A stretch of DNA of 35,900 nucleotides, from contig PFCB01000010.1 in assembly GCA_002773135.1 (NCBI GenBank), positions 4,264 through 40,163 of the forward strand. Direction: 5' to 3'. Positions 1-35,900 of the stretch are shown here, in pieces. The stretch's first letter is position 1. The number at the start of each line of letters is the position of its first letter. The translations under genes and the position numbers were made by a program. This DNA comes from Candidatus Magasanikbacteria bacterium CG10_big_fil_rev_8_21_14_0_10_47_10 (GTDB lineage Bacteria > Patescibacteriota > Patescibacteriia > Magasanikbacterales > UBA922). The notes beneath the pieces are model-generated. The model was not told the DNA's origin, did no database searches, and saw only the letters and a program-made list of their open reading frames with translations.

Positions 1-294
1 TCGTGAGACAGTTCGGTCTCCTATCTGCCGTGGGCGTTGAATGGTGAGGGAACTCACCCCTAGTACGAGAGGACCGGGGTGAACGAACCTCTGGTGTACC
101 GGTTGTACCTGCCAAGGGCATTGCCGGGTAGCTAAGTTCGGAGCGGATAAGCGCTGAAAGCATCTAAGTGCGAAGCCGTTCCCAAGATAACCGTTCGTTT
201 GAGACTCGTTCAAGACGAGGACGTTGATAGGCACCAGGTGCACATCCAGCAATGGATTGAGCCGAGGTGTACTAATAGTCGAGCACACATTGGA
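1..294 (+). rRNA. rrl: 23S ribosomal RNA, 3' end (partial)
   Basis: This is the last part of the large-subunit rRNA; the 5' part lies outside the window. The universally conserved sarcin-ricin loop region is visible near positions 57-75 (the AGTACGAGAGGACCG motif), and the usual 3' terminal segment with GTACTAATAG follows near 269-278. The exact 3' end is estimated by comparison with the usual distance from that motif. A perfect 8-bp inverted repeat (297-304 with 312-319) follows directly and probably belongs to the 23S-5S spacer. Confidence 0.96.
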
Positions 295-296
295 AA

Positions 297-319
297 CACA
301 CAGCTGTGCTTTAGCTGTG
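297..319 (+). other. Hairpin in the 23S-5S spacer
   Basis: ACACAGCT and AGCTGTGT form a perfect 8-bp stem around a 7-base loop just after the 23S rRNA. It is probably an rRNA processing signal or spacer structure. No T-run follows, so it is unlikely to terminate transcription. Confidence 0.5.
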
Positions 320-369
320 TAGAGTAGTTCGTTTACTTTTTTTCATCACACACTCACAACTGAGTATAG

Positions 370-482
370 AATCTAGGTGGTCGTTGCGGTGGAGGTACAC
401 CTGTTCCCATCCCGAACACAGCAGTTAAGCCCACCAGCGCCGATGATAGTCGCAAGGCAAAAGTAGGTCGCCGCCTAGATTC
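370..482 (+). rRNA. rrf: 5S ribosomal RNA
   Basis: The conserved 5S core is present (CCCGAACACAGCAGTTAAGC near 411-430, and GTAGGTCGCCGCCTAG near the 3' end). The molecule is enclosed by a long stem: 361-380 pairs with 471-490 through 20 positions with only G-T wobbles. This stem extends the mature terminal helix and is followed by a run of seven T, so the same stem probably serves for processing and for termination of the rRNA operon. The mature ends are estimates. Confidence 0.95.
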
Positions 483-500
483 TGTACTCAGTTTTTTTAT
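471..500 (+). terminator. rRNA operon terminator (3' arm of 5S stem plus T-run)
   Basis: The 3' half of the extended 5S stem ends at 490 and is followed by GTTTTTTTATTT. A very stable stem followed by a T-run is the signature of an intrinsic terminator. Confidence 0.65.
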
Positions 501-535
501 TTGCCTGCGATCAACATCGCCGGAGGTAGTGCGAG

Positions 536-802
536 TCAAAATATAATTTGCAGCAATGCGATCGATGCAATGACCGCCCAGACAATATTTAACACACCGG
601 GCTGGTAAGCCTTTTTCCTGAAAGAGATGTACACAATGCCAAGAGCACCGGTTGCATTGAGAATTTGATAGAGGAGTGATTTCGCGCTGAGAAAATCAAA
701 ACTCAAAAGTGCGTACGCCGTAATAATAGCAACTGTTCCGTACCATCCAATTATTTCATTCAAAAATAAGGTCGCTCGCTCTGTTTGAGTGTCGTGTTTC
801 AT
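536..802 (-). CDS. CBU_0592-like small membrane protein
   Basis: This is an 88-residue protein with three hydrophobic segments at about residues 17-35, 45-60 and 69-88. The pattern WYGTVAIITAYALLSF, then YQILNATGALGIV, then AYQPGVLNIVWAVIA matches the small CBU_0592-type membrane protein family as I know it. No biochemical function is established for that family. The start overlaps the stop of the exonuclease III gene by four bases (ATGA), so the two are probably translationally coupled and share the promoter at 1608-1636. No catalytic motif is visible. Confidence 0.8.
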   Translation of the reverse strand: MKHDTQTERATLFLNEIIGWYGTVAIITAYALLSFDFLSAKSLLYQILNATGALGIVYISFRKKAYQPGVLNIVWAVIASIALLQIIF

Positions 803-1599
803 ACTGATAGTTTAATTCCTACCGGGCAATGATCAGATCCGAGCACTTTTGGCAAAATAAAGGCATCGCGTACGTTGTTTTTTAGTGCACCGGACGTCAG
901 CACATAGTCAATCCGCCAGCCAACATTTCGTTCCCGCGCATTGGCCCAGGGCGACCACCAGGTGTAGAGTCCTTTTTTGTCCGGGTACTGAGCGCGCAGC
1001 GTGTCAATAAAACCGGCATCCAAAAAATCCTGAAACCGTTCACGTTCCTCTTTGGTAAAACCTTTTTTCCCCTCATTTTGTTTGGGATTTGCAAGATCAA
1101 TGTCCTCGTGCGCGACATTAAAATCACCGCACGCGATAACCGGTTTTTTCTTTTCAAGTTTTTTTATGTGTGCCAAAAAAGCTGTGTCCCACTGATTATA
1201 GCGCAGTGGTATGCGCGACAAATCATCTTTTGCATTTGGTGTGTATACGCTAACAGCAAAAAATTTTTCGAATTCAGCAGTCACGACACGGCCTTCTGTT
1301 ACAGCGTCTCGGCCATCATTGTCTACAAGATTCAATGCACCATCAAGATCATGCGTCACTGTAATTGCCGGTGTTTTTGAAAAAACAGCCGTGCCCGAAT
1401 ATCCTTTTTTATCAGCTGAATTCCAGTATTCTTCGTATTGAATAAAATCAACATCAACCTGCTCTTTGTGGGCTTTTGTTTCTTGCAAGCACAAAATATC
1501 AGGGTCGTATTTTTTCAAATAGGCGTCAAATGTGCCCTTGCGAATGCCGGCACGCAGGCCATTGACATTCCAGGAGTGAATTGTTATGTTGGTAGCCAT
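799..1599 (-). CDS. xth: Exodeoxyribonuclease III (AP endonuclease)
   Basis: This 266-residue protein belongs to the exonuclease III / AP endonuclease family, which cuts DNA at abasic sites and trims 3' ends in base excision repair. The family motifs appear in order: WNVNGLRA (residues 10-17), LQETK with Glu40, VYTPNA with Tyr119, GDFN with Asp159 and Asn161, and GSDHCP with Asp256-His257. Length is typical. A longer reading from 1632 is rejected, because that codon lies inside the -35 box of a well-formed promoter; the ATG at 1597-1599 lies 8 bases after the -10 box. The gene is followed by a coupled small membrane protein. Confidence 0.95.
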   Translation of the reverse strand: MATNITIHSWNVNGLRAGIRKGTFDAYLKKYDPDILCLQETKAHKEQVDVDFIQYEEYWNSADKKGYSGTAVFSKTPAITVTHDLDGALNLVDNDGRDAVTEGRVVTAEFEKFFAVSVYTPNAKDDLSRIPLRYNQWDTAFLAHIKKLEKKKPVIACGDFNVAHEDIDLANPKQNEGKKGFTKEERERFQDFLDAGFIDTLRAQYPDKKGLYTWWSPWANARERNVGWRIDYVLTSGALKNNVRDAFILPKVLGSDHCPVGIKLSV

Positions 1600-1607
1600 A
1601 TGGGGAG

Positions 1608-1636
1608 AGTATAGGTCAGTTGAATCGATCAATCAA
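1608..1636 (-). promoter_or_regulatory. Sigma70-type promoter of the exonuclease III operon
   Basis: On the minus strand TTGATT (1636-1631) is separated by 17 bases from TATACT (1613-1608). The start codon follows 8 bases after the -10 box, so the transcript should begin at or within a base or two of the ATG (leaderless). Confidence 0.75.
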
Positions 1637-1680
1637 GCGCCGGGCGCCTTTTCAGTAATGTTGTCCACACGGATGATCTA

Positions 1681-1708
1681 TTGCAATCACGTGTATGTGT
1701 GTTATAGT
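1681..1708 (+). promoter_or_regulatory. Sigma70-type promoter of the acidic protein gene
   Basis: TTGCAA (1681-1686), a 16-base spacer and TATAGT (1703-1708). The start codon follows 30 bases downstream, giving a short leader without a recognisable Shine-Dalgarno site. Confidence 0.55.
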
Positions 1709-1738
1709 TTTCCGTGTCAAAATAAAGATATAAACCAT

Positions 1739-2098
1739 ATGGCTGAAGATCAATTTTATCGCGTAAAAAATTCCGTGCTCGCGCATATTCAACTCACGTT
1801 TGAGGAATTGGAAGAGTCAATGGCTATGATGCATCAGGAAAAGTATGCACTGCTAGAAGACGCATTTGAAAACGCGAATGATGCGGATGAATTGCGCATC
1901 GCCTTTGAGCAGTGGCACAGAGATCACGCGGAAGAATTGGAGATGGAAGAGAGTGTCGACGATTTGTGGGAGTCTGCTCTTGCGCTGGCAGATGAAGAAG
2001 ACGAAGATGGTCTGGAGGATGAAGACGACGAAGAAGATGAGGACGATGAGGACAGCGACGATGATGACGATGGGGACGATGAGGATGATAGTATTTAG
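1739..2098 (+). CDS. Hypothetical protein with poly-acidic C-terminal tail
   Basis: This 119-residue protein is not assigned to a family. Residues 1-85 look helical and charged and begin MAEDQFYRVKNSVLAHIQ. From about residue 86 the chain is almost purely Asp/Glu, with only a few Gly, Ser, Leu and the final Ile. Such tails occur in proteins that bind basic partners (histone chaperones, some ribosomal or RNA-polymerase-associated factors), but that role is only a guess here. The longer reading from 1586 is rejected because it runs through the promoter. A strong terminator follows, so the gene is monocistronic. Confidence 0.75.
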   Translation: MAEDQFYRVKNSVLAHIQLTFEELEESMAMMHQEKYALLEDAFENANDADELRIAFEQWHRDHAEELEMEESVDDLWESALALADEEDEDGLEDEDDEEDEDDEDSDDDDDGDDEDDSI

Positions 2099-2111
2099 TA
2101 AAAGAGGTATG

Positions 2112-2138
2112 AAAGGCTCGCCTAGGCGAGCCTTTTTT
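2112..2138 (+). terminator. Intrinsic terminator after the acidic protein gene
   Basis: GGCTCGCCTAGGCGAGCC (2115-2132) is a perfect palindrome flanked by AAA upstream and TTTTTT downstream. Confidence 0.92.
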
Positions 2139-2142
2139 GATG

Positions 2143-2151
2143 TGATATAGT
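2143..2151 (+). promoter_or_regulatory. Extended -10 promoter of the fbp gene
   Basis: TGA precedes TATAGT (2146-2151), forming an extended -10 element. The start codon at 2158 follows after only 6 bases, so a leaderless mRNA is expected. No good -35 box is seen, because the preceding terminator occupies that space. Confidence 0.55.
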
Positions 2152-2157
2152 ACGCCA

Positions 2158-3153
2158 ATGTACAGACCCCGTATGAACAACCACAGAACCCTCAAAGAGT
2201 ATTTATTGGATCATTTGGCAGACCATCCCGAGCAAAGGGAATTGGTCATGATCATGTCCAATATGGCCACTATCGGTGAGACCATTTCAACCCAAACCAA
2301 TAAAGCCGGGTTGGCGGGTATTTTGGGGAGTTTGGGACAGACGAATATTCAGGGGGAAACGATCCAGCGGTTGGACGTTTTTGCAAATGAATTGTGTAAA
2401 AAATATTTGCGCGCAACCGAGCATTTCGCTGCCATGGCATCCGAAGAAGAATCAACAGTCGTGGATATGGGCAACGATGGAGCGCGCGCAAAGTACGTTA
2501 TCGCGTTTGATCCACTCGATGGGTCCAGCAATATCGATGTCAACGTGAGTATTGGGACTATTTTTTCCGTGCACAAACGTTTGTTCAACATTGATCGATT
2601 GGATGAACGACAATTTCTGCAAAAAGGAAGAGACCAAGTGCTTGCGGGATACATACTGTATGGGTCGAGTACGGTCCTTGTATTTAGTTTTGGAGATGGA
2701 GTGCACGAGTTTACGCTTGACCATGGGATCGGCGAGTACTTTCTTTCCAATGAGCGCGTGATGATCCCTCCCGTCGCTGAGTATTATAGTGTGAATGAAG
2801 GGAATACCGTGTATTTTGAGCGAAAGGATGCAGATTTCATTGCGTACTTGCGAGATGAAAAAAAATTGAGTGCGCGATACATCGGATCCCTGGTTGCGGA
2901 TTTTCATCGAAATATGATCAAGGGCGGTGTGTACCTCTATCCGGCGGTGGATAAGGGAGGAAAGGGAATATACACGGGAAAGATTCGCCTAAACTATGAG
3001 CTGAAGCCGATGGCTTTTTTGCTTGAGCAAGCCGGCGGTCTGGCTACGGACGGTGAAATGAACATTTTGGATATGGAACCGACAAGTTTGCATGAGCGGC
3101 GGGCGGCGATTTTGGGGAGTCGTGATATTGTAGAAGAGTATATGGCAAGATAA
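2158..3153 (+). CDS. fbp: Fructose-1,6-bisphosphatase, class I
   Basis: This 331-residue enzyme hydrolyses fructose 1,6-bisphosphate to fructose 6-phosphate, the committed step of gluconeogenesis. Class I signatures are clear: the metal-binding ASEEES region (residues 94-99), FDPLDGSSNIDVNVSIGTIF (117-136), GSLVADFHRNMIKGGVYLYP with the active-site Arg, and the substrate Lys in NYELKPMAFLLEQAGG. Length matches the bacterial family (about 330). The start at 2158 lies 6 bases after a -10 box; an in-frame ATG at 2173 is an alternative. It precedes the aldolase gene, which supplies its substrate in the gluconeogenic direction. Confidence 0.97.
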   Translation: MYRPRMNNHRTLKEYLLDHLADHPEQRELVMIMSNMATIGETISTQTNKAGLAGILGSLGQTNIQGETIQRLDVFANELCKKYLRATEHFAAMASEEESTVVDMGNDGARAKYVIAFDPLDGSSNIDVNVSIGTIFSVHKRLFNIDRLDERQFLQKGRDQVLAGYILYGSSTVLVFSFGDGVHEFTLDHGIGEYFLSNERVMIPPVAEYYSVNEGNTVYFERKDADFIAYLRDEKKLSARYIGSLVADFHRNMIKGGVYLYPAVDKGGKGIYTGKIRLNYELKPMAFLLEQAGGLATDGEMNILDMEPTSLHERRAAILGSRDIVEEYMAR

Positions 3154-3156
3154 GAT

Positions 3157-3212
3157 ACAAGAGACAAGCGCCAAGAGGCCCATGCGTTTTGTCGTTTTTC
3201 TCTTGTTTTTTA
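3157..3212 (+). terminator. Intrinsic terminator after fbp
   Basis: ACAAGAG (3157-3163) pairs with CTCTTGT (3200-3206), directly followed by TTTTT. Inner sequences (GACAA...GCG with GCG...TTGTC) can extend the hairpin. The T-run overlaps the presumed promoter of the next gene. Confidence 0.6.
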
Positions 3213-3216
3213 AATA
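3189..3216 (+). promoter_or_regulatory. Probable promoter of the aldolase gene
   Basis: TTGTCG (3189-3194), a 16-base spacer and TAAATA (3211-3216). The ATG follows 5 bases later, consistent with the leaderless pattern of neighbouring genes. It overlaps the fbp terminator. Confidence 0.45.
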
Positions 3217-3221
3217 CGTGT

Positions 3222-4634
3222 ATGACAAATCCATACTACAGGGAATTGACGTCAGTTGACGAAGTTCGCGAGCTCGTGGCCGGAGTTTGCGCTGTTGAAG
3301 GCGGGCGAATCAGCGCAGTCAGAGATATTGAGAAACTGAACAGTGACATCATCCACACGTTACAATTTAATGCCAGCGTGAGTGTACATGATGATGTCAA
3401 AAAAACGTCGATTGATTGGATTAACGAGATTGCTTTACAGAGAAATTTGACGACCGGGTCGAACGCGGATTTTTATGACGCCAAAGCACGTGGAGAGCAT
3501 GAATTTTTTACAGTTCCTGCCATCAACTGCCGAATGCTTACCTTTCATATGGTTCGTGCTGCGGTGCGCGCGGCAGACCGCCTGGCATTGCCCCATGTGG
3601 TGTTTGAATTGGCCCTTTCCGAAATGGCGTATACGGCTCAGCAAAAAGATGAGTATGTGGCGTTGGTAAAGGCGGCATATGTTTCACTCGGTCTTTCAGA
3701 CAGAGTCTTGTACATGCAGGCCGATCATTATCAGCTGGATCCGGATAACTATGCCAAGGATGCTGACGCGGAAATGAACCGGATGAAAGAGCGTATCGCA
3801 AAGGCCATAGATGCGGGGGTATATAATATTGATATTGACGCATCAAAATTTGAAACCGCGGATCCTGCAAAATCCGATAGAGAAAATCAGGCGGAGAACG
3901 CGCGGTTGACCGCGGGGTTATTTCATTTTATTCGCCAGTATGAAAAAGATCACCAACTTCCGTGCGTCGTGAGTATCGGGGGTGAAGTTGGAGAGGTGGG
4001 CGGAGAAAATACAAAATATTCTGCGGTGAATGCGTATTTGGATATGATCAAGGAGCACGCCGAAGCGCTTGGCAGTGGCGATGTAAAAGGTATTTCAAAA
4101 GTCAGCATCAATGTGGGATCTGCGCATGGGGGGGTATTGGGACCGGACGGGAAGCCGCTCGACACCGTTCCGCTTGATTTTACGGCACACCACGATGTAT
4201 ACATGAAGGGGGTTGATCCGTTGAATTCTGGGAAACATGTGATTTCCGTTCAGCATGGTGCTTCCACGCTGCCAAAGCAGTACTTTCCACTGTTTCCGGC
4301 CATGCATGTGGGTGAAATACATCTGGCGACGGGATTCCAAAATATTGTCTGGGACATCCTTGAGAAAGAAGACCGGCCACTGTTTGAAAAGATGAAGGCG
4401 ATAGCGTTTGAAAAATTTGCGGATAAAATCGCAAAGCATCCCACTGAGGCAATTGGTTTTCAGAAAGAAAATAAACGCGTGACAGAGTTTGTAAAAAAAG
4501 ACTTGCTTTTGTCCACGGCGGTCGAGCAGATTGAAAAGAATTTGGAGCAGGAGTTTGCCACTATATTTACGTCATTGTTTACATTGCTTCGTCCCAAATC
4601 AGGGCATATTGTGCAAGGGGACAGAGCTGATTAG
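3222..4634 (+). CDS. fba: Class II fructose-bisphosphate aldolase, long form
   Basis: This 470-residue protein is a zinc-dependent class II aldolase, joining or splitting fructose 1,6-bisphosphate and two triose phosphates. The family landmarks are present in order: QADHYQLD (catalytic Asp and zinc His), GGEVGEVGGENTKYS (zinc Glu region), NVGSAHGG (zinc His) and VQHGAST (zinc His with phosphate-binding turn). It is longer than the common 280-360 residue enzymes, with an N-terminal extension and about 110 residues after the last motif. The motifs are divergent, so a related sugar-bisphosphate aldolase is possible. The start at 3222 is preferred over 3189, which lies in the promoter. It sits between fbp and a phosphoribosyltransferase. 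Confidence 0.87.
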   Translation: MTNPYYRELTSVDEVRELVAGVCAVEGGRISAVRDIEKLNSDIIHTLQFNASVSVHDDVKKTSIDWINEIALQRNLTTGSNADFYDAKARGEHEFFTVPAINCRMLTFHMVRAAVRAADRLALPHVVFELALSEMAYTAQQKDEYVALVKAAYVSLGLSDRVLYMQADHYQLDPDNYAKDADAEMNRMKERIAKAIDAGVYNIDIDASKFETADPAKSDRENQAENARLTAGLFHFIRQYEKDHQLPCVVSIGGEVGEVGGENTKYSAVNAYLDMIKEHAEALGSGDVKGISKVSINVGSAHGGVLGPDGKPLDTVPLDFTAHHDVYMKGVDPLNSGKHVISVQHGASTLPKQYFPLFPAMHVGEIHLATGFQNIVWDILEKEDRPLFEKMKAIAFEKFADKIAKHPTEAIGFQKENKRVTEFVKKDLLLSTAVEQIEKNLEQEFATIFTSLFTLLRPKSGHIVQGDRAD

Positions 4635-4640
4635 TATTCT

Positions 4641-5147
4641 ATGAATCGCGCTGAAGACTATTATGACAAAAGCGAAGGTGAGTTGGATTTAACGTGGGAG
4701 GATGTAGAAAAAGCTGCTGCTGAAATTATTATCCGCATGAATGAAAATGGCTTTGTTCCCGATGTTATTATTTCTATCGCGCGATCGGGTCTCATCCCGG
4801 CCGCCTTGGTTTCTTACGCGCTTGGAAATAAAGAGCTCTATACCATTAAGATCGATTTTTCGAAAGTGCAAAAAGCAGGGAAGGATCAGGAATTGCGGCA
4901 TCGGCCAAAAATTTCTCAGGAGTTGAGTCGCGATGTCGAGGGGCTTAAGGTACTGGTGATTGATGAAATGGCTGTTTCAGGATCCACGTTGCGGGTGGTG
5001 CGCGCTTATTTGGAAATGAAAGACCCTGCTGACGTGAAATACGCAGTATTATATAAGCAGCCGTGGAGTCAGTTTGAGCCGGACTACTATGGTGTACAAA
5101 CACCAATGTGGCCGGTTTTTCCGTGGAAGCGATTAAAAAAAAAGTAA
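4641..5147 (+). CDS. Phosphoribosyltransferase (purine salvage type)
   Basis: This 168-residue protein has the type I phosphoribosyltransferase fold. The PRPP-binding loop is VLVIDEMAVSGST (about residues 104-116), and the N-terminal part has ISIARSGLIPAALVSYALG, the usual loop I region. Such proteins transfer ribose 5-phosphate from PRPP to a purine base; xanthine/hypoxanthine or guanine would be typical, but the substrate cannot be read from the sequence. The PRPP loop has MAVSGST where many homologues have acidic residues and DTG. It starts 6 bases after the aldolase stop and is probably co-transcribed with it. Confidence 0.85.
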   Translation: MNRAEDYYDKSEGELDLTWEDVEKAAAEIIIRMNENGFVPDVIISIARSGLIPAALVSYALGNKELYTIKIDFSKVQKAGKDQELRHRPKISQELSRDVEGLKVLVIDEMAVSGSTLRVVRAYLEMKDPADVKYAVLYKQPWSQFEPDYYGVQTPMWPVFPWKRLKKK

Positions 5148-5231
5148 AGCAAATTTTGCGCGCGTAGTGCAGTTTCATGAGGCCACCACTGTCCTGCTGT
5201 TGTGTTTGGCGATTGCGTTTCTAGAATTATT

Positions 5232-5254
5232 ACGCCCTCTTTCGGCGTTTTTTT
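5232..5254 (+). terminator. Intrinsic terminator after the phosphoribosyltransferase
   Basis: ACGCC (5232-5236) pairs with GGCGT (5244-5248) around a 7-base loop, followed by a run of seven T. The rest of the 199-base gap to the next gene holds only the promoter described separately. Confidence 0.7.
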
Positions 5255-5304
5255 GCTATGTAAAGCTAAAATGTCAATTATCCACAGATATTGTCGAAAA
5301 AAAA

Positions 5305-5333
5305 TTGACAAATAGTAAAATAGATTCTATACT
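5305..5333 (+). promoter_or_regulatory. Strong sigma70-type promoter of the trmB-glm cluster
   Basis: TTGACA (5305-5310) is a perfect -35 box, followed by exactly 17 bases and TATACT (5328-5333). The ATG follows 13 bases later. It is the only clear promoter before a run of five closely spaced genes ending with glmS. Confidence 0.88.
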
Positions 5334-5346
5334 GAAAAAAGCGAAT

Positions 5347-6084
5347 ATGGATATAAATTTTCTTAAAAAATTGGGTTTTTCTGACAAAAATGCTAGAATT
5401 TACATGGCGATTTTAAAATTAGGCCCTAGTTCTGTGCGAACCTTGGCGGAATATGTGGATTTGAATAGGGGCACGACCTATGATGCTCTTAAATGGCTCC
5501 AAGAGCAGGGCGTGGTCAGTTACTACAGAAAGGACTCAAAGCAGCATTTTGTGGCCGAGGATCCCGAGCACCTGCACCATATGGTCACCCACCAAAGGCA
5601 GGAATTGGAGCAACTTGATAAACGACTCGATAACATCATTCCGGAGTTGCAGGCGCTGCACCATAGCGGCGGTGATCGGCCGGTTGCTAAATATTTTGAA
5701 AAAAAAGATATTGTAAAAATTTTGGAAGATCTTTTGGAAACATGCGAGCAAAGTGAGCAACAGGAGTATTGTATTTATTCCACAGAGGGAATGCGTGAGT
5801 ATCTGTATAAGGATTTTCCTACGTTTTCTGACGTGCGCGTGGCAAAAGGAATTTCGGTACGAGTCATCGCGATCGGCAAAGGCGGAGAGTTGCGGGGTCT
5901 GGACGAGCGAAGGTGGCTTGAATCAAAATCAAAAACACCAACATATATTATTATTTATCCGGGCAAAACCGCGTATGTCTCTCTTGACGCAAAAGAACAG
6001 CCGATTGGAGTTGTTATTGAAAATCCCGGAATTTATGAAACCCAAAAATTAATATTTGATCAGTTGTGGGAGTCTTTGGATTAA
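5347..6084 (+). CDS. TrmB-family transcriptional regulator
   Basis: This 245-residue protein begins with a winged helix typical of the TrmB family: LKKLGFSDKNARIYMAILKLGPSSVRTLAEYVDLNRGTTYDALKWLQEQGVV (residues 5-57; recognition helix near LNRGTTYDALKWL). A coiled segment rich in Glu and Gln follows (about 75-105), then an effector-like alpha/beta region. TrmB proteins often sense sugars, and this one leads a cluster for hexosamine and hexose-phosphate metabolism, so it may regulate that cluster or itself. The start at 5347 is chosen because it sits just after a textbook promoter; the longer reading from 5167 crosses a terminator and that promoter. Confidence 0.85.
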   Translation: MDINFLKKLGFSDKNARIYMAILKLGPSSVRTLAEYVDLNRGTTYDALKWLQEQGVVSYYRKDSKQHFVAEDPEHLHHMVTHQRQELEQLDKRLDNIIPELQALHHSGGDRPVAKYFEKKDIVKILEDLLETCEQSEQQEYCIYSTEGMREYLYKDFPTFSDVRVAKGISVRVIAIGKGGELRGLDERRWLESKSKTPTYIIIYPGKTAYVSLDAKEQPIGVVIENPGIYETQKLIFDQLWESLD

Positions 6085-6107
6085 CGATTTCCGTACGTAG
6101 TGCCAGT

Positions 6108-6731
6108 ATGTATATAATAGATTTTGACGACACGCTTTTTGACACGCACGCCTATAAGCGCGCGCGGCTTGAAGCTGTGCAGGCGGTTGGAATATCAGAG
6201 GACTTGTTTTGGAAAACCTATGCGGACGCCAGAGTGACGCCGGATGGCACCTTTTCCTATACCGATGAACGCCATGCGGCACTCCTGGGTTCGCACAGAA
6301 AAGATGAAAAGGCTGTCTGTGAGGCCTTTGCTCAGATCAACGACAGGATTCATGAGTTTGTCCAGCCGGACGCTGAGAATTTTTTACATCGGCTCAAGGC
6401 AACGGGCACGTCTCTGGTGCTATTGAGTTTGGGGGATGAGGGGTTTCAGGAAATGAAAACACACCGCAGTGGACTCCACATGTTTTTTGACAGAGTCGTT
6501 ATGGTGGATCGTACAAAAAAAGATGTCGTTGCGGAACTTATGAAAACAAACGAGGATCCGACTTGGTTTATTAACGATAAAGTCAGCGAGACGAAGGAGA
6601 TTGTCCGGTTGTTTCCGGCTGTCCGGGCGGTACTCAAAATATCGCCCAAGTTTGATCGTATGGAATACGAGGAGTCGGGTCTTCCTTTCTTTGATACACT
6701 TACAGAAATTGCAGACTATGCGATCAACTAA
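6108..6731 (+). CDS. HAD-family hydrolase
   Basis: This 207-residue protein starts with the haloacid dehalogenase nucleophile motif (YIIDFDDTLFDT, residues 2-13: Asp5 and Asp7). Motif II is LVLLSLGD, and a C-terminal WFINDKVSE segment resembles the acidic motif IV. Most such proteins are phosphatases of small metabolites; the substrate is unknown. The start at 6108 is preferred over 6066, which overlaps the trmB gene. Its end overlaps the next gene by 14 bases, so the two are co-translated. Confidence 0.8.
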   Translation: MYIIDFDDTLFDTHAYKRARLEAVQAVGISEDLFWKTYADARVTPDGTFSYTDERHAALLGSHRKDEKAVCEAFAQINDRIHEFVQPDAENFLHRLKATGTSLVLLSLGDEGFQEMKTHRSGLHMFFDRVVMVDRTKKDVVAELMKTNEDPTWFINDKVSETKEIVRLFPAVRAVLKISPKFDRMEYEESGLPFFDTLTEIADYAIN

Positions 6732-7464
6732 AATCGCCGTGGTAATTTTGGCTGCGGGTGAAGGAAAAAGGATGAACAGTGATGTGCCAAAAGTGATGCA
6801 CTTACTTTTTGGTAAGCCACTCATTGACCATGTTGTTTCACATGTTGAACAGGCTAATATAACAGATGCTCCGGTTGTTGTTGTTTCTCCGAATCACACG
6901 CAGGTTCAGGGTTATCTGGGTACTAGGGCGCGGTATGTAACTCAGCAGGAGCAGCTGGGCACTGGGCATGCCGTCGCTACTGCGCATGACGTGCTCAAAG
7001 ACGCCAAGCACGTTATGGTGCTTTATGGTGATATGCCATTTTTGAAACCTGCCTCAATAATGGCTCTGGCACAGACACATTTGGAAGAGGGGAATACGAT
7101 TACGCTTGCCACGGTAAAAACACAATTTGAGCAAGGCGCCGATAGTTTGCTGTATGATTTTGGTAGAATTATTAGAGATGAGAAGGGGCAAATTGTAGAC
7201 AGCGTTGAATTGAAAGATGCCACCCCGGAGCAGGCGGCGATGACGGAAGTAAATCCATGTTATTATTGCTTTGACGCGGCATGGCTTTGGGAACATGCGC
7301 ATAAACTGGAAAGGAACAACGCACAGGGGGAATATTATTTGACCGACCTGGTTCGATTGGCCGTTCAGGAAGGGGATCACCTTGGATCCGTTGATATTGA
7401 GGCAAGCGAAGCCATTGGGATTAACTCAAAAGAGGATTTAATGAAAGCCGAAGCCCGTGTATGA
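6718..7464 (+). CDS. glmU: UDP-GlcNAc pyrophosphorylase domain (GlmU N-terminal half only)
   Basis: This 248-residue nucleotidyltransferase has the GlmU signature ILAAGEGKRMNSDVPKVMH (about residues 10-28), QQEQLGTGHAV, the YGDMPFL metal site, a VNPCYYCF segment and GEYYLTDLV. It should join N-acetylglucosamine 1-phosphate and UTP to give UDP-GlcNAc. Classical bacterial GlmU is about 450 residues and carries a C-terminal left-handed beta-helix that acetylates glucosamine 1-phosphate; here the protein ends before it and no hexapeptide repeats follow. The ATG at 6718 overlaps the previous gene and directly precedes the conserved N-terminus. Another sugar-1-phosphate uridylyltransferase is a less likely alternative. 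Confidence 0.85.
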   Translation: MRSTKIAVVILAAGEGKRMNSDVPKVMHLLFGKPLIDHVVSHVEQANITDAPVVVVSPNHTQVQGYLGTRARYVTQQEQLGTGHAVATAHDVLKDAKHVMVLYGDMPFLKPASIMALAQTHLEEGNTITLATVKTQFEQGADSLLYDFGRIIRDEKGQIVDSVELKDATPEQAAMTEVNPCYYCFDAAWLWEHAHKLERNNAQGEYYLTDLVRLAVQEGDHLGSVDIEASEAIGINSKEDLMKAEARV

Positions 7465-8132
7465 ATTTTGAAGCCGCTATATTTGATATGGATGGAGTCA
7501 TCATTGACTCAGAACCGTTTTGGCAAGACGAAGAAGTTCGGGTTTATAATAAATACGGTTTACCCGTGACATTGGAACAAACGGTAACAACCCGGGGGCT
7601 GCGGACGGATGAAATTGTGAGCCATTGGATGATAACATTTGGCCGAGAGGATATTCAAAAAGAGGAGATTTTACAAGAACTTCACGCAGCGATAGTGAAA
7701 AGAGTGAAACAGGACGCGACACTTTTGCCGGGTGTCATTGAAACAATGACTCTGTTAAAAAATATGCAGTTGAAGATAGCTATTGCATCGTCGTCCGCTG
7801 ACCAAATTATTGATGCTGTGGTTGACGCATTTGAGTTGAGACCGTATTTGAACGCGACGCATTCGGCGTACCACGAGCGTCGTGGAAAGCCGGATCCTGC
7901 TGTGTACATTACAACCGCGACGCTGTTGGGTGTTAGTCCTCAGAAATGTATTGCAGTCGAAGATAGTGTCAATGGCATGCAAGCCGCAAAAGCGGCCGGT
8001 ATGACTTGTATTGTTATACCAAGCGATGGTCGCGAACCACGGATGGCATTTGAGCAAGCAGATCTCCGGGTGTCATCGCTTTTGGAGCTGACAAAAGATA
8101 TATTATTGAGTTTGCACCCGTTGGGTGTTTAA
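7461..8132 (+). CDS. HAD phosphatase, HxpB/beta-phosphoglucomutase type
   Basis: This 223-residue protein matches the HAD subfamily of hexitol-phosphatase HxpB (YniC) and beta-phosphoglucomutases. It shows IFDMDGVIIDSEPFW (residues 7-21, nucleophile Asp9 and general acid Asp11), IASSS (motif II), KPDPAVYI with the motif III Lys, and AVEDSVNGMQAAKAAGM (motif IV). The close fit to YniC around the first and last motifs suggests a sugar-phosphate phosphatase acting on hexose or hexitol phosphates. The start overlaps the glmU stop by four bases (ATGA). The C-terminal codons overlap a small hairpin before glmS. Confidence 0.85.
   Translation: MNFEAAIFDMDGVIIDSEPFWQDEEVRVYNKYGLPVTLEQTVTTRGLRTDEIVSHWMITFGREDIQKEEILQELHAAIVKRVKQDATLLPGVIETMTLLKNMQLKIAIASSSADQIIDAVVDAFELRPYLNATHSAYHERRGKPDPAVYITTATLLGVSPQKCIAVEDSVNGMQAAKAAGMTCIVIPSDGREPRMAFEQADLRVSSLLELTKDILLSLHPLGV
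8115..8130 (+). terminator. Weak hairpin between hxpB-like gene and glmS
   Basis: CACCC and GGGTG pair around GTT, followed by TTTAAAT. The stem lies in the last codons of the phosphatase gene and just before the glmS ATG. It is short and the T-run is weak, so it could be a partial attenuator or chance. Confidence 0.3.
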
Positions 8133-8142
8133 ATAAACAAGT

Positions 8143-9993
8143 ATGTGTGGAATTATCGGATACATTGGAAACAAACAGGCAATGCCGATTTTGATCAAAG
8201 GTTTGAGACGCTTGGAATATCGTGGGTATGACAGCGCCGGCATTGCTGTATGCGAAAAAAATCCAGCGGGGAGCGAAATTTGCAGAGTGCGATCCATTGG
8301 AAAAATTGATATGCTGGCGGACAAACTCGCGGAAGTGACACTCAATGGTACAGTGGGAATTGCTCACACGCGCTGGGCAACGCACGGCGGTGTTACGGAA
8401 GAAAATGCGCATCCGCATGTTGCACAAGACGGCAAACTTGCCTTGGTCCACAATGGTATCATTGAAAATTATAGAGAGCTGAAAGAGCATTTGCCGGACG
8501 TTACGTTTACGTCTGATACGGATTCTGAAGTCTTGGCGCATCTTATTGCCAAACATTATCAAAAAGATACCGGCACGGACAAAGATTTGCGCGTGGCTGT
8601 TGAAAAAGCATTGAGTCATGTGCGGGGTACCTATGGAATTGTTGTCATGCACAAAGATCACCCCGATTGCTTGATTGCGGCTCGAATGGGCAGTCCTATT
8701 GTGATTGGTATTGCGGATGATGGGCACTATATTGCCAGCGATCCGACACCCATTTTGGCGTACACTAAAAATATGATTTTTTTAGATGATGGTGAAGTCG
8801 CGGAAATGCATCCTGACAAAATGAAAATACGTGATTTAAAAGCGCATGAGATCACAAAATGTGTTGAGCAGATAGAATGGAATGACGAACAAGCTGAAAA
8901 GCAGGGGTTCCCCCACTTCATGCTCAAAGAAATATATGATCAGCCGACGGTATTTCAGGATGCCATCCGTGGACGATACAATTTACACGAGGGGACATCG
9001 TTTTTGGGCGGGTTGAATATGACGGACGACGAGATGCGGTCCATCAATCGCGTGATTTTGATTGCGTGCGGCACGGCCAGTCATGCAGCTATGATTGGCA
9101 AATACGCGTTTGAGCGCCTTGCGGGTATACCAACAGAAGTTGATGTAGCCAGTGAATTTCGATATCGTGATCCGATTATTGATGGGAGGACGCTGGTATT
9201 TGGCATTTCTCAGTCCGGTGAGACGGCGGATACTATTGCCGCTTTGCGTGAGGCAAAACGAAAGGGCGCCTTTGTTCGCGGTGTTGTAAACGCGGTTGGC
9301 TCAACCATTGCGCGAGAGACAGATGGTGGATCATATATGCACGCGGGTCCGGAGCTTTCTGTCGCTTCCACAAAAGCATATACCAACATGATTGCAATTT
9401 TACTTCTCTACGCGTTGCAGTTTGGACGATTGAAACGTGTCACGACGGCCACTGGTCAGCGAATGCTACATGCCCTGCGAGATATTCCAGAGAAAATGAA
9501 AATGATTTTGGATCAAAGCGAGCAAATTAAACAGATTGCCATAAAGTATAAAGCGTATCCCAATTTTTTCTTTTTGGGCAGGGGGATTAATTATCCAGTG
9601 GCTATGGAAGGGTCACTCAAATTGAAAGAAATAACGTATATCCATTCAGAAGCGTATCCCGGCGGAGAAATGAAACATGGCCCCATCGCGCTGTTGAGTG
9701 ACCAGTTTCCTATTTTTGCCATTATGACGCGCGATCAGCTCTATGATAAGATGAGAAGCAATATTGAAGAAGCGCGTGCTCGGAATGCAAAAGTTATTTT
9801 GGTCGCAACCCAAGGTGATGAACAAGCACGCGAGCTTGCTGATGACATCATGTATGTTCCGGATACCATGGAACTACTTGAGCCGCTTCTCAATACCATC
9901 CCATTGCAGTTGTTTGCCTATCACACGGCTGTTGCCTTGGGACGTGATGTGGACAGACCAAGGAATTTAGCCAAATCAGTGACTGTAGAATAG
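8143..9993 (+). CDS. glmS: Glutamine-fructose-6-phosphate aminotransferase
   Basis: This 616-residue enzyme makes glucosamine 6-phosphate from fructose 6-phosphate and glutamine, the first step of amino-sugar synthesis. The start MCGIIGYIG exposes Cys2, the glutaminase nucleophile, which fixes the start codon. LEYRGYDSAGIA, HTRWATHGG and HNGIIENY follow. The isomerase half has two SIS domains, with CGTASHA, SQSGETADT, STKAYTNM and ELSVAS motifs, and the protein ends with the canonical PRNLAKSVTVE tail. Length is typical (E. coli 609). It lies in one cluster with glmU and glmR. No glmS ribozyme-like leader is possible, as only 10 bases separate it from the previous gene. Confidence 0.98.
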   Translation: MCGIIGYIGNKQAMPILIKGLRRLEYRGYDSAGIAVCEKNPAGSEICRVRSIGKIDMLADKLAEVTLNGTVGIAHTRWATHGGVTEENAHPHVAQDGKLALVHNGIIENYRELKEHLPDVTFTSDTDSEVLAHLIAKHYQKDTGTDKDLRVAVEKALSHVRGTYGIVVMHKDHPDCLIAARMGSPIVIGIADDGHYIASDPTPILAYTKNMIFLDDGEVAEMHPDKMKIRDLKAHEITKCVEQIEWNDEQAEKQGFPHFMLKEIYDQPTVFQDAIRGRYNLHEGTSFLGGLNMTDDEMRSINRVILIACGTASHAAMIGKYAFERLAGIPTEVDVASEFRYRDPIIDGRTLVFGISQSGETADTIAALREAKRKGAFVRGVVNAVGSTIARETDGGSYMHAGPELSVASTKAYTNMIAILLLYALQFGRLKRVTTATGQRMLHALRDIPEKMKMILDQSEQIKQIAIKYKAYPNFFFLGRGINYPVAMEGSLKLKEITYIHSEAYPGGEMKHGPIALLSDQFPIFAIMTRDQLYDKMRSNIEEARARNAKVILVATQGDEQARELADDIMYVPDTMELLEPLLNTIPLQLFAYHTAVALGRDVDRPRNLAKSVTVE

Positions 9994-10003
9994 ACATTGA
10001 TTT

Positions 10004-10060
10004 CACAGATTATGTTGGATTACACTGATACATAGACCACAGATTATGTTGGATTACACT
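10004..10060. repeat. 23-bp direct repeat before the GxxExxY gene
   Basis: An identical 23-base sequence beginning CACAGATTATGTTGGAT occurs at 10004-10026 and 10038-10060, separated by 11 bases. It lies between glmS and the GxxExxY gene. Its role is unknown; it could be a protein-binding site or the trace of insertion of the downstream gene. No copy is seen after that gene. Confidence 0.85.
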
Positions 10061-10093
10061 CAAAATAAAATGTTTATTCACTAAATTATATGT

Positions 10094-10513
10094 ATGTATA
10101 CGGAGGGGGATATTACGAGGAACATTATTGGTCAAGCAATGCGAGTGCATAGAGAAGTAGGACCCGGGTTTAAGGAAACGGTGTATCATCGTGCGTTGAC
10201 TCATGCGCTGACTGAAATAGGATTATATATTGATGTTGAAAAAAGGTATGATGTGTCATTTGCAGGTAGTCGTGTGGGTACATTTATCCCGGATATCGTC
10301 GTCGAGAAGAAAATCATTGTTGAACTGAAGTCTGTGAGTGATATGAAAAAATTATTTTATGCTCAAATAATTTCCTATTTACGAGCAGCAGGCATGGAAG
10401 TCGGTCTTTTGATAAATTTTGGGAATCAAAGTCTGGAGTTCAAGAGATTCGCCAACTATAAAGATTATTCGAAATCAATCAGTGGAATCCAAATAATTCA
10501 GGGAAATCTATGA
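10094..10513 (+). CDS. GxxExxY protein (PD-(D/E)XK-like fold)
   Basis: This 139-residue protein belongs to the GxxExxY family: the motif is GFKETVY (about residues 25-31), followed by FIPDIVVEKKIIVELKSV (about 57-74), which has the D...ExK arrangement of PD-(D/E)XK nucleases. The biological role of the family is not established. It separates glmS from glmR in an otherwise coherent cluster and is preceded by a 23-bp direct repeat, so it is probably a later insertion. The last bases overlap the glmR start (ATGA). An ATG four bases earlier is in another frame. Confidence 0.85.
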   Translation: MYTEGDITRNIIGQAMRVHREVGPGFKETVYHRALTHALTEIGLYIDVEKRYDVSFAGSRVGTFIPDIVVEKKIIVELKSVSDMKKLFYAQIISYLRAAGMEVGLLINFGNQSLEFKRFANYKDYSKSISGIQIIQGNL

Positions 10514-11472
10514 AGAAAAAAGTTGTTGTATTTGGAGGCGGAAATGGCAGTGCCATGATGATGCGGGCGCTGAAGCGACATACAGATGTTTTTGATACGT
10601 ACGCGGTTGTCAGCATGAGCGACTCTGGCGGATCGTCCGGCAGACTGCGCGAAGAGTTCAACACTCTTCCGCCGGGGGATATTCTCCGTGCTGTACTGGC
10701 ATCATCCAAATATAGCTATAAAGAATTTCTCAAGCCACTTTTTTACGGTACCCGCTTTGATGCGAGTGGCAAACTTTCGGGTCACAATCTTGGGAATCTT
10801 TTCCTCACGCTTGGTTCAGAGTATGCAGGAGCGTATATGGATGCTATCAACGCGCTGAGTCAGGCTGTTGAAGCGCAGGGAACTGTGTATCCCGCGACCC
10901 TCACGCCAAACAACTTGGTCGCCACCCTCCAAGATGGGTCAGAGCTTTTTGGCGAGCATGCCATTGATAGGCCGGGGGAGCAGCGATCACCAATCATGGA
11001 AGTGCGGTTGGAACCGCATGTGGATGCATTTGTTGGCTGTCTGAGCGCTATAGAACAATCCGACTTTCTTATGTTTGGACCGGGCAGTTTGTACTGTAGC
11101 GTCGTTGCCTCTGTGTTACCAAAAGGAATCAGAGACGCTATTGAAAAATCCAACGCACGGTTAGTGTACGTTGCCGGAGATATATATGAGTTGGAGGGTG
11201 AAGCAGGGCCGACGGCGCTCAGTGAGTTTGTGCGTCAGCTGGAGCAATATGTGCCGCGAAAGATAGATTCCATTATTTTTAATGGACAAGACCTCTCAGA
11301 AAAACAAGCAGCGTACTATAAAGAAAAAATGTGGGGGAGGCTCACCTTTGATAGGGAGTTGTTATCAAATTATGATATTATCGATATACCGTTTGAAAAA
11401 GAGCATGGTGGCCTGGATCCGGAGAAACTTGGTTTAATATTGCGCAATCTTGTAACGTCATATGAAAATTAA
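10510..11472 (+). CDS. glmR: GlmR/YvcK-family gluconeogenesis factor
   Basis: This 320-residue protein is a CofD-like family member close to Bacillus YvcK (GlmR), which binds UDP-GlcNAc and stimulates GlmS. The motifs are FGGGNGSAMMMRAL (residues 8-21), VSMSDSGGSSGRLREEF (about 34-50), LPPGDILRAVLA, GHNLGNLFL and MFGPGSLYCSV. Length matches the family (about 310-330). It lies just downstream of glmS with only the GxxExxY gene between, which supports the same functional link here. It overlaps the GxxExxY stop by four bases and the following GNAT gene by 11 bases. The lactate-phospho transferase CofD is excluded by genomic context and the short form. Confidence 0.9.
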   Translation: MKKKVVVFGGGNGSAMMMRALKRHTDVFDTYAVVSMSDSGGSSGRLREEFNTLPPGDILRAVLASSKYSYKEFLKPLFYGTRFDASGKLSGHNLGNLFLTLGSEYAGAYMDAINALSQAVEAQGTVYPATLTPNNLVATLQDGSELFGEHAIDRPGEQRSPIMEVRLEPHVDAFVGCLSAIEQSDFLMFGPGSLYCSVVASVLPKGIRDAIEKSNARLVYVAGDIYELEGEAGPTALSEFVRQLEQYVPRKIDSIIFNGQDLSEKQAAYYKEKMWGRLTFDRELLSNYDIIDIPFEKEHGGLDPEKLGLILRNLVTSYEN

Positions 11473-11797
11473 GAAAGAATCACAAAACAGAGCATACGCG
11501 ATACGGTTTTCTGCCCAAGAAGATGGGAGCGAAGTCGGTCGTGCGTACTTGTATATTCTGTATAATGACTTGCATGATGAACCGGTCGGTCTCATGGAAG
11601 ATGTATTCGTAGAGGAAAAGTATAGGGGGAGAGGCATAGGGACCTCGATTGTCACCGATCTGATCGTAGAAGCAAAAAAACAGGGTTGCAGAAAGTTGAT
11701 TGGACAGAGTAGATATGGAAGAGACGATGTTCATGCTTTGTATATCCGGCTTGGGTTTAGGGATCATGGGAAAAATTTTCGGATGGACTTTATATGA
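11462..11797 (+). CDS. Small GNAT-family N-acetyltransferase
   Basis: This 111-residue protein has a compact GNAT fold: LMEDVFVEEKYRGRGIGTSIV (residues 44-64) with the acetyl-CoA pyrophosphate loop RGRGIG, then GCRKLIGQSRYGRDDVHALYIRLGF and a final strand. The substrate is unknown. The EDV...YRGRGIG...GCRKLI...V..LY..LGF pattern resembles yeast-type glucosamine-6-phosphate acetyltransferase (Gna1), though many GNATs share it. It overlaps glmR by 11 bases and closes a cluster whose GlmU lacks an acetyltransferase domain, so acetylation of an amino sugar is an attractive but unproven role. Confidence 0.8.
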   Translation: MKIKKESQNRAYAIRFSAQEDGSEVGRAYLYILYNDLHDEPVGLMEDVFVEEKYRGRGIGTSIVTDLIVEAKKQGCRKLIGQSRYGRDDVHALYIRLGFRDHGKNFRMDFI

Positions 11798-11834
11798 TGT
11801 CAGTAACTGTTCGTAGTTCTTACATTTCGTGATG

Positions 11835-11869
11835 CCCACAGTGTCCACGAGCATCGTGACTACTGTGGG
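11835..11869 (+). other. Long hairpin in the leader of the GC-rich ORF
   Basis: CCCACAGT (11835-11842) pairs perfectly with ACTGTGGG (11862-11869), and an inner stem CACGA/TCGTG caps it. It lies just upstream of a strong Shine-Dalgarno site. It could control expression of the small ORF or be the end of a mobile unit. Confidence 0.7.
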
Positions 11870-11877
11870 TCTTGCGA

Positions 11878-11883
11878 AGGAGG
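11878..11883 (+). promoter_or_regulatory. Strong Shine-Dalgarno site of the small GC-rich ORF
   Basis: AAGGAGGT occurs just before the ATG at 11889 with good spacing. Clear Shine-Dalgarno sites are otherwise nearly absent in this window, so it supports translation of this ORF and its unusual origin. Confidence 0.7.
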
Positions 11884-11888
11884 TGCGC

Positions 11889-12053
11889 ATGCCCGACGAT
11901 CGTCAGTGCGAGGAACTGGATTCCGATGCGTCGCGCCGGATGCTGGACGAAGGGTGTCCTCACGATGAGGACGCGAGCGCGACCCCGCAGAGGGGACGCC
12001 GGGAGTCCACGCCGGAGAAGTCGCCCGGGGATCAGAAGCCCCTCGCCAAGTAG
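11889..12053 (+). CDS. Small GC-rich hypothetical protein (possible foreign gene)
   Basis: This would encode 54 residues starting MPDDRQCEELDSDASRRML. The composition is polar and charged, ending in a Pro, Lys and Arg rich tail (STPEKSPGDQKPLAK), so it is probably largely unfolded. I recognise no family. The reading frame is much richer in GC than the neighbouring genes. It is preceded by a hairpin and an excellent Shine-Dalgarno site and is followed by strong hairpins, which together favour a real expressed unit. Because high GC opens frames by chance, a non-coding structured RNA or decayed insert remains possible. Confidence 0.5.
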   Translation: MPDDRQCEELDSDASRRMLDEGCPHDEDASATPQRGRRESTPEKSPGDQKPLAK

Positions 12054-12056
12054 CCG

Positions 12057-12076
12057 CCAGCACAACAGCTGGCAAA
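12057..12076 (+). other. Small hairpin after the GC-rich ORF
   Basis: GCCAG and CTGGC pair around the ACAACA region just after the stop codon of the small ORF. No T-run follows. Confidence 0.45.
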
Positions 12077-12086
12077 ACCATTCACG

Positions 12087-12116
12087 GCCGAACTTGGGGA
12101 CGCCCAGGTTCGGCCA
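12087..12116 (+). other. Strong 13-bp GC-rich hairpin after the small ORF
   Basis: GGCCGAACTTGGG pairs with CCCAGGTTCGGCC around GACG, with one G-T wobble. It is followed by ACAACTC rather than a T-run, so if it terminates transcription it does so without a U-tract. Its 3' end, TCGGCCACAA, is the same as that of the hairpin after the GC-rich gene at 34534-34562 (minus strand). Confidence 0.75.
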
Positions 12117-12124
12117 CAACTCTC

Positions 12125-12178
12125 CCTGCCTACCGGTCCGCCAGTCGGACGGACTCCGTTTATTGCGGAGCAGGCAGG
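12125..12178. repeat. Palindromic repeat element, three-way-junction form
   Basis: CCTGCCT (12125-12131) pairs with AGGCAGG (12172-12178) and encloses two further hairpins, GTCCG-CCAGT-CGGAC (12136-12150) and CTCCG-TTTATTG-CGGAG (12154-12170). Its ends match those of the palindromes in the broken tRNA copies at 20037-20079 and 20270-20289, so it belongs to the same dispersed family. It lies just before the citrate module. Confidence 0.75.
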
Positions 12179-12191
12179 CTTACTCCTTACT

Positions 12192-13340
12192 ATGAATCTC
12201 TACGAATTTGAAGGAAAAGAATTTTTTAAAAAACATGGCATTGCCGTACCAAATGGTGTTGATATTATTCGTGGAATGGATATTGCAAAAGCATACCAAT
12301 CTTTGGGTATCACTGATGTTGTGGTAAAGGCGCAAGTGTTGTCCGGCAAGCGGGGTAAAAATAATGGTGTTCGTTTTTGTTCATCTTTGCCGGATGTTGA
12401 GTCGGCAGTGTCAGATTTGTTTTCAATGAATGTGCGGGGGCAATATGTTGCCGCTGTTCGGATAGAAGAAAAATTGAATATTGATCAAGAACACTATATA
12501 TCCATTACATACGATACCGATACGCAGCAGCCGGTGTTGGTATATTCAAATGAAGGAGGCATGGATATTGAAGACGTTGAAAATGAATTGATACAAAAGA
12601 TTCCACTGGATATTCGCAATACACACGTGCAAACAGATATTCCATTCGCACAAGAATTGTGGAATTGTTTTTTGCAAGAAGATTGCCGTGTAGTGGAAAT
12701 TAATCCGCTTGTTAAAACTGTAGATGGACAGTGGGTCGCAGCAGATTCAAAAATTGCGTTGGATGATGATGCTTTTTTTCGACATGAAAGTTGGAAAGAG
12801 CTGGAACCTCGCACCATGATGGGCCGTCCGCCAACAGACAGAGAAATTGAAGTGCAAAAAATTGATGCAGGCGAAGGATATTACCGTGGCACTGCGGGGA
12901 AGTATATTGAAATGGATGGGGATATTGCCATATTGTTTTCCGGTGGCGGCGCAAGCATTGCCAATATGGATGCCCTGATAAATGAGGGGTTACAGCCGGC
13001 CAACTATACGGAATACTCCGGAAATCCTCCAACAGAAAAAGTGTATGAACTCACCAAAACTGTTTTGTCAAAGCCCGGACTTAAGGGACTTTGGATTGCC
13101 GGTGGCGTGGCAAACTTTACTGATGTTGAACAGACTTTCAAAGGAATTGTTTGGGCATTGGATGAAATCAAACCGACCTATCCGATTGTTGTTCGCCGTG
13201 CCGGACCATTTGAAGCGGAAGGCATGGAGCTGATGCGGCAGTGCGCTGAGCGAAATAATTTAAATGTGCAATTATTTGGAAAAGAATCCAGCATGAGTCA
13301 AACGGCAGCGGTTTTGGCTGATGCGGTCAAGAAAATATAG
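12192..13340 (+). CDS. ATP-citrate lyase / citryl-CoA synthetase, beta-type subunit
   Basis: This 382-residue protein has an ATP-grasp N-terminal half (MNLYEFEGKEFFKKHGI; VVVKAQVLSGKRGKNNGV; VEINPLVKT) and a CoA-ligase C-terminal half. It follows the citrate-cleaving enzymes rather than succinyl-CoA synthetase. FSGGGASIANMDAL, NYTEYSGNPP, GGVANFTDVEQTFKGI and VVRRAGPFEAEGM correspond to the GGGAS, YGEYSG, ANFT...TFKGI and VRRGGP motifs I know from ATP-citrate lyase. It should activate citrate with ATP and CoA together with the alpha subunit at 13776. I see no clear promoter in front; the gap holds a GC-rich island. Confidence 0.88.
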   Translation: MNLYEFEGKEFFKKHGIAVPNGVDIIRGMDIAKAYQSLGITDVVVKAQVLSGKRGKNNGVRFCSSLPDVESAVSDLFSMNVRGQYVAAVRIEEKLNIDQEHYISITYDTDTQQPVLVYSNEGGMDIEDVENELIQKIPLDIRNTHVQTDIPFAQELWNCFLQEDCRVVEINPLVKTVDGQWVAADSKIALDDDAFFRHESWKELEPRTMMGRPPTDREIEVQKIDAGEGYYRGTAGKYIEMDGDIAILFSGGGASIANMDALINEGLQPANYTEYSGNPPTEKVYELTKTVLSKPGLKGLWIAGGVANFTDVEQTFKGIVWALDEIKPTYPIVVRRAGPFEAEGMELMRQCAERNNLNVQLFGKESSMSQTAAVLADAVKKI

Positions 13341-13343
13341 CAT

Positions 13344-13769
13344 ATGAATCCCATCTTTCCACTTCAAGTCATCTTTGGTGCGCAAGCACTGGGGACGCGC
13401 GGTAGCATAGATATAAAACAAAATAGCCTTGCAATAAAAAAAGGTTATGTTGTATATGAAATTCCGTTTCAGCAAATTGAACAGTTTCACCTGCAACATC
13501 GCATGATGCGTTTTCATTCCAAATCATATACAAGGGGGGAATCATTTCGTATTAAAATAAAAGCAGGAGCGGATAGCATCCGCTGTCAATGGGATACCAG
13601 CTGGACCATGGATCCAAATCAGGATCCTGTTGCATCTGTTCAGGCGCTTATTACAGCGCTTGTTGAAGCGGGGTTGCCGCAGACAAAAATAAAGCACAAT
13701 AAAGGATATATCCCGCTTATACTATTTTTCGGTGTGCTTGGTTTGATCGCGTGGTATACATTTAGCTAA
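13344..13769 (+). CDS. Hypothetical tail-anchored protein inside the citrate module
   Basis: This 141-residue protein has no recognisable family. Residues 1-120 alternate short beta-like stretches (FGAQALGTRGSIDIKQNSLAIKKGYVVYEIPF), perhaps a PH-like fold. The last 20 residues (YIPLILFFGVLGLIAWYTFS) form one hydrophobic helix at the C-terminus, so the bulk should face the cytoplasm. It begins 4 bases after the beta subunit and ends 6 bases before the alpha subunit, so it is certainly in the same operon. It might hold the citrate-cleaving enzymes at the membrane, but that is conjecture. Confidence 0.7.
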   Translation: MNPIFPLQVIFGAQALGTRGSIDIKQNSLAIKKGYVVYEIPFQQIEQFHLQHRMMRFHSKSYTRGESFRIKIKAGADSIRCQWDTSWTMDPNQDPVASVQALITALVEAGLPQTKIKHNKGYIPLILFFGVLGLIAWYTFS

Positions 13770-13775
13770 GAATAT

Positions 13776-14672
13776 ATGGCAATTTTGATTCAAAAAGATT
13801 CGGCCGTTCTCGTGCAAGGAATTACTGGTAAAGAGGGGCAAAAGGCAGCGGCTGCGATGCTGGAATATGGCACAAACGTGGTGGGCGGCGTGCGTCCGGG
13901 AAAAGCAGGGGAAGTGGTTGAGGGCAAACCTGTCTATGACACGGTGCAGGATGCTGTTGCAGCGCTTGGCCAGATAGACGTGAGTGCCATTTATGTTCCG
14001 CCATTTGCTGCAAAGCAAGCTATGATGGAGGCAATTGATGCTGGTGTTTTACAGATCAATGTTATTGTTGAGAGAATTCCAATTCAGGATACGGCCTATT
14101 GCTTGGCCGCTGCAAAAGAAAAAAATATTCAGATTATCGGTCCCAGTTCTCTTGGATATATTGCACCGGGCATTGGCAGAATTGGTGTTGTCGGCGGACC
14201 CAAACAGCTAGCCGATGAAGTATTCATGCCAGGCTCCATTGGTATAATTTCCAGATCCGGAGGAATGACAAACGAAGTGTCGTGGCAGATTCGCAAAGCT
14301 GGTATGGGGCAAAGTACAGCTGTACATGTTGGCGGTGATTTGCTTATGGGGACGACGTATGTTGATTTGCTGCGACAGTTTGAAATGGATGAGCAAACAA
14401 AGGCGGTTGTTTTGTTTGGAGAGCATGGGGGCAGCTATGAGTTTGGTATTGTTGAAATGATTCAAAAAAAGGAATTTACTAAACCGCTCGCAGTATATGT
14501 TGGTGGAAAATTTGCCAATGTGTTGCCGGAGGGCATGAACATTGGTCATGCCGGTGCCATTGTCGCGCGTGGGCAGAGTGCAGAAGAAAAATCGAAGGCG
14601 TTGGCCGCTGTTGGCGTAATGATAGCGGATAAATATGAGGATTTAGTAACGCGTATTAAGCCGTACGCCTAA
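13776..14672 (+). CDS. ATP-citrate lyase / citryl-CoA synthetase, alpha-type subunit
   Basis: This 298-residue protein resembles the CoA-binding alpha subunit of succinyl-CoA synthetase. It has the CoA site VQGITGKEGQKAA, and GHAGAI with the phospho-histidine at His258. The intermediate motifs are of the citrate-cleaving type: IISRSGGMTNEV and IIGPSSLGYIAPG, where succinyl-CoA synthetase has SRSGTLTYE and GPNCPG. With the beta subunit it should form citryl-CoA from citrate, CoA and ATP. In most ATP-citrate lyases this part is fused to the lyase domain; here the lyase is the next separate gene, 9 bases away. Confidence 0.88.
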   Translation: MAILIQKDSAVLVQGITGKEGQKAAAAMLEYGTNVVGGVRPGKAGEVVEGKPVYDTVQDAVAALGQIDVSAIYVPPFAAKQAMMEAIDAGVLQINVIVERIPIQDTAYCLAAAKEKNIQIIGPSSLGYIAPGIGRIGVVGGPKQLADEVFMPGSIGIISRSGGMTNEVSWQIRKAGMGQSTAVHVGGDLLMGTTYVDLLRQFEMDEQTKAVVLFGEHGGSYEFGIVEMIQKKEFTKPLAVYVGGKFANVLPEGMNIGHAGAIVARGQSAEEKSKALAAVGVMIADKYEDLVTRIKPYA

Positions 14673-14681
14673 GAAGCATTT

Positions 14682-15410
14682 ATGAAATTCAAAACATCAA
14701 TCACAGACGTGAAAAAGGACGGATCAGAAGTAATGCGTGGTGAAAAATTAACAGACTTGATAAAGGAAAAAACATTTGCAGAAGTCATTTATTTTATTCT
14801 AAAAGGCCAGATGCCAGACGAAAGTCAGCTGACAATGTTTAATGCAATTCTTACATCTGTTATTGATCACGGTCCTGCTACAGCATCAGCCATGAACGCC
14901 CGTATTTCAGCATCTGCAAAAAATGATATGCACGTTGCGCTGGCTGCAGGTATTTTGGGATTTGGTCCGCGTCATGGTGTTGCAGTAGAAAGTGCCATGC
15001 AATTTTTAATGAAAAACAAGGAGAATAAAAATGTATCGCAGACACTACAGGAGATGAAGGAGAGAAAAGAATATGTCCCTGGGTATGGTCACAAAGTCTT
15101 TGACACTGACCCACGGGCAACCGCACTTTTTGCACTGGCAAAGGAAACAGGTATTGCGGGCGATTATTGCGCACTTGCAGAAGCAGTGCGCAGTGCACTC
15201 AATGAGTCATCGTCAAAATCATTACCTATTAATGTAGACGGAGCCATTGCCGCTATATTGTGCGATATTGGATTTGACGCTGCATTGGGAAGTGGTATAT
15301 TTCTTATTGGACGGGTGCCAGGACTTGTGGCACATATTCATGAGGAAATGACCAATGATACGGGTATTCGACGGTTGGATTCCACTGAGGTAGAATATAA
15401 GAATGCATAA
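14682..15410 (+). CDS. Citryl-CoA lyase (citrate synthase-like domain)
   Basis: This 242-residue protein is a stand-alone citrate synthase-type lyase domain. The catalytic pattern is that of the C-terminal part of ATP-citrate lyase: DHGPATASAMNARISA with His63, VPGYGHKVFDTDPRA with His137, and LPINVDGAIAAILCDIG with Asp186, then GIFLIGRVPGLVAHIHEE. It should split citryl-CoA into acetyl-CoA and oxaloacetate. At about 240 residues it is much shorter than true citrate synthase (about 430). It follows the two synthetase subunits directly, matching the separate synthetase plus lyase arrangement known from Hydrogenobacter. Confidence 0.87.
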   Translation: MKFKTSITDVKKDGSEVMRGEKLTDLIKEKTFAEVIYFILKGQMPDESQLTMFNAILTSVIDHGPATASAMNARISASAKNDMHVALAAGILGFGPRHGVAVESAMQFLMKNKENKNVSQTLQEMKERKEYVPGYGHKVFDTDPRATALFALAKETGIAGDYCALAEAVRSALNESSSKSLPINVDGAIAAILCDIGFDAALGSGIFLIGRVPGLVAHIHEEMTNDTGIRRLDSTEVEYKNA

Positions 15411-15439
15411 ATCATTAGATTATTTAGCTATAGGACCGT

Positions 15440-16111
15440 ATGAAAAATATCAAATCCATCGCACTTATTGCCGCTATCATTATGGTAGCCGGGGTTGGGT
15501 GTTCCAAGGTTGCCGAACAAAAACAAGAAGAAAGGTCTGCATTTGCGGATGATGTCGTTAAGGTTGGTGTCCTGTTTCCATTTGAGGGCGAGAAGGCTGT
15601 TCTTGCTGATGAAGCAAGGCGGGGCATCGGCATGGTCCTGGCCGAGCTTGGCCGTTCAAATATTCAACTCGTGTACGCCAATGGCGGGTGCAACGCGGAA
15701 ACCGCTGCTGCCGCAACCGCGAGGCTGCTTGAAGATAAGATGGTGAAGGCTATTATTGGCGGATTATGCGATGAAGAAACATACGCAGCCGCGCCTTTGG
15801 CACAGGCGGCAGGTATTGTTCTTATTACGCCGGCAACCAGAACATTCAACGCCCCACATGGTGATTTTATTTTTCAAACCAGTCCATCCGAACAGGGAGT
15901 GGAGCGGAAAGCAACCAGGGAGTTTGTTGCAGCGCATAAAGACCTGTATGATACAGCCCCAAGTCAGTATGCCGCAGAATCATATGACGCTATGAAAGCA
16001 ATTTCTGAAGCGCTTCAACAAGATATGCCACTCAAAGATGCATTGTACGAGGTCTCATTTGAAGGTGCGGCAGGACCGGTTGATTTTGACGCGAATGGTG
16101 AAGTAAAGTAA
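15440..16111 (+). CDS. LivJ-like lipoprotein lacking the second lobe
   Basis: This 223-residue protein has an N-terminal hydrophobic segment and the lipobox VAGVGC, so the mature lipoprotein would start at Cys21. The rest matches type 1 periplasmic binding proteins (LivJ-like): KVGVLFPFEGEKAVLADEARRGI, then GGLCDEETYAAAPLAQAAGIVLITPAT, then FIFQTSPSEQG, and near the end QYAAESYDAMKAI. Intact family members have about 350-380 residues; the region between the first lobe and the YDA motif, about 100 residues, is missing. It may be a reduced form or a decayed gene. No transport genes lie nearby. The start fits the lipoprotein signal and lies 5 bases after a possible -10 (TATAGG). Confidence 0.75.
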   Translation: MKNIKSIALIAAIIMVAGVGCSKVAEQKQEERSAFADDVVKVGVLFPFEGEKAVLADEARRGIGMVLAELGRSNIQLVYANGGCNAETAAAATARLLEDKMVKAIIGGLCDEETYAAAPLAQAAGIVLITPATRTFNAPHGDFIFQTSPSEQGVERKATREFVAAHKDLYDTAPSQYAAESYDAMKAISEALQQDMPLKDALYEVSFEGAAGPVDFDANGEVK

Positions 16112-16126
16112 ATCAAAATTTTTAGC

Positions 16127-16741
16127 ATGGTGGACTATTTGAAAGAGACAATTGAAACATACAATAACAATGCGCAGGCCTTTGAGCATTCAAGAGCATC
16201 GTTCGCGCAGCATAGCGTTATTGAACATTTTTGTTCGCTTATTTCCGGGGAAAATATATTAGATCTCGGCTGCGGTCCCGGACGTGACGCAAGAATTTTT
16301 GTTGACAAAGGGTACACTGTCACCGGAATTGACCTCTCCCAGGAGCTGTTACAGATAGCACAAGCAAATGTTCCAGAGGCGACTTTTTTACTCATGGATA
16401 TGAGGGATTTGTCGCTGCCGGATCATCAGTTTGATGGCGTTTGGGCGAGTGCCTCATTGCTGCATCTGAAGAAAGAAGATATTTCGGTTGTTTTAAATAA
16501 CCTGTATAGAGTATTGAAACCTGGAGGAGTGCTGTATATTTCAGTTAAGGAAGGAAATTCAGAAGAAATAGAAAATGATCCTCGATTAGGTGGTGGCTCC
16601 AGATTTTTTTCATATCATACTGCCCAGCAGATGCGAGAGTATATTGAAAATGTCGGATTCCATATTATAGAAATAAATGAAAGTGAGTCACATAATGCGC
16701 TTCGGACATGGAATTGGATAACGCTGCTTGCCAAGAAATAA
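16127..16741 (+). CDS. SAM-dependent methyltransferase, class I
   Basis: This 204-residue protein has the class I fold: motif I ENILDLGCGPGRDARIF (about residues 42-58), TGIDLS with the ribose-binding Asp (post I), MDMRDL (motif II) and YRVLKPGGVLYISVKEG (motif IV/V region). The target cannot be told. The C-terminal part contains a WNWI segment and little else. It lies one base before, or slightly overlapping, the endonuclease Q gene, so the pair may be co-transcribed; repair-related methylation is possible but not shown. Confidence 0.85.
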   Translation: MVDYLKETIETYNNNAQAFEHSRASFAQHSVIEHFCSLISGENILDLGCGPGRDARIFVDKGYTVTGIDLSQELLQIAQANVPEATFLLMDMRDLSLPDHQFDGVWASASLLHLKKEDISVVLNNLYRVLKPGGVLYISVKEGNSEEIENDPRLGGGSRFFSYHTAQQMREYIENVGFHIIEINESESHNALRTWNWITLLAKK

Positions 16742-16742
16742 C

Positions 16743-18026
16743 ATGTTGAACCAAATTATTGATCTTCACATTCACTCCAAGTATTCGCGGGCATGTTCCA
16801 AACATTTGGAGTTGCCTACCATTGCAACGGCCTGCGAAACGCGGGGTATTGATATTGTCGTCACCGGGGATATGACGCATCCGGCGTGGTTTGCATCAAT
16901 CAAAGAGAATTTGGTAGAAGAAAATTCAGGTTTGTATAAGCTGGCAAATGATCAAAGTAAAACGCGCTTTATTTTGGGGACAGAAGTTGCAAGCATCAAA
17001 AAACATAAAGGACAAACGCGACGAGTTCATTTGCTTTTGTTTGCGCCAACAATAGACGTGGCGGAAATATTCAACGCTGAATTGCAGCGTCGCAATTTTA
17101 ACCTGACCGCAGACGGGCGACCAATTCTTGGCATGCCGAGCAAAGATATTTTGCAGATGATGCTCGATATCGATGAGCGTATGGTTATGATTCCTGCGCA
17201 TGCCTGGACACCGTGGTTTGGCATTTTTGGATCAAAAGGCGGGTATACTTCGCTTGAAGAAGCGTTTGATGAGCTGCACACCAATATATTTGCGATAGAA
17301 ACAGGTCTTTCCAGTGATCCACTCATGAATTGGCGGTGCAGTATGCTAGATAATATTACTATGGTATCGTCATCTGACGCGCACAGTCTACAAAAACTTG
17401 GACGTGAAGCGAATGTGCTGCAATTTGAAAGCAAACAGGATATTACATATGATGAAATCATGCGCGTGCTACGAACAGAGGACAAAGAAAGATTTTTGAA
17501 TACCATTGAGTTCTATCCGGAGGAGGGGAAATATCACATGGACGGCCACAGAGATTGTGGCGTGATGATGCATCCTGTGGAAACAGAAAAACATAAGGGA
17601 TTCTGTCCAAAATGCGCGAAACCGCTTACAATTGGTGTGATGAATCGCGTGGAAGAAATGGCGGATAGAACAGAGGAAGAAGCAAAAGTATTCGGCGCGG
17701 ATAATAAAGTACCGTATACAAGCATTGTCCCCCTACCAGAAATTATTGCTGACGTGTATTCATGTGGTGTTGCCACAAAGCGCGTCGTCCGCGTGTACGA
17801 GTTGCTTACTCAAACACTTGGATCTGAGTTTCATATTCTTTTGCATGCTTCAATGGAAGATATCGCCGCGGCATCCGATACCAGTATTGCGGATGCGATT
17901 GATAGAGTGAGAAAGGGCCATGTGGTTGTCCGACCGGGGTACGACGGCGTGTTTGGCACGGTAAAAGTGTTCGAGGATTCGATAACTGTAAAAAGAAATG
18001 CACAGTTGAATTTACAGTTGGACTAA
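16743..18026 (+). CDS. Endonuclease Q (PHP-domain DNA repair nuclease)
   Basis: This 427-residue protein has a PHP domain starting IDLHIHSKYSRACSKHLELPTI (the HxH motif at about residues 9-11), followed by VVTGDMTHPAWF and, further on, MIPAHAWTPWFG and SSSDAHSL metal-binding clusters. A zinc-binding region CGVMMHPVETEKHKGFCPKC leads into LTIGVMNRVEEMADR. This arrangement is that of endonuclease Q, which nicks DNA 5' of deaminated bases such as uracil and hypoxanthine. These proteins were often labelled UvrD-like helicase by mistake. The ATG at 16743 fits the family N-terminus; 16728 would overlap the methyltransferase. Confidence 0.88.
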   Translation: MLNQIIDLHIHSKYSRACSKHLELPTIATACETRGIDIVVTGDMTHPAWFASIKENLVEENSGLYKLANDQSKTRFILGTEVASIKKHKGQTRRVHLLLFAPTIDVAEIFNAELQRRNFNLTADGRPILGMPSKDILQMMLDIDERMVMIPAHAWTPWFGIFGSKGGYTSLEEAFDELHTNIFAIETGLSSDPLMNWRCSMLDNITMVSSSDAHSLQKLGREANVLQFESKQDITYDEIMRVLRTEDKERFLNTIEFYPEEGKYHMDGHRDCGVMMHPVETEKHKGFCPKCAKPLTIGVMNRVEEMADRTEEEAKVFGADNKVPYTSIVPLPEIIADVYSCGVATKRVVRVYELLTQTLGSEFHILLHASMEDIAAASDTSIADAIDRVRKGHVVVRPGYDGVFGTVKVFEDSITVKRNAQLNLQLD

Positions 18027-18035
18027 AAAATATTC

Positions 18036-18070
18036 CAAAGAAAAATCCGCCATAGGCGGATTTTTCTTTG
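18036..18070. terminator. Bidirectional intrinsic terminator
   Basis: CAAAGAAAAATCCGCC (18036-18051) and GGCGGATTTTTCTTTG (18055-18070) form a perfect 16-bp stem around ATA. T-rich ends on both strands serve the convergent endonuclease Q and histone-like genes. Confidence 0.92.
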
Positions 18071-18080
18071 CGAAAGAGTA

Positions 18081-18320
18081 TTATTTCTTTCGGCGAGCAG
18101 GCTTGCGCTTAGCAACTTTCTTCTTAGGAGCGGCTTTACGTTTCGCAGCTTTCTTAGGAGCAGCTTTGCGTTTCGCTGGTTTGCGTTTAGCAACTTTCTT
18201 CTTAGGAGCGGCTTTACGTTTCGCAGGTTTGCGCTTAGCAACTTTCTTAGGGGCGGCTTTGCGTTTCGCTGGTTTGCGTTTAGCAGCTTTCTTAGGAGCA
18301 GCTTTTTTTCTTGCTGGCAT
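18081..18320 (-). CDS. Histone H1-like Lys/Ala-rich DNA-binding protein
   Basis: This 79-residue protein consists of repeats of about 16-17 residues built on AAPKK(K)VAKRKPAKRK, starting MPARKKAAPKKAA. It is highly basic with no hydrophobic core, like the C-terminal tail of eukaryotic histone H1 and chlamydial Hc2. Such proteins bind DNA without sequence preference and condense the nucleoid. The ATG at 18318-18320 is chosen because it sits 8 bases after a strong Shine-Dalgarno site (AGGAGG); an in-frame GTG at 18327-18329 overlaps that region. The gene has a long structured leader. The repeat number is easily changed by recombination. Confidence 0.85.
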   Translation of the reverse strand: MPARKKAAPKKAAKRKPAKRKAAPKKVAKRKPAKRKAAPKKKVAKRKPAKRKAAPKKAAKRKAAPKKKVAKRKPARRKK

Positions 18321-18473
18321 ATTGTACACCTCCTCTCAAGGTGAGTTGAATGCGTTTGTTTTTGACATGACCATGGTACATACCAAAGTAACTCAAACGC
18401 ATGAGACTTTACACGACAAGCATTTGTGTAAAGTATTGTGCATATTAAATGCAACGACCTTTGATATAGTATA
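18321..18473 (-). promoter_or_regulatory. Promoter and long structured leader of the histone-like gene
   Basis: TTCAAA, 17 bases and TATACT (18473-18468, minus strand) form a plausible promoter, giving a leader of about 140 bases. Within it ACTTTACAC/GTGTAAAGT (18406-18414, 18426-18434) is a perfect 9-bp hairpin, and ATGCGTTTG/CAAACGCAT (18350-18358, 18394-18402) a second 9-bp inverted repeat. GAGTT at 18343-18347 (AACTC in the RNA) can compete with it by pairing with AACTC at 18389-18393. The Shine-Dalgarno AGGAGG follows at about 18330-18335. Most of this 234-base gap is thus leader. Confidence 0.6.
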
Positions 18474-18554
18474 GTGTGTTTTATTTCTTTTTTGAATGAG
18501 CGAGACGGCAAAACTGTTAATAACTTTTTTTTTGTAAAAAATAAAAAAAAATTA

Positions 18555-19190
18555 TTACACTTCTTTTCCAAATCCGAGTGCTATAAACATCAGCACACTG
18601 CCAAACGCAATTCCAATAAGATTAAAAAAGAAAAGAGATAGACTGTTATATATAAGATCTGATGATAGCAGTGCCATGCCGATGCCTGTAACAGAGAGAG
18701 GTGGAATAACCGAAACGGATATCGCTATTCCCGCGATGGATGCGGCAATTTCTTTTTTTGAATAGGCATATGCACCGGCTGCGCCGCTAAAAAGAGCAAC
18801 AAGAAAAAGGAGATAGTGTGGCTCGGCGCGAGTTAATATTTCAGTGCCAACTCCAAGCGGCTCATTTTCCAACTGCTGAATAACCCATGACAGGAAGAAG
18901 GACACAGTAATGGCAAGGGCGGATCCGGAAAGTAACATAAAAAAAGAACGAACAATTCTATCAACCTGCAGCACAAGCACGCCAAGAGAAAAACCAAAGA
19001 TTGGAGTGATGAGTGGCGCGACAACCATTGCCCCGATGATAACAGAAACATTATTCATCAACAGGCCGATGGTCGAGATAGCGGACGCCAAGCCAATGAG
19101 CAAAAAATAGCTTACCGAAGGCTGTGCGTATTGGGCGAGCCGTTTTTCGGTTTGGTGCCGAACATGCGTTGCGTGAGAAAAAATTGACAT
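18555..19190 (-). CDS. DUF389-family membrane protein
   Basis: This 211-residue protein has about five or six hydrophobic helices with the DUF389 signature SVIIGAMVVAPLITPIFG (about residues 49-66) and a later ISVSVIPPLSVTGIGMAL. The role of this family is not established; transport has been proposed. Length is at the short end of the family, and no extra cytoplasmic domain is present. It starts 19 bases after the stop of the HD-domain gene on the same strand, so the two share an operon. The stop lies about 230 bases upstream of the histone-like gene. Confidence 0.85.
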   Translation of the reverse strand: MSIFSHATHVRHQTEKRLAQYAQPSVSYFLLIGLASAISTIGLLMNNVSVIIGAMVVAPLITPIFGFSLGVLVLQVDRIVRSFFMLLSGSALAITVSFFLSWVIQQLENEPLGVGTEILTRAEPHYLLFLVALFSGAAGAYAYSKKEIAASIAGIAISVSVIPPLSVTGIGMALLSSDLIYNSLSLFFFNLIGIAFGSVLMFIALGFGKEV

Positions 19191-19209
19191 GCTACTTGAT
19201 TACAGGTTT

Positions 19210-19935
19210 TTATGAATACGCGTGAGAGAGATCTTCCATAAAGAGCTCTGATTTTTCAAATTGTTTCAATACCCATTTTTTGCCAAAATATTTGACATGC
19301 CAGTCGTAGATATCTTGCTCTTTCATCCACGCAAGGAATTCGTCCAATACGAGTAGAAGATATTTTTGTGCTTCGTCTGTTTTTACATAAAGTCGTTCAC
19401 GCGATAAAAACCACCAAATAGACAACTTATATCCTAATTGGTATGAGCGAGAATTTTCAGCAAGCAGGTGAATGGATTTTGTCCGCGCGATGTTGATGGC
19501 ATCGAGCATATCGGCGTCAAAAAGAATGTCGACCATTATTCTATTTTTTTTGTTTAGGAGAAGTTTTGTGAGTATTTTTCCCGTCCCCAAACTCTTACAA
19601 GCAATCATGCGTGTTGCCATGCCCACAACATCTCCAAAAACACCTTGTCTAACTGTTTCTCGCCAAAGCATAAGCGCGGAAATGATATCATCAAAAAAAG
19701 GCATGATGACAATAGACGGTCGTTTGGTTAACGTCCTGCTCACATCATGCCACCAAGCGGCAAGAACAAGGGCGTCTGTTTGTGATTTGGAAAGGTCGCA
19801 TTCGGCGGCCAAGACACGAACGAGCCGTACGACTCGTTTAACATGTGAAACGTCATGGATTGGGTCATGCGACAGTGACATTTTGTACCTCGCAATGTTA
19901 ATTAACTTTCTGTAGGGTGTTTTTTTTCCTCTCAT
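19210..19935 (-). CDS. HD-domain hydrolase
   Basis: This 241-residue protein has the metal-dependent HD fold: DPIHDVSHVKRVVRLV (His27 and His31), AAWWHDVSR with the His63-Asp64 pair, and DADMLDAI with the distal Asp. HD proteins hydrolyse phosphoesters, often of nucleotides; the substrate is unknown. The C-terminal 80 residues are rich in aromatic and basic amino acids. The start at 19935 is supported by a promoter that ends 8 bases upstream; a later ATG at 19881 lies close to the HD motif and is less likely. It heads an operon with the DUF389 gene. Confidence 0.8.
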   Translation of the reverse strand: MRGKKTPYRKLINIARYKMSLSHDPIHDVSHVKRVVRLVRVLAAECDLSKSQTDALVLAAWWHDVSRTLTKRPSIVIMPFFDDIISALMLWRETVRQGVFGDVVGMATRMIACKSLGTGKILTKLLLNKKNRIMVDILFDADMLDAINIARTKSIHLLAENSRSYQLGYKLSIWWFLSRERLYVKTDEAQKYLLLVLDEFLAWMKEQDIYDWHVKYFGKKWVLKQFEKSELFMEDLSHAYS

Positions 19936-19943
19936 AGGATGTT

Positions 19944-19971
19944 AGTATAGCAAAAGAGTCAATAAATGCAA
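19944..19971 (-). promoter_or_regulatory. Promoter of the HD-domain operon
   Basis: On the minus strand TTGCAT, 16 bases and TATACT (19949-19944), with TGC just before the -10 box (extended -10). The start codon is 8 bases downstream, again leaderless. Confidence 0.7.
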
Positions 19972-20024
19972 CGCGGCCAGAGCTTGATTTCCGCGGCATT
20001 TTGAGGTATTGTATCCACGTTTAT

Positions 20025-20083
20025 GCGCCCATAGCTTCCCGCAGAAACTCCCTTCGGTCGTTTTGCGGGACAGGCAGGGGTTA
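20025..20083 (+). pseudogene. Broken tRNA-Ile copy with palindromic insert (5' fragment)
   Basis: GCGCCCATAGCT (20025-20036) and CAGGGGTTA (20075-20083) together equal the first 21 bases of the intact tRNA-Ile at 20119. Between them lies a 38-base insert (20037-20074) with the stem TCCCGCA/TGCGGGA. The sequence diverges after 20083, so the rest of the tRNA is lost. Confidence 0.8.
20037..20079. repeat. Palindromic repeat element inside a tRNA fragment
   Basis: TCCCGCA at 20037 pairs with TGCGGGA, with AAAC/GTTT extending the stem, and the element ends in ACAGGCAGG. The end and the TCGTTTTGCGGGACAGGCAGG section resemble the element at 12125-12178. Confidence 0.65.
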
Positions 20084-20118
20084 CCGTGCCAATAGCGTGG
20101 TACATCGCAAAAAAGAAT

Positions 20119-20191
20119 GCGCCCATAGCTCAGGGGTTAGAGCACGACGCTTATAACGTCGGGGTCGATGGTTCAATTCCATCTGGGCGCA
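20119..20191 (+). tRNA. tRNA-Ile (anticodon UAU)
   Basis: A complete cloverleaf of 73 bases: acceptor stem GCGCCCA/TGGGCGC, D-stem GCTC/GAGC, anticodon stem CGACG/CGTCG with loop CTTATAA, T-stem GATGG/CCATC with loop TTCAATT, discriminator A. The anticodon is UAU, which reads AUA isoleucine codons directly. The 3' CCA is not encoded. It lies between two damaged copies of itself. Confidence 0.93.
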
Positions 20192-20235
20192 CTGTGCATA
20201 AGCAAAAATTAGCCACCAGAAATTGTGGATGCCAG

Positions 20236-20306
20236 TGGCTCCGACTTACTATAGTCGGGTCGATGGTTCCCTGCCTGCCGGCAGGCAGGAATTCCATCTG
20301 GGCGCA
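20236..20306 (+). pseudogene. Broken tRNA-Ile copy with palindromic insert (3' fragment)
   Basis: The 3' half of the intact tRNA recurs here: GTCGGGTCGATGGTTC, then AATTCCATCTGGGCGCA, with a 20-base palindrome inserted exactly between C and A of the T-loop (20270-20289). The upstream part is degenerate, although CGACT/AGTCG still forms a stem. The start is approximate. Confidence 0.8.
20270..20289. repeat. Perfect 20-bp palindromic insert in the T-loop
   Basis: CCTGCCTGCCGGCAGGCAGG is identical to its reverse complement. It interrupts the T-loop of the tRNA copy without any loss of flanking tRNA bases, so the insertion is precise. It has the CCTGCCT and AGGCAGG ends of the element at 12125-12178. 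Confidence 0.88.
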
Positions 20307-20352
20307 CTATAACGCAGGAATTTTTTGCTGTTAATTCCTATTTAGTTGCAGT

Positions 20353-20904
20353 ATGCAATTTGTTGTCTTCGGCGCTGTTGCCATAATGATCACGGGATTT
20401 GTTTACGTTATTTTTTGTCTATTAGTACCTGGCAAAAGAATATCAATTGAATCTCAGGTGCCCCTTCTTGCGGGTGAGCACATTCTTTTCACAGATGAAA
20501 AGGTTCGTGTCGAGGTGCGTTTTTTTGGTAATGTGGCTTCCGATGAGTTGATGTATCAATACAAGCATCAAGTATACCGTGTCGTTGTTACGAACATGCG
20601 TATTATTGTCGCGCAGATATATGTGGTACAAAAGGCACAAAAAATCGAGTGTATCATTAACTATGCGCAACCCGGCCCACCATTGAAGGCCGGGTATATA
20701 TTGGGGGGATTTATCTTCCAACGAGGATATCCAACTGTTTATGCGAATCCGGAATGGATCACGTTAACGTCTGTCCGCGACACACCGGCGGTAGAAATAA
20801 AGATTCCAATTTCAAATCCCGGGCGATTCGTGGGTGACGCGTTGCGGGTTGTCATCTTTACACAGCGTGGAAGTGAGTACACAAAGCGGCTGCATTTGAA
20901 GTAG
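20353..20904 (+). CDS. Hypothetical membrane protein with PH-like domain
   Basis: This 183-residue protein has one N-terminal hydrophobic helix (about residues 4-26) and then a mostly beta region, with EHILFTDEKVRVEVRFFG, YRVVVTNMRIIVAQ and a final TQRGSEYTKRL. The VVTNMRII strand resembles bacterial PH-like domains, where a similar TNxRxI pattern is common, but I cannot assign it to a named family. It is unrelated in sequence to the tail-anchored protein at 13344. It stands alone between the tRNA region and rluA; no clear promoter is seen in the 46 bases before it. Confidence 0.65.
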   Translation: MQFVVFGAVAIMITGFVYVIFCLLVPGKRISIESQVPLLAGEHILFTDEKVRVEVRFFGNVASDELMYQYKHQVYRVVVTNMRIIVAQIYVVQKAQKIECIINYAQPGPPLKAGYILGGFIFQRGYPTVYANPEWITLTSVRDTPAVEIKIPISNPGRFVGDALRVVIFTQRGSEYTKRLHLK

Positions 20905-20930
20905 TGAAGCTGGAGGGGGAGGTCTGTTGG

Positions 20931-20959
20931 TTGACAATTCCACTCTCATATCGTAGGAT
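20931..20959 (+). promoter_or_regulatory. Promoter of the rluA-like gene
   Basis: TTGACA (20931-20936), 17 bases and TAGGAT (20954-20959). The ATG at 20984 gives a leader of about 18 bases without a Shine-Dalgarno site. Confidence 0.75.
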
Positions 20960-20983
20960 ATTGAGTCCAGGTAACACGTTTAG

Positions 20984-21949
20984 ATGAATCAAGAGCAACA
21001 AACATTTATTGTTTCCGAACCGGGTCAAAGGCTGGATATTTTTTTGGCGGGAAAAATATCGCAGAGTCGGTCTCAGGCAAAGAAACATATTGATAGAGGG
21101 GGTGTCATGGTCAATGGAAAGGAACCAAAAAAAGCAGGGGACATGCTGTCGCCCGGAGACAAGGTATCTTTGGCAATGACTGATTTTTCTCGAGGGATCC
21201 TTTCGCAGGCAGAGGCCGTACAGCTTCCTGATATTCACGTCGTGTTGGAAACAGACGAGTATCTGGTTCTAGACAAGCCCGCGGGTTTGTTGGTTCATCC
21301 AACCCAGGCTGGTGAGACCAGAACAGTGGCAGCTTGGTTGTTGAACGCATATCCTGATATTGCGGGAGTTGGTGGCCATCCGGATCGCCCTGGGATAGTC
21401 CATCGGTTGGACAAAGATGCCTCCGGTGTATTGGTTATCGCAAAGACGCAGCGCATGTTTGATCATCTCAAGAAACAGTTTCAAGATAGGAAGATACAAA
21501 AATTATACAGTGTCCTTGTGTACGGAGTGGTGGCGGCGGAACATGATGCTATTGATTTTCCAATTGATCGGGGAAAGGATGGCAAAATGGTCGCACGGCC
21601 TCGACAGGGCGAAGTAACGCTGAAAAATATCACGCGTCTTCAGTCGGGGAAAATCGCACTGACGGAATTTTGGGTAGAAAATCGTTTTGCCAGATTTACT
21701 CTTCTTCGCGTTCAAATTCACAGTGGCCGGACGCATCAGATACGCGTGCATATGTACGCGTATGGCAATCCGGTGGTCGGCGATTCATTGTATGTCAAAC
21801 CAAAATTAAAGAAAAAAGGCGACCGGGATCTGGGAAGACTTTTTTTGCACGCGTCATCGCTGACTTTTGCCGATAGCGCAGGGAAAGCTGTGACGGCCGA
21901 AGCCCCGCTGCCGGCGGAACTTCGGATGTATGTAGAAACGCTTTCGTAA
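20984..21949 (+). CDS. RluA-family pseudouridine synthase
   Basis: This 321-residue enzyme converts uridine to pseudouridine in RNA. It begins with an S4 RNA-binding domain (GQRLDIFLAGKISQSRSQAKKHIDRGGVMVNG, about residues 11-42) and continues with the catalytic domain, including the catalytic Asp in GIVHRLDKDASGVLVIAKT and the later VQIHSGRTHQIRVHM. The S4 plus catalytic layout and the length match RluD/YhcT types, which modify 23S rRNA; the exact sites cannot be deduced. The next gene starts 5 bases after it. Confidence 0.93.
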   Translation: MNQEQQTFIVSEPGQRLDIFLAGKISQSRSQAKKHIDRGGVMVNGKEPKKAGDMLSPGDKVSLAMTDFSRGILSQAEAVQLPDIHVVLETDEYLVLDKPAGLLVHPTQAGETRTVAAWLLNAYPDIAGVGGHPDRPGIVHRLDKDASGVLVIAKTQRMFDHLKKQFQDRKIQKLYSVLVYGVVAAEHDAIDFPIDRGKDGKMVARPRQGEVTLKNITRLQSGKIALTEFWVENRFARFTLLRVQIHSGRTHQIRVHMYAYGNPVVGDSLYVKPKLKKKGDRDLGRLFLHASSLTFADSAGKAVTAEAPLPAELRMYVETLS

Positions 21950-21954
21950 TCTGT

Positions 21955-22545
21955 ATGAAAAAACAAATACTTATCATCGCGGGGCCAACAGGTTCAGGGG
22001 AGAGCACTATCACCAAGGCGCTTATTGATCGCTATGAAAATGTTACGCGCCTTATTACCGCGACAACACGGAAGCCGCGGCTTAACGAAAAACATGCGGC
22101 TGATTATTATTTTTTTGATGAGGATGAGTTTAAGCGTGAGATGACAAAGGGGAATATGGTAGAACATACATTTGTCCCCGGGCGGGGTGTGTATTACGGC
22201 ACATATAAGCCCGAGCTTGAAAAGAAATTACGCCAGGGGCTGACCATTATTGTTAATCCTGACGTCGTCGGTGCCCGATTTTATAAAAAAGAGTACGGCG
22301 CGACAACTATTTTTGTCAAAACAGTGTCATTGGATGTTCTGCGAGACAGGATCGTGAAGAGGGATCCCTCCATATCGCACGATGAGCTGCAAAGCCGGCT
22401 GGCGGCGGCAACCTATGAGCTTGACAATGAGGAGCCTTTTTATGATTATGTCCTTATTAATGAAGATGGCAAACTCGAGGAGGTGGTCGCTCAAATTGAG
22501 GCTATTTTGGCCAAAGAGGGCTATCAGCTGGAACCGAAGACTTGA
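21955..22545 (+). CDS. gmk: Guanylate kinase homologue with altered P-loop
   Basis: This 196-residue protein has the guanylate kinase fold: IIAGPTGSGESTITKALI (residues 7-24), ITATTRKPRLNEKHAADYYFF with GMP-binding residues, EHTFVPGRGVYYGTYK, and a C-terminal helix region. The family phosphorylates GMP to GDP. The Walker A loop normally reads GxxGxGKS/T; here the invariant Lys is Glu16 (codon GAG, one base from AAG). It starts 5 bases after the rluA-like gene, so the two are co-transcribed. The change could abolish or alter ATP binding, or be a lineage-wide variant. Confidence 0.85.
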   Translation: MKKQILIIAGPTGSGESTITKALIDRYENVTRLITATTRKPRLNEKHAADYYFFDEDEFKREMTKGNMVEHTFVPGRGVYYGTYKPELEKKLRQGLTIIVNPDVVGARFYKKEYGATTIFVKTVSLDVLRDRIVKRDPSISHDELQSRLAAATYELDNEEPFYDYVLINEDGKLEEVVAQIEAILAKEGYQLEPKT

Positions 22546-22570
22546 CAAGGGGAGTCCAATCGGGTACACT
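22542..22570 (+). promoter_or_regulatory. Strong promoter of the rplS gene
   Basis: TTGACA (22542-22547), 17 bases and TACACT (22565-22570). It overlaps the last codon of the guanylate kinase gene. The L19 start is at 22636, so a leader of about 59 bases is transcribed. Confidence 0.85.
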
Positions 22571-22576
22571 ATGGCA

Positions 22577-22635
22577 ACATTTGAGTTCTGACGTTGGGTG
22601 ATAAATTCAACCTCTCAGCTAACAGTATATATTGT
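22577..22635 (+). promoter_or_regulatory. Leader of the L19 mRNA, possible autoregulatory structure
   Basis: GTTG/CAAC and an outer TGAG/CTCA can pair around GGTGATAAATT in this leader. Several bacterial L19 leaders act as ribosomal-protein-binding switches, but I cannot show homology to a known one. Confidence 0.4.
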
Positions 22636-23025
22636 ATGGAAGATGTCCGTCACGCACTGAAACCGGGAATGGTTGTCCGTGTACATCAAAAAATTAAGGA
22701 TATTGGGAAAAACGGCGAAGAAAAAGTACGTATTCAGATTTTTGAGGGTACTATCCTTGCCGTGAAGCATGGCAATGAAACAGGGGCTACCTTTACCGTA
22801 CGAAAAGTATCAAACGGCGTTGGAGTGGAAAAGATATTTCCGATTCATTCCCCGATTGTTGATATGGTAGAGCTTGTGAGACAATATCGGGTTCGTCAGG
22901 GGAGAGCGTACTATTTGCGAAATTTCAAAAAACGTCTTAAAGAGGTTCCGCTTGGTAAGATGTCTTCCACATCGGAAGAAAAAACCAAGGCTCCAGATGA
23001 GGAACCAACAAAAATTGAAGAATAA
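22636..23025 (+). CDS. rplS: 50S ribosomal protein L19
   Basis: This 129-residue protein has the L19 core: LKPGMVVRVHQKIKDIGKNGEEKVRIQIFEGTILA, KHGNETGATFTVRKVSNGVGVEKIFPIHSP and RQGRAYYLRNFKKRLKEV. It binds near the subunit interface of the large subunit. The C-terminal 20 residues form an acidic, probably disordered tail beyond the usual end (about 115 residues). The ATG at 22636 is chosen from the conserved N-terminus; a longer reading from 22594 is not supported. Confidence 0.96.
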   Translation: MEDVRHALKPGMVVRVHQKIKDIGKNGEEKVRIQIFEGTILAVKHGNETGATFTVRKVSNGVGVEKIFPIHSPIVDMVELVRQYRVRQGRAYYLRNFKKRLKEVPLGKMSSTSEEKTKAPDEEPTKIEE

Positions 23026-23026
23026 A

Positions 23027-23093
23027 AAAATCCCCCGGCCACGCGTCTTGCCAATTAGGTCAAGATGAAAGCGGAAACGGGGGTTTTTTTATT
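23027..23093. terminator. Terminator between rplS and uvrA
   Basis: AAAAAAATCCCCCG and CGGGGGTTTTTTT form the outer stem, with an inner TCTTGCC/GGTCAAGA hairpin in the 40-base loop. T-runs on both strands make it usable for the convergent rplS and uvrA genes. Confidence 0.85.
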
Positions 23094-23105
23094 TTCTCAA
23101 CTTTT

Positions 23106-25946
23106 TTATTTTTTTCCTGCCTTCATTGCCTCCCTAAGATACACGGCGGTCAAACTTTTTTTCTCCTTGAGAATCTCCTTGGGCGTGCCGGCGGCCACGA
23201 CGTATCCCCCTTTGTTTCCTCCCTCCGGTCCCAAGTCAATAACATAGTCGGCGCTTTTAATGATATCAAGGTTGTGTTCAATCGTAATGACCGTGTTGCC
23301 TTTGTCAACCAGCTTGTTTAGCACATCCAGCAGGCGTGTTATGTCTTCAAAATGCAAACCGGTTGTCGGTTCGTCCAGAATATACAGGGTTTTTCCGGTT
23401 GAGCGGCGAGATAATTCGGTCGCAAGTTTGATACGTTGGGCTTCACCGCCTGAAAGGGTTGTGGCCGGTTGGCCCAAATGGACATATCCAAGGCCAACAT
23501 CTCGAAGAAGTTTTAGCTTGTCAGAAATGACGGGGACATCATGAAAAAAGCGGAATGATTGTTCAATTGTCATTTCCAAAACATCAGCAATGTTTTTTCC
23601 TCTATAGTGAATATCGAGCGCTTCCTTGTTATACCGTCTTCCTTCACATTCGCTGCACTCCACAAAGACATCTGCCAAAAATTGCATTGGAATGCGTCTG
23701 TATCCTTCTCCGGAGCAGGCTTCACAGCGGCCGCCGCCTTTTACGTTGAAACTAAACATGCCTGCGTCATACCCTCGCATTTTCGACTCCGGCTGGCTTG
23801 TAAAGACGTCCCGAATCGCAGTGAAGACGCCCGTGTATGTGGCGGGGTTTGAACGGGGCGTGCGACCGATGGGTGCCTGGTCGATTGAAATAACTTTATC
23901 AATATTTTTTACGCCTTTGATCGCTTTGTGCGACCCGGGCTCAGCCTTTGCTCGATAAAAATGCTTCGAGAGGGCGCGTGCCAGTGTGTCTATAACAAGG
24001 CTTGATTTTCCTGATCCTGATACTCCTGTGACGCAGGTAAACGTGCCAAGCGGAAATGACGCATCAACATTTTGCAGGTTAAATGCCGTGGCGCCGATAA
24101 CGTCAATTGATGTACCATTGCCTTTTCGATATTTTGCTTTTGCCGCGATTATTTTCTCTCCGGATAAGTACAGTCCGGTCAGAGATTGTTTGTTTTTCTT
24201 TATTTGTGCGGCTTTACCGGTGGCAATGATTTCACCGCCATAGGTGCCGGCGCCCGGTCCGACATCAATTACAAAATCAGCCTGCTCTATGGTAGCTTGG
24301 TCGTGCTCAACAACAATAACCGTGTTACCAATATCGCGAAGCGTTTTGAGTGTGTCAATCAGCTGCATGTTGTCTCTTGGGTGCAGACCAATAGATGGCT
24401 CATCGAGAATATATATCACGTCAGTGAGGCCGGTCGAAAGCTGGGTTGACAGCCGAATGCGCTGTGCTTCTCCACCCGAAAGGGTTGTCACGGATCGGTT
24501 GAGTGTTAGGTACGGGAGCCCAACCCGGCACAAATTTTCCAAACGAGATCGTATTTCTTTGCAAATAGGGACGGCGATGTCTATATGTTTTTTTTCAACC
24601 GATTTTAGAAATGAATGTACCCCGGTAGATTGAAATAGGGTTGCCAGGGACTCGATATTCATTTCAACGACGTCGGCAATGGTATAGTCGCCGATTTTAA
24701 CAAAGAGGGATGTCCGCTTAAGCCGCTTTCCCTCGCAGACGGGACATATCTTTTCGCGCATGTATTGCTCTATTTCCTTTCGAATATATTCGGAGTCCGT
24801 TTGCGCGTGCCGAGTGATCAAATTTGGAACAATTCCTTCAAAAAAAGTTGTTTTTCCCTCTACATCATATGATTGTCCGTCCGTGCCGTAGTACAAAATG
24901 TCCATCACTTTTTGAGGAAGATCTTTTACCGGCATGTCTACGGAAAAATCGTGAGCGTCGGCTACTGTCTTGAGCAACTTTTGATATTGCGACTGATTGC
25001 CCACGATTCGTGTCCATGGTTGGATCGCCCCCTCCGCGAGCGTAAGTCTTGGATTGGGAATAACCAGCTCCTGTTCTACGTCCAACGTATATCCCAATCC
25101 CGTGCAGCGTGGGCATGCGCCATAGGGGCTATTGAAACTAAAGCTTCTTGGCTCAATCTGATCAAAGGTCGTCTGCGTTTCGGCGGAATAGGGGCGCGTT
25201 GAAAAAAGGTGCTCTTCATCGGTGTGGTCATCCATGAGCACAAGAAATCCATTGGTGAGATCGAGCGCCTTTTCGACTATGTCCGGAATATTTATTTTTT
25301 TTCCCGCGTCGATACATCCTACAATAGCATCAATGTCGTATGTTTTTGTCGAATCAAATTTGTATTTTTTGAATTCGGGCAGAGTCATTCGTACGCCGTT
25401 GAGACGTAGGTGCGTATAGCCGGATTGCTCGACACTTGCAATCAAGGCTTTCGGCTTCACGGTCTTTCCGTACGTCAGCGGCGCGATAATTGTCAGTTCA
25501 TTTGTTGTGCGTGCCAGTTCGCGAATTTTTTCCGCTATTTCTCCGCTGGTATATTGGATAACAGGCGTATTGGTCTCCGGGTCGTACTGCGTGCCCAGCC
25601 GCGCAAACAGGAGTCTGAGGTAATCATAAATTTCCGTTGTTGTACCAACGGTGGAGCGGGGATTTTGTGAAATATTTTTTTGATCGATGGCAATTGTCGG
25701 GGACAGTCCTTTTATTTCGTCCACATCGGGCTTGTCCTGGATATCCATGAATTGTCTGGCATAGGCGGAGAGGCTTTCCGCGTACCGCCGCTGTCCTTCG
25801 GCATAAATCGTATCAAAGGCAAGTGATGATTTGCCGGATCCCGAGAGACCCGTGATGACAGTAAATTTATTTTTCGGGATCTTCACCGAAACATTTTTCA
25901 AATTGTGTACCCGTGCGTTGGTCACGGATATATATTTATCTGGCAT
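23106..25946 (-). CDS. uvrA: UvrABC system protein A
   Basis: This 946-residue ATPase recognises DNA damage in nucleotide excision repair. It has two ABC-type modules, with Walker A GLSGSGKSSL near the N-terminus and GVSGSGKSSL in the second half. Zinc-finger regions are CPRCTGLGYT, CPVCEGKRLKR and the CEACSGEGYRR to CSECEGRRYN pair, and both signature motifs (LSGGEAQRIRL and LSGGEAQRIKL) and Walker B segments (ILDEPS and ILDEPT) are present. Length is typical (about 940). The ATG at 25946 gives the usual N-terminus; one at 25955 is also possible, but an in-frame ATG at 25970 lies in the -10 box. Confidence 0.97.
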   Translation of the reverse strand: MPDKYISVTNARVHNLKNVSVKIPKNKFTVITGLSGSGKSSLAFDTIYAEGQRRYAESLSAYARQFMDIQDKPDVDEIKGLSPTIAIDQKNISQNPRSTVGTTTEIYDYLRLLFARLGTQYDPETNTPVIQYTSGEIAEKIRELARTTNELTIIAPLTYGKTVKPKALIASVEQSGYTHLRLNGVRMTLPEFKKYKFDSTKTYDIDAIVGCIDAGKKINIPDIVEKALDLTNGFLVLMDDHTDEEHLFSTRPYSAETQTTFDQIEPRSFSFNSPYGACPRCTGLGYTLDVEQELVIPNPRLTLAEGAIQPWTRIVGNQSQYQKLLKTVADAHDFSVDMPVKDLPQKVMDILYYGTDGQSYDVEGKTTFFEGIVPNLITRHAQTDSEYIRKEIEQYMREKICPVCEGKRLKRTSLFVKIGDYTIADVVEMNIESLATLFQSTGVHSFLKSVEKKHIDIAVPICKEIRSRLENLCRVGLPYLTLNRSVTTLSGGEAQRIRLSTQLSTGLTDVIYILDEPSIGLHPRDNMQLIDTLKTLRDIGNTVIVVEHDQATIEQADFVIDVGPGAGTYGGEIIATGKAAQIKKNKQSLTGLYLSGEKIIAAKAKYRKGNGTSIDVIGATAFNLQNVDASFPLGTFTCVTGVSGSGKSSLVIDTLARALSKHFYRAKAEPGSHKAIKGVKNIDKVISIDQAPIGRTPRSNPATYTGVFTAIRDVFTSQPESKMRGYDAGMFSFNVKGGGRCEACSGEGYRRIPMQFLADVFVECSECEGRRYNKEALDIHYRGKNIADVLEMTIEQSFRFFHDVPVISDKLKLLRDVGLGYVHLGQPATTLSGGEAQRIKLATELSRRSTGKTLYILDEPTTGLHFEDITRLLDVLNKLVDKGNTVITIEHNLDIIKSADYVIDLGPEGGNKGGYVVAAGTPKEILKEKKSLTAVYLREAMKAGKK

Positions 25947-25968
25947 AGGTATCATAAAGTTAGCTCCC

Positions 25969-25997
25969 ATTCTATAACAAAAAAGCCGCGGTGTCAA
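25969..25997 (-). promoter_or_regulatory. uvrA promoter embedded in the preceding terminator
   Basis: TTGACA (25997-25992, minus) lies in the loop of a terminator hairpin, and TAGAAT (25974-25969) follows after 17 bases. Transcription would begin about 16 bases before the start codon. Confidence 0.72.
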
Positions 25998-26006
25998 TCC
26001 CGCGGC
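25979..26006 (-). terminator. Terminator of the pilin-like gene
   Basis: On the minus strand GCCGCGG and CCGCGGC form a 7-bp stem around GATTGACA, followed by TTTTTTG. The loop carries the -35 box of uvrA. Confidence 0.85.
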
Positions 26007-26019
26007 GTATATATTTGTT

Positions 26020-27480
26020 CTATTCGTCGCAACTCTCTTCGACGACTGATTCATCTAGAGCGGGAAACGACGATCTATCCAGGTGGATATTGCACTGGGT
26101 ACCTCTTTGTAGCTCTTCTTGGGTAAACAAGTATTTTTGCAAATCAGTTTTGAGTTTGGCCATATAGGTTGTATTCCCTTCCAGCGTGTCTGCTATCCCC
26201 TCGCAACTGCAGCTTGAATCCTGCGCGTCGTCGCCGCAGTCCACGGGAAGAGATAAGCTTTCGCGGACCCATTTTGATAGGTTCACATTACACAAATTTG
26301 TATTTTGCGGATCACGGCCAATGGCGTGCCAGTCGTCTGAGCCGGCGATGGCGATCCCAAACGCGCCCCGCGTGTCATTTACTTCGGCAACAAGATAGTA
26401 ACCCAACAGGCCGCCATCTCCACTGCAGAGACTGGAGACAGGTTCTCGCGGAAACAGATAAAATTGACCGCGTCCGTCCTTGGTTGTTTGCGCGTCTATG
26501 CCACCGCCGACCAGACGCGTGTGCCCATTTTCGCACAACGCGACCAAGTTAAGGTTATTATCGATCACTTCATTGGGATCTCCAAAATTTGGTCCGGCTT
26601 CAATGTTCCCGGTGAGCGCGGCCTTCATACAAATTGATTTTTGTTTGAGGTCCGGTTGCACGCAGGCAAAATTTGTTTGTTCGCAAAACACGCCATGACA
26701 AATTTCAGCGGCGCTGCTTTCAATGAAGTATACTTGTCCGCAGTCAGCGCGCGCCGGGTCAACGGAAAAGGTGGTCTGGCTGAATGCTTGCTTTTTTTCG
26801 TCGGTTGAGGTGCCTTTTTCTTCTCCTTGTATTCTATAAAAACCCACCCGTTTGCCTGTTTCAACTTGGTTGCACGTACTAATGGGGAAAGAGACATTGC
26901 GGACCATCCAGACCTGAGGGAGACGAAAATTTACGAGAAATGGGTTGATGGTATTTAATATGGTGTACGAAATAACAGCAAGAAACAGTCCAACCAGCGC
27001 GCCACTGATCCTTTTTTTCGCGCTGTCTATGGTGGCTGTATTACCGCCGGACATGGTCCACTGCAGCCCGGCCACGATAATCATGACAACGGCCAATATG
27101 GAGGCGGCCAGTATGCCGTAACGGTACATATATTGGATAAAGGATCCGATGTTTGCGAACTGGCTTTTCCCCCCAAAAGAAATAGCGGTCACGGTTTGTC
27201 CTACCGGAAGACAAAAACCAAGCGCCTCTGTTTTTCCATTCACAGTTTTTTCTTTTCCACACACGCTTATCGCATCGGGTTCTTTATAAAATCCGGCGCG
27301 CGCTTCGCTATCCGTAACCGGGGTTCCGGCAACACCGTTTAATTTTCTGTCCGCGATGCACTCGGATTCCGTAAAACAGCGGTTGTCCAGCTGGGCGAAT
27401 GTCACGGATGGTACCAGCAAAAAAAATATGAGAGGGATGAATAATAATTGAGATGGGTATTTCAGCCCGAATGATGTCAT
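26020..27480 (-). CDS. Secreted pilin-like membrane protein with Cys-rich domain
   Basis: This 486-residue protein starts with a signal peptide (hydrophobic to about residue 29, AQLD), a short Cys-containing stretch, and then two membrane helices (about 121-141 and 158-178) that read VVMIIVAGLQWTMSGGNTAT and KKRISGALVGLFLAVISYTI. This pair is the T4SS/VirB2-like pilin signature found widely in Patescibacteria. About 300 residues follow, with 14 cysteines, and 4 more lie before the helices; I know no family for this part. It is probably a surface or pilus protein. A DsbA-like gene lies 9 bases upstream in the same operon. Confidence 0.8.
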   Translation of the reverse strand: MTSFGLKYPSQLLFIPLIFFLLVPSVTFAQLDNRCFTESECIADRKLNGVAGTPVTDSEARAGFYKEPDAISVCGKEKTVNGKTEALGFCLPVGQTVTAISFGGKSQFANIGSFIQYMYRYGILAASILAVVMIIVAGLQWTMSGGNTATIDSAKKRISGALVGLFLAVISYTILNTINPFLVNFRLPQVWMVRNVSFPISTCNQVETGKRVGFYRIQGEEKGTSTDEKKQAFSQTTFSVDPARADCGQVYFIESSAAEICHGVFCEQTNFACVQPDLKQKSICMKAALTGNIEAGPNFGDPNEVIDNNLNLVALCENGHTRLVGGGIDAQTTKDGRGQFYLFPREPVSSLCSGDGGLLGYYLVAEVNDTRGAFGIAIAGSDDWHAIGRDPQNTNLCNVNLSKWVRESLSLPVDCGDDAQDSSCSCEGIADTLEGNTTYMAKLKTDLQKYLFTQEELQRGTQCNIHLDRSSFPALDESVVEESCDE

Positions 27481-27489
27481 ATATTCCCG

Positions 27490-28263
27490 TTATGATTTTT
27501 GCAATTCTTCGACAATCAAATTTTGCCAGGATTCCAACTTTGTGACACCCTCTATCCGTTGGTTATTCAATAAGTATGTTGGCGTGCCGCGAACACCGGC
27601 GTTGATGCCATCTTGGAGATCCTGATTAATTTCATTGATGTATTTGTTGGTCGCCAGACAGCTTGAGAATGTTTCTTCGTTGAGATTGAGTCGATGCGCG
27701 TATGACAAGAGGGCATCATCGCTAAGCTGTTGCTTTTCAAATAGCAGGCGGTAGTATTCCCAGAATGCATTTTGTTCATGCGCGCATTGAGCCGCAAGCG
27801 CCGCCTGGGCGGCATGCGGATGAATTTGGCTAACCGGAAAATGCTTAAACACAATATTCACTGCCGGTCCGTATTGGTCTCTGATTTGTTCAAAATCATT
27901 GTACGCGGCGCGGCAGTAGGGGCATTCAAAGTCAATGAAGGCGATAATGGTCACGCTCGCGTCTGCGTTGCCAAACATCGGATTGTGGGGATGAATTTGT
28001 TTTGTAATGTCTATATCAACCGTACTGCGGCCGGTGTTTGCTCCGGGTAACAGCGAAAGCTGCTCTTGAAATCTCTCGTTGAGTTGGGTGCGTTTTGCCG
28101 GGTCTCCATAGCGTTCCACCCACAGGTAATAGCTGAACAGAGCAAGAAATGCAAAGGCGGCCAGCACGAACAGGCCGACAGCAACAAAAAACACACGCTT
28201 TCCTGTACTGGAATGCCTTGGTGATGGGAGCGGCTGCTCCGGTATTGGCATTGGGTCGGGCAT
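27490..28263 (-). CDS. DsbA-like thiol-disulfide oxidoreductase
   Basis: This 257-residue protein has one N-terminal membrane helix (about residues 23-47) and an extracytoplasmic thioredoxin-fold domain. The active site is FECPYC (Cys114 and Cys117), with the family's VFKHFPVSQIHPHA region and the cis-Pro loop GTPTYLLN. It should introduce disulfide bonds into exported proteins. The next gene, 9 bases downstream, encodes a protein with 18 cysteines that is an obvious client. The start at 28263 is supported by an extended -10 promoter 10 bases upstream. Confidence 0.9.
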   Translation of the reverse strand: MPDPMPIPEQPLPSPRHSSTGKRVFFVAVGLFVLAAFAFLALFSYYLWVERYGDPAKRTQLNERFQEQLSLLPGANTGRSTVDIDITKQIHPHNPMFGNADASVTIIAFIDFECPYCRAAYNDFEQIRDQYGPAVNIVFKHFPVSQIHPHAAQAALAAQCAHEQNAFWEYYRLLFEKQQLSDDALLSYAHRLNLNEETFSSCLATNKYINEINQDLQDGINAGVRGTPTYLLNNQRIEGVTKLESWQNLIVEELQKS

Positions 28264-28273
28264 ATGAGGCTGT

Positions 28274-28282
28274 AGTATAGCA
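28274..28282 (-). promoter_or_regulatory. Extended -10 promoter of the dsbA-pilin operon
   Basis: TGC precedes TATACT on the minus strand (28282-28274). The -35 is weak (TTGTCA lies 22 bases away). The start codon follows 10 bases later, so the mRNA is nearly leaderless. Confidence 0.6.
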
Positions 28283-28378
28283 CATTATTGTATGGTTGGG
28301 TTGACAATATTGTTCGTTTCCTGCAGTCTCCTGTATTGCCCTATGTTCCGTTGGCGCGGTACTATATGTGACCACTTC

Positions 28379-28407
28379 TTGACAAATCCCTCTCACCCCT
28401 CTATACT
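28379..28407 (+). promoter_or_regulatory. Strong promoter of the rpsB-tsf operon
   Basis: TTGACA (28379-28384), exactly 17 bases and TATACT (28402-28407). A leader of about 87 bases follows. The remaining part of the 237-base gap holds the divergent dsbA promoter. Confidence 0.88.
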
Positions 28408-28413
28408 ATCGCC

Positions 28414-28500
28414 ACATTATATATCTCTCACCCGGGCTCATTTTCCTCTTTGCTGATCACTCGGCATGGTTGCCTGGGGAGGTTAAAAGGAATACACTAT
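28414..28500 (+). promoter_or_regulatory. Structured leader of the rpsB mRNA
   Basis: CCCGGGC can pair with GCCTGGG (one wobble), enclosing a hairpin GCTGA-TCAC-TCGGC. S2 leaders in many bacteria bind S2 and repress the operon, so this may be such a site. AAGGA lies 10 bases before the ATG, one of the few Shine-Dalgarno-like sites in the window. Confidence 0.5.
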
Positions 28501-29283
28501 ATGAAAATCCCAAGTATCCTGGAAATGCTCCAGGCCGGTGTCCATTTTGGTCACCAAAAATCTCGTTGGCACCCTAAAATGGCGCCTTTTATATTTACCG
28601 CGCGTCATGGAGTCCATATTTTGGATTTGGAAAAAACGCAAGAGCAGCTCAATCAAGTGTTGGCTCAAGTAAAGGATTTGGCCGCACAGGGGAAAACGAT
28701 CTTGTTTGTGAGTACCAAGCCGCAAGCAAAAAATATTGTGAAGGAATCCGCGATTGCCTGTGACAGCCCGTATTTGATAGACCGGTGGATTGGCGGCATG
28801 CTTACCAATTACGCGGAAATAAAAAAATTGATCAAAAAATATAATACGCTCAAAGAGCAACAGGCTTCCGGTGAACTGGGAAAGTACACCAAAAAAGAAC
28901 AGCTGGAGATTGCAAAGAGCCTTGAAAAAATGGATGGTTCGCTTTCGGGGTTGGCCGGACTGACCGCCATGCCGGATGCGATATTTGTGCCGGCAATGCA
29001 GCGTGAAAAAACCGCGGTAACAGAGGCAAACCGTACGGGCGTGGCGGTTATTGCCGTATGTGACACAAACGCGGATCCAAGCAAAGCATCGTATGTTATT
29101 CCGGCAAATGACGATGCTGTTCGTTCCATTGAAATGATCGTGAAGCTTGTTTCAGACGCGATAGCCGAAGGCAAGGCCGCATTTGAAAAAAAGAATTTGG
29201 ACGAAAAGAGCCTTGCTGATAAAAAAGTGACTGACAAAGCACGAGAGTCTTCCAAGAAGGAAGAACCGGTACGAGAAGAATAG
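28501..29283 (+). CDS. rpsB: 30S ribosomal protein S2
   Basis: This 260-residue protein shows the S2 signature in order: MLQAGVHFGHQKSRWHPKMAPFI, VSTKPQAKNIV, DRWIGGMLTNYAEIKK and ADPSKASYVIPANDDA. It sits on the small subunit near the platform. The C-terminal 30 residues are charged and low in complexity, a common extra tail. The ATG at 28501 matches the family start; 28450 would lie in the structured leader. It is followed after 44 bases by tsf, the usual rpsB-tsf pair. Confidence 0.97.
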   Translation: MKIPSILEMLQAGVHFGHQKSRWHPKMAPFIFTARHGVHILDLEKTQEQLNQVLAQVKDLAAQGKTILFVSTKPQAKNIVKESAIACDSPYLIDRWIGGMLTNYAEIKKLIKKYNTLKEQQASGELGKYTKKEQLEIAKSLEKMDGSLSGLAGLTAMPDAIFVPAMQREKTAVTEANRTGVAVIAVCDTNADPSKASYVIPANDDAVRSIEMIVKLVSDAIAEGKAAFEKKNLDEKSLADKKVTDKARESSKKEEPVREE

Positions 29284-29327
29284 GTAAGGTCGTGATTTGT
29301 GAATTTGTATAGTAGCATTACAATCGT

Positions 29328-29975
29328 ATGACAATAACAGCAAAGGACATAGCCGCGCTGCGTGAAAAAACAGGCGCCGGGATGCTTGATTGTAAAAAAG
29401 CATTGGAAGAGTCACATGGCGACATGGAGTCTGCCATTGATTGGCTCCGCAAACGGGGCGCTGCCAAGGCCGCAAAGCGGGCTGATAAAGTTGCCGCGGA
29501 AGGCGCGGTTGCCAGTTATATTCATGGAAATGGCAGAATTGGCGTGTTGGTGGAAGTGAATTGCGAGACGGACTTTGTCGCAAAAAACGAGCAGTTTCAA
29601 GAACTGGTTCGCGATATTGCCATGCATATTGCTGCCATAAGTCCGCAGTACGTTTCTCGCGATGAGGTTCCATTGGAAATGATTGAAAGGGAAAAAGCCA
29701 TTTATCGTGATCAGCTCAACGCGGAAGGAAAGCCGGAAGAGATGGTGGAGAAGATTCTGGAAGGCAAGCTCAATAAGTTTTACGAGGAAATTTGTCTGCT
29801 TGATCAGAAGTTTATAAAGGACGAAGATAAGACCATTGCCAAACTGCTTGAGGAAAAGACCGCGGAAATTGGAGAAAAGATACACATTCGACGCTTTGCC
29901 CTGTATCGCCTGGGTGAGGGGATTGAAAAACAAGAGTCAAATTTGGCAAAAGAAGTTGCCGAGCAATTGGCATAA
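29328..29975 (+). CDS. tsf: Elongation factor Ts
   Basis: This 215-residue protein recycles elongation factor Tu by exchanging GDP for GTP. It starts with a UBA-like domain ([27 protein letters not shown], about residues 2-28), followed by [20 protein letters not shown] (about 76-95), the classical EF-Ts signature. It is shorter than the E. coli protein (283) and close to short forms such as that of Thermus (about 196), with only one core subdomain repeat complete. It follows rpsB in the usual order, and a strong terminator follows. Confidence 0.96.
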
Positions 29976-29989
29976 TCACAGAGAAATAC

Positions 29990-30019
29990 AAAAGAGGCTG
30001 TTCACGCGGCCTCTTTTTT
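29990..30019 (+). terminator. Terminator of the rpsB-tsf operon
   Basis: AAAAGAGGC and GCCTCTTTT form a 9-bp stem around a 10-base loop, continuing into TT. Confidence 0.9.
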
Positions 30020-30056
30020 GTTACTCTACTCTCAGTATTCATTTCATTTTTTTCGT

Positions 30057-31067
30057 ATGACTCGAGTGGCTATTAATGGGTTTGGGCGTATTGGGCGCCT
30101 GGCATGCAAGGTAATCATGGAAAAATTTTCAGGCAAGATCGACATTGTTGCCATAAATGATTTGACAGACACGGCAACGCTTGCGCATCTGCTAAAGTAC
30201 GATACCGCATATGGAACGTTTGCATTGCCGGTTGAGCACAATGACAAATCGTTGATAATAAAAGGAAAAAAGATTCACGCATTTGCAGAAAAAGATCCAT
30301 CAAAATTATCATGGAAAAAATTGAAGGTGGATGTTGTGTTGGAATGTACCGGTGTGTTCCGAACGCGTGATGCCGCTCTGATGCATATAAAAGCCGGTGC
30401 CAAAAAGGTTATTATTTCCGCGCCATCAAAAGAGAGCGACCCGGTGAAAGGGTATGTAGGTGGCGTGAATTCGAATACGTATAGTGGCGACGCTGTGATT
30501 GATAACGCCAGTTGCACGACAAATTGTACCGCGCCGGTCGTTCAGATTATCGATTCAGCATTTGGGATTGAAAAAGCCATGCTGACCACTATTCATTCAT
30601 ATACCTCTGATCAAAATTTGCAAGATGCACCGCACAAAGATTTGCGCCGAGCGCGAGCAGCGGCAGAAAACATGGTACCGACCAGCACCGGTGCGGCAAA
30701 GGCAACCACCGGCATATTGCCGCATTTGAAGGGTAAATTTGATGGTATGGCTGTCCGTGTCCCCACGCTTACGGTTTCTTTAACCGATTTTACCTTCTTG
30801 CTCAAAAAGAATGTGACTACCCATGAAGTAAACGCTGTTTTTTCCAAGGCCGCAAAGGAAAAAGGCTGGAAAGGTATTTTTACTGTTACCAGTGAGCCCC
30901 TGGTTTCCAGTGATTTTATTGGGAATTCGTATTCATCAGTCGTTGATCTAAATTTGACAAATGTGGTAGATGGCAATTTGGTAAAAGTAGTTGCCTGGTA
31001 TGACAATGAGTGGGGGTACGCAAATCGACTGATAGAAATGGTGCATATCGTCGGGCAGACACTGTAA
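30057..31067 (+). CDS. gap: Glyceraldehyde-3-phosphate dehydrogenase
   Basis: This 336-residue enzyme interconverts glyceraldehyde 3-phosphate and 1,3-bisphosphoglycerate. It has the NAD(P)-binding MTRVAINGFGRIGRLACKVIM (start), the active-site motif NASCTTNCTAPVV with the catalytic Cys, STGAAKATTGILPHLKGKFDGMAVRVPT and WYDNEWGYANR near the end. Length is typical. The ATG at 30057 is fixed by the conserved N-terminus. It lies 3 bases before pgk, so both are in one operon. Confidence 0.97.
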   Translation: MTRVAINGFGRIGRLACKVIMEKFSGKIDIVAINDLTDTATLAHLLKYDTAYGTFALPVEHNDKSLIIKGKKIHAFAEKDPSKLSWKKLKVDVVLECTGVFRTRDAALMHIKAGAKKVIISAPSKESDPVKGYVGGVNSNTYSGDAVIDNASCTTNCTAPVVQIIDSAFGIEKAMLTTIHSYTSDQNLQDAPHKDLRRARAAAENMVPTSTGAAKATTGILPHLKGKFDGMAVRVPTLTVSLTDFTFLLKKNVTTHEVNAVFSKAAKEKGWKGIFTVTSEPLVSSDFIGNSYSSVVDLNLTNVVDGNLVKVVAWYDNEWGYANRLIEMVHIVGQTL

Positions 31068-31070
31068 CGT

Positions 31071-32258
31071 ATGAAATTTCTCAAAGATATCACAGATATT
31101 AAAGGGAAGCGCGTTTTGCTGCGGGTCGATTTTAATGTACCGGTAAAAAATGAAACAGTGCTGGATGACACACGTCTTTTTGCATCAATTCCCACGATTA
31201 ATTATTTGCGTGAACGCGGAGCGCGAGTCATTATTATCGCGCATATGGGGCGACCGGGTGGGCACGTTGTTGATGAGCTGCGGCTTCACGCGGTAGCGCA
31301 GAGACTGGAGCTGATTGGGAACATGCAGGTGAAAAAAGTGGAAACATGGATTGGTCCGGAGGTAACGCGCGCTGTCGCGGATATGATGGATGGCGATGTC
31401 TTGATGCTTGAAAATATCAGATTTTCCGCTGACGAGGAGGAAAATTCAGGTTCATTGGCTCGTGATCTTGCGGCGTTGGGGGATATATTCGTGTTGGACG
31501 GTTTCGCGGTGGCGCATCGCGCGGCGGCGTCAGTAACCGGTATCTCACAATTTTTGCCTGCGTACGCGGGATTTCTTTTGGAAAAGGAGATTGAAGGACT
31601 CAACGCGGTCATGCGTGCGCCGGCGCATCCGTTTGTCGCGGTAGTCGGCGGCGCGAAAATGGAAACCAAGATACCGGTCATTGATAATTTTATCCATTTT
31701 GCTGATCATATATTGCTTGGTGGCGCCATAGTGAATACATATTTCGCCGGTAGCGGGTACGGCATTGGGGATTCGTTGTTTGACGCGGGCGTTTCAAAAA
31801 AAATTATTGCGAATTTTCGCCATCAAAAAATCGTTATGCCCGTTGATGTCGTGGTGGGAAGGATTGATGGCAGTGATACTCGTGTTGTGGATGTGCCTGC
31901 TGAACCGGTGGCGTTATGTGCGGCAGGAGAGGGTATTTATGATATTGGACCCAAAACCCTGGCCCTGTACGGGAGATATATAGCGGTGGCACGAACTCTT
32001 GTGATGAACGGAGCAATGGGCTATTTTGAACAGCCGCCATACAACGAAGGAACCATGGCTGTGTCTCGCGTGTTCGCGCACAGAGCCGCCCGTGACGAGT
32101 GTTACGCAGTGATTGGTGGCGGAGAAACGCTGCAAGCTATGGATATGACGGGGATGATCGATGAAATAGACGTTGCCTCAACCGGCGGTGGCGCTATGTT
32201 GGAATATCTTTCCGGAAAAGTATTGCCCGGAATTGCTGCACTTGAACAGCAAATGTGA
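31071..32258 (+). CDS. pgk: Phosphoglycerate kinase
   Basis: This 395-residue enzyme transfers the acyl phosphate of 1,3-bisphosphoglycerate to ADP. Motifs are VLLRVDFNVPVK (residues 15-26), IIIAHMGRPGG, MLENIRFSADEEEN, VVGGAKMETKIPVIDNF, and the nucleotide-binding MNGAMGYFE (usually NGPMGVFE) and GGGETLQAM. The last Pro-to-Ala change and the MET of the KMETK segment are small deviations from common forms. It is the usual size. It follows gap by 3 bases. Confidence 0.95.
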   Translation: MKFLKDITDIKGKRVLLRVDFNVPVKNETVLDDTRLFASIPTINYLRERGARVIIIAHMGRPGGHVVDELRLHAVAQRLELIGNMQVKKVETWIGPEVTRAVADMMDGDVLMLENIRFSADEEENSGSLARDLAALGDIFVLDGFAVAHRAAASVTGISQFLPAYAGFLLEKEIEGLNAVMRAPAHPFVAVVGGAKMETKIPVIDNFIHFADHILLGGAIVNTYFAGSGYGIGDSLFDAGVSKKIIANFRHQKIVMPVDVVVGRIDGSDTRVVDVPAEPVALCAAGEGIYDIGPKTLALYGRYIAVARTLVMNGAMGYFEQPPYNEGTMAVSRVFAHRAARDECYAVIGGGETLQAMDMTGMIDEIDVASTGGGAMLEYLSGKVLPGIAALEQQM

Positions 32259-32319
32259 TATACTGATATATATTTGTTTAGAATCTTGTGTTGTCTTGAT
32301 TCTTGAATTTTTTCAATGT

Positions 32320-33183
32320 ATGCCTGTCACCAAAGTGCCCAAATCATCCCGGTCGATAAAAAAATCATCACATGATTGTTGTTTTGATGGTCAATGCGGT
32401 TATGGTGTTTTAAAAAAAGAGGCGATTGGTGACTTTGGCGGGAAAATTATTTGGACATTGGTTGCCGTGGTGCTTGTATACAGTGTTTTTTTTCTTGGGA
32501 CAGTCACGCAAAAAAATATTAAGGAATTGCGGTATATAGGACAAGCGGATAGAAATGAGCATACACTCACCGTCAGCGCGGACGCCAAAGTACCGGTTCG
32601 GCCTGACATCGCGGAGACGTCCATCGGCATGATGGCAGAGGGAGAGACGGTCGCAGAGGCGCAAGAAAAAAATACACGCGTGATGAACGCGTTGATTGAA
32701 CGATTGAAAGGGCTTGGCATTGCGGCAGATGACATCCAAACAGCCAATTACAATGTGTACCCTCGGTATGATTATATTCAGGATGAAGGGCAGGTGCTGC
32801 GCGGGTATCAGGTGAATCAAGAAGTCCGCGTAAAGATTCGCGAGATCAGCAAGGCAAATCAGGTGCTTGCGTTGGCCGGGGAACTGGGTGCCAATACCGT
32901 GAGTGGTCTGCAATTCACGATTGATGATAAGGATATATATTTGGCTCAGGCTCGTGAGCAGGCGCTGCAAAAGGCAAATAAAAAAGCGCAATCATTATCG
33001 CAAATGTTAGGAGTCAAACTGGTGAGTATCGTTAACTACGATGAATACCAAACGGATGGGGGCGGCCCGATTCAATTTCGCGCGGAATCCATTGGATTTG
33101 GTGGTGCGGCGGAAGCCCCAAACGTAGAACCTGGGAGCGAAGAGGTTCAACTGGAAGTGCGAGTGACGTTTGAAATACGGTAA
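32320..33183 (+). CDS. SIMPL-domain (DUF541) membrane-anchored protein
   Basis: This 287-residue protein has an N-terminal basic and Cys-containing stretch (CCFDGQCGYG, about residues 21-30), a membrane helix (about 43-64) and an extracytoplasmic SIMPL/DUF541 domain: TLTVSADAKVPVRPDIAETSIGM, VMNALIERLKGLGIAADDIQTANYNVYPRYDY, YQVNQEVRVKIR and a closing LEVRVTFEIR strand. The domain occurs in many envelope proteins, but its function is not settled. The ATG at 32320 is preferred; the longer reading from 32173 overlaps pgk. Possible -10 sequences (TATACT at about 32260) lie just after pgk. Confidence 0.85.
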   Translation: MPVTKVPKSSRSIKKSSHDCCFDGQCGYGVLKKEAIGDFGGKIIWTLVAVVLVYSVFFLGTVTQKNIKELRYIGQADRNEHTLTVSADAKVPVRPDIAETSIGMMAEGETVAEAQEKNTRVMNALIERLKGLGIAADDIQTANYNVYPRYDYIQDEGQVLRGYQVNQEVRVKIREISKANQVLALAGELGANTVSGLQFTIDDKDIYLAQAREQALQKANKKAQSLSQMLGVKLVSIVNYDEYQTDGGGPIQFRAESIGFGGAAEAPNVEPGSEEVQLEVRVTFEIR

Positions 33184-33236
33184 GCACTCGTTCGTGCATA
33201 GTTTGTCGCCAACAATTGTCCAGAGACATCATGTAT

Positions 33237-34490
33237 ATGAAATCAACCATAAAAAACATCAGCGCGCGCGAGATATTGGATTCTCGTGGCAATCCGACAG
33301 TGGAAGCAACGGTCACATTGGAAGACGGTTCCGTCGGTGTGGCGGCCGTGCCAAGCGGTGCATCAACCGGTAGTCATGAGGCATTGGAGCTGCGCGATGG
33401 ATCCAGACGACGGTTTGGTGGCAAAGGGGTATTAAAAGCGGTGAAAAACGTCAACACGCTCATTGGAAAGCAATTAAAAGGAATGGATGCTCGCCGGCAG
33501 CGTCTTGTTGATACAGCCATGATTGATTTGGATGGCACGCCAAACAAGGCAACGCTTGGTTCAAATGCTATTCTGGCCGTGTCGTTGGCCGTGGCACGAG
33601 CCGCGGCGCAAAGTGAAAAAATGCCGCTGTATCGATATTTGCGCAAAGCGTATAGGTTAAAAGAAAAAGAGTGGCGCATGCCGGTTGCAACAATGAATGT
33701 CATCAATGGTGGCAGGCACGCGGATAATAATTTGTCTGTTCAGGAATTCATGATTGTGCCGCGGCATAGAAAATTTGCAGAACGCGTGCGCATAGGGTCG
33801 CAAGTATTTCATTCGCTTGCTCAATTATTAAACAAAAAAGGCTATAATACGGCGGTGGGCGATGAAGGGGGCTTTGCGCCAAATTTGGTGAACAATGAGC
33901 AGGCGCTCAAATTGCTCACTGATGCGGTGAAGTCAGCCGGTTTTGAGCCCGGCAAGGACGTTTTTTTTGCCATGGACGTTGCCGCATCCGAATTTTTTCG
34001 TGGAGGTAAGTATTATTTAATGAGCAACAAACAAGCATCCACAGCGGATAAATTGATGCGCGTGCTTGGGCTCTGGCTTAAAAAATATCCGATTGTTTCA
34101 ATAGAAGATCCGCTGGCGGAAGATGATTGGGACAATTGGAAATTATTTACAAAAAAATATGGCAAGCATGTCACGGTTGTTGGAGATGATTTGTTTGTCA
34201 CAAACGTGGAGCGCATTCAAAAGGGTGTGGATATGGGTGTTGCCAATGCTGTTCTTATTAAACTCAATCAGATTGGAAGTTTATCAGAAACAATTGATGC
34301 CATTTATCTGGCACGAAAAAATGGATATAAAATTTCAGTTTCGCATCGATCAGGGGAAACAGCTGACACCTTTATTGCCGATTTAGCTGTTGCTGTGAAT
34401 GCTGAGTATCTCAAATCCGGTTCCATGTCACGTTCGGAGCGTGTTGAAAAGTATAACAGAGTGATGCAAATTGAATCTGAAGTAGCGTAA
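33237..34490 (+). CDS. eno: Enolase
   Basis: This 417-residue enzyme dehydrates 2-phosphoglycerate to phosphoenolpyruvate. It starts STIKNISAREILDSRGNPTVEA, then SGASTGSHEALELRDG, GDEGGFAPNLVNNEQAL, SIEDPLAEDDWDNW (metal Asp/Glu), GDDLFVTN, LIKLNQIGSLSET with the catalytic Lys, and VSHRSGETADTFIADLAVA. The tail LKSGSMSRSERVEKYN replaces the commoner KTGAPARSERVAKYN. Length is typical. The ATG at 33237 fits the family; 33231 is possible. It precedes a GC-rich gene of opposite orientation that separates it from gpmI. Confidence 0.95.
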   Translation: MKSTIKNISAREILDSRGNPTVEATVTLEDGSVGVAAVPSGASTGSHEALELRDGSRRRFGGKGVLKAVKNVNTLIGKQLKGMDARRQRLVDTAMIDLDGTPNKATLGSNAILAVSLAVARAAAQSEKMPLYRYLRKAYRLKEKEWRMPVATMNVINGGRHADNNLSVQEFMIVPRHRKFAERVRIGSQVFHSLAQLLNKKGYNTAVGDEGGFAPNLVNNEQALKLLTDAVKSAGFEPGKDVFFAMDVAASEFFRGGKYYLMSNKQASTADKLMRVLGLWLKKYPIVSIEDPLAEDDWDNWKLFTKKYGKHVTVVGDDLFVTNVERIQKGVDMGVANAVLIKLNQIGSLSETIDAIYLARKNGYKISVSHRSGETADTFIADLAVAVNAEYLKSGSMSRSERVEKYNRVMQIESEVA

Positions 34491-34497
34491 CACATAC

Positions 34498-34526
34498 AAA
34501 AAACCGCCTCGTTGAGACGGTTTTTT
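34498..34526. terminator. Terminator of eno
   Basis: AAAAAACCG-C-CTC and GAG-A-CGGTTTTTT pair around GTT with one C-A mismatch. The A- and T-runs make it active on both strands. Confidence 0.88.
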
Positions 34527-34533
34527 GATTGTG

Positions 34534-34562
34534 GCCGACGACAGGGGATGTGTGTCGTCGGC
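34534..34562 (-). other. Strong hairpin after the GC-rich island gene
   Basis: On the minus strand GCCGACGACA pairs perfectly with TGTCGTCGGC around a 9-base loop, followed by CACAATC rather than a T-run. Its 3' end (TCGGCCACAA) is shared with the hairpin after the other GC-rich ORF at 12087-12116. Confidence 0.75.
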
Positions 34563-34571
34563 TGGGGGGAA

Positions 34572-35303
34572 TCACTCGTCTTCGCTGCCACCCAGCCGCA
34601 CCAGCAAGGCTGTGGGTTTGGGCGGAGGAGGAATGGGGGTTGGGTTTGGTGCTCCCATCCGGAGTGTCTGTCTCACTTGATCTGCCATATGGCAGATTTG
34701 TGCCAGCGTGACATTTGGCCCTGCGACTGTGCCGGTCAGGGCAGTTGCTCGCGCGCGCACATCGAGCACCGCCCGCAGGTGTTCCGGCGTGTCCGGCATG
34801 GTGTCGTGGAGAGCTGTGTGGTCAAATGCAATGCTTTGCACCCGCTCCAGCGAGCTGGCAAGAGCAATGGCATAGATGAGGGCTGTTGTTCCTGTTGGCA
34901 GCCAGCGCGAGGTCTTCTTTTCTCGGATGTGACCGAGGAAGTCGAAGTAGTCGAGGCGATGGTCCGGGTTTGTGGGATCAAACAGCTCCACGTTGACAAG
35001 CCATCGGTCTGAGCAAATTGCAGCATTCAGCCATGCCTGCGCATACCCTGCGCCAGACAAGTAGGGCTGCCGCTTTTTGCGCCCCTCGGGCGTGCCTCGC
35101 TCTTCAAGCGTGATCATGGGGATGCCCACGTCGTAGTCCCACTCGAGGAGCCGCTTGGTCAGGGTGGCCTGCCATCTGCCTCTGGCGTCCCGTACTTGGT
35201 TCTCACTCACACCGGCAATGTCCGCCACAGACGGCCCATCCCGTTGCCTCCACCACAGCCACGCAACAAATATGGCAAAGGCTGCACAAATGACCCAAAA
35301 CAT
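34572..35303 (-). CDS. GC-rich hypothetical membrane-anchored protein (possible foreign gene)
   Basis: This 243-residue protein has one N-terminal hydrophobic helix (residues 2-17, FWVICAAFAIFVAWLWW) followed by a mostly soluble region and a proline-rich end (TPIPPPPKPTA). A short segment, PSVADIAGVSENQVRDARGRW, has a helix-turn-helix look, but I do not assign it. No family is recognised. Codons are much richer in GC than in the flanking eno and gpmI genes. The ATG at 35303 follows a strong Shine-Dalgarno site (AGGAGGG, 7 bases away), rare in this window. It interrupts the eno-gpmI pair and faces eno, a sign of later acquisition. Confidence 0.75.
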   Translation of the reverse strand: MFWVICAAFAIFVAWLWWRQRDGPSVADIAGVSENQVRDARGRWQATLTKRLLEWDYDVGIPMITLEERGTPEGRKKRQPYLSGAGYAQAWLNAAICSDRWLVNVELFDPTNPDHRLDYFDFLGHIREKKTSRWLPTGTTALIYAIALASSLERVQSIAFDHTALHDTMPDTPEHLRAVLDVRARATALTGTVAGPNVTLAQICHMADQVRQTLRMGAPNPTPIPPPPKPTALLVRLGGSEDE

Positions 35304-35331
35304 CCTGTATCCCTCCTGTTCATGTGCGAAA

Positions 35332-35360
35332 ACAGTACCTGCGTTTGTGCGAAAAGTCAA
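35332..35360 (-). promoter_or_regulatory. Promoter of the GC-rich island gene
   Basis: On the minus strand TTGACT (35360-35355), 17 bases and TACTGT (35337-35332). It overlaps the divergent gpmI promoter, so the two may compete. Confidence 0.65.
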
Positions 35361-35373
35361 TAATGGTTATACT
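35345..35373 (+). promoter_or_regulatory. Promoter of gpmI
   Basis: TTGTGC (35345-35350), exactly 17 bases and TATACT (35368-35373). The ATG follows 9 bases later, again leaderless. Confidence 0.75.
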
Positions 35374-35382
35374 ATTGTGGCT

Positions 35383-35900
35383 ATGCCAAAGACAAAAAAA
35401 TCCGCTGATACCAGTAAGGTTCCTCCGAGCCTTCTTATTATTTTGGATGGGTTTGGTCTGACAGATCCAAAAGCAAAGGGAAACGCCATAACGCCCGAGA
35501 CCGCGCCACATATTTTTGAATACATGCAAACATATCCCACGGCAAAGTTGACCGCACATGGGACAGCCGTCGGACTTTTTCGAGGGCAGGAGGGGAATTC
35601 CGAAGCCGGACATTTTGCCATAGGCGCCGGAAGGCGTGTAGAGCAAGACTTGGTGATGATTTCTCGTGCTATAAAAGACGGTACATTTTTTAAAAATGCT
35701 GCTATTAAGCAGGCCATGCAAAAAGCAAAGAAAAATCATTCAACACTGCATTTGTTGGGTTTGCTGACAGATGGTCAAAGCGCGCATGCGTATCCCGAGC
35801 ATTTGTACTCACTTCTTAAAATGGCGTATGAAGGGGGAATTGCGCGCGTGAGCATTCATTTATTTACTGATGGACGTGATGCATCTCCGCATAGTGCTTT
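35383..35900 (+). CDS. gpmI: 2,3-bisphosphoglycerate-independent phosphoglycerate mutase (partial)
   Basis: The first 172 residues are present and the rest lies beyond the window. They carry the alkaline-phosphatase-type metal motif LLIILDGFG (Asp22), GNSEAGHFAIGAGRRVEQDL with the catalytic Ser73, and LHLLGLLTDGQSAHAYPEHLYSLL ahead of a DGRD motif. The enzyme interconverts 2- and 3-phosphoglycerate without a bisphosphate cofactor. The start is fixed by the promoter. It completes the lower glycolytic set with gap, pgk and eno. Confidence 0.95.
   Translation, partial: MPKTKKSADTSKVPPSLLIILDGFGLTDPKAKGNAITPETAPHIFEYMQTYPTAKLTAHGTAVGLFRGQEGNSEAGHFAIGAGRRVEQDLVMISRAIKDGTFFKNAAIKQAMQKAKKNHSTLHLLGLLTDGQSAHAYPEHLYSLLKMAYEGGIARVSIHLFTDGRDASPHSA

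Follow-up and report, generated by a model that had tools for sequence, protein, structure and literature searches.

Citryl-CoA synthetase and citryl-CoA lyase genes in an amino-sugar cluster of Magasanikbacteria: a candidate acetyl-CoA supply for glucosamine acetylation

The window analysed here is a stretch of 35,900 nucleotides on contig PFCB01000010.1 of a Candidatus Magasanikbacteria genome (1.04 Mb, completeness 98.9%). An initial annotation, made from the sequence alone, had presumed a CPR host, which is confirmed, the nearest named relatives being Magasanikbacteria, and had described a three-gene citrate-cleaving module. The three open reading frames (ORFs), encoding citryl-CoA synthetase (CCS) beta and alpha subunits and a free-standing citryl-CoA lyase (CCL), lie where it had placed them; the count of genes requires correction, as a fourth ORF of 141 aa sits between beta and alpha, with spacings of 3 bp and 6 bp, respectively. 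Separate alpha, beta and lyase chains are encoded together in the window, interrupted by this ORF. The 141-aa product matched no Pfam or NCBIfam family, gave a poor predicted model (pLDDT 54), and was seen in no relative whose locus was fetched; other ORFs occupy the site between beta and alpha in relatives. No repeats were found in the beta leader. The features of the locus are summarized in Table 1.

Table 1. Genes of the citrate module and of the surrounding cluster, in window coordinates.
Feature	Coordinates	Strand	Remarks
GlmU, uridylyltransferase domain only	6601..7464	+	Start uncertain; positions 2-234 of 447-position GlmU model matched
GlmS, glutamine:fructose-6-phosphate transaminase	8143..9993	+	TIGR01135, 779 bits (cut-off 418)
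PDDEXK_3 protein between glmS and yvcK	10094..10513	+	PF13366; outside proposed pathway
YvcK, UDP-GlcNAc-binding protein	10510..11472	+	TIGR01826, 217 bits (cut-off 196)
GNAT acetyltransferase, GNA1-like; putative glucosamine-6-phosphate N-acetyltransferase	11462..11797	+	11-bp overlap with yvcK
CCS beta (large subunit)	12192..13340	+	382 aa; ATP-grasp and citrate-binding domains
ORF without assigned function	13344..13769	+	141 aa; hydrophobic helix at C-terminus; splits beta from alpha
CCS alpha (small subunit)	13776..14672	+	298 aa; phospho-His H258
CCL (free-standing)	14682..15410	+	242 aa; H63, H98, H137, D186
Periplasmic binding-protein-like lipoprotein	15440..16111	+	PF13458; 29 bp 3' of CCL
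TIGR00375-type PHP protein	16728..18026	+	TIGR00375 match under cut-off; conserved right-hand neighbour of cluster

Beta carries PF08442 (ATP-grasp_2) and PF16114 (Citrate_bind), both above the Pfam cut-off (110.9 bits vs 26.8 for PF16114), together with the citrate-site motifs ANFT..TFKG and VRRAGP, both of which are lacking in E. coli SucC; its best PDB sequence match is the large subunit of a citryl-CoA synthetase (6hxq_B, 6e-62). Alpha contains PF02629 (CoA_binding) and PF00549 (Ligase_CoA), is 45% identical to E. coli SucD, and aligns H258 with the SucD phospho-His, as the initial annotation had proposed for its GHAGAI motif. The lyase has a Citrate_synt domain (Pfam), scores 252.5 bits against the NCBIfam model NF004869 'citryl-CoA lyase' (cut-off 212), and finds its best PDB sequence match in the Hydrogenobacter citryl-CoA lyase (6hxp, 3e-58). 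Alignment with E. coli GltA places the catalytic triad at H98 (GPRHG), H137 (GYGH) and D186 (NVDG), so that two members of the triad named earlier stand, while H63 of DHGPA is a neighbouring oxaloacetate-site position and the triad His is H98. Assignment as citrate synthase or 2-methylcitrate synthase was rejected, since the 242-aa chain is missing roughly 100 residues from the central region of GltA and all NCBIfam citrate synthase models score under cut-off.

Families, residues, gene order and trees agree in strongly supporting the prediction that the window encodes a split citryl-CoA synthetase plus citryl-CoA lyase rather than a succinyl-CoA synthetase (SCS), as had been suggested earlier. 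In the phylogenies of the individual subunits, SCS-like (99*/98*) and ATP-citrate lyase (ACL; 100*/99*) sequences formed separate clades, and neither a placement within the SCS clade nor a citrate-synthase-type lyase was found. The window sequences lay in a CPR CCS group. Window beta fell outside both clades, with 6hxq_B on a long branch apart from the CPR group (support 82); window alpha likewise fell outside both, in a tree that contains no reference CCS alpha; in the lyase tree, ACL formed one clade excluding the window sequence. It might still be argued that alpha and beta form a succinyl-CoA or malate-CoA synthetase and that the lyase acts on another acyl-CoA, such as a malyl-CoA-like one, given that succinyl-CoA synthetases rank higher than 6hxq_A among the PDB sequences matching alpha and that NCBIfam SCS models score 231 and 274.7 bits. 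These scores are nevertheless under the curated cut-offs (370 and 336, respectively), both subunits are set outside the SCS clade, beta has the ACLY citrate-binding domain, and the lyase scores above the CCL cut-off and adjoins in nearly every relative, making this assignment very unlikely.

The closest characterized counterpart is Hydrogenobacter thermophilus CcsA/CcsB (6hxq) with Ccl (6hxp), likewise three separate polypeptides with the same domains and catalytic residues, whose cleavage of citrate in two steps would be expected of the window enzyme. The two differ in the length of CCS beta (429 aa vs 382 aa in the window) and in the citrate loop (ANNT vs ANFT), and Aquificota beta did not group with CPR beta in the tree. 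The window module, moreover, is set in an amino-sugar cluster and in a genome without aconitase, and therefore without a reductive TCA cycle. ATP-citrate lyases (AclA/AclB and ACLY; Chlorobium 6hxj, Methanothrix 6hxi, human) share the overall reaction, homologous domains and the citrate-loop motif ANFT..TFKG; the fused type, with one alpha-lyase chain of about 600 aa, was rejected for the window because alpha and lyase (298 and 242 aa) are unfused and all three trees place ACL apart. Four genomes of the window's order carry fused ACL, as do CPR genomes elsewhere; one CPR fused ACL that was searched was closest to Methanothrix ACLY-B.

The informative part of the locus is its gene neighbourhood, which the initial annotation missed: the module is part of a gene cluster for amino-sugar acetylation. 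The acetyltransferase half of GlmU (the C-terminal left-handed beta-helix) is missing, and GlmU is likewise short in relatives with the whole gene on the contig. The best PDB match of the neighbouring GNAT protein (predicted model pLDDT 94.5) is T. brucei GNA1 (3fb3/3i3g) by sequence (6.5e-9) and by fold (1e-6), with AAC(3) aminoglycoside acetyltransferases close behind and almost equal in fold match. Its conserved residues (E46..R55..G58.G60..C76.K78..Y94) retain the GNA1 motifs E-D, R.GxG, CxK and Y, with one GNA1 residue region missing. Compared with the bacterial GlmS-GlmM-GlmU route, the window shares GlmS and the GlmU uridylyltransferase domain and lacks the GlmU acetyltransferase domain, so that acetylation would fall to a GNA1-like step resembling that of the eukaryotic route to UDP-GlcNAc. 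We know of no acetyl-CoA-forming enzyme built into the gene cluster of either route. The lipoprotein gene 3' of CCL is not at this site in most relatives, and the PHP gene directly follows GNAT in relatives without citrate genes at the site.

A citrate-cleaving enzyme was found in 43 of the 86 genomes of the order and in 24 of 380 genomes sampled across the phylum. Together with published reports of ACL, these counts leave the earlier view that such an enzyme is unexpected in a Patescibacteria-like genome only partly right. Of 19 loci fetched from the phylum, 18 have beta, alpha and CCL side by side, with alpha and CCL separate or fused, the remaining locus being a copy at a contig edge. Across the order the gene arrangement glmU-glmS-yvcK-GNAT-beta-alpha-CCL is kept; 29 clusters contain CCS/CCL only, 10 a pyruvate:ferredoxin-oxidoreductase-type (POR) module only, and 4 both. 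The POR proteins have the domains POR_N, PFOR_II, TPP_enzyme_C and POR. Split CCL and short POR seldom occur together (3/38 vs 20/48, p=5e-4), and GNAT is associated with any tested acetyl-CoA source (61/64 vs 9/22, p=2e-7), both comparisons being drawn from the 86 genomes with kinship ignored. Genomes without GNAT are mostly without either the citrate enzyme or POR. Some absences are blurred by contig breaks, as in G448, where beta and alpha lie at a contig end, and one genome (G438) has the cluster with neither acetyl-CoA source found.

The link recurs in other CPR groups in varied gene orders. Locus L106 reads glmS-beta-alpha-CCL-yvcK-glmU, its genes overlapping or only a few bp apart, glmS overlaps beta in L026 and L031 and directly follows a fused ACL in L036, and a free GlmU acetyltransferase domain (233 bits) overlaps the beta frame in L028; in Daviesbacteria, an archaeal-type GlmU abuts beta or is near. 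Overall, an amino-sugar gene stands beside citrate genes in 34 of 52 CPR loci vs 0 of 15 other loci; in the other 18 CPR loci no amino-sugar neighbour was seen, in some for want of flank.

Since the citrate genes lie within a cluster that makes and acetylates glucosamine, their likely job is to provide acetyl groups for cell-wall building blocks. Read from the gene identities, catalytic residues, phylogenetic separation, and conserved neighbourhood with its swaps, CCS alpha and beta would convert citrate, ATP and CoA to citryl-CoA via a phospho-His intermediate, and CCL would cleave citryl-CoA to acetyl-CoA and oxaloacetate. GlmS would form GlcN-6-P, which the GNA1-like GNAT, if this is its substrate, would acetylate with CCL-derived acetyl-CoA; a putative mutase would then yield GlcNAc-1-P, to which GlmU lacking its acetyltransferase half would add UMP. 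In relatives, the POR-type module would replace or share the acetyl-CoA supply. The module's main task is probably to furnish acetyl-CoA for glucosamine acetylation in the synthesis of UDP-GlcNAc and peptidoglycan, with all activities predicted; the acetyl-CoA may have further uses in the cell, and further sources such as ADP-forming acetyl-CoA synthetase, acetate-CoA ligase or pyruvate formate-lyase may contribute to it.

A rival reading, in line with the initial annotation's suggestion of acetyl-CoA and oxaloacetate made from scavenged citrate, is general citrate use. Citrate from a host or community would enter carbon and energy metabolism, with oxaloacetate going to aspartate or PEP and acetyl-CoA serving many purposes, and proximity to amino-sugar genes would only reflect housekeeping co-transcription. 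The enzyme identity fits this, an ecological proposal of the kind is published (PMC13014828), and a single neighbourhood alone cannot separate it from a dedicated supply. Against it, several CPR groups repeat the association with glucosamine acetylation genes in different gene orders and with both enzyme architectures, some clusters have a pyruvate-type module for acetyl-CoA in place of the citrate genes, and no acetate kinase, PDH or aconitase was found in the order. In favour of general use, genes for a CBS protein and a PF03600 transporter lie directly 3' of CCL in one genus. The window genome has a PF03600 transporter above the Pfam cut-off (G000:C7:14899-16113). Its identification as a CitMHS citrate transporter was rejected, with no NCBIfam citrate-transporter model among the matches listed and MamN, under cut-off, the best; because the protein is MamN/ArsB-like and PF03600 showed no significant co-occurrence with CCL in the 86 genomes, we refrain from calling it one. 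A 2HCT citrate transporter was absent from all 86, leaving no certain citrate importer, a point against the dedicated supply. We regard general citrate use as possible but rather unlikely.

Reverse operation was also considered, in which acetyl-CoA and oxaloacetate form citryl-CoA, CCS frees citrate and ATP, and citrate is excreted as a fermentation product. The overall citrate-cleavage reaction is near equilibrium, and ATP-citrate lyase is known to run in reverse in acetate-oxidising Desulfobacter. In searches of the window genome, POR_N, PDH E2, aconitase and acetate kinase gave no match, and CCL was the sole citrate-synthase-family gene; the genome would have no other citrate-forming enzyme and would lack acetate kinase as a route from acetyl-CoA to ATP, which would favour reversal. 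By the same searches, however, it has neither POR_N nor PDH E2 as a maker of acetyl-CoA and no aconitase to use citrate, and short-POR genomes are mostly without CCL, the opposite of what reversal needs, which renders it very unlikely. A malate dehydrogenase was rejected: the PF02866 match of the genome has AGVSQKPG with Gln at the specificity position and reads as a lactate dehydrogenase.

ATP-citrate lyase in CPR has been published (PMC12577380), as has the idea of citrate uptake by ACL-bearing Patescibacteria (PMC13014828). These Patescibacteria/Saccharimonadia MAG reports resemble ours in deducing CPR citrate cleavage from annotation; they differ, as far as their available text goes, in describing ACL only, with no split CCS/CCL and no amino-sugar link. 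Our literature search returned no paper joining citryl-CoA lyase and CPR. Citrate cleavage itself is no surprise for the lineage; the amino-sugar setting is what is added here.

Annotation of MAGs seldom settles how CPR use acetyl-CoA, or why tiny genomes retain a citrate-cleaving enzyme outside a carbon-fixation cycle; ACL is commonly taken there as reductive TCA or citrate scavenging. The cluster offers a concrete, testable answer, namely acetyl groups for UDP-GlcNAc. We put forward, at roughly even odds, the broader proposal that many Patescibacteria, which have no TCA cycle, maintain within their amino-sugar operon an acetyl-CoA generator of their own, interchangeably citrate cleavage or POR-type, that citrate cleavage serves chiefly the acetylation of cell-wall glucosamine, and that Magasanikbacteria do so via a eukaryote-like GNA1 step replacing the GlmU acetyltransferase domain. 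Such organisms would be predicted to build peptidoglycan precursors themselves, starting from fructose-6-phosphate, with one step dependent on citrate or pyruvate, and ACL or CCS genes in CPR genomes come with a warning against their use as a marker of autotrophy.

The three genes read from sequence as a split citryl-CoA synthetase (CCS) plus citryl-CoA lyase (CCL), within window 12192-15410, are all real, and this enzyme assignment is highly probable. In Pfam, beta carries ATP-grasp_2 and ACLY citrate-binding domains, alpha carries CoA-binding and CoA-ligase domains, and the lyase is a citrate-synthase-family protein. The lyase passes the NCBIfam citryl-CoA lyase model NF004869 (252.5 bits, cut-off 212), and the NCBIfam succinyl-CoA synthetase (SCS) models are not passed (231 vs. 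370; 274.7 vs. 336). Among solved structures, the closest sequence matches are 6hxp (H. thermophilus citryl-CoA lyase) for the lyase and 6hxq_B (CCS large subunit) for beta; alpha is nearer to SCSs, with 6hxq_A also matched. Beta retains the ACLY-like ANFT..TFKG loop and VRRAGP, both absent from E. coli SucC. Alpha H258, in the GHAGAI motif noted initially, aligns with the phospho-His of SucD. Alignment with GltA puts lyase H98, H137, and D186 at the triad positions and H63 at the additional oxaloacetate His; the initial annotation named H63 where H98 belongs.

Quick trees were built from named relatives and the SCS and ATP-citrate lyase (ACL) sequences of other organisms (support, SH-aLRT only). 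SCS-like rows formed single groups (beta, 99; alpha, 98), as did ACL rows (beta, 100; alpha, 99). In agreement with the initial reading, the window's beta and alpha were placed with CPR citryl-CoA synthetases and not within SCS, and its lyase with free-standing CCLs, apart from ACL and E. coli GltA. Because the CPR synthetases join neither the Aquificota reference nor the Aminicenantes/Firmicutes CCS group, they look like a separate branch of CCS, a tentative reading as far as the deep branching goes.

Features of the window and of related loci (L, fetched loci of relatives; POR, pyruvate:ferredoxin-oxidoreductase-type)
Feature	Position	Remarks
GlmU	upstream of beta, same strand	uridylyltransferase half only; model positions 2-234 of 447
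HAD phosphatase	between GlmU and GlmS, same strand
GlmS	upstream of beta, same strand	779 bits
PDDEXK insert	between GlmS and YvcK, same strand
YvcK	upstream of beta, same strand	UDP-GlcNAc-binding protein; above cut-off
GNAT (GNA1-like acetyltransferase)	upstream of beta, same strand	111 aa
GC-rich island	window 11798-12191	between GNAT and beta
Charged ORF in island	window 11889-12053	54 aa; AAGGAGG ahead of start
CCS beta	window 12192-13340
ORF between beta and alpha	window 13344-13769	141 aa; gaps of 3 and 6 bp to neighbours
CCS alpha	window 13776-14672
CCL	window 14682-15410
Periplasmic-binding-protein-like lipoprotein	window 15440-16111	short; 29 bp after CCL; missing at this site in most relatives
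Lys/Ala/Pro-rich repeat protein	window 18081-18329 (-)	AAPKKKVAKRKPAKRK; like histone H1 tails
Perfect palindrome	window 20271-20288	CTGCCTGCCGGCAGGCAG
NUDIX ORF	L024:9705-10262	beta-alpha gap
ORF of no assigned family	L023:4980-5984	beta-alpha gap; 334 aa
ORF of no assigned family	L190:12797-13693	beta-alpha gap; 299 aa
POR module	L190:5356-7641	between glmU and glmS; also L191-L197, L024
PF03600 transporter and CBS-domain partner	L172:8345-10126	window's genome, contig C7
Lyase with in-frame DLPAGRQG insert	L025:8815-9615	insert near N-terminus

Contig C33, which carries the window, belongs to a 1.04 Mb genome (36 contigs, 98.9% complete), and the presumed CPR host is right, since the lyase's closest named relatives are from Magasanikbacteria MAGs. 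The module had been called unexpected in such a genome; citrate cleavage is in fact normal for this lineage, given lyase relatives in 24 of 380 genomes sampled across the phylum and 43 of 86 in the order, with beta and alpha adjoining nearly every fetched CPR copy. The 43 comprise 38 split, 4 fused ACL-type (open frames of 406-608 aa), and 1 short, divergent form. Fused ACL (alpha-lyase) also occurs in other CPR families (L033-L041), so the phylum has two kinds of citrate cleavage; the closest match to the one searched was Methanothrix ACLY-B. Published work already records ACL in CPR (PMC12577380) and proposes citrate scavenging for Patescibacteria (PMC13014828). CCLs without adjoining synthetase genes were seen at L065, L069, L077, L089, L096, L098, and L120 (Zixibacteria, Thermoplasmatota, Calditrichota).

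The ORF between beta and alpha had no Pfam or NCBIfam match and gave a poor single-sequence structure prediction. Relatives have differing, unrelated ORFs in this gap, or none; the site therefore tolerates inserts and resembles an insertion site within the operon. The DLPAGRQG insert in one related lyase may derive from an element similar to the window's palindrome.

Upstream of beta lies an amino-sugar block. Its GlmU lacks the acetyltransferase half, and therefore another enzyme would have to acetylate glucosamine phosphate, for which GNAT is the candidate. The best solved relative of GNAT by sequence is 3fb3/3i3g (6.5e-9), 3I3G being T. brucei glucosamine-6-phosphate N-acetyltransferase TbGNA1 (PMC4964394); a fold search with its predicted model (pLDDT 94.5) ranked 3fb3 first and AAC(3) aminoglycoside acetyltransferases a close second. 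GNAT and beta are adjacent in many relatives, whereas in the window the GC-rich island (up to 69% GC vs. ~42% around), which looks foreign, separates them.

Gene order was read from the GNAT region, fetched for most order members. The glmU-glmS-yvcK-GNAT block is conserved across them. Its 3' neighbour is either beta-alpha-CCL, in most cases with a PHP protein behind it, or the PHP protein itself. Many genomes have, between glmU and glmS, a module of three genes whose products carry POR_N/PFOR_II, TPP_enzyme_C, and POR domains, by prediction a POR-type enzyme and another acetyl-CoA source. The module occurs with and without citrate genes (clusters counted by hand: 29 CCS only, 10 POR only, 4 both). 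Genome-wide and uncorrected for phylogeny, split CCL and short POR seldom share a genome (3/38 vs. 20/48, p=5e-4), and GNAT accompanies any tested acetyl-CoA source (61/64 vs. 9/22, p=2e-7, likewise uncorrected), with contig breaks concealing some genes in these counts: beta and alpha are at a contig end in genome G448, and contigs of G441 and G442 break within a CBS gene, the one located after CCL in their sister genomes. G438, with the cluster and neither acetyl-CoA source, is the true exception so far.

The association extends to other CPR groups. Locus L106 reads glmS-beta-alpha-CCL-yvcK-archaeal-type glmU, its genes either overlapping or only a few bp apart; the glmS frame overlaps beta in L026 and L031, and glmS directly follows a fused ACL in L036. 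In L028 the frame overlapping beta encodes a GlmU acetyltransferase domain on its own (233 bits to the C-terminal half of the GlmU model). The Daviesbacteria beta has, directly adjoining or nearby, a gene for a bifunctional sugar-1-phosphate nucleotidylyltransferase/acetyltransferase. A same-strand amino-sugar gene lay no more than 3 kb away in 34 of 52 CPR citrate loci vs. 0 of 15 from other phyla, the CPR loci being non-independent and the outside group a modest control.

Searches of the window's genome for aconitase, acetate kinase, POR_N, PDH E2, and a 2HCT transporter gave no match, and the lyase is the only citrate-synthase-family gene found there. The cell would need an external source of citrate. 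The CBS and PF03600 genes form a conserved pair, directly after CCL in a sister genus (L170, L171); the transporter resembles MamN/ArsB (NCBIfam), and citrate as its substrate is a guess. The module belongs to a known kind of enzyme, of which it forms a divergent branch, and its amino-sugar setting is described nowhere in the literature searched, mostly outside subscription papers. Its role would, more probably than not, be to supply acetyl-CoA for amino-sugar acetylation.
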